A DNA stretch of 64,000 bases from Tetmemena sp. SeJ-2015 (lineage: Eukaryota > Ciliophora > Spirotrichea > Sporadotrichida > Oxytrichidae): the NCBI GenBank assembly GCA_027382625.1, contig JAJKFJ010021470.1:21776-85775 (forward strand), in the 5' to 3' direction. This document shows, piece by piece, positions 1-64,000 of this stretch. The notes below the pieces were generated by a model. That model saw only the letters and a list, made by a program, of their open reading frames with translations. It was not told the origin of the DNA and did not search any database. The first letter of the stretch is position 1. Each line of letters begins with the position of its first letter. Made by a program: the position numbers and the translations under genes.

Positions 1-176
1 TAACTCAAAATCAAATTTATAATGAGTTATCATCATACCTCTTGAAGAGTGATTTTTAGAATATTGTAATAGTTAAAATAGCAAATCAATTGATTTAAGT
101 TGTTTATGGCTTAACAACAACAAAACCTAAGAAATTTAGAACAACTGACTACAATTCCAACTTAGAATCTTCTAAT

Positions 177-2630
177 ATGCACTCATCTGTTTCAAAAATA
201 AACTCAAAGATTACTCCAGCCCAAGAGTATGACGATTCATATAATCCAAGCTAGAAGCTAAAAGCCTAATCTAATAGTACCTCAAACTTACTCATGAAGC
301 AGATGTAGAAGCATTAAGCAAGTTAACAGAAGTTAAAACCAGTCGTTGCTCTCAAAAATAGATTACCTCCTTCGGGCAGCAGCTCTTCGATTCGGCGTGC
401 AGATACTCACTTCTTTAAATTTAGCATTATATAAAAATGTAATGAGTTCACAAGGAGGAGGAAGAAGAAGGAATCAGAGAATCCCCCTCAAAATCTATAT
501 TCAGAATAGAAAATGTATCCGCTTCAAATTAGAAGCCATCTGGACTTAAGAGAAACAGTTAAAGCTTAAATTCATTAGGAATTCAAAGAAAGAATGAAAG
601 TTAACCAGGAACCTTCAAAAATCTGAAACAGCAGAGCAATATAAATGAGAGAGACAATAATCAAAGATCTCAACTTCCACCAATCCCAAACTAAAAAGTT
701 TCTTAGGCAGAAATTCCTATCTCTCTAAAGAGATAGATAAGTAATATAGTTTTAAATGCTAACATATAGATCAACATTCAGTCATCAGACTCTTAGAGAA
801 GCGATAGACTACAAAACGATTCCAACTTAAAGTTGAATAAAAGAGATATAAACCCTTATACTTCCAAGGATAAGAATATCTCTGACTAAGGAAATCAGAA
901 TTACCAGTATTCAACATAAAATAAAAATCATGCCGAGGGTTCTTCAAATTATCTTTGTTTCTATCAATTACTTAAAGATTTTCATTAAATCTAAACAAGC
1001 TTAGAAGTAAACAGTAAAGTTAGAGTACTCTCAAGGGTTTGAGTCTCAAGCAATCATCTTCAAATCTCATTACTCAGTCTCAAACTGACTAGCAGAGTAA
1101 TAATGATGTAAATTTCAAGATAAAGAGTATACAAAATAACTTGAACAACTTGCTGCTCGAAGATGAAGATGAGACTATAAATTTTTTTATTTAAGCTATG
1201 AGAATGGTTTGCTGGGATAAATGGACGAATCTGAACTTGATGAATTGGATAATAAGCATCGTTTTAACTCTAAGAGTCACAAGCTTATACAAGACAGGCT
1301 TTAGCTCGTGAAGGAAAACATTTAGCCTGATAGATAGACTACTGATGAAATTATATTTTAGCAGATGTCAATCCATTTTGTTATCTTATTTTGAAAAGAG
1401 GGAAGGAAGCACTCTTAACTTACTTAAATAGCAGTAAAGCAAATTATCGCACCCATCTCAAATGGGAAGATTCTAAACTATTGACTTACCCGAGGAAAGC
1501 ATCAACATCAAAATCACTATTTTTTAATTATAGCAACGACTTTTTAGGATCAAAGGATTAAAAGTTGACGAAGTAGGAGATAAAGCAATAACGAGAGAAG
1601 TAAAAGAGAAAGCAAAGAATCCATTTCATCACTTCAAAGATAAAGGAAATGCAAAAGAAGCGCACTTTCATGACTGCACCTGATATGATGGTAGAGGAGT
1701 CAGAAGGAGAGGATGAACCGCCCCAGTAGCACGTGGATGTATTTCAGTAACCTAAACCTGACATATTTGAGGAATATGCTGAGATGCTCCGAGAAGTTGA
1801 TTAGGCTCACAAAGTAGTGACTTAAGGCACAGATGACTTAGCAGAGATTAGAAAGATGATCTAGAAGACTAAATACAACATTATTGTAGATATAAAATTG
1901 TAGTCCCAGAGAATAACCTGATTTTATCCTATTATAACTCTCACATAAATACAGTTGATATTCTAAAGAATCAGCTCACAACAATCAACGAGAAATCTAA
2001 GGACGTGCTTTTATCAACTAATCTGAAACAAGATCTTCTTGGAAAGAAATAGCTCCGAAATGTACAATCTCAGAAGTAGTTGTATCTTTTAATTTTTAGC
2101 TGACTACAATAGGTAATTCATCAAAGGGCTAGCTTACAAACATAAAGACTGATTTGCCAAAGAAGAAAACTTCCAAAGCAGCTTATGATGATGAAGCACA
2201 CTCTAGAGAGATGAATTAAATGATTTTCTCTGCCGCCTCGGATTTTGACGATATTAAAGAAGCTAAATTACAGTAGAGGCCAAACTATCAGCAAGAAACT
2301 AAGATTGAAATAATGAACACTCTTCTCCATATCAATGGAACTATGAAGGAATTTGCTCAAGATATAGAAGATAGAATGGGAAGGGCTTTCAAGAGTAAAG
2401 CGGGCAAAAAATATGGACTTTCCGATGCTGAAATTGAAATTAGAAAAATAAAGGCAGACAGAGAGTAGATTAAATGAAATCTTATAGTTATCTATTTAAA
2501 AGAGGGAGGCAGCTTAGGGTTTAAAAGTGTAAAACAAAGTGCTGCAGAAATAGATAAGTAGGTGAAGCAATATATGAGCAATTAAACTGGTGTAGCAAAT
2601 GCTAAATTTCTTAAGAAGCACATCTTATGA
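177..2630 (+). CDS. Charged coiled-coil protein, eight IESs
   Basis: I do not recognise the family. With TAA/TAG as Gln, the frame is broken eight times, and each break coincides with a short AT-rich segment bounded by a direct repeat. Deleting all eight (41, 41, 29, 46, 31, 68, 20 and 27 bp) gives one frame of about 716 codons ending in TGA. The N-terminal third is Ser/Asn/Gln-rich. The middle carries an acidic Glu/Asp stretch followed by a Lys/Arg-rich helix, and the C-terminal half is heptad-like, suggesting a coiled coil. The frame is also open upstream of the ATG at 177 to the window edge, so the start is provisional. An ATG at 106 is in another frame. It converges on the next gene, with 103 bp between the stop codons. 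Confidence 0.8.
411..451 (+). other. IES, pointer TCAC
   Basis: A 41-bp AT-rich segment. TCAC occurs at 407-410 and again at 448-451. Removal shifts reading from frame 0 to frame 2, exactly where the downstream open frame lies. Confidence 0.85.
950..990 (+). other. IES, pointer AAAT
   Basis: A 41-bp segment between AAAT copies at 946-949 and 987-990. Removal joins the Ser/Asn-rich frame (frame 2) to frame 1, which is open downstream. Confidence 0.75.
1175..1203 (+). other. IES, pointer TGAGA
   Basis: A 29-bp segment with TGAGA at 1170-1174 and 1199-1203. Removal keeps the acidic stretch in frame into the next open segment. Confidence 0.85.
1351..1396 (+). other. IES, pointer TGAAA
   Basis: A 46-bp segment with TGAAA at 1346-1350 and 1392-1396. 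Left in place it leads to an in-frame TGA; removed, the frame continues. Confidence 0.85.
1507..1537 (+). other. IES, pointer CAAC
   Basis: A 31-bp segment with CAAC at 1503-1506 and 1534-1537. Removal restores the frame into the Lys-rich helix. Confidence 0.85.
1894..1961 (+). other. IES, pointer GATAT
   Basis: A 68-bp segment with GATAT at 1889-1893 and 1957-1961. It holds in-frame stops; removal restores a coiled-coil frame. Confidence 0.85.
2080..2099 (+). other. IES, pointer TAG
   Basis: A 20-bp segment between TAG at 2077-2079 and 2097-2099. Removal avoids a TGA and restores the frame. Confidence 0.75.
2475..2501 (+). other. IES, pointer AAA
   Basis: A 27-bp segment that starts with a TGA in the gene's frame. 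AAA ends at 2474 and again at 2501. Removal keeps frame 0 to the terminal TGA at 2628-2630. The short pointer makes the exact edges uncertain by a base or two. Confidence 0.65.
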
Positions 2631-2733
2631 AATTTCAACAGCTTAGAAGAATTATTTGACTAACTACAATATTAGAATCACATAATTTACCCATACGAAT
2701 AGTATTTCCACAATTAAAGACAAAAGCTATATT

Positions 2734-3816
2734 TCATTTGAATTATAATTGTCTCGAATCTATAGCATTCTAGCCATTCGCAGAAAAGCCTTATTCTCTA
2801 GGGCTACTTTCATCATTATTTCTGTCTAATCTCTTCACCAAAACATAAGGTGGAGTCTTAAGTTTATCATGAGTATCTCCCTCATAAAACATTTACTCTT
2901 GCTGGAGCAATGAGACTATCATTTCTCCAACGTCTTAATTCATGTCCTTAACTAGAACTTGCTTTGCTTTATTTTCTTCAATTTTAGATTAGAGAAAACT
3001 AACTGACTCTTCTATGATACTTTAGTATAGTTTCAACTCATCCTTCTTTCTTTAAATCTTCTCTTTTTGTGTGTAGACCTTTTGAGGGAAGAAGTACATG
3101 AATTTATTCTATATGATAGATCAACTTAGAAACCTTATGTAGAATTTTGGATTCTTTAGAAAAAGTAACTTACCATGTCTTGATATCGTTAATGCTCTTG
3201 TTTCACTCTTTGATATTAGGAAATTGATTGCATCTCTTTTTTTGTCAAGTTAGCTAACTTTTCCCTCTATCATTAACTCTTCTTCTTGTTTTTAGGCTTG
3301 TCTAATTGAAGAAATATCGCTTTCAAATTTCTCTAGTTATTTTTCAGTTTATAAAGTCTCCTGATCACACTATTTTTCAAGAAGACGCTTTTCCTTTTAC
3401 TTCTCTGCGATTTAAGCTTTGAGTAAATTTATCTACGAAGTAAGGGAATTCAACTCTTATTCTTAGGCATCTATTTAATTGTCCTTTGAAAAAATCAGCT
3501 TCTCTAACTTTTCACTACAACAAAATTTAACATAGAACTAAAAAAGAAAGTCAAAATATATATGCTATTCATAATTGCAAACTTACTTCTCTTGATCTTA
3601 AATGAGTTCAATAAAGCGTTTACTCTCTTGGATTGCTTTGGTAGCTTCCTCCATCCATTTAGTCATAGGAGTTACTTTTTCATTTAGATCATCAGGATTA
3701 CAGGCTTGCACTTCTGCTCTTCGTTCAATACCTTCTTCGTAGTCTTTCAAGTTATTGAAGAAAAACTTTAGACGCTTCAAACTCAGTATGAAGTTTCTTT
3801 TGGATTATTCAGACAT
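2734..3816 (-). CDS. Coiled-coil protein with GT-AG introns
   Basis: Unrecognised family. The start ATG is at 3816-3814, opening MSEQSKRNF, and the gene reads leftward to a TGA at 2736-2734. At least two breaks look like introns: a donor GTAAGTTTGC near 3589 with a TTTTTAG acceptor, and a donor GTAAGTTACT near 3173. After the Trp-containing N-terminal domain the protein is almost pure heptad coiled coil, rich in Glu, Lys and Gln (many Gln as TAA/TAG). It ends with a short polar tail. Convergent with the gene ending at 2630. A cytoskeletal or ciliary role is possible for such a protein, but nothing here proves one. Confidence 0.75.
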
Positions 3817-4325
3817 TAGGATTTTAAATTATTTTTTGAATTTTACTATTTTCATATCTTTAATTATAGCAGTTTTGGTTTTAATGATCTAAATTTGATC
3901 AGATAATAATTTAAAAATAAATAATTGGTCAGAAAATCCCTGATTGAATGAATGAACGAAAGAAATAATATCATTGCCAGCCTCCTTATTTAAGAGGGAA
4001 AAGTCTTTATAATATAGGTGCTATAATAGATAAGAGAATAGTTTTAGAAAAAAAATAAGAGAAGGTTTGTTTTGAATGTTTCTTAAGAAATTAATTATTT
4101 ATGGCCAGCAAAAATGCACTTGCACAAAATCAGCAGCTTCATTTCTGCTCCTCTGTTAGTCAAATATCTTTCATGCTTTCTTTGGAGAAATTAAAGCTCT
4201 GACCCCATGCTTATAGTAGTGCTGTTGCCATTTATATTAGGTGCGCTCTTAGTCCGTGTCCCGGTGCTTTGCTTCGCATTTAACTTTCATTGTGAGCTTC
4301 TTTAAAGCTCATCATGCCATCATGT
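3817..4325. other. Intergenic, no gene seen
   Basis: AT-rich up to about 4080, then a more GC-balanced stretch up to the H3 stop. The latter probably holds the 3' untranslated region of the H3 chromosome. No supported open frame on either strand. Confidence 0.5.
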
Positions 4326-4742
<417 letters not shown>

Positions 4743-4943
4743 CTTGATAATTAGTTACTTCGGTAAAAGGTACTCGGTAGTAGTAAGTTTTGCTTTTAAA
4801 TTTAATTATAATCATTATAATCCCGGGCCTTAAATAGGCCTAATTTTGGAGGGTCGGGGTATTAGAGCGACACATTTAAATATTTGAACTAGCAGCTGCG
4901 GCTTCCTCGAGTGTTTTTTAATACAATTGTAAACTTTTTTAAG
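4743..4943 (-). promoter_or_regulatory. Upstream region of H3
   Basis: Directly 5' of the H3 start. It contains AT-rich stretches (around 4795-4820 and 4870-4885) and a GC-richer patch near 4822-4860. It is a plausible promoter; no specific element is assigned. Confidence 0.35.
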
Positions 4944-5151
4944 ATGCCCAATTTATAGAACCTGACGGCTAGAAAGGGCAATATAATTAATAAGAGTTTG
5001 AAGTTCAAGCGATTTCTTCTAAATATAGAAAAGTTTGAGTAGAGATTAAATTTAAGAGAAATTAATGAGTAGGGAGAGACTTAACTTAAAATAACATAGA
5101 AATATATGATAGGTTGTTAGAAGGCATATTTAAGTATACTTCATAAATGTC

Positions 5152-6843
5152 TCAATAAACTTTCATTCCTTTTTACCTGTGCTTCTAATTGCACATCCTT
5201 ATATGCTTTTCAGCAGCTAGCTCGTTGAATTTCCTTTTGCAGTTAGGACACTATTTTCTGTCATCAAATTATGATGCTAAGTTTGTGTCTGGAATCCCTC
5301 CTCCTCCACCTCTTGCTGCTTGCATTGCTTGTCTAAATTGCTCACTCTTCTATCTCCACTTAGTCGATTTACCTTTCTTATCTACTTGCATTCCTCTTGT
5401 CTATTTGACCTCTTGAATCTTACCAGGCTTTGAGTCTATTTTTGTTGGCCTTGCCTTTGACTATGGTCTGCCACTGTTCCTCGATTGAGATCTAATTTTT
5501 TAAAGCTCTGATACTTTTTCTAGAATCCTACTTCTATTAGGCAACGCTGGAAGCTTAGTTTCACTTTATTCATCCTCATTATCCTAGCTAAAGTTTTACT
5601 GGTTTGTTATTGAAGCGCAGCTTTTTAGGATGCTATAAATTTTTCTATGATCCTCTATGTAACCTCTTTCTTCTCGGTATGAATCAAAATTTTCTGCTAC
5701 AGCTTCATTATCTATGTCGTTCTTAACTTGATAAGACCCTGAGCCCTTAAGATAATTATAAGTACCAAATAAGTTAACTCAATTTATTTAAGGGGCATTT
5801 CATATTCTCTGTCTTTTTGTTGTTTCAAATTGCTTTATCTTCTATTATTGAGTGGAGGGTCGTCATAATAGTCATTCTCTAAACTTTGTTTCGGTTGATT
5901 TCTCTTCTAATTAATTTTTGGAAAACTAGAATGGATTTCTTCGTTGTTATCTAGTTTCGATTTTCGCTCATAATTGTAAGGATTTATCTAACCATCTTCT
6001 CCATCAAAAGAAGGCTAAAATTATTATGCTTAATAGTCTTAATAAAAAAATAAGCTGAGAGTTTGATCGACCTATATTAGTTTGCTGATTTAGCTACCTT
6101 AGCTTCATTCTCGCTAAACTTAAATTATTCGATGGAATGATTTAAAACTATTCATAAATAGTAAGTTATCTAATCTCAAAATTATTTGATGATTGGGAGC
6201 TTTCCCTTGTTAACTTATTGATTCTGTCGTTTTCTATTAACTCCATCGTCCTCATCTTCAATGAGAGTAGTTATATTTTAAGTTTTAGGGTTGATCTAAA
6301 GAATGAGTAAACTAGTTTTATTGCTACAATTGCTTCTTTACTTCCAGCTTTTCAAGCAACCTTCTTCCGAAAATTAAATGCTTTTCATTATTGAGGAGTC
6401 CTCCTCCCTAGGAATTTGAATGACTCATTCCTGAATTATTAGCATACTTGATACATATAAACAAATTATAAGTGGAATAAGAACTTTAATTTGTTCCTCT
6501 TATAGGGATCGTTTGGATTCCATTAGGAGGTGTCATAGCTTCTAAGATGATCTGGAATGAAAACTCTGCGAAAATTTTCATTATAATAGGTTCCCAAGTT
6601 TTCATGGTTCATGGTAGACTCATCATACTCTGTGAGCTATCCATTTGAATTTATCAAATGATAACAAAGAAATTTCACATTTTGATCTAGCTGAATATTA
6701 GTAGGATAAGGAGATGGCTGCTCTTTTATTTCAATTTTGCTTTTGAGAAGCTTCAAATTCTACTTGAGAACAGGTATGTTTACTGGTGAGGGAGGAGTGG
6801 GTGGAATCAAATATCCCTCTTCATCATATCTCTCTTCGTCCAT
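5152..6843 (-). CDS. C2HC zinc-finger protein (ZC2HC1-like finger)
   Basis: The start ATG at 6843-6841 opens an acidic, Pro-rich N-terminus (MDEERYDEEGYLIPPTPPS). The C-terminal part carries a C-x2-C-x12-H-x4-C finger (CPNCKRKF ... HIRMC) typical of the zf-C2HC_2 family, preceded by a basic Ser/Arg/Lys-rich region and a short Gly run, and ends in TGA at 5154-5152. The middle (about 5500-6430) switches frame several times with AT-rich segments, as expected for IESs; I did not fix their edges. The finger class usually binds zinc and is found in proteins of poorly known function. Confidence 0.75.
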
Positions 6844-6952
6844 TTAAAAATAATTTAACTCAATAAACGATTTACCTCTAAGTCAGAATTTGATACTTGC
6901 TTTGTAAAATTCTCAAGAGTTGAGAGTAGAAAATGATGAGAAACTTTAGCAG
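6844..6952. promoter_or_regulatory. Short divergent intergenic region
   Basis: About 110 bp separate the divergent C2HC and Gln-rich genes. AT-rich. Because hypotrich genes usually reside on separate macronuclear chromosomes, it may contain two chromosome ends rather than a shared promoter. Confidence 0.4.
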
Positions 6953-8565
6953 ATGGAGTCGCTTCTTTAGTAGCTACTCTAAGGCGCCACTAACCCTCAA
7001 ATGTAAAGTTAGAGCCAAGCAAATGCCTATTCTCAGCAGGCATTCTCAACTTATGGAAATGAAAATCCATCTCCTGCCTCTGCCTCATCTTAGTACTACA
7101 CTTAATAAAGTAGACATCACTAGCATGACTAATAGACACCTTCACATTATTCTAATAGCTCTCAGTAGATACACAATCAGTAGAGATCCCAACAAAAATC
7201 TCGCTCTGGAAGTGGTCTCAAAAATTAAGTTGGCCCAGGGAATTAAAGACATTAATAAGCGACGGGCTACTTAACTCTGGCGTAGGCTTTAGATGAACAA
7301 GAAGTGTACAGAGGGAGATAAATGCCCTACAATCAATATCCTATAAGTTAAAGAGGCTACAACGACTATCCTCAAGCTTATACAAGCCATGAGCCTTCTT
7401 ATAGACACACTCTTGAATAATAATAACCACATGGCCAGTCATAAAGTCATTACGATCCCTAGTATACATTTTAGCATGAATTATTTATACCACCGCTTTT
7501 TAAAATGCTTTACTACAACATGTAAATGCATCATTATCAAGGATATGAAAATGTTGAAGATTCTTAGCATAGTGCTTAGGCAAATCCTTAAAGATACAGA
7601 ATCTAAAGCGATCAAGATGTTTAGATGATAGATAATGTATATAGTTCTAATAGCTTCCTTCAAGCTGAACTTGATTAGCTATTTAGGTTTGGCTACGCGG
7701 AGTATTCCACATGTATTTCATTTATTCAAAAATTTGAAGAGGGCTCACTTGTCCCTCATCAAAGTGAGATCATGGATGGATAAAGCCCTGAGGAGCTAGA
7801 TAGAGATATGCAAATGATTCAGGAGCTAAAGTAGTAATGTAAAGATTTTGAAGTCTGGAGCATGAAAGTTTCAAGATGCTTGAGGAATGAAAACGGGAAT
7901 TCAACCTATTCAGTAAGGCCCTTTTTAGATGATTCATTAAATTGTGTAGGAATTAGAATTGCTGATGAAGGAAGGAGGGGAGTATTTTGATAGAATAGAG
8001 AGCATGGACAAGCGCTAATATTCCAATCAGTGGAATGAATATTATGGCTGGAAAGTTAAAGTCACTGAGTTCTTCTCAGAATACTAAGAATGGAAGAATC
8101 ACTCGAGTTTATAGGAAGAAACTTATCCTCGATTTGTAGGTTTATTATCTTAAAATTGTTTTTAGGTTAAGAATTGCAACTAATTAACAGAAGAGTTTAG
8201 AAGACTCAAGCAATTAAAGAGCTAGACTGTAAAATTCATATTTATCATTCTTTATTTAGCATGAACAACTTCTAGTCATTCAAAAGGATTTAAGCAACAA
8301 GAGATTTTGCTAGATAGAGATTAATAAAGAGGATGATGAAGATGAGAAGAAGAACTCATTAGAGCATCATAATGCAGAAGAATTCAATTATGGGTTACCG
8401 ACTCAAAGAGAAAACTTATAGAGCATCTTGAAAGAGTCTGATGGCTTTTTAGGAATAGGAGATGAAGGAGATGTAATTATGATAGATGATCTTATTAGTG
8501 GTCCAGAGGAATAATTAAAGAATGAGCAGTTTTAGATAGAGAACGATATAGAAAAGCATTAGTGA
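6953..8565 (+). CDS. Gln-rich protein with three small introns
   Basis: The frame from ATG 6953 is open for over 300 codons only with TAA/TAG as Gln. It is strongly Gln/Ser/His/Tyr-rich with repeated QQ, so prion-like low complexity. Three breaks fit tiny GT-AG introns: about 38 nt near 7910-7947 (GTAAGGCC...TGTAG), about 30 nt near 8138-8167 (GTAGGTTT...TTTTTAG), and about 33 nt near 8228-8260 (GTAAAATTC...TTTAG). The C-terminal half is more ordered (a Trp/Tyr/Glu-rich helix region, then an acidic segment). Ends TGA at 8563-8565. No known domain recognised. The frame is also open a little upstream, so the start could be earlier. Confidence 0.75.
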
Positions 8566-9056
8566 TTCCAAAAAACTAGTTCGTTACTTTCTTGACAAAT
8601 TATTTCTAACAAATTAATTTTATTTCATAATTCCAATAAGCATCATCTTAGAAATTTAGAAGTATTCTTCTAAACTCTTGAGCCATGTTTAGGAGCTTCT
8701 TAACATTCTTTTTGAATTATACCTTGCTTTATTTAGGAGCAGTTAGTTCAAGTTTCCCACTTCCATTTGAAACATTAGCCAATCTTAGAATTTTCATTGC
8801 TTCAACATACCATCTTCTTTATCTGATGATTAGAATTATAGTAAATAGTTTAATTATCATTGATGATTGATTATAATAATTACCGTGGGCTAAAAAATTA
8901 TAGTATTTAAATTAGCAGTTTCAAGCCCCTTCCATATGCAGTTTTCACTGCTAATAAAAATTAATATGAGTTTCTTCTTTAATCTTTATAGCTCAGCTCA
9001 TAGAAAATATTACACACACTCCTCTTCTTCTTCATTATCATTTTTGTTTACTTATG
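8566..9056. other. AT-rich intergenic region
   Basis: Contains short open frames with no ciliate-gene character. I see no gene here. Confidence 0.5.
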
Positions 9057-12000
9057 TCACATATAACCCTCTTATTAATAATTTGATTCACTTATTTATA
9101 AAATTTGCAACTATAATTCCTCACTTTCTTCAACTTCAACCTGGAAAGACTCACTTTAAAGGTAAAGTTTCAGAATTGAATGTGTGACTTTGTCCATAAG
9201 GAAGTAATTAACTAGCTATTATTCTTGCAATTTAAGTTAAGCCTGGAGTTATTTACTCTTTTTGATACTCTTATCCTAACAACATTATAAGATAAAAATG
9301 AGAGACTTACCTTTCCTGAAGAATCTTCGTTTTAAGTTTCAGTATCGAGTTGAATATTTACAAATTCTAACTCCTCTAATTTCTCTAAATTAAGATCCTC
9401 AACAGGAGATTATGCTAAATATGGCTAAATAGCATCTAGCCACTTCTCGATGCGATAATTAATTTCTCGCAGTTAAGGGATTTCTTCTAAGTAGATTGGG
9501 ACATATAATTCTCCTTCATTTATTAAAAATAACTGAATTTATAATAGTAAAATGAAAAAATATGGATTGAGCAGATCTAAAAGTTAGACATATGATGGCT
9601 TGTTTATATTTGTAAATGCTTCTAAGTTGAAGTCTTCTTTAGAAAACTCATTTCCTTTTGAATTGAATAGAGGTTCCTCATGTTTTGATAAATGGATGGT
9701 CCCCGTCAATTTATCGTAATTAAACATAATTCTTGAGCAACCGATGCAAAAGTAGTTAGGGATCTTATTTCCAAGAGCTCTGCTGATTCCAATGCAGTCT
9801 CCATGGAACCACTCCTAACAGCATCCACATGCAATCATAAATCCTTACCCGTCATCTCCTCTTCCGCAGATGCAGTATTCTTAATTGTCTGCATACTCAT
9901 ACTTCATAATTGGTTTTCTATAAGCGAGAGGGATCAGTTAATCTAAAGAGCTAGATGGTTATCTAAGATCTTTCATCATATGAGTGTGCTATTCTTTTGA
10001 TTCCTCACCATCCTCATCTATTTCTCTTTCACCTATTTAATTGCTTTGATCATATTCCCCTGTCATCCCTCTCATCTAATTAAGCTTTCTTCTCCATTTT
10101 TCGCTGAACTTGATGTCCCTATCATATTCCTGAGCTACTTAGTTTCTATGAGTCAAATTTTCTAGCACCTTAGACTGAATAATTTTTCGTGCCATAAGTT
10201 TCCAATATCTTAATTTATTACAGTTATATTATAAGATAATTCTCTAATGAATGAGCGCATAAATCAACTAAACTTTTGAGAATTTCAAGCTCCGGCCCTT
10301 GCACATCCAATATATTTTGAGCTTCATCTATATGCTTTCTCAAGCCTTCAAAATTTTCACCTACTCCAAGAGATTCTGAGTCCGAGCTTATTTATTCTAA
10401 CTTCAAAAGATTTTCATTCATATTATGGGCTTTCCCCGTACTCGTATCTATCTACTCTTCTTGACCCTTATTCTAGTGAGAAACAATTTAAACAGATTAA
10501 TCGCTCTAGTTACTCTTCTGAAGATCGGCAACCTTGTTCATTAAATTTTCATTAGAAGGTTTGACAGCAATAAGTCTTTTTTCAGCTATAATTCCATTTT
10601 CAAGCATAGCCAAAGTTCTATCTTTCCATGCAATAACATCTTGGTGGAAATTTTTTAGTTCAATATACTCTGCTAAGTTAACTTTGAGCCACTTCTTTCC
10701 AAGTTCAAGCAACTGCAAAATTCCCTTCATGTATCGCTAGTGCTATTCTTACTGTGAAGGATTTAATTATTCGGCTTCTCCTTTTTGAGTGCGTGAGTTG
10801 CTTTGGAAGGAATCTTTTGAATTTAAAGAAGAAGATTAAGACTCTGCTGGGTTTGCCTCTAGATTGGAAAATTCATCTAACCATTTTTAGCACAATTCGA
10901 GCTGCTTGGATAACAATTTAGAAAGCTCTTAACAATTTTGATCCTCTTAAATGTCAGGGTGATTTGAGTCTAAAAATTAAATAAAATTCATATTATAAAA
11001 AATTCAAATTAAATAATAAAGAAATAAATATGGTGTTTTAACTATAAAAAATCTCTGAAAATCTCTTTATTCACTTAATATCCCTTGTTTATTGGAAAAT
11101 TAAATGTTAAAATAAGTTTTTCTTAGTGAAAATTTAAATATTTAGGAATGAGTTTGTATTTTCCAAATTACTCAATGTTTGCTTGTTTCGATCTTTGGAA
11201 AGTTAATAATTTTATATTATAAAAATGGAAGAGGAAGACATTCAAAGAAGTAACTACTATGATGATAACTTTGGAGATGAGTATAATTCTGCTTAAAAGA
11301 GAAATATGGAAAGCAGCTAGCAAGAGTAGAATTACACATCTGAATCAGGAACAGAAGTCGAAAATAATGTCCCACTCCCTAAAACTAAGAACCAGCAACT
11401 ATTTCGCACTTCAAAAGAACATCTAGGAAATGCTGGCTAAAACGAAGCGAATGAGTCAACCAACATCAATGGATAGCTTAAATGAGAGAATATAAAGTCT
11501 GAATCAAATCATTCAAATGCAACGCCAAATATTCAGCAGTCGAGATAGTAACCACACTTGTTCAATAATAATCTGGAGAATCCTGAATTCGAATATAACG
11601 GGCAATATCAGAATGGATATCCTCCTTAAGATGCACTCTTTTCTGGCTAAATATAAGCTCCTCCTAAGATTAGAATGAAAAGGTTGCTTGAAGATGACTC
11701 ACCCTTTAAGGTAAAAATTGTGATAGAGCCTCTTGATAATCTGGTTAGAGAATACACACTTGACAGAGCTGGCTAGCATAAAACTTTGATGGAGTTCTTG
11801 TAACAAATTTGCACCGATATTCCAAATGGAACAGAATCTGTATTGGTAACAGAAGCTGAAGATAGGATGATTGTGGATGTGATGGCGATTGAAAGAGGAG
11901 AAAAGCTTAAACTAGTTAGAATGAATCCGGAGGTAGGAGTGTTTCAGAATAAGATAAGGATATTGTTTAACGAGTTCCAAAAGTCTTAGCAATAGTTGCA

Positions 12001-15000
12001 ATAGATGAAAAATGGAGGTGGTTCAATAGTTGGGCAAGGACCTTAAGGTTAGCTCATGAATGGCCATGCAGGATAAGGTTCTTTGCCTATGAGGTAGACT
12101 GGTCAAAATATTAATGGAGGTCCTATAAATGGTTATAATAAGCCAATCTTGAATGGAGGAGCTAGTTCTATTAGTGGAATAATGCCTAAGAGAAGAGGAC
12201 GGCCTCCTAAGAGCGATAGAGGAGATAGGACCAGTGAAGCCAATGGGATCTGGAAGTGGAGTTCCTATGCAAATTCAATAGTAGAATTATCATCGCTAAC
12301 TTCCTCCTGGATAATTGCAGCAGCAAAACGGATATGGAAATTATAATCAAGGACCTTCTAACTTTCGTTGATATTCTTTAATTTTTCTATTTTTCCCTCT
12401 ATAATTAAATGAATATAAATTTAAAATTATTAATGAGTCTTTCAAGAGAGTCTCGAGTTACTTCTTTTTCACCTTCTCACTTAAGTATAAGTCATGTATT
12501 CTCTTCAGCCATTTCTCTCTTCTCAAAAGTTAGTTAATCTTTTTCTTTTTTGAATTTTCAATGGGCATCACAGCCTGATCAATTAATTCAAGCTTTTCTA
12601 TCACTTATGAATTCCAGCTTCCATCTATCCTTGGTCTAGAGTTATCTTGATCAATCAGAATAAGATTTGAGGCATCTCCATACTTATCCTAGAACCTCTA
12701 AATGATTTACTCGTAGTTTGAATTCCACTAGTCTGTTCTTTCCTTCAAAACTAAGAGTAGTCTATAATCTTATGTGCATTTGAGAACCTTCAACTCATAT
12801 TCTGCCTGAGAAATGAGAATCTCCATTTATTTGCCACTATCTTTTACCTATTCTAGTTTTAAAATAACTTCAGAATCTTCTTTATCCTCTTCTTTGCCTC
12901 CTATTTTCAGATTCAACTTCAATTTGCTTAGTTTATACTGCCTTTTCCTATAAGTCTTAGATTTCTTCCTTCCTCATCACTTTCTTCATAGTCTTGCTGC
13001 TCAAGAAGATTAAGTTAATTAAATGGAAGTGCTGACTCTGGAATTCCTAAATGCTTGTGGTAATTTTTTATCAGCTATCGAGAGTATCGAATCCAAATAA
13101 GCAATTAAAAATTAAATATCGTAAGAGCAAAAATTAAAGCAGAGGCTTCATCAGTTTTTTGAATGAGTTAATGGTATTGTTTATCACCCCAAATTTTTAA
13201 AGAGACTGTCTTAAACTTAGCAAGCCGCTCAAAAATTCTTAAGAGCTTTTTGATTCAGGTGCGAGATCTATTATGGAGAGATCTACCTATTCTTCAGGAC
13301 TCTCAGCCATAGCAACATCTAAAGATTTATCATTTTGCTACTTCGCTACTGCTTATTTCTTAGGAGTATAATTTATAATATCTTATAATAAGGAGAACTT
13401 CTGAGCATATTTATGTTCTTAATTGCTTTTTGACAAAGAAATTCATACTCCTGCATTTCTTTAATTACCTCCTTGAGATCCTCCATCTCTTCTATCTCAA
13501 TTCTTAGTGATTCACCCTAAAGATAAAATAAAAAATGCCTCTTGATGCAATTCCAAGATGTATCGCTCTTCTAACTTGCTCCTTTTATCTCCTGTTTTTG
13601 AACTCATAGCTTTGCTACATTAAAAATTTATTAAATTAATAATTATTTTGCAATCTTTGAGTTCTTTAAGCACTCTTTGTAACTCTACTTGAAATTAAGT
13701 TGCCTTAATGCAAAGTTCACTAATTTTGATAATATCTTGGAGTGGTATGTCAGAAAAGCCCTTGCCCTCTCCTTCGGCCATCAGGTTTTGTATTTGACTT
13801 AGTCTAGGCCTTTTTTATACCATAGAATCTTTTCCCTTCTCCTATATTGACTCTATTCTGACTTTCTTCTCCTCCTCATTATTTTCATCTAAATTTTCCA
13901 TGTCTATATCTTATCCATCAATTAATTTAATAAAGCTTCGGATATCTTCATTTTGACTCTTCTAGGGGAAAACTTGCAAGTAGAATCTTTAAAGCTTCTC
14001 ATGCCATTCTATAAACTCAAGTCTTCTTTATAGATCTTCAGTAAGTTCCACCTCATATTTGAACATAGCCGTCTCTCTCATTAGGAGTGTGAACAGATCT
14101 TTCCTTCTTCTTTATTCCTGCTCATCCTCCAAGAACATCATCACTCTGAACTTCCATTTCTCATTAAAAGATTAGCATTCAAAGATATTTAAATATCACT
14201 TATTCATTTCTCAATATCGTCCACGTGCTCCTTGAGCTTTAGAATTTCTGGGTTTGTGATTTTCAGTGCTTCAGCCTCTGAAAGCAGATCCTTAAATTGC
14301 TATTCCTTCTTCTGTCTCTCCCGCTTATCGAGTTCTTACTATGCTTTCTTCTTTTCTAAGAATATTATTAAACAATTAATAAAGTATTTTCTCTAGCAGA
14401 TAGTGATGAGCTAATCTAACTCTCTTGTTAATTAACTTGAGTGCGATTAAATAGATAGCTTCTTATTAATTAAATAAGTGCGAGTTTTGTTGACCTTGAT
14501 GAATGCTTAATGAATTTTCTCTACTAGATTGGAGGCATCAGTTGATCGCTATTTCAGCTCTTCATATAGCTGCTCGAAGTTTACAGGCAGACTTCTAGAT
14601 TCAGCTAACACATTCTATAGCTGCTTCACATTACAAAAAAAATAACTGACCATTCTAATGAATTAAAATAAAGTTTTGAATTGACTACCTGATTCTTGAG
14701 GGCCTCAGCTTTCTCAATCCAAATTTCTGCCTTCTTTAAGTATTCCGCTAGCTAGAGCATCTCAGGTGTGACTATTTGATAGTCTCTGATTGACTGTGTA
14801 TGCATAGCGCATAACTCACTCATCTTCATTTTCTTTTCCATTGGGATTTAAGCTGCAGCCCCACCTCCAGTCTGTGGCCCACACTTCTTCTTTATCAACT
14901 TAGAAAATTCTCGAGACTTGAAGAGCTCCTACTCGATGTCAGGGGGCGTGTCAACTCTTAACTTTCTAAGCATCTGCTAGTATTGGGCTAAATCTTCCAC

Positions 15001-16723
15001 TGTAATCCTATTCAGTTGCATAAATATTAATGAATGAGTTATTATTAACTGTGAATTCTTTAAAATGAAGAGTAGTTATAGAGCTTATTCGAATCTATTC
15101 AAATCCTTGATTTAATAGTTCTCATGATTTGTTATGAAATTTTAGTCATAATATAATTTAATGAGGTAGCATATCCTGGCGAATGTTATTGATAGCTTCT
15201 TCGGCCTCAGCACTTTTGCATCCTCTTAGATCTATGACAGCTTCCATAACGATAGACTCTAGCTCTTTGTCTGTCAGTGAGTTTAAATTTCTTCTTTCCT
15301 CTCAGGAACTGCCATCACAGAGGGGTAGAGAATAATTTAAGAATAATATAATTGCTACAAAAATATTAGAATGTGAAATTTAGCCAAATTAAAGTTGTAA
15401 TCGTACTCATGAAGTAACTTCATCGCCTTCTCTTAATACCCAGCTAGAGATCCCTTAAGCCACAACCCATTACAGTTTGTATTATGGGTTTCCCTCATAA
15501 TGAAGTCACAAAGATCTAAATACTCACTCAACTTTCCATTATCGTTTCTCTCCTCTCTTGTATCAAAAACTCTTTTCTCGATAAATCTTTGCTCATATTT
15601 TTCTCTGAGTTTTCTATCTTCCTCTTCACCCTCACTCTCATCAGCAATCTTATTCTCCTAATCTTCTTTACATTCACCTTAGAAGTCTTATTTCTGTGCT
15701 TTGAAATATTCCTAATTGGTTGCTGATTCACCACTAAGCAAAGGTTCACCGTTGAATAAAACTCTTCGCTTTGGAGCAAAATTCTGTATGCCTTCTTCAT
15801 CTAATTAATCGAAAGATGCAGATCTTAATAGGCGTTTTGTACCAACTACAGCCTGCACTTTTATCTCTGAAGATGTAAGAATTGGCCTTTTGGTTGATTC
15901 TTCGTATTCTGAGTTATCTTTTCTCTCTTTCAGATATTCAGCAGGATTTATTTAAGAATACAATATTATCAAAATTAGGATAGCTCTCTTGATTAACTTA
16001 GTACTTTGTCTGATCTATTCTAGGTGGCTTCCATTAGTGGTGCAAAGGAAGATGGTTATAATGAGCTCCTCCATTATTGCTAATAAAATAATATACTTAT
16101 ACAATGAATACTCTGAACTGCAGGACCTTTCTTGGGCGGAGCCCTTTCTAATTCAAGCTTTTTCTTCATAAACCAATCAGCCGCTCCATCAAGATCTTAA
16201 TATTTCTAACCCATGACTTTCAATTAATCTTCGCTAAGTCTGTTTACATTCCCCATACTTGTGCAATCTCCCCAGTGAGGTTGACTTCCTAGGTTTTAAA
16301 ATGCTTAGTCTTAAAAGCAAAAAAAGTTGTAATTAGGTATTACTAATTACGCGCAGTAGGTCCCCTGTAGCCACCTCTTTTCCCTTTGACTTTCTGATTA
16401 CTATTCTACTGGCTTTGATTTTAGTGCAGAGTCTCTGAGCCATGCAAGTTTGAGCTAGCTATGTTGAGGCTGCTTTCTAAATTGGCACTCTCTATATTTT
16501 GGTCACCTCGCTCATAGTCCTTGAACTTAGAGTTAGTAGTAGTCTTATCTTTCTCTTCTGACTGAGTTAACAAGAGCAGATGAGGGTTTCTCAGATTAGG
16601 AGTGTGCTGTGAAATAGATGGCGACATTACATTGGCTGCATCCAAAGGTTGAGCATCAAATGAGATTCGATGGGCACTTTATTCATTCCTTGCTGGGTCT
16701 TACTTAACTTCTTCAGCACTCAT
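9057..16723 (-). CDS. Chromatin protein: ELM2-like, PLU-1-like repeats, PHD finger
   Basis: Start ATG at 16723-16721. The N-terminal 130 residues are Ser/Asn-rich. After an intron and probable IES comes a basic/acidic region whose end (about 15450-15380) resembles the ELM2 tail. A 6-bp pointer (AATGAG on +) joins this in frame to a helical region at 15022-12440 with PLU-1-like motifs (LAESRSLPV, then Trp-containing helices). A 7-bp pointer then joins 12440 to 10971, where a second PLU-1-like unit (LLELGKKWLKVNLAEY) follows. A 4-bp pointer at 10211-10248 leads into a C-terminal PHD finger (YCICGRGDDG, CGCCQEWFHGDC, YFCIGC). PLU-1 plus PHD is the C-terminal layout of KDM5 demethylases, but no JmjN/JmjC domain is seen. 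Inferred role: histone-tail reading in a chromatin complex. Stop at 9059-9057. Confidence 0.75.
10211..10244 (-). other. IES, pointer ATTA (TAAT on +)
   Basis: A 34-bp AT-rich segment. TAAT occurs at 10211-10214 and 10245-10248. Removing one interval joins the PLU-1-like frame to the PHD frame without a stop. Confidence 0.75.
10972..12440 (-). other. 1.47-kb IES-like interval enclosing another gene, pointer TGAGTCT
   Basis: TGAGTCT occurs at 10965-10971 and at 12434-12440. On the minus strand the frame upstream (ending TTG AAA GAC TCA) and downstream (GAC TCA AAT CAC) meet in phase through this 7-bp repeat, and both sides are the same kind of helical protein. The enclosed 1.46 kb contains the complete plus-strand AT-hook gene. 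It therefore behaves like an eliminated segment for one gene while carrying the coding DNA of another. Confidence 0.75.
11225..12371 (+). CDS. AT-hook, Gly/Gln-rich protein
   Basis: Start ATG 11225, stop TGA 12369-12371. The N-terminus is acidic and Asn/Gln-rich. A globular part (about 11670-11970) contains ordered beta/helix-like sequence. The C-terminus is Gly/Gln/Asn-rich with an AT-hook core, PKRRGRPPKS, near 12185-12215. AT-hooks bind the minor groove of AT-rich DNA, so a nuclear DNA-binding protein is likely. Two oddities: an in-frame TGA at 11483-11485 within otherwise continuous frame, and a 1-nt frame change near 12215-12230 just after the AT-hook. Either an unresolved small IES, a sequence error or decay could explain them. 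The whole gene lies inside a pointer-bounded interval of the minus-strand ELM2/PLU-1/PHD gene. Confidence 0.8.
15039..15165 (-). other. IES, pointer CTCATT (AATGAG on +)
   Basis: A 127-bp segment. AATGAG occurs at 15033-15038 and 15160-15165. Removal joins the ELM2-like part in phase to the PLU-1-like part. Confidence 0.75.
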
Positions 16724-16991
16724 ATCTTCTATCTGTTTAAAGGAAAAAAAGTAGATAGATAAAAGTTAGTACGGCCTATAAAGCAATTAAGAGATGGTTT
16801 ATCAAAGAGATGACTCTTACGGTAGGTAAGCTTAGTTAGCAATTAATAAATATATTATAAGATTTGCGCGATAAAATCATCTAATAAGTTAATATTTTCC
16901 AAACAAACTTAAACTCTAATCATATAAGTATGCTAACAAGTTGCTTCAACTCAAACAAGAGTTGATATAATTTTGTTCATTCCAGTGTTTT

Positions 16992-17631
16992 TCATCTGTA
17001 GTTGTTAGGAAGCGAGGCATTATACTCGTTGCCCAAACCTCCATGACTGCCAATTTGAGGTGCCCCATAGCTTTAATGAGACCTTTCTATACCTTCACCT
17101 CCAACTGACTTGGCATATAAATCCTTGCTTTTTATAAATATGGAATATTAAAATGCTTGTCTATGGAATCAGAAGGTCCATTAAGTTGTCAAAGCGCACA
17201 AATCCATCTCCATGCACATCCAGAATGTTAAGAAAGTTTGTCACCTCTTCCTAAGTGAGTGGATCACCAATCCTAGTGAGCACATGGCGCATTTCTTCAA
17301 TTGGTAGCATACCGTTGTCGTCTTTATCAAAGACAGCAAAAGCATTCTTGATTTCCCCTGGGTTGTCTTCCTTACCAGTTACCTCTGCCATGCATGCGAT
17401 GAAGTCATTCAAGTCTATTGTGCCTGTTCCATCAGGATCGTACTTTCTAAGAAGCCTCTTCACTTCTTAGTTTGAGACAAGGGCCCCCATAGCTCTCATT
17501 GCCAATCCGACGTCCTCTGCTTTCATAGTGCCATCTCCATCTCTGTCGAAGAAAATGAATGCCTCCTTGAACTTTTCCATCTCTAAGTCTGTGAATTTGT
17601 CATCAAAGCCAATCACTGGGTCCCTTCCCAT
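16992..17631 (-). CDS. Four-EF-hand calcium-binding protein (calmodulin/centrin-like)
   Basis: Four EF-hand loops in order: DRDGDGTMKAED, DPDGTGTIDLND, DKDDNGMLPIEE and DVHGDGFVRFDN. Loop 3 has full Ca2+-ligand character; loops 2 and 4 lack the usual Glu at position 12, and loop 4 looks weakest. A calmodulin-superfamily Ca2+ sensor is the clear family. I used the ATG at 17631-17629 (MGRDPVIGFDD). An in-frame stretch continues slightly upstream to an AG that could be an intron acceptor, so an extra 5' exon is possible. The C-terminus has an unusual Gly/Tyr/Asn-rich tail of about 35 residues, reached only after removing a 28-bp IES. Stop TGA at 16994-16992. Confidence 0.92.
17131..17158 (-). 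other. IES, pointer AAGCA (TGCTT on +)
   Basis: A 28-bp AT-rich segment. TGCTT occurs at 17126-17130 and 17154-17158. Removal joins the last EF-hand helix in frame to the Gly-rich tail. Confidence 0.88.
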
Positions 17632-17720
17632 ATATCCGTCTTGTCCGACCTATCATTCTTAAATTGATATTTATGCTATATTTAAAATTGAATTAAATCT
17701 TGAAAATAATTGAATTCAAA

Positions 17721-18966
17721 ATGAGAAACTAAAATCATAACATCCTTCCCACTTTTCCTCTTTCCATTCTAGTCTTAACTTTAGCTTTTCTGGCCACTTC
17801 AAACGCTTAAATTGTAGACTACTCATAAAACGGCCGTAACTGGGGTGGGATATGCGCTAATGGCACAAAGCAATCTCCAATCAATGTAGACACTAGCACC
17901 TTGAATCAAAACTCCTACATGAAATACCAACTTAACTATGATGCACTAGAGAATCAAACACTTCTAATTCTAGATGCTGGAAACCGTGTCATGATGAATA
18001 TTTCGAAAGGATAAAATCTCAGCTCCTCGGAGAAGTCTAATATAGTAAGCAATACAATCAAATTCGAAATTATAAAATCTCTAAATTAAGTTATCAAATT
18101 TTATCTCAAATTCTGATGTGTTTAATAAAATCGAGATAAATTGTCTTCAACTCAAATAAATGATCCTAATATTTTGAAAATTAGGTTGTGATTTTCCTCA
18201 AATATACTACAGCTATGTTGTTTTCATAAATTTAATGTTTTGACTATAACAACACAATTGAGATATGGAATGAGAGAGGAGAGCATCAGACTTACCATCT
18301 TGATCACATGCTTTGGAACGTAAAGAGTGAGCATACAATCAACAATCATCAGTATGAGGCAGAACTGTAAATATACCATAAATAATTCGCAACCAACAAA
18401 ATAGCTGCCATCAGCATACTCTTTGATTTAGAACTCACTTTGAATGCCACCTCAAAACCCAAAACTTGTTTTGTTGAGTCGTTTAAGTTCACTTAATACG
18501 CCGCAAGAGTAAGTAAATTTCATAATAGAAGCTAATTTCTAAACATTTTATAGAAAAACTCATTAGTGATCCCTATTAGAGAGTACTTATAATACATTCC
18601 TCAAGACTTTTATTTCTACTATGGCAGTCGCACTGAGCCAGCTTGTGAAGAGACAGTCACTTGGATTATTTTCAAGAGTCCTCAACCCTTAACTTAATCT
18701 CAGTACTCTCAACTCAAATAAGTTATTTCCTCGGCCAATACAACTGGAAATAATAGAGACATTTAAAAGCTCAACAATATTTTAAAATCTTCTTCAAATT
18801 TGAACATTTTATTTTGAATAGAGTAGTTTATCTAAGTGGAGCCTAACTTGGCTACGAGCAACTTCAAATAAACTCCTCCATGTATTTTAAATAGAGCACA
18901 CTTGTTCAACTCAACTTATTTACTTTAATGGTAGTTCTGGCCCTTGTCTCTAAGCAGTTTTAGTGA
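17721..18966 (+). CDS. Alpha-carbonic-anhydrase-like secreted protein
   Basis: Start ATG 17721. The N-terminus has a hydrophobic signal-like segment (about residues 8-27). Then come alpha-CA hallmarks: NWGGICANGTKQSPINVDT near the start, SEHTINNHQYEAELQIYH in the middle, and YYGSRTEPACEETVTW near the end (the TTPPC-SE-V-W equivalent). Introns or IESs lie near 18038-18238 and 18508-18555 (GTAAGTAAAT...TATAG). The C-terminus after a further break near 18800 ends in a hydrophobic tail (LFTLMVVLALV), suggesting membrane or GPI anchoring; stop at 18964-18966. The usual HxH zinc pair reads DHML here, so one zinc ligand may be missing. Known reaction of the family: CO2 hydration. Confidence 0.85.
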
Positions 18967-19097
18967 TTAGTATTTTCTTAATGGTAATTATTTCTTAAAC
19001 TTCGATAATTTGCTTAATTCTAAAGTAATCATATTAGAAGAAGAGATAAAGTGAAACTTCTTAAATTAATTACTAGCTTTGAAATTGATTAAAGAAA

Positions 19098-19542
19098 ATG
19101 AATAGCAGTAACACTCGACTCAGACAAGCTTACAATAACTAACAAGCTTCTCAATACAACGGCTTTTCTTAAAGCAAGACCTAATAGTAGACCTAAGTAA
19201 GACAATAACTTGAAATAAAGAATATTGATTGAAAAATACCAATTTGTTTCGATTTTATAATACCCCTAACAGCAACATTAACTTAAATATCATTTGCTTA
19301 TCTTGTAATTCATGATCCCAAACTTCATTTCATTCTTCTCAGTGTTATTTTGATTCCCTAATGTGCTTTCATAGAACATGAGGAGTGGACTGCCTCCCGG
19401 GAGAAAGCAAAAGCCAAGCATTCATGACCCTAATTCCAATAAGTTGAAAAGTTATAGAGCCCTCAATATGAGACAACCAGCTGGAGCTACTATTATGGAT
19501 TTGCAAGACATGGATCGCCATGGTCATCTTGTCAAGCATGAG
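19098..19542 (+). CDS. N-terminal gene piece, unresolved partner
   Basis: ATG 19098 opens a Gln/Asn/Ser-rich stretch of about 35 residues to a donor-like GTAAGA near 19200. A second open segment (from about 19376, after CATAG) encodes a basic region RSGLPPGRKQKPS and ends HLVKHE at a strong donor (GAG|GTAAGT, 19543). No obvious continuation lies in the next 200 bp. CATGAGG here (19537-19543) recurs at 21749-21755 in the cytochrome-b5 gene, and joining there, or splicing to the GCAG at about 21804, both stay in frame. It may therefore be an alternative or true 5' end of that gene with the JmjC-like gene nested between. Confidence 0.5.
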
Positions 19543-19739
19543 GTAAGTCTATCCTCTACTCTTGCCATTTGAAAAATTAAAGTTGCTAATTATGAGATAG
19601 GTTGGAATATTATTTCCCTATCATGAATGGTGATAAAAAGAGTGTATATTTAAGCTGATTCAATTTTTACTTTGATTAAATCTACATCAGCTTGCTAATT
19701 CGAAAACTCTTCAATCCTTAACAATCTATTTCAATTGCT

Positions 19740-21110
19740 TCAGTCCTCTAGAATACCTTGATCAAATGCTCTGAAGAAGAGAGTGGACAACTCGGAATGT
19801 GCTTCATACTCAAAGTTTAATGAAGTTGAGGTTTCTGAGCGAGTGGCACTCTAAACCCACCAGTAAGCTGGCACAAACAGGCAACTTCCTGCTGATACTG
19901 TCACTAACTGCATCTTCACTTATCTAAGGAGAGGGAACTTTGCATAAACTTTAAAGTTTTATCATAAATTCGTATCTTGGTGATTTTAAAGTTTAATCAT
20001 AGAATCCAAAGAAGTCAATTGGGGTATCTGAAGGGTCGAGTTCTTCCAATACTCCTGAGTAAATATTCTGCTTGTATTAGAGGATCATTAAATTTCAAAT
20101 CGATAGAAATATACTTTTAATACAGATATTTTAGCAATAGGCAGGCGACACTAATCTAAAATCTTCCTTGCCATTCAGGACACAGAAATATCTTTCTCTT
20201 TCCTTGAATTCTTTAATTTAAATAATCTGATATAAATTTATAGTAAGATTCTGCTTTGCGTTTGAAATCGCTCCAAATGGTAAGACCAGTCATACGGTTT
20301 CTGCATATGTTAGTTATGAACTGAGGTCTCTCAAAGTCCAACTTTAGTGAACTTGACACAATGTATTCGTTCTAAACATATTATAATTGAAACTAGTCAT
20401 TCAATATCAATATAGTATGTTAGAACATAGTACTGGCGGTAACTCTTCTCAGTTTCGTTATTTCTCTTGGCCAAGAAAGTCTTAAAATTATTTCTTTTCG
20501 CGCTTTCCATAGTATAGTCAAACTTCACATTTGGGTTTGCTTTGCCCTTGTCAAGCATATATACTCAAAAGACTACATAATTGTTTAAAAGTAAGCATGT
20601 GAATGTTGATAGAGTGAGTTCCATAATTTTCCTCTAGATAAGCGAGGTCAGTCCATCTTTCAGCCGCCTTCCAAGATTTGCATCCATCTAAGACCAGTAG
20701 TGGTCTAGAAAGGGTCAAGTACTCCTAGTAAAATTTAACTGAGTCCAAATCGGCAAGCATTATCTAATCTAAACTTAAAAGAAATCTCGCTAAAACATAT
20801 AAGGCAAATAAGGAGAGTTCAATTGATTAAGTTTAGTGTGGAGGGTGTGTCCATTGTTTATTGAAGGTGATAGAAAAGTGGGTGGCTAACGTAGTTCTCT
20901 TTTACTGAGAGTTCATGAGGTTAAATAAGATACAAGCATATAAATTATATAATGAGAAAGGAAACGTGTTAGATCTTTTCCAGTATAGACAACCCATATC
21001 ATGGCTGCGAATGCTAGTAAGATTCCTACGAAAAACACTTTCACAAGGTGACGCGGGAGAGCCATCAGCATCTTGTAGCCCCAAGACTCCTTCTTCGCTT
21101 TTAGTTTGAG
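19740..21110 (-). CDS. JmjC/cupin-8 fold protein, probably catalytically dead, with TM anchor
   Basis: The N-terminal part (about 21100-20960) has one hydrophobic transmembrane segment (VKVFFVGILLAFAAMIWVV) after basic residues. A later segment reads SRPLLVLDGCKSWKAAERW, matching the cupin-8 'RPvvl.g...W' start. Next come ERYFCVLNGKEDFRLVSP and SAGSCLFVPAYWWVQSAT, which match the two JmjC core strands. In active enzymes the first is preceded by HxD and the second reads PxxWWH; here these positions are EFK and V, so the Fe(II) ligands are lost. Several breaks in between fit introns or IESs. Stop TGA at 19742-19740; exact start unresolved. Lies opposite in strand between two plus-strand gene pieces. 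Confidence 0.7.
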
Positions 21111-21516
21111 TTTATGTTGTGCTCTGATTAAATATAATACATCGAATGCATTGAATAAATTTGATCATTCTTTAAATTGTTGAGAGGTGATGATTTGAAG
21201 GTAAGTTAGTATTGAAAGTAATCTATTTTTTTCCTACTCAATTCTTTTATTATATTGCTTACTCTTATATTTTATTATTGTTCTAAGGTACTCAATCTTC
21301 TATAAATGCATAGAGATATTTGCCAATTTCGTAAATCATAATATCATAACTGACTTTTTACGAAACTTCTTATAGTTCTTATAATTATAAGGACAGCGGG
21401 ACTACATATGTTTTAGTGATTTTTTACTTATCCAGTTTCAATAGTTAAAGCAGTAACAAAGTTAAACTTTTATAATTGAAATAAAACATATAATAGAATC
21501 ATTACCCGAATCAACT

Positions 21517-22436
21517 ATGGAGTCCACCGCACAAATGAACGCCCACCTCAACTCCCCCACCAAGACTACGGGCTTTGGAGCAAGTGGAAATCTCACTTCC
21601 TCCACTTCCCAAAATACTCACTCTCATAAAAGCACACTAGCTGATTAAATGAAAGTTGTATATTTCTCAAGGATCAGGATCGCCAAAGTCCCAAGATGGA
21701 GGATACGAAGGATTGAAAATTACCTTAGTTCCCTCAAGCAATAACCACCATGAGGATGACCACATGCTTTTAACCTTTTATATCACATTTAAATTTTGAT
21801 GCAGGATGATGACCTCGAAGCTTTGGCCGATGATTTGGAGTTGCTAGAGTATCAAAGATCTCGCTCTACCCCCAAGGTAGTGATAGATGAGTTTGGCGAT
21901 GATGAAGATGAAAAATAATCAGCTTTCAGAGAGCGCCAAGAGAAGCAGAAGCATGAAATGTTTACTCAAGTAAGTCAATCCTTTCTTTCCTCTTAAGAAG
22001 AAGAGAGCCTTTTAAACGCGATAAGAGCTGTTTTGTAATAATGATACTAGTTTTATGAGAATCATGTGCAGACTCGCTTGAAGAACCCTAAATACTACTC
22101 ACTGGAGGAGATTGCTCAGCATGACTCAGAGTTAGACGCCTGGGCCGTGTTAGACGGAAGAGTTTATAACCTGACTCCTTTCATACCCATGCACCCAGGT
22201 GGAGAAAAGATAGTCAAAGCTTTCGGCTAAGATATTACTAAAGTTTGGCGTAAGTTTTAAAATTTAATACCTCTTCATTCCCTCCAGTACTATTATTTGC
22301 ACTATGTCAACCTCTTAAATTTTACTCTATAGACGAGTCACACTAGGGAATCAACTTAGACGACACAGTCGTCTCCCTTTTATTCGAAGGATATCTCAAA
22401 ACAGAGGAGAACAAGCACTTGCACGACTAGGAATGA
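21517..22436 (+). CDS. Cytochrome b5 heme-binding domain protein
   Basis: ATG 21517 opens a Ser/Thr/Asn/His-rich N-terminus. Two IESs (pointers AAG and GATGACC) must be removed to keep the frame. An acidic coiled region follows, then a GT-AG intron (about 21971-22070). The cytochrome b5 fold is then read: YSLEEIAQHDSELDAWAVLD, GRVYNLTPFIPMHPGGEKIV. HPGG carries the first heme His; WHESHQ after a second intron (about 22250-22332) supplies the other. This domain position resembles the N-terminal b5 domain of NCB5OR-type proteins, but no reductase domain follows, so it is probably a stand-alone electron carrier. Stop TGA 22434-22436. Confidence 0.9.
21656..21671 (+). other. IES, pointer AAG
   Basis: A 16-bp AT-rich segment. 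AAG occurs at 21653-21655 and 21669-21671. Removal restores a Gly/Ser-rich frame. Confidence 0.75.
21762..21814 (+). other. IES, pointer GATGACC
   Basis: A 53-bp segment between GATGACC copies at 21755-21761 and 21808-21814. Removal joins HHEDD directly to LEALADD. The GCAG before the second copy could also serve as an intron acceptor. Confidence 0.8.
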
Positions 22437-23149
22437 TTATATTCTAATTTGATTCAACAAAGAATTTTTAAAACTCTTATCTCTAAAACTAAACAATTCA
22501 TTCTCTTTCCTCCTTTTATCATAAGTTTTATGATTTTAAGATTTTTAATTGCCCCTCTTTAAAACTAAAAGAGCAACAATAAGATTGAACATTACTATCG
22601 ATTTTTTGGAGGCAATAATTCTCAAGGATAGTAAATTGAAATAATAAAACATATGGAATATATTGAGAATTCAAGTTGTAATGTGCTCGGAAGAGATAAG
22701 GAAAGACTTGTGGGTTTAATAGATTATTCTGGGAGATATGTGTGTGAGATAAGTATTTATAATTAGCATTTTGTAGAATATCAACCCTAATTTTATAGTA
22801 AACCCACTCATTTGCGTTTAATAATTCTCCCATTACAAATCGATTACTAAAGATATCTTAAATACAACACATAGATAAGTCTTGAACTGGGTTCAAGTGT
22901 GAAGAAGTAGTGGAATTAGTTAAAATAGTGGCAACGATCGGCCCAGAAAAGTTATAATTTAGTTTAAATTTATTAATCCAAGCATTTTTAATTGACATAA
23001 GTTTATAAAATGAATGATAATTTGATTAAATATGCGTACTATTTAAATTTCTTGCAAAGTTTTCCACTCTTTAATTGATGAATTGGAGTTTATTAACAAG
23101 AATATAATATGAGCTATCACTTAAGAAGAGATTCTTTAAATCGTTAGTG
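22437..23149. other. AT-rich intergenic region
   Basis: A 101-codon open frame on the minus strand (22528-22833) has no recognisable features and low-complexity AT-driven composition. I do not call a gene. Confidence 0.45.
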
Positions 23150-25171
23150 TCAGTTATGACCATCTTCATTAAATAAAAGGCTATTTGTTTTAAATATTGT
23201 TTATTGATTAAGGATAGGGTCGAGAGCATTGAACGAGCGGGTGTTTGTATTAACCACGGTGTTCAAACTTTAGATCGATCAGGCGACGACTTTGCTACTT
23301 TTAATTTAATTTTAATATACCTCCGTTTCCAGATAAAAGTATAAACTTATTTAGTTCTGTAATATTAATTAGATCCGAAGGCACTGAGTTGTTGAGAGTT
23401 AGTATCGACGGCAGTTACAAAATATTAATTTAGCTTCTTCATTAGCTATTAGAAATAATTGGTGAGTGCTGGTCTGGAGAAGCTCAGAAATCAGAGAAGC
23501 AACGTTCAAATTCCATTTATCAAATTTCTCCTAAAAAGAAATTTAAATGATTTTAAATTAGAATTTTTACAAAGTGCAAATCTTAGGAGATTTCAATGGA
23601 TTGATAATAATTTGCTTTATTTAAAGTTCGGCTGCATTATAATTTTGAAGTAATTTTAAAATAGAGGTTTGATTGAATCCAACGACGTTGCAATCATTTA
23701 TAAAATAATTATTATTTCAAGATCGGTCGTAAAGTTTATATAAATAATATATAATTCATTAGGAATTAATTTTTAATTTTATAAATAAAAGTAGCTTTAA
23801 AACCATAACTTGGTGCTAATTATCAATCCATTTTTAATCTCCTCATCTTAAGTAAAAATTTTATTTAGTGAGAGAAAAATATAAAGTTTAAGTAGCTAGA
23901 ATATTTTACTTAATAATAAGAAATATTAAAATTGTTCTATTTATATAATAAAATGTATGGAATCAGATGTTTTGAAGCTGGTGAGTGCTTGGACGGAGTT
24001 GTAAATATTCTCTTTCTTGATGTACTGGTAGCCTGCAGTGAAGCACATGTTGAAGAAGCCGGAGAGAGTTTGAGTTCTGAGAGCGAACTGCTTGATCTTG
24101 TTGATGTTCTGGCACTCGCTGTTCACTTGGGCGCCTAACCCACAATTAAAATATAATCTATTTAATAATTTAAGCTCCTTTTACTATTAAATGTATTTAA
24201 ATATCTTCTATCTAATTTATAATGCTTATTTATTTCTCAAATTAATATAAATAACTTTTATTTAAAATTAAATATGATTGAATTTATAGGATTTGATAGC
24301 ACAACGAGCTTATATGAAAGTTATTTATTTAGTGAGCTCGTTGTAGCTTGCGAGGAGAGTGTTGAGGAAGGTGCCAGTGTAGCTGCTCAATTCAGTTCCA
24401 GTGATAAAATAATTTCTTATTCATAATCCTTTTTTCAATTTTAGATAGTCTTCAAACCTAATAAATTACTTCATTCAATCATCTTATTGTTCCTTAATTA
24501 AATCTTTTTTTAAAATAAATATTCTTAAAGTCTTTATTGTAATAATTGCTGCATTTAATTATTCTCTTTTAACTAAATTTTATAATTATTCTAAGAAGAA
24601 AAGATTGATAAAAATTGAAATTGAAATACTTTTAATAATAAAAAACTCTTTGAAGATTATATTAATGCATGGATTAAATAGCAAATTATAAAAGAATGGG
24701 ATTTTATTGTAGATGGCTGACATTTTGCTGGCCTGAGAAATCAAAACTTATTTTATTTCTTTTAAAATATGATACTACTGAAAATAAGCACTTTAATTGT
24801 AATGAATGAGCTGATTAGTGCATCCAGTGACAGCAGCGGAAGCGTCAGTAAGGACGGCAGGATCAGTTAAATTATAATTTTTAGAAGAAATAATTTATTA
24901 AAGATATTTGGGAAACATTTGATAATTTAATGAGCGTAGGTCTGTCCCTAGCCGAAGCCAGTGAGGAAGGTCTTAATGTCGTCATCCTTGCAGAACCAGG
25001 CATTGCTCATCTATAAACAAATTTAGGTTAAGTCCAACTAGAGCAACACACAAATTGAAGAGGACTCTCGAGGGTATATACTTACGTTGGCCAAGGAGAT
25101 CACACTCAGAGAACAACAATAAACCACATTTGTTTTAAAGAAGCGATGAGGAGGGTTGAGGTAAATTTCAT
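23150..25171 (-). CDS. Secreted protein family, paralogue A
   Basis: Unrecognised family, found four times in this window. ATG 25171-25169 starts a clear signal peptide, MKFTSTLLIASLSVISLA, once a 29-bp IES (pointer TCT) is removed. A 75-bp GT-AG intron (25011-25085) follows. The mature part is spread over small segments: NAWFCKDDDIKTF...GQTYA (about 25010-24935), DPAVLTDAS...GCTNQL (about 24855-24795), SSYTGTFLNTLLASY (about 24400-24335), NSECQNINKIKQF...YQYIKK (24126-23970), SELLQTSTHQ (about 23503-23459), TAVDTNSQQLSAFG (about 23420-23370), and a C-terminal piece reached through a GATC repeat. Gaps are AT-rich IESs. Few cysteines; no enzyme motif. Copy A has the most GC-rich, best preserved coding pieces. 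Confidence 0.75.
25110..25138 (-). other. IES inside the signal peptide, pointer TCT
   Basis: A 29-bp segment. AGA (+ strand) occurs at 25110-25112 and 25139-25141. Unremoved, the signal peptide runs into TGA; removed, a perfect signal peptide results. Copies B and C have IESs at the equivalent place with different sequences and pointers. Confidence 0.85.
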
Positions 25172-25747
25172 TTTTTGTCTAGAATCTATTAAATATTGCT
25201 ATAATCAAAATTATATCTATAAATTAATAAATCTCTATAAATTTTAGCTCTTATTATTTCTCCTAATTAGATTAACGTTTATTAATCTGCCAATGAACAT
25301 AATTTTTCTCGAATACAAATTTAATGATTAAATTAAATAATAATTTCATTAAAGATCATTTAAAATAATGGGATATTATAATTGGATTAGAAAAGTAGAG
25401 ATATCTAAAATAAAGAATTAAATATACATTTTATTAAAATTGTGCCAAGTTTACTTACTCTGAATCTAAATTTGGAATGAGAATTGAATACAATCTCTTA
25501 AATTAGCTAATCTTTCCTTAGAAGTAATAATTTTAAGATAGGGAGAAAGCTGAAACCCAAATTGGAGTAAGGATACAATATCAAATTAAAAGAAAAACAA
25601 TTTTTTCCTATAGTTTATACAAAAATCTAAAAAGAATTATTTGGAGTTCTCTAAAAACATTCCGTCTAAGAATATCATAATCTCCGTTATATCTTCCTAG
25701 AAAAATCAAATAAAATCATAATGATTTTTATTTATCAACTGAGCTAC
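25172..25747. other. AT-rich intergenic region
   Basis: Very AT-rich, no gene seen. Confidence 0.5.
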
Positions 25748-28166
25748 TCAAATTCCAAAAGCCTTTTTCATTTTTTGAAGCTAAGTTATGCTCATTTAGG
25801 ACCTGCTGGCTGTTTCTATAATCGATTATGCTATACTAAGTTTAATAAGGGATTCTAATTAAAAGTGCTCCTCGTTCTCTGTTTTTTTATTCTCACATCC
25901 ATATATCTACTTTGCTAAGCATTCAAAAACAAAAGCATTAAATTTAATGACTAATTCGCAGCTTTTCTTCTTAGGTTGAATTTCTTAAATTTTGGATTTC
26001 GCTAGCAGAGTAAGAAACATTCTATTAGGATCTACTGTCCTGAAAAGACTCTCGCCTTCATTTCTAGATTGTTTCTTAGAGATGGTTCTCACATCATAAA
26101 CTTTTGAAGGTATAATTTTAAACCCTAAGGGAGCTTGCAAAATGAAAAACATAAAAATTCGTCTCAATAAAACTTGCTACAGATATGTTTATGCTAATTA
26201 TTCTCTGAGTTAAGCTTTCGCTCTGTCTTGATCTTCTAATTAAAGACACATAAAATTGAAACTCTTCCAAATTTTTCCTTGAAACTATAGTGACCAGGCT
26301 TTTTTAATTGACACTTGTTTTCTGCAAGTCAGAATTGTCCTAGTATACTTTGCGATTATTGAAATCTTAAGATAAGCTCTATAATTTATATGACTCATAC
26401 ATAATATGTTTGATAAGCTCATGTTTGCAGGTGCTTAACTTTTTGAATGAGTCTCTTCTGGGAGAAATGTTGAAGGAGATACCTGAGGTGTTAATATTTT
26501 TAACAGTAGAGACAGTACTAGAGTGTTACAAAGTTGCTCCTAATCTGCGGAGATCTATATCACTAACTTAATTACTTATTCTTGTTATAGCTCTTGAATG
26601 AGGGGGCAAATTTTGTGAATCTTGCATCTCTTAATTATCCACTGCTGCTTCAGTCTCTAGAGTCACACTTTAAATGGCTAAATATATCATTGGTCTTTAA
26701 CTTTGCGTTTGGACTTGACTAATTCCCATCATGATGGAATAGTTACGCTCTCGCTTCTTCCTATAAGCTGATGCCGTGATTATGGCTGGAGCGTCTATTT
26801 TTAATACCGACTTCGATTGAATCTGCTCTAGGTCCTGTATTCAAGCTTCTTTTTACTCTCTCAGCATCGCCTCATATAAATAATGTATAGTGACTCAAAA
26901 CAATTGAAATATTTTGTAAGGGCAAGTTAGAATTTCTATATTGAGGTGCGTATCTAGAAGCAGGAGCCTTTGGAAAAGTAATTGCTTCCAGATTTTTGAA
27001 ATACAACTGTCGAGCTCCTCAATTAGTCCTCAAAAAGAGTAATAAATAAATAGCTTAATCTCAGGGTTGAAACTGTCCATCCCATCCTTGACACGGATAG
27101 CATCAAACTTATTTTGCCAATTTTATGAGCCAGAGTCTCTCTCTTAACTGCCCTATTTAGGGGTGGTTCCTACTTCTTGATTTGATTTGATACTCTCATA
27201 GTTTAAAGAAGTGGAGAGGCTGTTTCAAACTGCTTATTAAGAAGAGTGCTTCTCTTAAGACATTTTTGTGAGTGAGGTAATAGTAAGGTTGTTGTAGTTT
27301 GGTTATTGGCCTTGCCCATATTTATTATAAAAAGACCTACTTAAGAAGTTACTGTTATAGTTTTCAAGAATTTGGGAACACTAAAATAAAATAAATTTAT
27401 CTAGTCTTTATATTCACCAATAAACGAGAAGTATAAATTAAATAAAGTTTTCAAATACCTGAAAAAGACTTTAGGTATTTTAGCAGACAAATAGATATAA
27501 AATTTAATTTAAATAAGCACTATCTCCTTCTTTCATACTATTTTTGCTAAATAAGTCTCATAAGAAGCTGTTCTGTAAACATAAAATTGCTTGGTTCTCT
27601 TATTAATTTAATGGTAAATATTTTAATACTCTTTTTTCTCTTACTTGTGTAACCTTGAGGTTTTAATGCTAGGATTGAAAATTCTCGCTTGGATTATAGT
27701 ATAAGTTTGATCCATTCCTATTTCTGTAAATTGTTCTCTTCCTATTATCTGAAATCAAACTATCTGAGCTCTATTCATTCTTTTGAAATTACTCCATTTC
27801 AGTTAATTGCGTTTTAATATTTTATAGACATATATAATTTAAATTGTGTGTTATTGTAATTTCGTGATATCCATTTGGGTTGTTAAATGATTTACTTGTG
27901 GCCACCCTGTATCTCCACATAAATATTGCCCTCGACTCTTAAGTGATCTAAGTTCCCATCTTCAGAAGCTCCCACCAAGCTTCCTTAACTTGCTTTCCCT
28001 TCTCCCATTTAAAAAGCAGTCGCTCCCTCTTCCTACTAATCCAGCAAAGTCATGTAATCCTGCGATCTTCAAGCTCCAAAGAAGTTTTAGGTCTAAGTAC
28101 GAATTGGATTGCCAAGACCTTGTTTTGAGATAAGTAGATTTTCTGTTGGTCATTTTGGAGATTCAT
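25748..28166 (-). CDS. Ser/Asn/Gln-rich protein, many IESs
   Basis: Unrecognised. From ATG 28166-28164 (MNLQNDQQKIYLSQNK) a discontinuous frame runs leftward to TGA at 25750-25748. Readable blocks: 28166-28085, about 28060-27860 (two candidate frames), 27290-27010 (a polar block containing NWQNKFDAIRVKDGMDSFNP), 26860-26640 (basic and Ser-rich), and 26640-25750 (over 200 residues, including PPHSRAITRISN and SFNISPRRDSFKKL). The last block is convincing: TAA/TAG occur repeatedly as Gln and TGA is absent. Breaks between blocks presumably are IESs or introns; one direct repeat GGATTA near 28058-28085 is a candidate pointer. A TGA inside the 27.2-kb block is unexplained. Ser/Arg-rich composition suggests a phosphorylated regulatory protein, but this is only inference. 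Confidence 0.6.
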
Positions 28167-28761
28167 GAAAATGCTGCATATCTAAACAAAATTTTAATAA
28201 GCACAATTTTTAACTTGCTTAAGAAAGGGAAAAGCGGATCTTTAGAACTCATTACTTTTTGAAAAGGTGAAAAGTTAATTTCTTATTGAATTGATGATTA
28301 CTGGCTAGGGTCCATTTATAAAGTTTCCATTGGTTTTTTTACTTAAATCTTAAAAATATTTTTATTTTGAGCTTTTTTTAAATAAAATAGAGTGCCTTCT
28401 TTGCAAATTTCACTCATTAAAATAATAGAATCTCATTAAATTTTCTAGAATAAATTGATTAGGGAAGAATAGGAATATATATATGAAAGGAAGAGTTTAT
28501 GTTTTTAATTTAGTTTTAGAAAGATAATTCTAGAATAATAATAATACATGCCTGCATACCCATATGTGAGTAATTTGGATAAGCTGAAAATCAAATCTTG
28601 ACTGTGCCCTATTTTACTTCTATTTAATCCCTAAACTCATTTCAAAAATACTTTGTTTTAGAGGAGAATATACCAGGTGAGTAACAGAGTCAAAAGGAGG
28701 GCCATGAAATTCATTGAGAATTCTATGACACCTTGTTAAAGCACAAATAATTTTTAATATA
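28167..28761. other. AT-rich spacer
   Basis: No gene seen; AT-rich with short homopolymer runs. Confidence 0.5.
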
Positions 28762-30123
28762 TCAAATTAATATGAATTTAAAGGTGCTCATTCCTGATCC
28801 ATATAAATTTAAATAAATGTGCCCACTATTAAGATCCGAAAGCGCTTAATTGCTATGAGTTAGTATCCACAGCAGTCAACAAAGAAAATAATAATTAATA
28901 CATTTTATTTACTACATTCTACATTATTTTAATATATTTGCATTTCTGAATTTATTTCAAATCTAAAATTTAATGAGTGGTAGTCTGAAGCAATTCCATC
29001 ATTATATTGGCTAAGTTAAAGCCCACAATATCACAAGACTAAATATGGATAATTATTGCTTTTAAAGACTTGGTCTTGTAATCTGAAAGTTTTGTGAGAG
29101 AAGTGTAAATTTGATCTTTGTTAAAGTATTAGTAGCCAGCTTTAATTCCTCAAAATTATGAATAAGAATTATAAAATTAAGCTGTGAATAGCAAGTTAAA
29201 GAGACCGGAGAGAGTTTGAGTGCGTATAGCAAACTGCTTTATCTTATTAATGTTTTGACATTCACTGTTCAGCTAAGCGTTCAAATTATTTTATTAAACA
29301 ATAAGAATAACTATCTTCAATTTTGCTTTTTATTAAAATTGGAAATTATCCCTGTAAAGAATAAGTTAATATTACTTTTGAGTTCAAGACAAGTATGGAG
29401 TTGAAGCTTGAAAGAAGGGTATTAAAAAAAGTACCGGTGTAAGAGCTCATCTGAGTGCCTTTTAAATTTTAAAGGATATTATATTCTTTCAAAGTAGCGA
29501 ATAATGCACTTGTTTGCTTAGCCCAGGCAGTTAAAATATTATGAAATTAAATTTAAATTATTGTATAATAAATAATTGAGTGGCCTAAGTCTTGCAGCCA
29601 GTGTCGTAGGTAGAGTCAGCAAGGACAGTTTCCTAGGTGTAGGTCTAGCCCATAGCAAACCCTTGCATAAATGCCAGAAAGTCGTCATCCGAACAAATTA
29701 GGCTTTGCGAACTCATCTATAAATAAAGTTAATATAGGTGTTGCATTTCTCCCAATTAATCTTCTCTTTATACATATTTTGATTTACGATAATTTATTTA
29801 TTTAATTTATGGCTTTTTTAATTAAAATTTGATTAAAGGTAAATTAATAAATAATAAAATGAAGCAGTATGATTGTTAAACTCTTAGAAAGTACAAATAA
29901 AATGTAATAAGCAAGGTCTATTTCATATATTTAAAATTTGATTTGAATAATTAAGAGCTAAAAGAGATAAATAGATGTCGGCTAATTGTGAGCTAGCAAA
30001 AGAGCAGCAATAATAAAAAGATTGTAGGTCAAAGAGTAGCTTACATGGATTAAGGAGACGAAGGTTATAGCTCCTAAAAGGAAAATAATATTTTTATTTA
30101 AAGAAAATTTGAGATACTCTCAT
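28762..30123 (-). CDS. Secreted protein family, paralogue B
   Basis: Same order of pieces as copy A. The start at 30123-30121 gives MRVSQIFLLGAITFVSLIH once a 22-bp IES (pointer GAAAAT on +) is removed, then a GT-AG intron, then SSQSLICSDDDFLAF...GFAMGQTYTQETVLADS as one continuous piece (copy A has an IES here). SSYTGTFFNTLLSSF lies at about 29455-29395, NSECQNINKIKQFAIRTQTL at about 29275-29190, YQYFNKDQIYTSLTKL at about 29140-29060, and GFNLANIMMELLQTTTH at about 29035-28980. Finally TAVDTNSQQLSAFGSGMST is reached after removing a 37-bp IES (pointer GATCC). Pieces between these are AT-rich. More AT-rich and less conserved than A, but all frames can be restored. Confidence 0.7.
28801..28837 (-). 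other. IES, pointer GGATC (GATCC on +)
   Basis: A 37-bp segment. GATCC occurs at 28796-28800 and 28833-28837. Removal extends the C-terminus in frame. Copies C and D carry IESs at the same site with pointer GGAT. Confidence 0.85.
30087..30108 (-). other. IES in signal peptide, pointer GAAAAT (+ strand)
   Basis: A 22-bp segment. GAAAAT occurs at 30081-30086 and 30103-30108. Removal yields an uninterrupted signal peptide. Confidence 0.82.
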
Positions 30124-31060
30124 CTAGTTTATTTTAGTTTTTTATTATAAAACAATCACAGATTAAGTCCTTAAATCTTCTTTTGTCTATTTATATCCAA
30201 AAATTAAAGGTACTTAAATTAAACATGAACTTATCTCATAGAACAGCAAGAAATTTAAAGAAATAATTTTATTTGGATTTCAGCAAATTTCGTACGATAT
30301 TTTTAAACGATTCAAAAATTGATCGGTGTTTTAATAAAAACAATCATTTCTCCATAATCAATTCATATTAGAGAATAGTTTCATAAATTATTAAAATTGC
30401 ACTATTGAATTTGTAATCATAAAATTCTTTTAATTTTATTTATTGTTACTTTATCTACAAGAAGTCATTCAAATTTTACAAATTGCTGCTGATTCAATTT
30501 TAAAATCATTAAGAATGTGATTGAATGTTTCTTAAATAGATAAAGGAACGCCAAGTATTTTTACCTGTTAGAGTTTCATAATTTTGCAGAATAAATTATC
30601 TTTTTTCTCTCTGACTATATTGCAATTTATCTTTTTAATTAAAACATTAATGGCGTCCAATCGATATTTGAATGCTTTCAGATATATTTAATTCATTTTT
30701 AATGCTCTAAATCAAGTTAATTAGACGAAAATGGGAATTAAGTTAATAAAGTTAAATTTAACGGTGTTTAGATAAAAGGTGATAATAGTTCTCAGTTTCT
30801 CAATTTATGAGTGAATAATCTGTGATTGACTAATTTAATATTTGCCACAGCTCCTGGATCTACACTTAGAGGAATCTTAAATAAAACTACTAAGTTAATT
30901 AAAAATCAAAGATATTCTAATGATGCTCATTATTTCATATATTCTTTGTTATAAGAGTTAAGCTAGATTTGTCGTTGAGCCAATGTTTATTAGCTGATTG
31001 GATTCAATCTTACTTATTTTCTGAGGTTTCTTAAAGCACTTTTAATTTTAAATTATGAAT
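30124..31060. other. AT-rich spacer
   Basis: About 75-80% AT; no supported gene. Confidence 0.5.
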
Positions 31061-32706
31061 TTAATATGAATGTTAAAGGTGTTCATGCCTGATCCTGATC
31101 AACTTAAATATAAAGCTAAAATAATATTGATTTATCCGAATGAGCTCAATTGCTATGAATTTGTATCCACAGCAGTCAAAAATTTTAAATGCTATTTTAT
31201 GTTATTTTACAACTTTAATCAAGTGTTTAATTATCCTAATTTAAAAATTTCGGAAAATAAAAATATTATATTTGGTGAGTGGAGGTTTATAGTATCTCCA
31301 TCATAATGTTAGCTAAGTTAAAACCGACTTTATCGCATGACTTACTTAATTATAGATATTGAATCACTCATTTATAAGACTAGGTCTTGAAATCTTTGAG
31401 ATTTGTAAAAGATGTATAAATCTAGTCTTTTTTGAAGATTTAGTAGCCAGCTTAAAAATTATTTAGAGTTAAAATTTAATGACAGGCTGTGAAAATCATA
31501 TTGAAGAAACCAGAGACAGTCTGAGTGCGCAATCCAAACTGCTTTATCTTTTTTATGTTTTAGCATTCGCTATTCAGCTCAGCGTTCAAATCAAAATACT
31601 AAAGATTAATGCAGAAATAATTTAAATAGCTTATTCTTATCTTAATAAAAAAATTTAATTTGCTTTTTAATTCAAGATAAGTATAGAGTTGACACTTGTA
31701 AAAAGTGTATTCAAAAAAGTGCCTGTGTAAGAACTCATCTAGGTGCCTTTTAAAAATGAAATAAAGTTTTAAATAATAATTCTTTGAGCGTTTTGAATAG
31801 CGCAGCAACTTGCTTTGCATAGGCAGTTAAAAATTAAACAATTTAATTTGAATGACTTAGATATAGTTGCCTGAGTCTTGCAGCCAGTGTCTAATTTAGA
31901 ATCCGCAAGGACGGAGACCTAGGTGTAGGACTATCCCATAGCGAAGCCAGACATAAACTTCACTATGTCATCGTCCGAACAAATCAGACTTTGTGAGCTC
32001 ATCTATAAATAAAGTTAAAAACAAGTTTGTCACCTCAATAATTATAGTTTAGATTCAGATAAAATAAATGATTAGTAATTAAAAATGGTTAACTTTAAAT
32101 AATTCTTTGAATTTACTCAAATACCCTTATCTATAACTTATTGATAGATAGCCAATCAAAAGCTAAAATAAATCTTACCTATAAATATCTTCAGTCTATC
32201 TCAGATAGATATTTAGCAAAAAAGTCTGCATTTAAAAAATTAATATTTAATTAGTATTGCTTAAACTCATTACTAAATCCTCCTCTAAAAAGTAGCAAGG
32301 ACATTAAGCTCTTAGAATTTTCTGCAAGGTCGAAAGGTGCAATTACTGTTTTAAATTTAAGTAATTTCAACTGGCATCTTTAATCTTTTTAATTTATTAA
32401 AAGGTTTTGCAAGCATTCTTAATATTTTCTGCAATAATTAATCCTTAATTTTTGCTTATTTGATCCTTATGTTCTATTTTTGTGCTTGAAAATTAATTAT
32501 TCAAATTTTAATTTTTAGTTTATCTTCATTATATAAAAACACTATACATTTATTGAAAAAATTAGGAGTAGGAAAGTTAAGGCTAGCTAATTACTTTGAA
32601 TAGCTTTTATATTTTAAGATTGCTTACATGGATTAAGGATATGAATGTTACAGCTCCAAGAAGGATCAATATTTATTTTAAGGAAAACTTGAGATACTCT
32701 TCTCAT
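31061..32706 (-). CDS. Secreted protein family, paralogue C
   Basis: Start ATG 32706-32704 gives MRRVSQVFLLGAVTFISLIH after removal of a 19-bp IES. Following pieces parallel copy B: SSQSLICSDDDIVKF and GFAMGQSYTQVSVLADS (about 32005-31875, no IES), SSYTGTFLNTLFTS (about 31745-31685), NSECQNIKKIKQFGLRTQTV (about 31580-31490), YQIFKKDQIYTSFTNL (about 31455-31390), GFNLANIMMEILQTSTHQ (about 31345-31265), and TAVDTNSQQLSSFG (about 31175-31130). A GGAT direct repeat flanks an IES before the C-terminal GSGMNTF. After that the frame stays open without TGA for a long way, so the stop is uncertain. The copy may be weakly eroded at its 3' end. Confidence 0.65.
32666..32684 (-). other. IES in signal peptide, pointer TCCTT (AAGGA on +)
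   Basis: A 19-bp segment. AAGGA occurs at 32661-32665 and 32680-32684. Removal gives an in-frame signal peptide. Confidence 0.82.
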
Positions 32707-33238
32707 ATAGTAAGCTAAGTATTTTATTATAATAGGATCCCAGAATGATGCATAATAAAGTACTATCTATTTCAATCCAACATAATAAAAATATTTAAAA
32801 AAGCAATACTAATCTCATCCAACAATATACAGTTAGATTCACTATTTATAATCGTTCATTACCAAATTTACAAAAATAGAATGATGCTTCAATTTAAAAT
32901 TAATTAATCTTCCTTAAATTCAATTTAAAAATAAGTTCGCATTATTTTAAAAGTAGATTCTATAAATTTTTTGTTAAAAAAGGATAATCTAAATAAATAA
33001 AAATGAACTAAAGATTACACATATATCCAACTATTACAGTAATTTCCTATTTAACGTCATAGGAAGCTTTCAATCTATACAACTATCTACAAAGCAATAA
33101 TTTATATTTAAGCAACTCTAGTTTAATCCCCAACATATTTATAAGTTAAAATTTTAGAGTATTTCATTTACTTATATTAAATACCTTTAATAGAATAGTT
33201 GTTTTCTTCTCTGAATCAATTTATAAAAAGATTAATTA
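32707..33238. other. AT-rich spacer
   Basis: Extremely AT-rich; no gene seen. Confidence 0.5.
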
Positions 33239-34390
33239 TTTATGGATAGAATGAAAACAAGTTTAAGGAGATACTTTCGTTCGGAAATGAGATTGATTAC
33301 TCAATAGAACTTTCCAATCATAACTTAAACTTATTTGAGAAAGGATGCAGAAGAATGATTAAAATTGCCAATAATTTCATATTTGTTATCAATACTCCCC
33401 TTCATTTTACTAATCTGGACAGAGCTATTTACAAATTATATTTTATATAGAAATCAATCCATACTTAAATTTCATTATGCTTATTTTATTTGTTTCTTAG
33501 TATCTCAATTTTATTCCATCATGCTAAACTAATATCATATTAGCAAGAATTGCCAATTATAGATTAATTAGCCATAGATGATGAGCAACACCAATCAAAT
33601 GTTAATCAATAAGAGGAGTCAAAGCTATAAGAATAGTCTAAATAAGTAGAGAAAGTTAAATTTTAGATCAAATTGATGCGCCAAGAAATTTTGAAATAGA
33701 AACCATTCTCATAAAGCCAGAATACATCATCAGAAAAAACTGAAATCGAAATAGTCAAGTTTATTTTTTATAAATTCTTCATTAAAAATAATAAGTTTGA
33801 AGACATTTATGGAGAAAAAGGATTCAAAGATGAAAAATACGAACTATTCTACAAGCTTTTGAAATATGATAAGGTTATACTCTTTAATTTAAATTAGCAA
33901 AAGACACCATATAAAGCAGACTAGATGATAGATTTTATAATAATTAAAAAATTAAATTTCGACTATTTTAGTTTGAAAAGATTGTGCTGATCCTGATTTG
34001 CTATTGCTTGATGAACATGGTTTTATTAATGCGGATACTCTAGAAATCGAATACTCAAGTCATTATTTGGGATCTTCTTGCGATGTATCTCATTCAATTG
34101 CTAAAATTAAAAAACTCAAGATAAAAAATTTATCTATATTCTAGAGGCATAGAAATTCACTCTCCCAACTTTATAAAAATTATAGAGTCAAAAGTTTAGT
34201 AAGCTAAAATTTTTTATACATCATTAAAAAAAAACCTGATAAAATTCTTCGTAAAACCAACATTATTCTTTTAGTATTGGAGGATTATCTTATTTAAAGC
34301 TATATATACGGAATTATGATTTTTTATAATACATAAATTTTGAAATTAGCTTCAAATAAATAATTTTTTTCTTTATATGAATCTTTTTTT
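33239..34390 (+). CDS. Possible AT-rich gene, unknown
   Basis: With TGA as the only stop the frame is open from about 33239 to 33990, about 250 codons, then a second frame is open from 33988 to about 34390. The first part has one hydrophobic segment (ISLCLFYLFLSISILFHHA) followed by a Gln/Glu/Lys-rich stretch. The second starts DPDLLLLDEHGFINAD. The switch near 33988 would need an IES or frameshift. Caution: in DNA this AT-rich, TGA is rare and long frames can occur by chance; no domain is recognised and no ATG begins the frame convincingly. Confidence 0.35.
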
Positions 34391-34718
34391 TAATTATAAA
34401 GGATAAATGCAATCCATAGCAGTCAAACTACCATAATTTTAATTTTGTTAAAATAATAATCTATATAAAATTGAAATTAATTATTTTTCTCTAAATTTAT
34501 TTTGAAATTTATTTTATTGAACTTGAGAGTTTAGTACTTGAAAACTTAGATGAAAAATGTCTTTTTGATTTCTAAGATTTACCAAACTTAAAATCTGTTG
34601 AGATTCATAAAGATTAATTATAGCATAATGAGGTGATGATGTAATTGATAGGTTGGTTGCCATCTTAAATTCAAATTTTAAATTATGAAGAGCCCGCCAC
34701 TTATATTATGTATGCTGT

Positions 34719-35220
34719 TGCCTAGGTGCAGACACTCACGAGACAATCAGAGTGCAAAAGATGTCAGTTATGATGTTCTTCATCTTTCTTATTATTATTA
34801 GATAGCTCCATATTTATCTCTTATTCTGCTTGATTGCTACAATTAAGTTCAAAACGCAGTTAGTAGTGCTACTAATTCCGTTGGCAACCATGTTAGTAAT
34901 GTCGAGCGTCACGAAAGGCTTAAAAATAGCTGCTACTAATTTCATTGCAACGCGATTGAACTGCTACTAATTAAGTTTTAAGTATAATTAGTATTAATTT
35001 AATGGAGCCACCACATATAAAAAGGAGCTCCATCTTCACAACTTGCACCTGATTCGCTTAGTTATCTAGCTCTATCTATTTCAGCTTGTCATCCAATAGG
35101 ATCTCACTATTAAATAGTAAGACTTTAGCTTCGTAGGTCGGATCTAGATCAATAATAATAACTTTGATTTTCAAATAGAACAACGAGTACTCGAGCAAGA
35201 TGGTGGAAAACTTGAATGTA
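34719..35220 (+). repeat. Repeat shared with the TBE-like element (copy at 50735-51307)
   Basis: About 500 bp match, with many small differences, the stretch at 50735-51307 inside the transposon. Shared landmarks in order: cactcac, gcaaaagatgtcagtt, agttcaaaacgcagtt, gttagtaatgtcga, tgaactgctact, ccaccacatataaaaagg, gcttgtcatcc, ggatctcactattaaatag, gagtactcg and ggtggaaaacttgaat. The block has a TATA-like CATATAAAAAG near 35014 and, downstream, an ATG opening MVENLNVDGTPQQAPQ. It looks like an internal intergenic/promoter region of the element with the start of an ORF, left here as an isolated fragment. This copy is clean, whereas the 50.7-kb copy is full of homopolymer changes. Confidence 0.85.
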
Positions 35221-35857
35221 GACGGTACGCCTCAATAAGCACCTCAAGGTTAGCTAATGTTTATAACTTTTCCACATTTGCTCAAATAAGGCTTAACCAA
35301 TTTTAAAAGTACACTTTATTTTTGCTAATGTACTAATCGGTTTGGGCACAGTTATAATATGATATATAGAATTTCAACTAAAAACTATTTAATTTAGGCG
35401 AGGGGTTAACGCGCCCCAAAGAATTAATTATATATTTCAAAATATATTAATCTACAATATTATAGTTGATTTTATATTAGATCTAAATAGTAAAATTCAA
35501 TAGCAATAGTGATATGCCTTGAGAATTTATTAATAAGGTATATCTTTAGCCTAAGGACAATTTATTAAGTATTTGAGCTGAAATTCATAAATCACCTCAT
35601 AATCGTATATTTATTCTTTAATACAATGGAGCAGTTTAATTTCCGATTTTTCAATTGCTTTTTCCCTAATTTCAGTTCTTTCAATGAGCATAGTAAACTT
35701 GAAACTGTACAAATATCTCTAGAAACATAACATGTAGAAGCGCACTCTATTCTTAAGGAGATTAGTCTTCGATTCAACTTAATAAAATAAATATTTATTT
35801 AGAAATAGGCTTTGCTAAATAGTTAAATGTGAGATTAGTATGTCCTGATTACTATCT

Positions 35858-36155
35858 GTTTGAAACTTTTAGAGATAATTTTGGAAGTTTTTACTAATTT
35901 CAGAGAGGACACTAATCTCAAATAGAATTTAGATACGAGTAGAAATTCATTGAAGGAATAGAGGAGGATGAAGAGTAAATTGAAATTATATACGAGAAAG
36001 GATATATGACTGCTCAAAAACTACTAAAAGAATAATAATATTCGAAAGCCAATTAAGAAATTTTGAAGGAGGAGGAGGAGGACTAATAAGATGTTGAAAA
36101 TGGGGCAAAAACACTAGATGCTCTCTTAATTTATAGAGCTTTAAAAAGTTATTGA
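35858..36155 (+). CDS. Acidic Glu/Gln-rich gene fragment
   Basis: An open frame of about 100 codons ending TGA 36153-36155, beginning near TFRDNFGSFYQFQ. It contains an acidic run (GIEEDEEQIEIIYEKG) and EEEEDQQD, with TAA/TAG codons as Gln. No ATG with confidence; probably one segment of an IES-interrupted or degenerate gene. Function unknown. Confidence 0.45.
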
Positions 36156-36389
36156 GAGGATTAAGGCTGTATCGTTTGGCAAGATTTAACTATAAATGCT
36201 TTATAAATATATTATTTCATTCTCAGTTTTATATAGTTAACCATAAAAGCTTATTCACCATTTTGATTAAGTGTAATTATGATTATCTGATAAATAAAGT
36301 TTGAAATTAGTAGTACTTCCTTGATAATCTGATTAATTTGGAATTTCTTTATTCAATCAGAGATGTGTATTCAATAAATAATTCAAAAT

Positions 36390-37272
36390 TAGCCAATAAA
36401 TATTTATATTCTTTAAGCTGCACCTGAGCCTGATCCATTATAAAATTAAATACCTTATTTAATTAAATCCGAAAGTCGCTAATAACTATGAATTAGAATC
36501 AACAGGAGTTTAAAAAAAAAGATTCATTTTAGAATTTTTTTTTTTACTTCAATTATTCTAAATAAATAAAGTAATTTAACATCTTCTATTAAAATAAGTT
36601 TGTGTTTAAAGCAAAGCCATCATTATCTTAGCTAGATTGAATCCCACCATATCACATGAAAATACTTAATTTATAATTATTGTTCTTTAAGGTAATGACT
36701 TTGATTGGAATCCTTCAGAGAGATAAGTTACAGCTTCATAGATTTCTTTTTATTGAAAGTAAGAGTAGAATCCTGTAAAAAGGAAGTTAAAGAAGCCTGA
36801 GACTGTCTGAGTCCTAATAGCTAACTGCTTTATTTTCTACTAATTTTGGCACTCAAAGTTCATCTCCTATGTCATGATTTTACTTTATTTTTAACTTAAA
36901 ATTTAATATGAACTACTTATTAAGAAGTATGATAATTTATTTTTAAATATAAGGATTGCTAATTCATAACTACCGGTGAGGAGGGTGTTCAGTGTAGTGC
37001 CTGAGTATTAAGATAAGGGTACTCCTTCGATAATTAAAAATAATGAAATAGATTGTGCTTAAAATGTCGTCAGCTTTGTTAGCCCAAGTGGTTAATATTT
37101 TTTTATATAATAGAATATACCAAATATAAATGTTGCTTGCTTCTTGCAACTGGTGTCGTAAGCAGAGTCAGCTAAAGTAGCCGAGTCTGTGTAAGTCTAG
37201 CCCATTGCGAATCCCTCCATAAAACTTTTCAAATTATCGTTCTCACACACCAATCCTTCTAGTCTCTATTGT
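36390..37272 (-). CDS. Secreted protein family, paralogue D, 5' end missing
   Basis: The family order is recognisable: ENDNLKSFMEGFAMGQTY and SATLADSAYDTSCKKQ (37265-37135), SQYSGTTLNTLLTGSYEL (about 37020-36965), NFECQNQQKIKQLAIRTQTV and FFNFLFTGFYSYFQQKEIYE (about 36875-36700), GFNLAKIMMALLQTQT (about 36655-36600), and PVDSNSQLLATFG, with a GGAT repeat leading to SGSGAAQ (about 36510-36420). Unlike A-C, no signal-peptide exon is visible upstream of 37272; the region there is AT-rich. D is the most diverged copy and may be a truncated pseudogene, or its first segment may lie elsewhere. Confidence 0.6.
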
Positions 37273-37633
37273 TCAAAATTAACCAAATCCAATTAATTGT
37301 TATTTCACAAGTACAATACTTGAGAGCTATTTATATTTAACTATCGGTTTACACTTTTTTTAGTCAAGCTCGAGGTTTATGATATACTTACATTTAAAAA
37401 CAAAAGAAAGCAGAAAGTGAAAAGTTATATTCAAAATATGATCTATTAAATTATTTTAAAGTTACAATGACTTTGAAACCATCATTTTTTCTAAATGATC
37501 TGAAAACTGGTTTAATATATAAATCAAGGCTTTTAAACGAATTCTACTCTAAAAAGATATGTTTAACTCTACTTTTCTCACATAAACTAGCGAAGATTAT
37601 GTAAAATTATTTTAGATAATAAAAAATAATAAA
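37273..37633. other. AT-rich spacer
   Basis: No gene seen; the missing first exon of copy D is not found here. Confidence 0.5.
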
Positions 37634-39103
37634 TCATGAACTTGAAGAATCACTATCGTCAATTTTTATTTTCTTGATGTGCCAGTTTCTTACCCTGATC
37701 TTTTTAGTCATCGATTCATCTTCAATATAACCAAACTTTGCTAAAAGCTAATTGAATGTTAAACTATTTATTTTAGAATATAAAAATTAAATTATAACTC
37801 CTTTTCTTATTTTCCATATGACTTTAGTCTTAATAGGTGGAAGGAACCTTCTGTTTCGTCTTTGGATCTATTCTAAATTCCTTTTTTAGATAGAGACTCT
37901 GGGATGTGTGAGCTCCTAAAAAGTCAGAGTCTTTGTAATTTTATTCAACAAATTCCTTCCCTAGCCTGGATCCCATCCCGATTCTACTATTTATATTCTA
38001 TACAAATTTTCAACATCTAATTATCTGCTTCATATTATTATAGCACTTACTTGTAAGTAAATAGGCATATCCTCTAGTTTAGGATTAACTCTTGGGTATT
38101 GTTTTTAAAAGCTTAAGAATCCCTTAGTCTTTCTAAGATCCGAGTAATGAGTTGCATAAGGGTTCTCAGATGAGGATCCCTGTTAATTTTCAAGAGCAGA
38201 TTGATTATTCCTTGATCTCTGCTGGTTTGTTTTATTAGGTAGTTAAATTCCTATAGCCTGCTAATTCTAAGTCAGTGGATTTAATAAGCTTTATGCACTC
38301 TTATTTTTTGGAATTTGTTGACCTTTACTTTGATCTGTAGTGATTACTTTTCTCTAGTCTCTTTATGCTTACTGCATTAACTGCTACTATTGATCTAAGC
38401 CGCTGAGCTTGTTTATTTTAGCTCTATGCTTTCTAATTTTCTCAGTCTCAAGCTGATGCAAAGGAGGCTGCTCGCTATGCATGCGGCTGAAATGCAGAAT
38501 GTTTTTAGGCCTTAACCTTGGATCTCTATCTCTCTCGCTGTTCCCGATATAATAAATGTCATTAATCGTTGTCTTATACATCTTTTCATTTCGAGGCAGC
38601 TGTTTCGAAAAGTCTACAATCGGAGAGTGTTTCTTCTTTGAAAAGCTTTCGGGAAATATATTAAAGGTCACGAATCGTGCATCATGAGCATTGGCACCAG
38701 ATATGTCAGGCCTACTTACTTGCATGTCAAAATCAACAAAGCCCTTCGGCTTCTATCTTAAAGAGGAGAATTAGGTAGATAGCTCAGTCATGGAATTAGG
38801 AGACTTAAGGGATTTATTTAGGAAAGACCTATTTTGAAAAGTCTTGTTGAGATAAGCATTATATTCCTCATTCTCAGGAGCTTCAAAATTTACTTAAGAG
38901 TTATAAGTCAATCCTCTTCTTAATTAAAATTATTGGCCTTGAAAAGTTCGATTTGCCGTCATTCTCTCTTTCAGCTTTGATATCCTCATTCCTTTTAAGG
39001 GATCCTATCCCAGTTTTGTAAACTTAGAGTAGTCAATTACTCCTTCTATCCTGTTTACGCTATTCTTGATAGTGAAGGGAAGGGAGTTTCTGCTTTTTGC
39101 CAT
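37634..39103 (-). CDS. Basic, Ser/Asn/Gln-rich protein
   Basis: Start ATG 39103-39101 (MAKSRNSLPFTIKNSVNR). The frame is then continuous for about 350 codons without TGA down to a GTAAGT donor near 38053. It uses many TAA/TAG as Gln. Composition is basic and polar; notable segments are SPIVDFSKQLPRNEK and RDRDPRLRPKNILHF, then a Gln-rich helix. After the intron come GAHTSQSLYLKKEF and a C-terminal piece, YIEDESMTKKIRVRNWHIKK, ending in an acidic/Ser tail (DDSDSSSS) and TGA at 37636-37634. The last junction (about 37740-37810) needs an intron or IES I could not fix. The family is not recognised; ciliates have many such cytoskeleton-associated proteins, but this is only a guess. Confidence 0.8.
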
Positions 39104-39773
39104 TAAATTTGATTAGTAATCATTTTAGTAATGAGAGTTAGATTGTCCATTAATATTTAAAGCTTAGAGTGGATCTAAATTCTCAATGACTGAGCTTCTT
39201 CCTAAATTAAAGTCTAGTTTCTATATAAGATTCAGGGTTTTCTAAATGAATTATTACTTAAAGCTCATGATGAAGCAAACTGAAATCTTTTCTTAATGAA
39301 CTTGTTGTTAAATTAGCTTTAGATTTCATTTTTAATGATTGATTGAAGTATATAACACTTTTTATTAGTTTTATTTCTTGATTATATATGCCATTAAAAT
39401 TTCACGTTTTATTTCAAATGAGAAATAAATTCAAAAACGAAATTGAATTATATGCCAATTAAAAGCAGACTTCAAGAAAATTAATACTCAAGTGATAGAA
39501 TTCAATTGTTTTAAAACACAATTTGTCTCAAGATAAAAAGATAAATCTATAAATTAGTACAGACTTCATCATTGAAATTATTAGAAAGATAATAATTTTC
39601 ATATGATAGGAATATAAGCATTGATTGAATTCAGTTAATGTTTGATAATTTTAAATTAATAAAAGGATATTATAATTAAGAAAACACATATCATCAAAAG
39701 AAAGGGAAATTTACAAAGCAAAATTATCAATCTAAAACAATCACTATCAGATAGTCTAAGAAACTAAATAAAA
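39104..39773. other. AT-rich intergenic region
   Basis: Divergent spacer between the minus gene starting at 39103 and the plus gene at 39774. No gene seen. Confidence 0.5.
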
Positions 39774-41301
39774 ATGAATAAATCCTCAGCCTAAAAGATC
39801 GAAAATAAAGTAAAGTACAAAACAGTAGCTTCGAGTTTAAACGGAAATCCAAATAAGACACCGCAACCATCACACTAAAAATAAAAAACAATATGGCTCA
39901 AATACGAATGGATTATCGAGAGTTGGTAAAAAAAGAGATTGATAAAGAAACTCTTTTATTGATAGATTTGACTCCTGCCTTTAACGAATTAATTATGCTA
40001 TGAGATTTAAATTTGAATTGTAATGAGAGGACTGCGGGCCTATTAAGCCTATAATTATTTGACATATTATTGCACCCTTGTTGACAACCAGTTTAATGAA
40101 ATTCTGATGCCTTGAGATTGCTATTAGTTTCTGGCCATTCTAATTAAGTCTCATGTTTATTACTTTATCGTGAGAAGGTCTGATACTTAAATTGATGATA
40201 TGAGATAAGCTATCAGATAATTCACTAAACTATTTTTAAATCGTCAATCAAATGAGGGATTCGAATATAAATAAATCAAATCCTATTCAGTTACCAGCTG
40301 ATAATCCAGACCACTTTCATCACCTAGTTAAAAACTTCATTTTAAATATCTTACTCCCGATTTCCCATTGGTATTTGAGCCATAAGTAACAAAAATGAAG
40401 AGTATTTGCAACAAAGACATCACGTAGGGATTGAGACTCCCACTGCAATCAAAGGCCAGAACTACAAGCAAAGTAGTGCTTAATCATCTTCGAATCAACT
40501 TACTCATTTACAAAATAAGGAACTTGGAAGACCTTCCAATTTCCTCCTTTCTCAGTAAGAAATTGGTGTTAAAGGGTAAAATCAGAGCTTATTATCAAAG
40601 TCAATATAAGCACCAAATGATTCAGCAACTTTGCACAAAATATAATTCGACTCTAAGAGAAAAGACAGTAATGAAATAAGCATATCTTAAATTGAAATGA
40701 GTTCTCAAAAATATTCAAGAGCCAACAGATTGCAAGGACATGCAAGTGATCAAAAGATATTTTTACAGATATATTTATTTAATTATAGAATATACCAAAG
40801 GAGCTATTGCAATTATAGGAAACTGATTTTTAAAGAATGAGGGGATAATCTTAAGTTAAAATCTAGACCTTTGAAATACAGCAGTAGAATGCTAGCTCTT
40901 CCTAATTAAGCAACTTTAATTCTAGAAACCAGCGCTCCGCAGAAAGTCCTTTTAAATAGGCCTCATAATTTAAGAATTCCAAAACTCTTGCAATGGAAAA
41001 TTACTTCACTAGCATAGATGAAATAAAGCACAATGTTAGGCAAGAGAGAAGCCAAGGATCCTAAGGTAGTTAGTCATATTACGATGAAGGGATAAATGAA
41101 GATAATCCATCTCAAAACTCAGCAAGCAATTTGTAGATCAAAATTGCTGAAAGAATTCGCTAAAGCAAAAACCATAAGCCATAGATCATTAAGTCAAAGA
41201 CTTCGCTCGGTGATACTTAAATTCAGAGCAAATATTAATCTTTCTAGCATCTCTCTGGAAAAGACAATAATTTAAGAAGACAAGGAACTAATATTGACTG
41301 A
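39774..41301 (+). CDS. Asn/Gln/Ser-rich protein
   Basis: ATG 39774 opens about 60 codons (MNKSSAQKIENKVKYK). The frame is then interrupted by an AT-rich stretch (about 39960-40390, likely IES-rich) and resumes at about 40395 as EEYLQQRHHVGIETPTAIKG for over 120 codons. After another AT-rich break (about 40770-40870) it runs on as a Ser/Asn-rich block (NSRNQRSAESPF, then IAERIRQSKNHKPQ) to TGA 41299-41301. Many TAA/TAG as Gln. No domain is recognised. It could be the 5' part of the next gene rather than separate. Confidence 0.6.
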
Positions 41302-41471
41302 AATGCATTAATTCTGAAATTTCTTATCTATAATGAACAATTTAATAGTTTTTAGAACGTATAAATGAAGAAAAAAAATTATTTTTGATAATTTATGGCT
41401 TAATAAATTACAAAAATGAAGAGCAAGTTGGTTATTGAATCTAATTTAACTAAAAAATCTAATTTAAGTTG

Positions 41472-44400
41472 ATGTTTAATACAGATAAAGAGTCTAAAAT
41501 AGGTTTAGGTGATAGTCGATAATCGCTAGATGAGATCGCAAAGAAGTACCAAAGCCAGAGCATAGAGCAAATAGTGCATAAGTATCATATAGCCCCAGGA
41601 TAAAATAATAGATTTAGTACTGCCTAAAAAAACAAAAATCCAACATTGAAACATGAAGATTAAAGCTAATATTATATTCTTTATCACAATTAAGACAAAG
41701 GTTAAAGTGAATTACTTCAATAGAGATAATTGACCAATGGAGCTAATAATTCAGAGATTTTAAAAAGCGCAAGAGAACCATCATAAATAAAAAGGGATGA
41801 AATATAGGGATTGACTCCAATCAAAAATATTTAAACTCCTCAAACTTCAAATAGATTCCACACATCCTTATACTTAATTTAAATCATTAACTTATTAAAC
41901 ATCTTTGAAGTTTGGAAACAACCTTCAAAGCAATAATTTTGGTAAAAGATAGATAATTCAACCTTAGTTTAATTCGAGTCTTCATTCATAGAATCCCAGT
42001 TTGACGAGAGGATCTGCATTAAATCAATAACCATTTGCTAATTAAGCTTAGAGCATAGCTTATTCGAATAATTTAAAGAGAGTTTAAATTTTAAAAATTT
42101 GAAGAATGGGGTGATGATAGCTGAGGTACCAGAAATAGAGCTGATGAAAGGCTCAGAGTATACAACTCCTTCAATTATAGAAGTAAAAGAGCAGCAGATT
42201 CCCTCCTTTTCAGGAAAAGCTTATACTCTCAATATAGATGATCAAAATTACAATTCGACGGTGGTTGATGTCTCTCCCAAAGCCATCCAAGATAGTTCAA
42301 ATTATTTTTACAAATTTAAAATACTTTTGAAGACAGATTTACAATAAGAAATAGTTCAGCGGGACGTGAGGCAAACAAGCAAGGATAGAATCAATTGAGC
42401 AAGTAAAAAGTAAGTATTCAAGAACAGGAAGATGGAATTTACACTATCTCTCCTATTTAAATTAACACATTTGTCTATTGCAAGCAAGGCTATTGATTTC
42501 GTAATCAAAAATTCTCCGAGAAAGGTAGCACCTCAAAGACAGTCAGCATAAAGATATCTACACTCTGATATGAGTGAGGAATCAAGATCCAAAGTAGTAG
42601 AATCTCATAATTAAAATAAATTTCAAATCTTATCACGATAAACTTAATTTTGATAATGAATACTAAACGAATGTTAAACTATCTTAGTCGAGGTAAAAGC
42701 TTAGCTAAGGATCAAGCAATAAGATAAATGCAACTCTAAATTCATCTACCTAAAAGGCTTAAATATAAAGCTCTAAAAATGAAAGTAGTAAAAAGTTAGA
42801 TTTAAGGGTAGAATCAAATCCTAGGACTACGCACAATCTCCAAAATAAAAATTAGAATCAAGAAGGCAGTTTATTAAATTAAAACAGTAATAATTTGAAT
42901 AATTTGAAAAACATGGCTATGAATTAAATTGGGCCAAACTACTCGGAGTCTGCCCACTAAATTAACAAAACCAATCTCTCTCATTATTTACTTTTGTTTG
43001 TTATGATTATTTTCATGGAGGAAGTGTAAAAAACGGATCTACTCCCCATGGGAGCGCTTAAGTGAGCTTGAGTACGACTAGCCAGCTTTTCAAAGATATT
43101 TAACAGCAGTATCAGCACAAGCAAGTAAGAAAGCTTGAAGAGATTCACAACATGATTGAGATAAAGAGCATGCAGGCTAAGCAAGAGCAGCTGAGAGAAA
43201 AAGAAAGAGATCGAAAGAGCATGGAAAGTGCAAAGCTAAATGAAATCAGGCAATTCAGAAAATGCTGCAGAACTTGCAAAGAACAACACTCACATGATTA
43301 TTCCTCACATGAAATTATTTATTAAACTTTCTCAGATATCATATTTGTTTTTTCCTCAAGCAATCAAAGTATTGATGAAAACTCAAGAGAATACATTAGT
43401 GCTGCAAGGAATAGAGCCTATAATACAAAAGAGAAAGCTAATTAGAGCCAAGAATAAAAGAAGCCTTCGAAATATCACAGCAGGGGTGGAAGTAGCTTGA
43501 CAGGTGATTAATTATGCAATAGATGTGGATTAAGTAAGGGAATTGTTGAGGAGCTAGAAACCATGAAACAATAACTTAGGGAAGAGTAGGTCATAAGGGA
43601 AAATTAAGAAAGAAAAATCAAAGATTTGTATCATATTTATAAAGAACCATTATTTATTTGCAGAATAACTTCTTAGGAATTGATAACACTTCACACGAGG
43701 ACTATATGTATCAACTTAAGATTATGCAATAGAAAATTAACGATAAGAATTAGCAAATCCAAGATCTAGGATTGCTTCATAGAAAAATTGTATAAACTTT
43801 ATATTTTTTGCGTGTTAGTAAGCTGTAAATTTTGAAGAGCAACTTCAAGTTTCTCTGTTCCTTAAACAAAGAGTACATAAACCTAGAGACTGAGCAATAT
43901 GATAAATAGTATAGTGAATAGCTAAAGTACGATATTGAAAAGTAATATATTCTTATCTCAAGAGCAAACTTGTTTAAAACATTTCTTAATGCTTTTAATT
44001 TAAATAAGTTATTATGAATTAGAATAATTCTATTTGCTTGTCTTACAAAAGCACTGAAGTGCAAACAACTACAACACTATAGCCTGGTCTTTCTTTCCCA
44101 GACTTCGATCCTTTCTTCCTTCGCACTCTCAAAGAAACCTAAGATATGGAAAGAGAATTTCACACTCTCATGAATGAGAATCAGCTACTCAAAAATAAGC
44201 TCCAGATAAGAACTCTTGATTTCAAAGGCACAAGCTCAAAGATCAAGGACATGAAAGAGTCATTAAAATTAATTACTATCTCTTTTGCTAATTATCATTT
44301 GGATTTGGAGGCGAGTTAGAAGACTAGCTGAAAAGATTCTAAGCATAGTTTGTCGAAACAGTAGCTGAGTTTTCATTTAGAGTAGGTGGAACAAATTACA

Positions 44401-44829
44401 AGAATAGTAAAGAGCAAGTGAGAAGGTTTATAGAGCAGCTCTATGAATTTAGAAATGTCTACGAGAATCTCTCAGAGGATAAATTTATAGTTGTAATCAA
44501 ATGGTTTGTTATAGTATAAAGCTAAGGAGTGGACAGTCAAACTCTACTCTCAACTGGCTGAAGCAAATGGAAAAGATATTGGGGCAGGCAGACTTAATAG
44601 TACTTCAAGACGAGAAAGAGAAAGACCGCTGCTTTCAGGTGGACTTAACAAAATGAGACTAAACTTTGTAATGGAGGAAGATAGTCCTCATCTGAGCAGG
44701 AGCGTCCAGGACTTTGGAAATGCATTCAATAGCAAGGTTGCGATCAGCACATAGCCAGAAGGATAAGACAACAATAGGGCTTAAAACTCAACCACTCTTA
44801 GTACCATTCATTTTTATATTAGATTATGA
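41472..44829 (+). CDS. Large Asn/Gln-rich coiled-coil protein
   Basis: ATG 41472 (MFNTDKESKIGLGDSRQSLD). Three IESs with pointers ACATC, AAGA and TTCCTCA restore the frame exactly; others near 42400-42500, 42640-42690 and 42985-43020 remain unplaced. Order: Asn/Gln/Ser-rich N-terminal half; an IAEVPEIELMKGSEYTTPS segment; a long Glu/Lys/Arg coiled coil near 43100-43260; two Cys pairs (CCRTCKEQ, and LCNRCGLSKG near 43520) that could bind zinc; another coiled coil; then an ordered C-terminal part (PDFDPFFLRTLKETQDMERE, LYSQLAEANGKDIG) and a Ser-rich tail to TGA 44827-44829. Resembles centrosomal or ciliary scaffold proteins in general character only. Confidence 0.7.
41867..41903 (+). other. IES, pointer ACATC
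   Basis: A 37-bp segment. ACATC occurs at 41862-41866 and 41899-41903; removal moves frame 0 to frame 1, which is the Asn/Ser-rich frame seen downstream. Confidence 0.85.
42080..42105 (+). other. IES, pointer AAGA
   Basis: A 26-bp segment. AAGA occurs at 42076-42079 and 42102-42105; removal returns the reading to frame 0 in phase. Confidence 0.83.
43308..43358 (+). other. IES, pointer TTCCTCA
   Basis: A 51-bp segment. TTCCTCA occurs at 43301-43307 and 43352-43358. The length is a multiple of three, so the gene stays open either way, but the segment is AT-rich and hydrophobic when translated, unlike its flanks. Confidence 0.8.
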
Positions 44830-45547
44830 TTCAGAGAAGCTTCAATAAGGATCTTAACACTCCTAAAATATATTTTTTTTATGATGTATTAGTATATAAC
44901 TCAGACTCATAACTACTAGGGCAACCTTGAAGAACTGGATTCTTAAAATCAAATGCTTCTGCAATTTTTGAACTGCCAGGCCCATCACATATTTTTTATT
45001 CCTTCTAATAATTTAAATAGAGGAGCAATTAGGTGAATTTAATAAAGACTAGTTACTTTTATCGTCAGGATTCCGCTGATTATAACTTATAAATTATCGA
45101 ATAATTCTTCAATTGCTATACTTATATATCAAATTAACAAGAAGATTTTATTAACTTAGAAAATGAATAATCTCTTTTATTTTCTTACTCTTTTTTTATA
45201 GAGACAATACATTTATGCAAGTTAAAATAGTCAATTATCAATTAATATGCAGCGATATCTACTACGAAGAGAAACTGATCGACAGTATATAATCACTCCA
45301 AATCAAAGGAGAAAAATAAGAGAGATCCAATATCTATGTCATTTTTTAAATAGAGGGAAATAATAAATCATCGATTATACCTATATTTGTATGAAAATTA
45401 AAATTTTTTTTAAAAAAGAGAGTTTTTAAAAACAAAAAATTTGGGGGCTGGTTGGCTTAGAATAAATTTCGGTGAAAAGTGTATAATTAAATATAAGCTT
45501 ATTATTTGGGAGATAGCTAAGTTTAAACTAATAATTTGAATAATCAA
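44830..45547. other. AT-rich intergenic region
   Basis: Poly-T and poly-A runs and no supported gene. Confidence 0.5.
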
Positions 45548-46879
45548 ATGTTATTACTGCCACCGCCCATAAGCACCTCTTCAAACTTCGGTCTTAAGGA
45601 GCGATCCTCGCCTCTAAGACTCCACATCGAAAAATCTGTTTCGCTAAAAGATGAAACCCCCTCTAAGGAATCTGTGTTCTTGGAATTGCCAAACTCCATT
45701 CGAAATATCTCAAAATAAGGGCATTTGATTAAGCACTCGAACACACTTCCCTAAAGTGTATCTGTAAAAATAAAATAAAAATTTATTGTTAAAGTTTGGG
45801 AGGCACAGACCAAGATTTCAACTACTCTCGTGTGATACCTTATGTGCCCGAGTATGCAAGTGAAAAGGAGAAACGTATTCACTCTTTTCTCAATTCAATG
45901 CAAACTTACGCTATCAACGTTAAAGGAAATGATAGACGATTTTTCAAAGACTCCTACTTTTAAAATCTTTGATTAGTAAACGTACTCCTCATATAATATA
46001 TTGAATTCTTACTTCTAATAGACTGATGAAGGAATTTAGCAAGACCAAGAAGAATTCAAGCCTTTTTGCAAAGAGGAAGTAAGCACTTAACAGCTTCAGT
46101 AGCCTTCGTTCTTCACCCTGCAATTTTGAAAAACCGAATGGAGATCTCCACAATTAACAACAGGACAACCTCCAAGACAATCAAATTTACTCTTAGTAAT
46201 TAACTGACCTTCTACAATAAGTATGTGAATGGATTTAGCTCTAAGTTACCTAGAGTGTAGACTCATGTGGAGGAGGACTTTGGACTGTCTTTTGGAACTG
46301 CGATATCCAACTAAAAAATTCATGGCTCAGAAACCGAAGATGTCGAATTGTAAAGTCTAGAATAGATCGCCATGCTTAATGTAAAAAGCCTCGGAACTCT
46401 GGATTATAAAATCTTTTAAAAAATGAATATACAATTCTACATGGATTCTTTTAGTAATATCTCGATTCTAAATGACGACCCCCGAACTTATCTTCATATT
46501 TCCATTTCATAATTCTTTATCATGACAAGGATCACCTTGAAGATGGCATGATCTCAGATGAGCTCTATAACTGTAAACCAATTTTTTATTTAAAGCCATG
46601 CTTTATCATAAATTAATATTTATTGTTAAAGATTCACCAGAGAAATTTAATAACTTCCCAAACCTCCTATCCTTTTCTAATTAGATAATTAGTTTTAAGA
46701 TGATGAGAGCACGAGTAGAAGAAGGTGATGAACTGAGCAGTTGCACAGCCACAGGTTTTGGACTCTATTGCGACTCACCCTTGCAACCTAAGGCTAATAA
46801 CTGCAACTAATATTCTTAGTCTAAGAAGCTCTTCTCTCACAATTTAACTCATTCAAAAAATAACTTTAGTTTTATATGA
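45548..46879 (+). CDS. Unknown protein with two mapped IESs
   Basis: ATG 45548 (MLLLPPPISTSSNFGLK). A 38-bp IES (pointer AAAGT) leads into LGGTDQDFNYSRVIPYVPEY and a Lys/Arg-rich helical stretch. A frame change near 45970 leads to an acidic Gln-rich region (QTDEGIQQDQEEFKPF). After a further break the frame from about 46139 (MEISTINNRTTSKTIKF) runs to a 29-bp IES (pointer TTATC), then HDKDHLEDGMISDELYN. A GT-AG intron (GTAAACCAAT...TTAAAG, about 46574-46631) leads to SPEKFNNFPNLL and a Ser/Asn tail, stop TGA 46877-46879. Not recognised; no signal peptide or TM segment. Confidence 0.7.
45758..45795 (+). other. IES, pointer AAAGT
   Basis: A 38-bp segment, AAAGT at 45753-45757 and 45791-45795; removal moves frame 2 to frame 1, which is open. 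Confidence 0.85.
46493..46521 (+). other. IES, pointer TTATC
   Basis: A 29-bp segment, TTATC at 46488-46492 and 46517-46521; removal restores the frame and avoids a TGA. Confidence 0.85.
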
Positions 46880-48978
46880 AGAGATTTATTATTTTAATCT
46901 TACAATCATCTTTAAGTATAATCTTTAGATTTGTATTTTTAAATATAAATAATTAACTCAAGGCGCTTCCTCTTAAAATAACATTGATGAAAATTTGCAG
47001 TCAAATCTTGTAAAATATAAATCTGATATTCTATTTTGATATGATCTTCTGATACCTGCAAGTAACCGAACGAGATTTTTCGGTTTGAGGGTTGATTGTG
47101 GAGGAATCAGTCATAATAAATGAAATAATTAAATTAGGGAATCCTGATAAATCAAATAAATGGACAACCTAATAATTATCAAAAATGAGCTCTCTATTAT
47201 CCCAGCAAATCTACACCACTCTCAGTCACTATGGACCATCCATTTTAAATTAAAAAATATTCTTTATTTGAGAGAGGTTAGAGAAAAGGGGATAGTGATC
47301 AGCATCATCGTTGTAAATGTATCAAATCAATATCTCATTCTCATGCTAGTTCGCACATCGAAAAGCTTTACTCAAATATAACAATTTATTATAAAAATAA
47401 AATATAATGAAGAATGGAGATCTCTGCTTATCATTTAGGATACAGAAATTCCTGCTTCTTATCAATTTTATTAAAATAATTTGATATTTGTTGTTAAACT
47501 AATTATAAACAAACTGATTTAATTTTACTTATTAAATGCTAGAATTATCAATTAATTAAGTGCATTTATAATTTCTTATATTGAGATAAGGCTAGAAGTT
47601 TATTGAGTAGGTGGGAATATAATGAGAGTTATGAGTAATAGCTTATTTAAGAATAAAATCTAATAAGAGAGGCATGAGTCTCCACGCAGTCAGGTCGAAC
47701 AAAAGAATGATAAAAAATAATCAACTAAACATAATTAACTAACTATATTTTATTAATAAATAACCTTCTTCTCTTAATATTTATTAATGATCATTTTAAA
47801 TATAATCAATAAATAAAGACAAACACATATTTTATTTTCAAGAGAGGCCTTTAAAATCTAAAAATTGTAATTTTATAGCAGTAAATAAATAAATATAATT
47901 TTATAAAAAGTAAATATATATTTATTACCTCTATTTCTTGGGCTCTATCTACTCTTAATACTCTTCCCTCACATTTATTATTAATTTGGATATATGATTT
48001 AACCCTTTTTCTACTTTCTTCAACTCTTCTTGATCTTTTCATTAACACTTCATCATCCAATAATTTGCACAATTTATTTACCATACAAGTTTCTATATAT
48101 AAGTAAAAACAATAGCTCCACTCTCAAGAAAACTAATCCATTGCCAGTCTCAGAAATATCTTGACTGACTCTTAATGTATAAATAAATTCCATTTTTTTT
48201 AATTTACTCCTTTTAATTATTTCAACTTCCTCTAATTTCTTTTATTGAGGAGTTCAAAAAATATAGTTAAAATCATAAATGTTAAACTGAGAAGTTACCT
48301 TATCAATACAAGAGAATATTAAATTTATTGTTATCATTAAGCGGTTTTCCATTATAGTTGCGGCTTAAACATTGTTACAAAATTGTTTAAAATACTAATC
48401 ATATTACAGAGATAAATATAATTATTTTAACTCTGGATAAAAGATAATGAGGCTAAGACGACTCCTTCGGCTTAAATAGGAAGATGAAATTCAATTAAAA
48501 ATGAGGCTTCAATTCCCTTTGATCTGTTTAAGCTGTGCCCTTGCATTTCAACAATGCCATTGGAGTAAAGAAAAATGTCTACCCTAGATTTATAATCTTT
48601 CTTTTAAGTTCATCATTTTAAATTACATATTTTTTAATTTATATCAACTGAGTTTAAATTCTGTAGGAATAAAAGTAACCTTAATTTATTTAATAACCTT
48701 TTATAAATCTTAAGAAACAAGAGTTTTTATTTTCTGAAAAAATTGATAGAAATTTTCATTTTGTTAAAGTATAATTTAAGGAAATTAACTTATTTTAATT
48801 AGGTATAGTATTTACTAATTTATCATTATTGAAGCTATTTTAAGTAAAAAATATGAGTGGCATTAATTTTACTTACTTAAATTAGTTAAATGTTTAGGAA
48901 ATATTATTGCCTTCTCCCATAATTATTGGCTATAAATGCCCTTAGTACTCTTTGAAATCAATTCTCTATTTCAAGCAG
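46880..48978. other. AT-rich region, one possible small ORF
   Basis: Mostly AT-rich without genes. A minus-strand frame at 48084-47935 (MVNKLCKLLDDEVLMKRSRR) is basic, more codon-like than its surroundings, and ends at a possible donor GTAATAAAT; it may be one segment of a small gene, but I am not confident. Confidence 0.4.
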
Positions 48979-48981
48979 ATT

Positions 48982-49066
48982 CAAAACCCCAAAACCCCAT
49001 AATATGATAAGAAAGTGAAAATAAGTTGTGTATAATTAATTTCTTTATTAATACTTATAATCATGC
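48982..49066 (+). repeat. Left inverted terminal repeat
   Basis: Starts with two C4A4 units and continues ATAATATGATAAGAAAGTG; reverse complement of the right end. Preceded by ATT. Confidence 0.92.
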
Positions 49067-49359
49067 TAAATTTTAACCCTAAACAGGCAATCTAAAGTCT
49101 TCTGGGAAAGGGTTGACGTCTGTCTCATATTCTCTGAATTTTATACCTTTAAGTGCTCCTCTATCTAAAGATAACTGAGTGTTGGTTCATAGGTGCTTGA
49201 TTATTACTTTGTTTACTAAACTTTTTCAAGGTTTTCTGATACTTGTTACTTACAATGTTTTGTTCCCGAAATTATATTGCATCATCTTCACTTTCCCCTA
49301 GTAGTTATTCCTTCTGGTTTTTATATGCTTTTAAGTATGATTGCAATATAGACCAAATG

Positions 49360-49590
49360 TCCCACTCACTGAACCGTTGAGCCAAGTCTGTCTCTATGGG
49401 AAGTAGCCTGCAGTTCCTTGCACCGATGCTTCCTCAATGTTTTCTCTTTTACAACTCTGTTGAAGTCTATGACAGTTGCTTGACTGGTTCAAAGTTTATC
49501 ATGATGTTCTCTGGCTTGAGATCCCCTGTGCACGAATCCCAACTCATGCAACTCCCATCCTCCCTCAAGGGGGTTTCCAGTAAAATTTGG
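49360..49590 (-). pseudogene. Transposon kinase-domain remnant
   Basis: On the minus strand, GFVHR is followed after a one-base frame disturbance in a G run (49520-49525) by DLKPENIMINFEP, the catalytic loop of a protein kinase. It fits the kinase part of the TBE zinc-finger/kinase ORF. Upstream sequence (49600-50700) is too homopolymer-rich to read, and the zinc fingers are not seen. Either the gene is decayed or the sequence is unreliable here. Confidence 0.7.
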
Positions 49591-50734
49591 GGCCAAAAAA
49601 CAAAGTATTGGTTTGGCCCCCCCTGCTGAGAAATTTCTTAGTGGTTTCCGCCCAATTTGGGAAAGGGGCGAATGGGCGATTTTTAAATCTTTTGGGAAAT
49701 TCGAAAAGGGGGAAACCCCGGGCAAGATGAAAAAAGGGGTTACTAGTTAAAGGGTTTTTCCCCCTTTCGCTTTCTCACATTTTCAGTTCGTTCGCGAACT
49801 AAAAGACCCTCTTTTTTCCCCTTCTTTTAAAAAAGGGTATTCGAAAAGGGGGAAGATTTGAAAAAAAATTTTTCTTCTTGTTGATTTTTTTGGAATTGGG
49901 AAAGGGGAAAAAATTGTTAAAATAAGGAAAAAGGAGTTTGTTTTTGGGTATGTTTTATTTCAAATTTAAACCCAAATTTTGTTCTTTTTAAAAAATTTTT
50001 TAAATTTTTTTAAATTTTTGGGCTTCCTTTTTGAAAAACCCCTTGTCAAGGTTTTTTTTTCGGGGGGTTTGCCTCTTAGCTGGCACCATTTTTTAAAGTT
50101 TTTTTTATCCTCCAATTACAAAACTCAGCCTTTTGGTTTTTCTTTTTCCCCATTTTTTTTTTTTCTTGAGGAAACCCCAGATTGAGAGAATGTTGCTCAC
50201 AAATTTTTTTTTTGGGGGAAAAAAAAAAAAAGGAAAAAAGGGCCCGTCCACTTTCTAATGCTTCTTTATAGATCTTTAATTTTTTGTCTGAGTGGCCCTT
50301 CCCTTTGAGGGTCCCCCGTTTTGGGGGCCTGAGGATTTCGAACTGTCGTTAAACATTTTTTCCCCCTTTAAAAAAGGTTTCTTTTTCCTCATTGGGTTCC
50401 TGGGGGGCAGCAAAAAAAAAGAGGAGGATAAAAAAAGGGGGGGAAAATTTTAAAACGCCCACCGATTTTCTCAACTCTTGGCTTGAAAAATTTAAAAAGC
50501 AAAGTTCTTCTGCTGAGCTCAAGTTCAGAAAGACCCCTTCTTCCCTTTGCATTTTAGGGGCACACGGGGTTTAAAAAAATTGTTTTTTTTCCAAACATTG
50601 GGTTTTGGGCTTTTGGGGGTTGGTTTTGCTAAGGGTTTTACTTGTCTTTAGCTGGGTTTGGTTGGGGCCATTTAAATTAAAATTTTTAAATTTATGAAGG
50701 TTTTTAAATTTAAATTTTTGTATGCTTTTCCCCC

Positions 50735-51307
50735 CTTGGGGGTGCAGAGCACTCACAAAGGAAAACATCAAAAAGGCAAAAGATGTCAGTTTTTGATGTT
50801 TTTATCTTTCTTATTTTTATTAGATAGCCCCATTTTTTATCTCTTATTTTTTCTTGATTTTTGTTTACAAATTAAGTTCAAAACGCAGTTATTGGCTACA
50901 AAAATTCCGTTGGAAAACATGTTAGTAATGTCGACTTTCACGAAAGGTTAAAAAATGCTGATACTAATTTCTTTGGGCAACCGGGGATTGAACTGCTACT
51001 TAATTTTAATTTTCCCGGGCAATTTTAGTATTGCTACAATTAAGTTTTAAGAAAGAAAAATTAGAATTTAAATTTAATGGCCCACCACATATAAAAAGGG
51101 GGCTCCATTTTTACAATTTGGACCTGATTGTTAGTTCTCTAGGCCTCTATCAAATTAAGCTTGTCATCCTAAAAGGATCTCACTATTAAATAGTAAGACT
51201 TTGGGGCCCCCGTGGGTCGGATCTAATCAATTTTAATAATAATAACTTTGTTTTTTAAAAATTAGAACAAACGAGTACTCGGGCAAGTTTGGTGGAAAAC
51301 TTGAATT
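50735..51307 (+). repeat. Error-laden copy of the 34719-35220 repeat
   Basis: Same landmark order as the clean copy. Differences concentrate in homopolymers. Places that repeat inside the TBE-like element. Confidence 0.85.
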
Positions 51308-52312
51308 TTAAAGGGGTTTAAAGAGGGGAAAGGGGGCAAAAAGTTGAGGCAACAGGTTTTTTTTGGAAAGGAAAAAAAAAAAAGAACCTTTTTTTTTCAA
51401 AAAACAGGGTAACCCATTCCCCCGGTAAAAAATTTTCCCCAATTTAAATTAAATTTAACCCCCAAAAAATTCTTAGTTGGTTTTGTTCCTTCCGACAATG
51501 TTTTGGAACAAAATTTTCTTTCCTAAAAGGGGCAATTCTTGCGGGATGAGAAAAAAGCTCTAAAAAAATTTCGATGTAAACATGAGGGGGAATCCCAAAA
51601 AATTTGAGACTCAGCAAAAATTTTTGAAAAAAATTTTTTAAAATGGGGAATTTGGGGGTTGGGCTTTTTCCCTTTCCCTAACAAGGAACAACTTTCAAAC
51701 AAGTTCCAGAACAAAGGGGTTTCTTTTTTGGCGTCCTTCCCAAACTGCTTCAAGTACCTCAAAGGGGATCATTGAAGATGCACACGGGAAAGTTTTCCTA
51801 AGTAGAGGAGAACGACCCAAAGAAGCAAGGAATAGTTATCAGCGACGAATGGTTTTAGGGGAGCTTCAGAAGTATCCCACTTCTCAGTAAATTTTTTTGA
51901 GTTTTTAAAGTGTAGAGGGAAACTGGGACTGGGATTTTACTTAATGAAGGGGAAGCAAAAAAGGGATTTTAGAAAACCGGGAAACAAAATCAAGCATCGG
52001 GTGAGCAAGCGTTTTATTTCCCATACAAACTTAGGGGCGACGAGATGCACATAGGGTGCGGGGGCAGGGGTCGAATATGAGGAACTAGGTCCATCGGCCC
52101 AAAAAGAAAAGAGAGAAAGGAACCTCTTAAAAAATCCCTTCTTCCTAGATAAGCAAAAGTGAACTTAAGTCATTTAAAGGGTTTAAATTAAAAACTTTTC
52201 CTAAAAATTCCACTTAACCTTATCTCGCACATAACTTTGTTCCCCTTTTCTTTTCCACTCTCTTTTCAAATACTCACTATTAAACCCTGTATCGATTTGC
52301 TTAAACATGCAT

Positions 52313-52588
52313 TTAATTTATAGAGGGAGCCCGCTTCTTATAGTGTCCCTTTAAATAGTTCCAGTAAAACTCAATGCCGTTGAACTTTTGGGGAGTATGG
52401 AACCTTAAAAACAGGAAATGATGTTCAAATAGGGGTATGCCTTTTTCGCTTCCCTTTTTTTCTTGGTACGCTGAGTTGTCAACGAGTAAAAACGATCTCA
52501 CCTCTGGATTTCTCTCTGAGTTCTTTAAAAAACGCAAAATACTGCTCCCCGCTTGATAAGGGGAGGAAAGAAGGGAAAAAAGCTTCAA
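52313..52588 (-). pseudogene. Transposase C-terminal part (DDE)
   Basis: The minus-strand frame contains VRSFLLVDNSAYQ and PQKFNGIEFYWNYLKG. These match the second Asp (VDN) and the final Glu (N-x-IE-x-YW) motifs of IS630/Tc1-type DDE transposases, the family to which TBE transposase belongs. It is separated from its N-terminal part by the 2.8-kb inverted duplication, so the gene cannot be read through in this copy. Confidence 0.8.
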
Positions 52589-52810
52589 AACCTGAGTCTT
52601 CGTGATTCCTCAAGTAACGCACTTGTGTTATATTTACTTTCTACTCTTTAAAATTTATTTTTATTCCCTGGGGGCTTTGACCCTTTTTCATGAAGGGTTT
52701 TTTGTGTGTGAACACAGCTTCGACAGCACATTTAAAAATTTTACGCTAAACCCTCTCACACCTGGGAGCTAGTTCGTAATATATTTCAGATTATTTTTTA
52801 ATTTAAAAAT

Positions 52811-54103
52811 TTAATAGATGATCATTAATGTATAGATTTAATCCTAAAAATTGGTCATCTTTCAAATATTTAAGATTAGTTTTTGCGAGGCTAATCTACT
52901 TTTGAAATATTAATTCATTAGAAAGTTTGGTAGTCTATAGCATTGAACAAAGAATGTAATTGCATAAGGAATTCCTTTTTAAGATATGATTGCACCAAGA
53001 AGAGATAGACAATCATCCCACAAGAGAAATCATATCATTTGAATGATTTTCAGTCATAGGATCTATCATCTTAGTCAATCTTCCACCCAATACATGAACC
53101 AGCTCAAAAGTACTACAATTTGCAAGACTTCAAGAGAGCGCGTGTTGCCCTGCACTCTGATTTGAAAGAAACTCAATAAAGCCTGGCCTTCTTATATGAC
53201 CATAATTTATGAGTTCAAAGGCCATTTTAGATGCTGCCCCAATCAACTGACTTTGATGCATGATCACTAAGTTCATACTAGCGACGACATGCTCTGAACC
53301 CCAGAAGAAGAGAGGGCAGCCAAGCTTTCATTCACGGCCCTCCTCAAAGGTTTCACAATTCGTGACTCTATCCAGTTTGGCAAACTGATTGCCAGGCTTC
53401 AACATACTCACCACGAGTAAAGTCTGACCGAACCATTTCAACTGGACAAGATGATCTTGCCGAAGTGGCGAGACCGCAAACGTGAGCTCATATTTCACAT
53501 ATCATATTTCTTTTCTTTTTTGTCTTTAGTTTTAGATGCCAGAGAATCACCACAAAATGCACAGAGAGTTGGAGCCCTCATCACTGAGCGCGAAAATAGG
53601 TTGAGGAATGCGTAAAGGAGAACGGAAGCTCATTTTCGAGCAGCATGAACTAAGGCCCATTTTTTCTCCATTCTTTATTGGCAGTGATTGAATGGCGTTG
53701 ATAATTTAAGAGTCAGTCCTTCAGTCACTTGCGATCTGACAGCAAAGCGTCACAGTGGATTTAGAATCAAGCTCAGCTCTCATTCATTTCAGCCGTCATC
53801 CGAATTCTCTGAGTACAATCGAAGCATGGAAAAATGTCCAAGTCCCCCAGCGATCACTCAATGCATCCGAAGAAATCTTTTAGCAAAGAGGTCCATCCAA
53901 TTTTCAAAACTGAATGATAGTACAGAATTGAATGCTGCCATGCGCAGCCTGCATGATTAATGCCCTTTAATTTATAATAATTATTAACTCTTAAATATTA
54001 TTATTCTTAATCCCCTCTTCATTGGTGGCGCTAATCCTTTTAAATTATTGGGAGATAATATATAACGACATAATAATTAATTATATCTAACCAGTCAAGG
54101 CAA
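52811..54103 (+). repeat. Left arm of a 1.29-kb inverted repeat
   Basis: Matches 54301-55596 in reverse complement nearly base for base; position x pairs with about 108405-x. A few differences exist (for example one Ser/Arg codon change near 53772, and a G-run length near 53847). The arm contains a plus-strand ciliate-code frame (about 53302-53640: TPEEERAAKLSFTALLKGF, LIARLQHTHHEQSL) and another at 53688-53960. No family recognised. Confidence 0.92.
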
Positions 54104-54300
54104 GTGGCGCTCAATAAGATGTCTGAAATTAATAATGTGTTAAGACCAAATATGTGAATTGAACTTCATCCGGTAGTTGAGTAGCTTATAGTATTATTAC
54201 TAGAGAACTAAATATTGAAGATTTGGATTGTGGATTCCTGAATAAATTAAATGAAATCTCCTTTTATTTTTTCTCCTTTGAGCAAATATTATTACTTGAG
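54104..54300. other. Single-copy centre of the inverted repeat
   Basis: About 197 bp between the arms; AT-rich, no ORF of note. Confidence 0.8.
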
Positions 54301-55596
54301 TTGCCCTGACTGGTTAGATATAATTAATTATTATGCCGTTATCTATTATCTCCCAATAATTTAAAAGGATTAGCGCCACCAATGAAGAGGGGATTAAGAA
54401 TAATAATATTTAAGAGTTAATAATTATTATAAATTAAAGAGCATTAATCATGCAGGCTGCGCATGGCAGCATTCAATTCTGTACTATCATTCAGTTTTGA
54501 AAATTGGATGGACCTCTTTGCTAAAAGATTTCTTCGGATGCATTGAGTGATCGCTGGGGGGACTTGGACATTTTTCCATGCTTCGATTGTACTCAGAGAA
54601 TTCGGATGACGGCTGAAATGAATGAGAGCGGAGCTTGATTCTAAATCCACTGTGACGCTTTGCTGTCAGATCGCAAGTGACTGAAGGACTGACTCTTAAA
54701 TTATCAACGCCATTCAATCACTGCCAATAAAGAATGGAGAAAAAATGGGCCTTAGTTCATGCTGCTCGAAAATGAGCTTCCGTTCTCCTTTACGCATTCC
54801 TCAACCTATTTTCGCGCTCAGTGATGAGGGCTCCAACTCTCTGTGCATTTTGTGGTGATTCTCTGGCATCTAAAACTAAAGACAAAAAAGAAAAGAAATA
54901 TGATATGTGAAATATGAGCTCACGTTTGCGGTCTCGCCACTTCGGCAAGATCATCTTGTCCAGTTGAAATGGCTTCGGTCAGACTTTACTCGTGGTGAGT
55001 ATGTTGAAGCCTGGCAATCAGTTTGCCAAACTGGATAGAGTCACGAATTGTGAAACCTTTGAGGAGGCTGGTGAATGAAAGCTTGGCTGTCCTCTCTTCA
55101 TCTGGGGTTCAGAGCATGTCGTCGCTAGTATGAACTTAGTGCTCATGCATCAAAGTCAGTTGAATGGGGCAGCATCTAAAATGGCCTTTGAACTCATAAA
55201 TTATGGTCATTTAAGAAGGCCAGGCTTTATTGAGTTTCTTTCAAATCAGAGTGCAGGGCAACACGCGCTCTCGTTGAAGTCTTGCAAATTGTAGTACTTT
55301 TGAGCTGGTTCATGTATTGGGTGGAAGATTGACTAAGATGATAGTTCCTATGACTGAAAATCATTCAAATGATATGATTTCTCTTGTGGGATGATTGTCT
55401 ATCTCTTCTTGGTGCAATCATATCTTAAAAAGGAATTCCTTATGCAATTACATTCTTTGTTCAATGCTATAGACTACCAAACTTTCTAATGAATTAATAT
55501 TTCAAAAGTAGATTAGCCTCGCAAAAACTAATCTTAAATATTTGAAAGATGACCAATTTTTAGGATTAAATCTATACATTAATGATCATCTATTAA
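54301..55596 (-). repeat. Right arm of a 1.29-kb inverted repeat
   Basis: Reverse complement of 52811-54103. It ends about 15 bp before the transposase N-terminal piece. Confidence 0.92.
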
Positions 55597-55609
55597 ATTC
55601 TTACCTATA

Positions 55610-55960
55610 TAATAAAATGGCTTAGTGAAGTCTATAACGAGCTTCACTCGATTCACAGTTTTGTACGTTATGCCATTTCAACGATAGATGTTTGCTACAG
55701 TCTACGGAGAGATCTTGAGATAGGAAACTATCTATGGAAGATCTTCGCGCGCTACTCCAAACTGAAGTCCGCTTAGTGGCGAAGAGTTTGAGATCAATCA
55801 AATAATTGATGTGCACATCTTGAAAACTTAGAATGCGATGAGGAACGACTGCAACTCTAACTTTCTCATCTGCAAGCAACTTTCAAGTGCGAGAGTTTAG
55901 TGCGCGCTGGCACTTCAACATTTTTGCGATGGAGTTGATGTTGAGAACTGGCTATTACTA
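55610..55960 (-). pseudogene. Transposase N-terminal helix-turn-helix part
   Basis: One minus-strand frame reads GVAREDLPQIVSYLKISPQ, then TVANIYR, a TGA, and NGITYKTVNRVKLVIDF. This has the helix-turn-helix look of Tc1/IS630 transposases. The in-frame TGA and the inverted repeat that follows mean it cannot encode a complete transposase. Confidence 0.65.
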
Positions 55961-56053
55961 TTGATAAGGGTGACTACATCCATCTTAGAGTCAATATGAA
56001 ACTGAGATAGGATGGATCATGTAGTTATTTTTGAGTAATTTCGCATTTGACTC

Positions 56054-56130
56054 GCATGATTATAAGTATTAATAAAGAAATTAATTATACACAACTTATT
56101 TTCACTTTCTTATCATATTATGAGGTTTTG
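56054..56130 (-). repeat. Right inverted terminal repeat
   Basis: Complement of the left repeat but lacking its outer C4A4 unit; followed by ATT. Confidence 0.92.
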
Positions 56131-56133
56131 ATT

Positions 56134-57666
56134 GAACTTCTAGTCTGAATGCAGCCAAAAACTGCTTAACGTTATTCTGCCAAGAAAACTCTTCCTATCT
56201 GATAAAGAGGGTGTTCTTTATCTCAATAAATGACATAAATTTGTCTTTGCCTTGATAAATTCTGGAGTAGCATTTGGCAATTTAATTTTTAGTTTGGTCT
56301 TAAGTCGTATTGCTCAATATATATTTTTATTTTCAGCGTACATAAAAATTATATTATTTATTTCTACGAAGAAGAGTTATTTATAATTAAAAAGACATTT
56401 ATTTAATAATAGAAATTATTTCTTTAAGCAGAGATTTTTCCCTTCTTTTTATAGACAAGCTAAGAGCAGAAACTGTGTTGGATTTGAAGATAATAAGTGA
56501 TAAAATTGTAATTAAAGAGGAGGCAAAGTATTTGTAAAAATATAAATTATTAAGTAAAAGTTTTATTGTCTTATTTGAATCAATTAGTTTGATAAATTTA
56601 ACCTTTATCCTTACTGATAACCTTTGCATCAATAAATTTATTGATATTTTTGAATTTATTTGTTATAAATTTGTAAAATAGTGATGAAAGATATAATAGA
56701 TAGATCGATTAAGTGCTTTATCATATCATTGGATTAGGAGCTAACTCATCGAGCAAAGATTTCACGTGTTTAAAAGAAGTAGCTTTTTAAAGTTTAAAGA
56801 TGAGTAATTTAGAGATATATTTGGGATAACGTACTTTCTAAAACATCATTATTGTTATTACTTACTCTATTCTCATTCTACTTTTCATCAATTGATAAGA
56901 GCTAAGAACTTATTAAAAAAGTGAATTAAGTTAGATATATTAATTTAAAATGGAATAAAATCATCGTGACTATTGAATTTAGCCCAATTTGAATAATTAT
57001 TACAACATTCGATTCAACATTGAATTATAAGAATATTTTATCCTCGCAACTTTTGTATGGGAGCGCTCAGTCAAGAGTTTTAAGTGACACAATTAATGAA
57101 TACGCTGAAATATAGATTATTACAGAATTCTCACATTATATCTCTTGATTTATAGGTGCTGATGAGATGATTAAAGTAGGAATTCATATTAAAATTTGAC
57201 AAGCTATCGAACAAGCAGCAGGTCATGCAAAAAATCAATGTGAATAAATTTTCTTATAAAATTTATTTTTCTGTTAAAACTTTTAGAAATTCTATTTTTC
57301 AATATATTTATAATCGATATTTACTGTTAAATTACTTAGGAAATTTTGCGCAATAGTATTAATTTATCCTAAGATTTAATTTATTGAAGAATATTTAAAT
57401 TCAAAATTGATAGAATTAGCCTTTGAATTAAATCATTAAGTTATTTAATTAAAATTTAATTTCTATTGAATATAAGTTATGATTTCAGAACAAAGATTTT
57501 TTGAGATCGATGGATGAAATGATATATATTTGACTTTCTTAAAAATTATTGGCTTTTTAATAATTTGAAGCTCCTTCTACTTGTATTATATTTGAGTCTT
57601 GAGAATGTTTTTATTTATAAAAGTCCAAATATATTAAACTTAACTAATTAACCATTGACTGTCTAA
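56134..57666. other. AT-rich intergenic region
   Basis: No gene supported. A minus-strand open frame at 56399-56632 is AT-driven and hydrophobic. Confidence 0.5.
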
Positions 57667-60600
57667 ATGGAACGAAGTTCATAAAATCGCCAAAACCCTA
57701 ATCAAAATGATATTGTCAATCTGGCTGCCTTACAAAAGCTAAGTCTTGAAAAGAACTTCTCATATTAGCCAGTTTAGAATATTAACTTCACTCAGCTGCA
57801 TAGCAATACTCGGGAAACTGTAACTCTCACCTTTTTGGAAGCGACTGAGCTGCCTGAGGTTCATAAGATGGGATCGGGAATGGCCCAAGCAAGCAACTAG
57901 CCGTCATATATCTATGAGACTAAAAGGGCAGATGATGACTAAGCATTTATTTAATTCTAGTTATATAAGCTTATAAAGAAATAGAGGCAAAGCTCCCATA
58001 AGGGATCAAAATAGACAGAAATCTTATAAGTAACAATGAAATATAAAGCAGGCTGAGTTCCTTAGAATAGACTATTTATTTTACAGACTGCTGATATTTA
58101 GGTCCAAGGGAATCTAGTTTTTGTAGCTGACAAAAGAGGCCAAGAGGAAGAGACCTAGGTCATCATTTGTTATTTATTAATTCATTCACAAAGATATGTA
58201 TGCTCACTTTGGACATGGCAAAGCAATAGAGAAGATAACTCCAAATTAGACTATCTTTTATGGATCCAAATCTAATAGTTGTAAAGTTGAAAATGAGCAG
58301 GAGATCATTGAATTTATAATCATATAAGATTAAATAAAGTGAGAATTGAATTTCTTAGAAACTCTTAAGATTTCAAACATATAGAGAATATAGAAAAAAT
58401 AGCAGCAGGCGGTGAGGCAATAATTTTTAAGATAAACTACGTAGGTTTTGAAGAGGTAGTTATTAAAGTCCCACTTATCAAATTCCAAACCTAGAATAAA
58501 TTAATTGAAGATAACTTAATGATTATTTAAGAAGGGTTTTAGTGATCTGATGAGAGAGACTCATATGATAAAGTGCATATACCATGAAGATTACGTAGTA
58601 GAAATTAAAGAAGAAGTAATAGAGTTGGATCCCGTTACAAAGGATATTCTCAGATATTGCGTTATTGTGGAGCGAGCTAAGTTCTCACTTTATGATCTCT
58701 ACAATTTAAAACAGAGTGTAAATGACAAAAATTAAAAGTAGGGACTTTGGTTTGACCCAAACTTTAGAAAAGAAAAGTATGAGAGTTTTTCTGTCACCAA
58801 ATTTTTCTTCTATTTCGTAGAAGCTCTAGAGGCACTTAACTATCTTCACTCTTAGGGAGTTATTTACCAAGATATGAAACCTTAGAATTTGCTTGTGTTT
58901 AGAAATCAGAAACTTAAAATTGGAGACTTTGGAATTTCCCTACTTGTGGATGAAAGTAAAGACAATTATAAAATCAAAGGCATTTCTCCAGACTGGAGCT
59001 GTCAACAGATAAAATAATAATAATAATAATAATTAACAACGCATTTTAGACGAACTAGCGTCTTGCGTGTTATATGTTAAACTTAGGGAAGTCATAACGA
59101 CCACTCCCGTGTTAATTATCACTCATTTTCTCCTTCTTTTCCCTTCTGGTGTTGTGAAATTTGTCTCTTAGGAGAAAATGTCTTACTTCTCCTTCTGACC
59201 GTGATTTTTCTTGCTCAAAACTTCCGTGACTTTCATGTAGAGTTTGTCATATTCACTCCTGACATCGCCGTTAAATTTTATTTCGTTTAGGGCTAAAAGA
59301 ATGTCGCTTAGTATGTCTCGTACAACAGCATCGGTTTGTTTAGGTCTGTCAGAGGAGAGCCTGGTATGTAGTAGGAGTTCCAACCAGATTCTCTCCCACT
59401 CTTCATTGTCTGTTCCCATAGCTGGGATAGGTCTGTCTGTGTTGAGTTCAGCAGCTAGGGTTTTCAGTCTTTTGTCCATTATAGAGTGGTAGAAATTAGC
59501 ATCGTCTTGGTGTCTGTAGATCAGTGTCATTTGTGAGATACAGCCTGGGGCTTCCATAATCATGTATTCTTTCACTCTTTACATTATAAATGGAGTTTCC
59601 AGGATATGTGCTGAGATGTGTCCAAGTATGCTTTCAACATTGATTTCCTCCCAATCGATTTGGAGATCCTCTTCCAAATCCATAGGGAGAAAATAGTCCA
59701 GAATTTCCCTGTAATTGATTATGATTTTTTCTCTTCTGTGGTTCCATTCTTAGTCAACTGATGTATTTTAGATAGCCTGTTTAATTCTCTTGTATTTATT
59801 TACCTTATTAGCCACCCGTATCTGGTAGTCAGATTCACAGTCCAGGATTGTCTTAATCAAGAGTTGTTAACCAACTATGATCTCTTGTTTCAGGTCTTAA
59901 ATCATTTAAAGGACGAGGTCATAGTCATTGGATCTTGGGTTAAATTAGTCAAGAAAACTGGCCAGTTTTCCCGACCAGATTTCTGTTCTGTTCTGGAGGG
60001 TACTATATAGTAGGTTGGCATGGGGGTAGGTAGTAGGTAATGGCGTCTTGTTCAAGATTTCAGGATCAAACTCAAACTTGAATTCTTTAGGTTCCTTCAT
60101 CTTTATTTCTTCATCTGAGGGCATCTGATGTTAAGGTTCGATCAGGCTTTAGAATTTTTCCCATGTTAAGGCGAAGGATTTAGTTTTCCATTTATCGTCC
60201 TTGTACATATGTAATGGGTAGCAAAATTGGTAGCAATGATGAGGGATCCAAGAGATCTGGAACCCCAGTCAAATTCAGCTTTACCTTCCTCGTACATTAA
60301 ATCTAGCGAGGTCATAGCATAGTTTGTTTAGCCAGTGATCGAGTTGAGTTGTGATCAAGGGTAAGATACTCTTAGGTGGAGGGGTTCCAGAGAGTTCTTA
60401 ACCAAATTTTAGCAAGTAGTAGACTTTAGCCGATAGGAAACTGAGTCCTCCTCTTTTAAAGGCTAGTAAGTACTTGCACGATAAATCCAGGTCTTATCGT
60501 TTGAGGTGTTGTTGGAATTCTACGAAAACCTTGTGGGTTGTGGAATCAAAGGAAGAGGGAAAGCTTCCCTAGATAAGCAGTCACTCATAGCACTCACCGT

Positions 60601-62942
60601 ATAGCCTATCTATTAAGATTCTAAATTTAATAATAAACATAAATGTTTACATAATTTTAATTATTTGTAAACTTTTCGAAAAATTTTACCAAAATGACTG
60701 GTCGGTCTTAGTCTCACATTTTCTCCGGATATGATAGTTGATTTGAATAATTTTATTGATAATTAGGTTAATTTAATATTTGAGTGATGGTCAATAGTTG
60801 GAGGAAAAGTATCTGCCTCTCATGCAATCTCTTAGCACTTAGGCAAAAAATTTATTCTAAGATAACGGAGTTCCCTTAAATTTTGAATCTCTTTATTAAG
60901 CACATAATTTAAATGAAGTTTTGCATGAGGCTAAATTGTTTCTTACCTCTAATTTAGACTTTCTAAGTGAGTATTTTTCCCAGCTTCTACAAGAAAACAA
61001 GTTTGCAGGAGCTTACGAAGTTGGGCGGTTCATCGAAAGGGAAATCGATACTATAAGTTATTTATCCATCTATCTATCTTTATTATTACTTCTATTTTCC
61101 AGTTAACTTTTCTTATCCATCAATATGGAAATTCTGAATGAAGTTTAGAAATTCCCTATAGTATTTGAAATATAGTAGATGATTGGAGAATTCAAATATC
61201 TAGAGGGTGACTTTCTCGTAGCGATAGAACTTTTTGAAAAGGCTGAGGCAATTTATAAAAAGTTTGAGACTACTCTTTTAGGTTCCTATTCGATTGAAAT
61301 GTAAAACAGACTTAAGCGAGCGAACTTTGATATCATGGTAAATAAGGCACAAATCTATATCAACTTAAGTGAATTCGAAAAAGCGCAATATAAATTAGAT
61401 TTTGAATAGGGATTAAATTTATAGCAAAAATTAATCTAGGTTTATCTACAGATGTCGATTTAAGAATATGAGAATAATATACCCATCTATGAAAAGAAAC
61501 TATTGAAGCTAGTAGACTTAAAGGGAATTATGGCAATGACTCAGGGTAGATTCAACTAATCACTTATACATTGAATTTATTAACGAAGCACTTGCATGTT
61601 TCAATTAGTATATAACCCTATCATAGCACCAATAAACAGACACCTTTAAAATTCACAAGTCAAAGGTAAATACTCATAAAAATTTGGGAATGGTTCTCTA
61701 TAAAATGGGACAGTTTGATGAATCGTTAAAGAATTTTTTTAATTTACCTATTTAAGCAATTTTGAGGAAGCACTTAAGCTTGCAGAGCAGGAGGACGGAA
61801 AATTTAGTGCACTTAATTTAGACATACTTATGAGCATAGGGAATGTTTATTTCTAAAGGAAAGAGTTCGATAAGGCAAATGAAACTATCACTAAAGCTCT
61901 AAGTGCTTGCTAGAATATTTATGGAGAAAGAAATACTTTTACTGCAGAAGCATATAGATAAATGGGTGACATTTAATTTCCTGTAGATTATTTTATGTTC
62001 ATTATGTCCAAATTTTCGCCTGAAGGTGCCTTGGTTAAATACGAGAAAGCATAGAAAATTTTTGATTCGATATATGGCGAAGACTCTGTAAATCACATTA
62101 TGGTTTTCAACAACATGGCAGCTCTTTTTTCAGATCTAGAGTAGTTTTCTAAAGCTGAGGAGTTATGTTTAAAAGCTTTCAGAATCTCAGAAGCTCTAAG
62201 AGGCAAAGAAAGCTTAGACTGTGCTATGATATATGCTAATTTGACAAGGATTAAAATGAAAGAGAAAAAATTAGAAGAGGCTCTTGACTATGCAGAGAAA
62301 GCATACCTCTTGTTCTTCATAGTTTTATTATTCCGTAAGTTGAAGTCACCTACAAGTCAAGAGTCACTCAATAGATTCACTGTCTACATTGTACTAAAAT
62401 CTAATGCTGGGAAGAATTAAGAGGCAATTATAGAATGTGAGGAAATGCTTGCTCTCTGCTCGAAATCAATTGGATAGAATGAGTAGGTAATCAAGCTAAC
62501 CTAAATCCTATCTTAATTAAAGATGAAGCAAGGGAATCTCTCACAAGGCCAACAGCTGCTCAAATAAAATCTTGATAGAATCAAACTCTAGCCTGGTGAT
62601 CTTCAAAACAGGCTGAAATTTGATACACTTCTAAAACTAGCTCAAAGTAATGAAGCATTAGGGAAACCGGATGCAATTAAATACTACTTGCAGGCCTTAG
62701 AAGTTTGCGCAAGTCCAGCTTTTGAATTCGAAATTAACAGATGTATTGCATTCTTCTACTGTAAAAATAAACAGATAGATAAAGGGATGGCATTCTTAAT
62801 CAAAGCTGAAAAAATTCTTATGGAAAATAAGGATAAAGATCCCTTATTCAATAAGTTCGAAATTAATTTCCTAAAACCAATTTAAGAACTCAAAGCAAGT
62901 TTTATTTAATCAACTATAGATATTTTTAATATGAAGATGTGA
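57667..62942 (+). CDS. Protein kinase with C-terminal TPR repeats, interrupted
   Basis: ATG 57667 opens a Gln-rich N-terminus. A 36-nt GT-AG intron (GTAACAATG...CTTAG, about 58029-58064) removes an apparent TGA. Kinase motifs follow: IAAGGEAIIFK (Gly loop), VVIKVP (VAIK Lys), VIYQDMKPQNLL (HRD loop, with His-Arg replaced by Tyr-Gln) and IGDFGIS (DFG). After SPDWSCQQ near 59010 the frame meets an (ATA)n tract and about 1.6 kb of opposite-strand coding DNA. It resumes near 60795 as EEKYLPLMQSL. Then a 51-bp IES, then tetratricopeptide repeats (LEGDFLVAIELFEKAEAIY, RKEFDKANETITKALSA, YGERNTFTAEAYRQMGD, KAEELCLKAFRIS) to TGA 62940-62942. Most of the kinase C-lobe is not seen here. Confidence 0.75.
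59015..60620 (-). mobile_element. Insertion in the kinase/TPR gene, possible non-LTR-type element or nested gene
   Basis: Begins at an ATA/TAA microsatellite (59015-59037). Base composition is clearly more GC-rich than the flanks. It is coding on the minus strand, so the tract would be at its 3' end, as in retroposon tails. I see no clear target duplication and no reverse-transcriptase motif, so a retroelement is only one option; a nested gene is another. Confidence 0.45.
59183..60590 (-). CDS. Unknown protein in the insertion
   Basis: A minus-strand frame is open for about 360 codons from near 60260 to TGA at 59185-59183, with TAA/TAG as Gln (for example LIEPQHQMPSDEEIKMKEPK, LGHISAHILETPFIMQRV, YRHQDDANFYHSIMDKRLK, LELLLHTRLSSDRPKQT). 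A related piece further 5' (about 60570-60290: HKVFVEFQQHLKRQDLDLS, LSAKVYYLLKFGQELSG) is in another frame. One TGA near 60567 and one frame change near 60285 interrupt it, so IESs, introns or decay are present. Mostly helical and charged; no domain recognised. Confidence 0.6.
61071..61121 (+). other. IES, pointer TTATCCATC
   Basis: A 51-bp segment. The 9-bp repeat TTATCCATC occurs at 61062-61070 and 61113-61121, the longest pointer I see. Removal keeps the frame and joins the helical spacer to the first TPR. Confidence 0.88.
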
Positions 62943-64000
62943 GAAAGTTCTTAGTTTCATGAAGCACAATTCACATTCAATCAATATATGATTTAGTTCC
63001 CATTTTGAAGCATATGAGTTTAAAAATAGATTTAATTAGGAATTATTCCCTCAAATTATTTACCTAGTTCTTTTCAAGTGATTTTTATGTCATGGATCTA
63101 TGATTGCGACAGAAATTATTTTAAATGATAATAATTTTTGCAGTGTTATTGATGAATGAGGAGTTTGTAATAAGCAAGTCTGTATTTACTAATTATATAG
63201 TCCCAGCACTTACTTGAGCTACGTTATTCTAGAAGAGACAGTTATCTATTTTCAGTAGGTATTTATCTTTTGTTCTGTCAGATAAAAATTTAATAGCAAC
63301 AATAAAATTATTTATATTAAAATATTACATGTTAACTGATACAAACTTTTTTATAGCATTTAAAACACTAATTTTAAGAAAATTATAATAGAATTGCCTA
63401 AATTAATTTTTAATTATAGACCTAATATTTCTGAGAACTATAGCATAAAATACTAAAAAATCTTCAATCATAAGAATTTAGTCATAATTTATTAACTCTT
63501 TTCTCATGAACACCATAATTATTTAAAATAAAACTTACAAACTGTAATCTGAGTACCTATATTTTTGCATAATAAATGTTCCAAAATAAATATATTATAT
63601 TATGAATTTTATTAATTATGCATTTTTATTTAAATGAAGATAGAGCGTGATAAATGACTGGAGAGGAGTAGTTTGTTTGAATTCCAAGTATTTTTGAATT
63701 CGTGAGAGTGAAATTAGCATCAGTCACTGCAAAGATCAACGAGTTAGAGATGAAGTATTGATTTGTTCTCTAAGTCAGATTTCTAACAAATGAAAATGCA
63801 CTGAAGTTTTACACTTTTAAGCTGCCTTGGTTTACAGAGAAGACATTCTTGTCAAACCTAGATATTTTAGAGTTATTTATATAAAGAAAAAATATATTAT
63901 ATAATGAAGTTATAGATCTCTATCTAATTAGTGTCCATATTGAAAATAGGAGAGATATAATACGAACTGATACTAAACTATAAAATCAATTTATGAAAAA
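62943..64000. other. AT-rich flank, no gene
   Basis: Downstream of the TPR stop codon; AT-rich to the end of the window with no supported open frame. Confidence 0.5.

Follow-up and report, generated by a model that had tools for sequence, protein, structure and literature searches.

A candidate nested locus in probable spirotrich germline DNA, with an opposite-strand coding-like region inside a proposed pointer-bounded interval of a PLU-1/PHD gene

Two coding regions on opposite strands, one lying between the two halves of the other, occupy the part of the window (the whole 64-kb stretch of DNA analysed here) that is described below. The outer one is a minus-strand PLU-1/PHD gene whose proposed ATG lies at about 16723 and whose stop, TGA, is at 9059-9057, and the inner one is a plus-strand coding-like region that begins at an ATG at 11225. 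By the form of its sequence the window looks like germline (micronuclear) DNA of a spirotrich ciliate: the genes studied use code 6, in which TAA and TAG encode glutamine while TGA ends translation; C4A4 repeats are present in the assembly that contains it (146.2 Mb in 5213 contigs, also searched for second copies), some of them at contig ends; and the minus-strand gene is interrupted by short AT-rich stretches between direct repeats, with a G+C content of 0.16-0.30. AT-rich interruptions flanked by direct repeats are the form that spirotrich germline DNA takes. The same germline form is described in PMC5940158.

The outer gene was modelled by a search that combines codon scores, pointer jumps and short introns, and the resulting model has 1617 residues. 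Its upstream half (12434-16723), with short IESs and introns inside, carries a PLU-1 domain, and its downstream half (9057-10971) carries a PHD finger ahead of the TGA stop; the initial annotation had named both domains for this gene, and Pfam bears them out on the two sides of the junction. On the single best piece, at about 14629-14213, PLU-1 is matched over profile positions 18-165 with an E value of 4.5e-5 and 23.2 bits, short of the 28.5-bit family cut-off, and a weak second match lies at about 15063-14701 (E 0.034). On a joined piece of 486 residues the match rises to E 3.4e-14 and 53.2 bits, passing the cut-off, and consists of two stretches, of which the best covers profile positions 18-245; the gain from 23.2 to 53.2 bits comes partly from summing the two stretches. 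The PHD finger lies at about 9874-9737 (Pfam E 1.2e-7, and 2.2e-7 on a joined piece), and PHD fingers were also what the downstream half matched in a PDB sequence search. ELM2, likewise claimed at first for this gene, had no Pfam match in the pieces scanned within 15274-16801. PLU-1 followed by a PHD finger is presumably the domain order of KDM5/JARID1-type proteins, and the outer gene resembles them in having it, whereas JmjC, ARID and ELM2 had no Pfam match in the outer-gene pieces scanned, a scan short of every frame of the gene. A search with residues 1-1300 of a 1317-residue version of the outer protein, in which the 7997 candidates with most words in common were scored, gave no homologue at E ≤0.001 in a database that appears to be poor in ciliates.

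The presence of other, short IESs in the outer gene is supported. The model places five of them on the minus strand, at 15162-15117, 14671-14646, 14213-14164, 12951-12905 and 10235-10199, with pointers of 7, 7, 9, 6 and 5 bp respectively. Removal of the third lengthens the PLU-1 match, and because the best PLU-1 stretch crosses its 9-bp pointer, TGAGAAATG, protein-family evidence supports this IES as real. The model also contains a 35-bp minus-strand intron at 9310-9276 (GTAAGT...TTAG), close to the modal intron length of 37 bp that PMC3558436 gives for O. trifallax. It is weak upstream of about 15300, where it resorts to a jump of 565 bp and an intron of 173 bp, and again at 13720-13054, where its introns of 118 and 247 bp start with GTG and GTC, not GTA. 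Inspection of 13700-13000 by eye brings out alternative short IESs with the repeats AGG, CTCCT, TTGCT and GCAAA, which are unscored and were passed over by the gene model.

The two halves of the outer gene meet at a direct repeat. The initial annotation had described TGAGTCT at 10965-10971 and 12434-12440 as joining the minus-strand frame exactly, and both the repeat and the in-frame join are there: read on the minus strand, the copy of AGACTCA at 12440-12434 closes the upstream half and the copy at 10971-10965 opens the downstream half, so that the joined frame runs from ...LETLLKDS into NHPDIQEDQ.... The interval proposed for elimination is 10972-12433 (1462 bp, or 1469 bp lost when one pointer copy is counted), as delimited by coding scores and the gene model. 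A 7-bp repeat by itself is what chance would provide, and proves little. When the boundary zones of 152 and 104 bases were dinucleotide-shuffled, 912 of 1000 trials contained a repeat of at least 7 bp and 579 of 1000 contained one in frame; with tight zones of 31 by 31 bases around the copies, a repeat in any frame appeared in 163 of 2000 shuffles. TGAGTCT occurs 16 times on the two strands of the window against 9.70 expected, a count reached or exceeded in 6 of 100 shuffles. It is, for all that, the sole in-frame repeat of at least 6 bp between the two boundary zones. What raises the junction above chance is that coding change points computed without reference to the repeat coincide with its copies. 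Of the coding segments that score best, one ends at 12437 and the other begins at 10970, and the cumulative scores change direction at 12437 and 10971. The codon table behind these scores (1379 codons from eight segments) includes both flanks of the outer gene, which makes the scores on those flanks partly circular, and excludes the last codons adjacent to the junction and the entire plus strand. The gene-model search chose the 12440/10971 junction in all five penalty settings; when it was forbidden, the model score fell from 187.4 to 183.7, a loss of only 3.7 bits, and the model turned to an 8-bp repeat with copies at 12425 and 10827.

Could the two halves belong to separate genes, with no long excision at all? 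Three adjacent genes would then share the region, the upstream half ending at a TGA near 12347 and the downstream half starting at an ATG at 10989; both outer frames are indeed open to about these positions, and the chance level of the repeat agrees with such a layout. The coding score, however, drops inward from both repeat copies, the upstream frame would overlap the end of the inner gene, and the order PLU-1 then PHD suits one protein, all of which makes three genes very unlikely. Even less probable is that a spliceosomal intron, about 1.4-1.6 kb long, encloses an antisense gene, everything remaining on one macronuclear chromosome. A T-rich TTTTTAG does precede 10970, and the zones searched hold 18 in-frame open GT-AG pairs, but the best 8 of these 18 start with GTC or GTG, span 1385-1571 bp and score at most 26.0, against 29.7 for the pointer join. 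O. trifallax introns have a mean length of 90 bp and reach 549 bp at most, and those seen by RNA-seq have, almost exclusively, A as the third base of the donor (PMC3558436); none of the best 8 of the 18 pairs combines GTA...AG with a length in that range, and we regard an intron as extremely improbable.

The interval, for its part, has short direct-repeat flanks, their 7 bp lying within the 2-20 bp given for pointers in PMC5940158, and its removal leaves a continuous frame. The assembly was searched with a piece from the upstream half (12440-12889) and another from the downstream half (10302-10970); among the best candidates scored each piece matched only itself, and no insert-free copy of either was found. 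A long pointer-bounded interval that would be eliminated from the outer gene is the best-supported reading of the junction, and we think it probable that the interval is a genuine long IES whose other strand carries a gene-like insert.

Between the repeat copies it is the plus strand, opposite to that of the outer gene, which carries the coding signal. Two coding-like segments, both outside the training set of the codon table, lie at 11225-11446 (from the ATG; 19.6 bits) and 11486-12259 (33.7 bits), and the G+C content of 0.378 over 11225-12371 compares with 0.174 at 10972-11224 and 0.113 at 12372-12433. The second segment encodes PKRRGRPPK (12185-12211, plus strand), which we take to be AT-hook-like. 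The description of 11225-12371 as a whole AT-hook gene thus holds for these segments, but not for an unbroken frame: a TGA stands in frame at 11483-11485, and a frame shift is needed near 12150-12260 for the frame to reach the stop at 12369-12371. Small IESs could be drawn to mend both places. Several would remove the TGA in frame, including 11454-11495 (AGTC) and 11428/11515 (AAATGC), and none stands out; for the frame break there are 15 candidates with pointers of at least 3 bp and 3 with pointers of at least 4 bp, the latter at chance level (65 zones taken from two intact genes gave 4.06 on average). The inner protein had no match in a Pfam scan, no homologue at E ≤0.001 among 792 candidates of a protein search whose database appears to be poor in ciliates, and, for the part used in a PDB sequence search, matches at E 0.49 and 0.5 only. 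A structure predicted without an alignment for an inner segment has a mean pLDDT of 41.6 and was left out of account.

The two breaks would be natural in a decayed gene, a pseudogene without product carried by the IES, and they set the inner frame apart from the histone H3, EF-hand and TPR frames and the frame at 59135-60208 elsewhere in the window, which are open. Yet the coding score remains high on both inner segments, and assembly errors or small IESs could account for the breaks; decay is distinctly unlikely. Somewhat unlikely, and to be taken more seriously, is an IES carrying a germline-limited gene, transcribed in development, eliminated with the IES and never macronuclear. Transcribed germline-limited ORFs (TGLOs) within IESs have been described (PMC8495736); a DNA-binding protein would suit such a role, and searches of the assembly with the interval, 12372-13500 and the protein of 11486-12256, in which the best candidates were scored, gave no second copy of the interval DNA or of the inner protein. 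By our inference, however, a TGLO should have a readable frame before any IES is removed, while the frame from the ATG at 11225 contains the TGA and the frame break. TGLOs are also poor in introns (8.8% and 6.4% in two sets of PMC8495736); a pair of them here would be out of the ordinary. With an internal start the inner frame could still be read as a TGLO.

We prefer, with a little better than an even chance of being right, two nested loci, the outer gene having a long IES that carries an opposite-strand gene processed to its own nanochromosome. In macronuclear development the two AGACTCA copies would recombine, one copy being kept and 1469 bases dropped, and the outer gene would become continuous on its own nanochromosome; the inner gene, processed from other DNA molecules that carry the locus, would give rise to a separate small nanochromosome and would there be presumptively retained and functional. 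The locus would then have embedding index 1, a single-layer "Russian doll". That the searches of the assembly gave no second copy of the interval among the candidates scored is in keeping with this reading too. The interval offers 253 bp ahead of the inner ATG and 62 bp beyond its stop. In O. trifallax nanochromosomes the stretch before the start averages 266 bp with a minimum of 35, and the one following the stop averages 210 bp with a minimum of 10 (PMC3558436); the flanks here are compatible with a nanochromosome. The same spare sequence would also allow, without showing it, the excised piece of about 1.46 kb to gain telomeres and serve as the precursor of the inner nanochromosome, one cut both mending the outer gene and freeing the inner chromosome; we consider this highly improbable. 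Locus-specific or sequential excision, which the initial annotation had taken to be necessary, is required only if both products of the nested locus form, and in that case too it would be what is already familiar from nested loci, such as those among the O. trifallax MAC contigs counted below (PMC5940158).

If two nested loci are what lies here, they would add one compact, opposite-strand, single-layer case to those known, and a simple site at which to ask whether one DNA molecule yields both products or separate copies serve. The picture of ciliate genome rearrangement would be unchanged by a nested locus alone.

Nesting as a kind is already known in related ciliates, and in O. trifallax it is common. 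Nested loci are defined by Braun et al. 2018, who report that 1,301 of 15,811 O. trifallax MAC contigs have nested MDSs of others, that 2,281 of the 15,811 have MDSs inside IESs of others, and that 1,847 are embedded only (PMC5940158); nesting also occurs in Tetmemena (PMC9797194). The first description of the locus had already pointed to the Oxytricha precedent. B-type alternative processing in spirotrichs is likewise the lodging of an MDS of one chromosome inside an IES of another, and is given for 236 genes in O. trifallax (PMC10901763), a figure far below the 2,281 contigs of Braun et al. in the same species (PMC5940158). The nested loci of Oxytricha and Tetmemena were called with macronuclear contigs and the B-type cases from MIC and MAC sequence together (PMC10901763), and TGLOs are absent from the MAC (PMC8495736), whereas the present locus, its inner gene included, is seen in apparently germline sequence alone and has an interrupted inner frame. 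With TGLOs it would share the placing of protein-coding sequence within an IES that belongs to a MAC locus (PMC8495736). With the "Russian doll" loci of Oxytricha and Tetmemena (PMC5940158, PMC9797194) it would share a gene inside the pointer-bounded IES of another, in a single layer, and, if the inner gene receives its own chromosome, it is probably one more example of that known nesting.

C4A4 repeats are densely clustered at 3805-4156 of C2828, a contig of the assembly G000. In the window, the minus-strand PLU-1/PHD gene is adjoined on its upstream side by an intact EF-hand gene (17158-17652, minus strand), which we take to be centrin-like. The same strand carries a gene at 4332-4721 that matches the Pfam Histone domain (E 7.2e-46) and is presumably H3-like, judging from its sequence, as well as a reading frame at 5164-5724 containing a C2HC-type zinc finger, whose 26.4 bits fall slightly below the Pfam cut-off of 27. 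On the plus strand, a segment at 22057-22233 contains a Cytochrome b5 domain (Pfam E 1.7e-12), and a TPR gene occupies 61764-62897. The open frame of this TPR gene holds two hydrophobic, phenylalanine-rich inserts, which may be in-frame IESs, germline segments cut out during macronuclear development.

Of ten frames scanned across window 49437-54665, none matched a Pfam family at E 0.01. At 48982-49000 lies CAAAACCCCAAAACCCCA, with ATT directly before it, an arrangement that we take to resemble a terminus of the telomere-bearing element (TBE) type.
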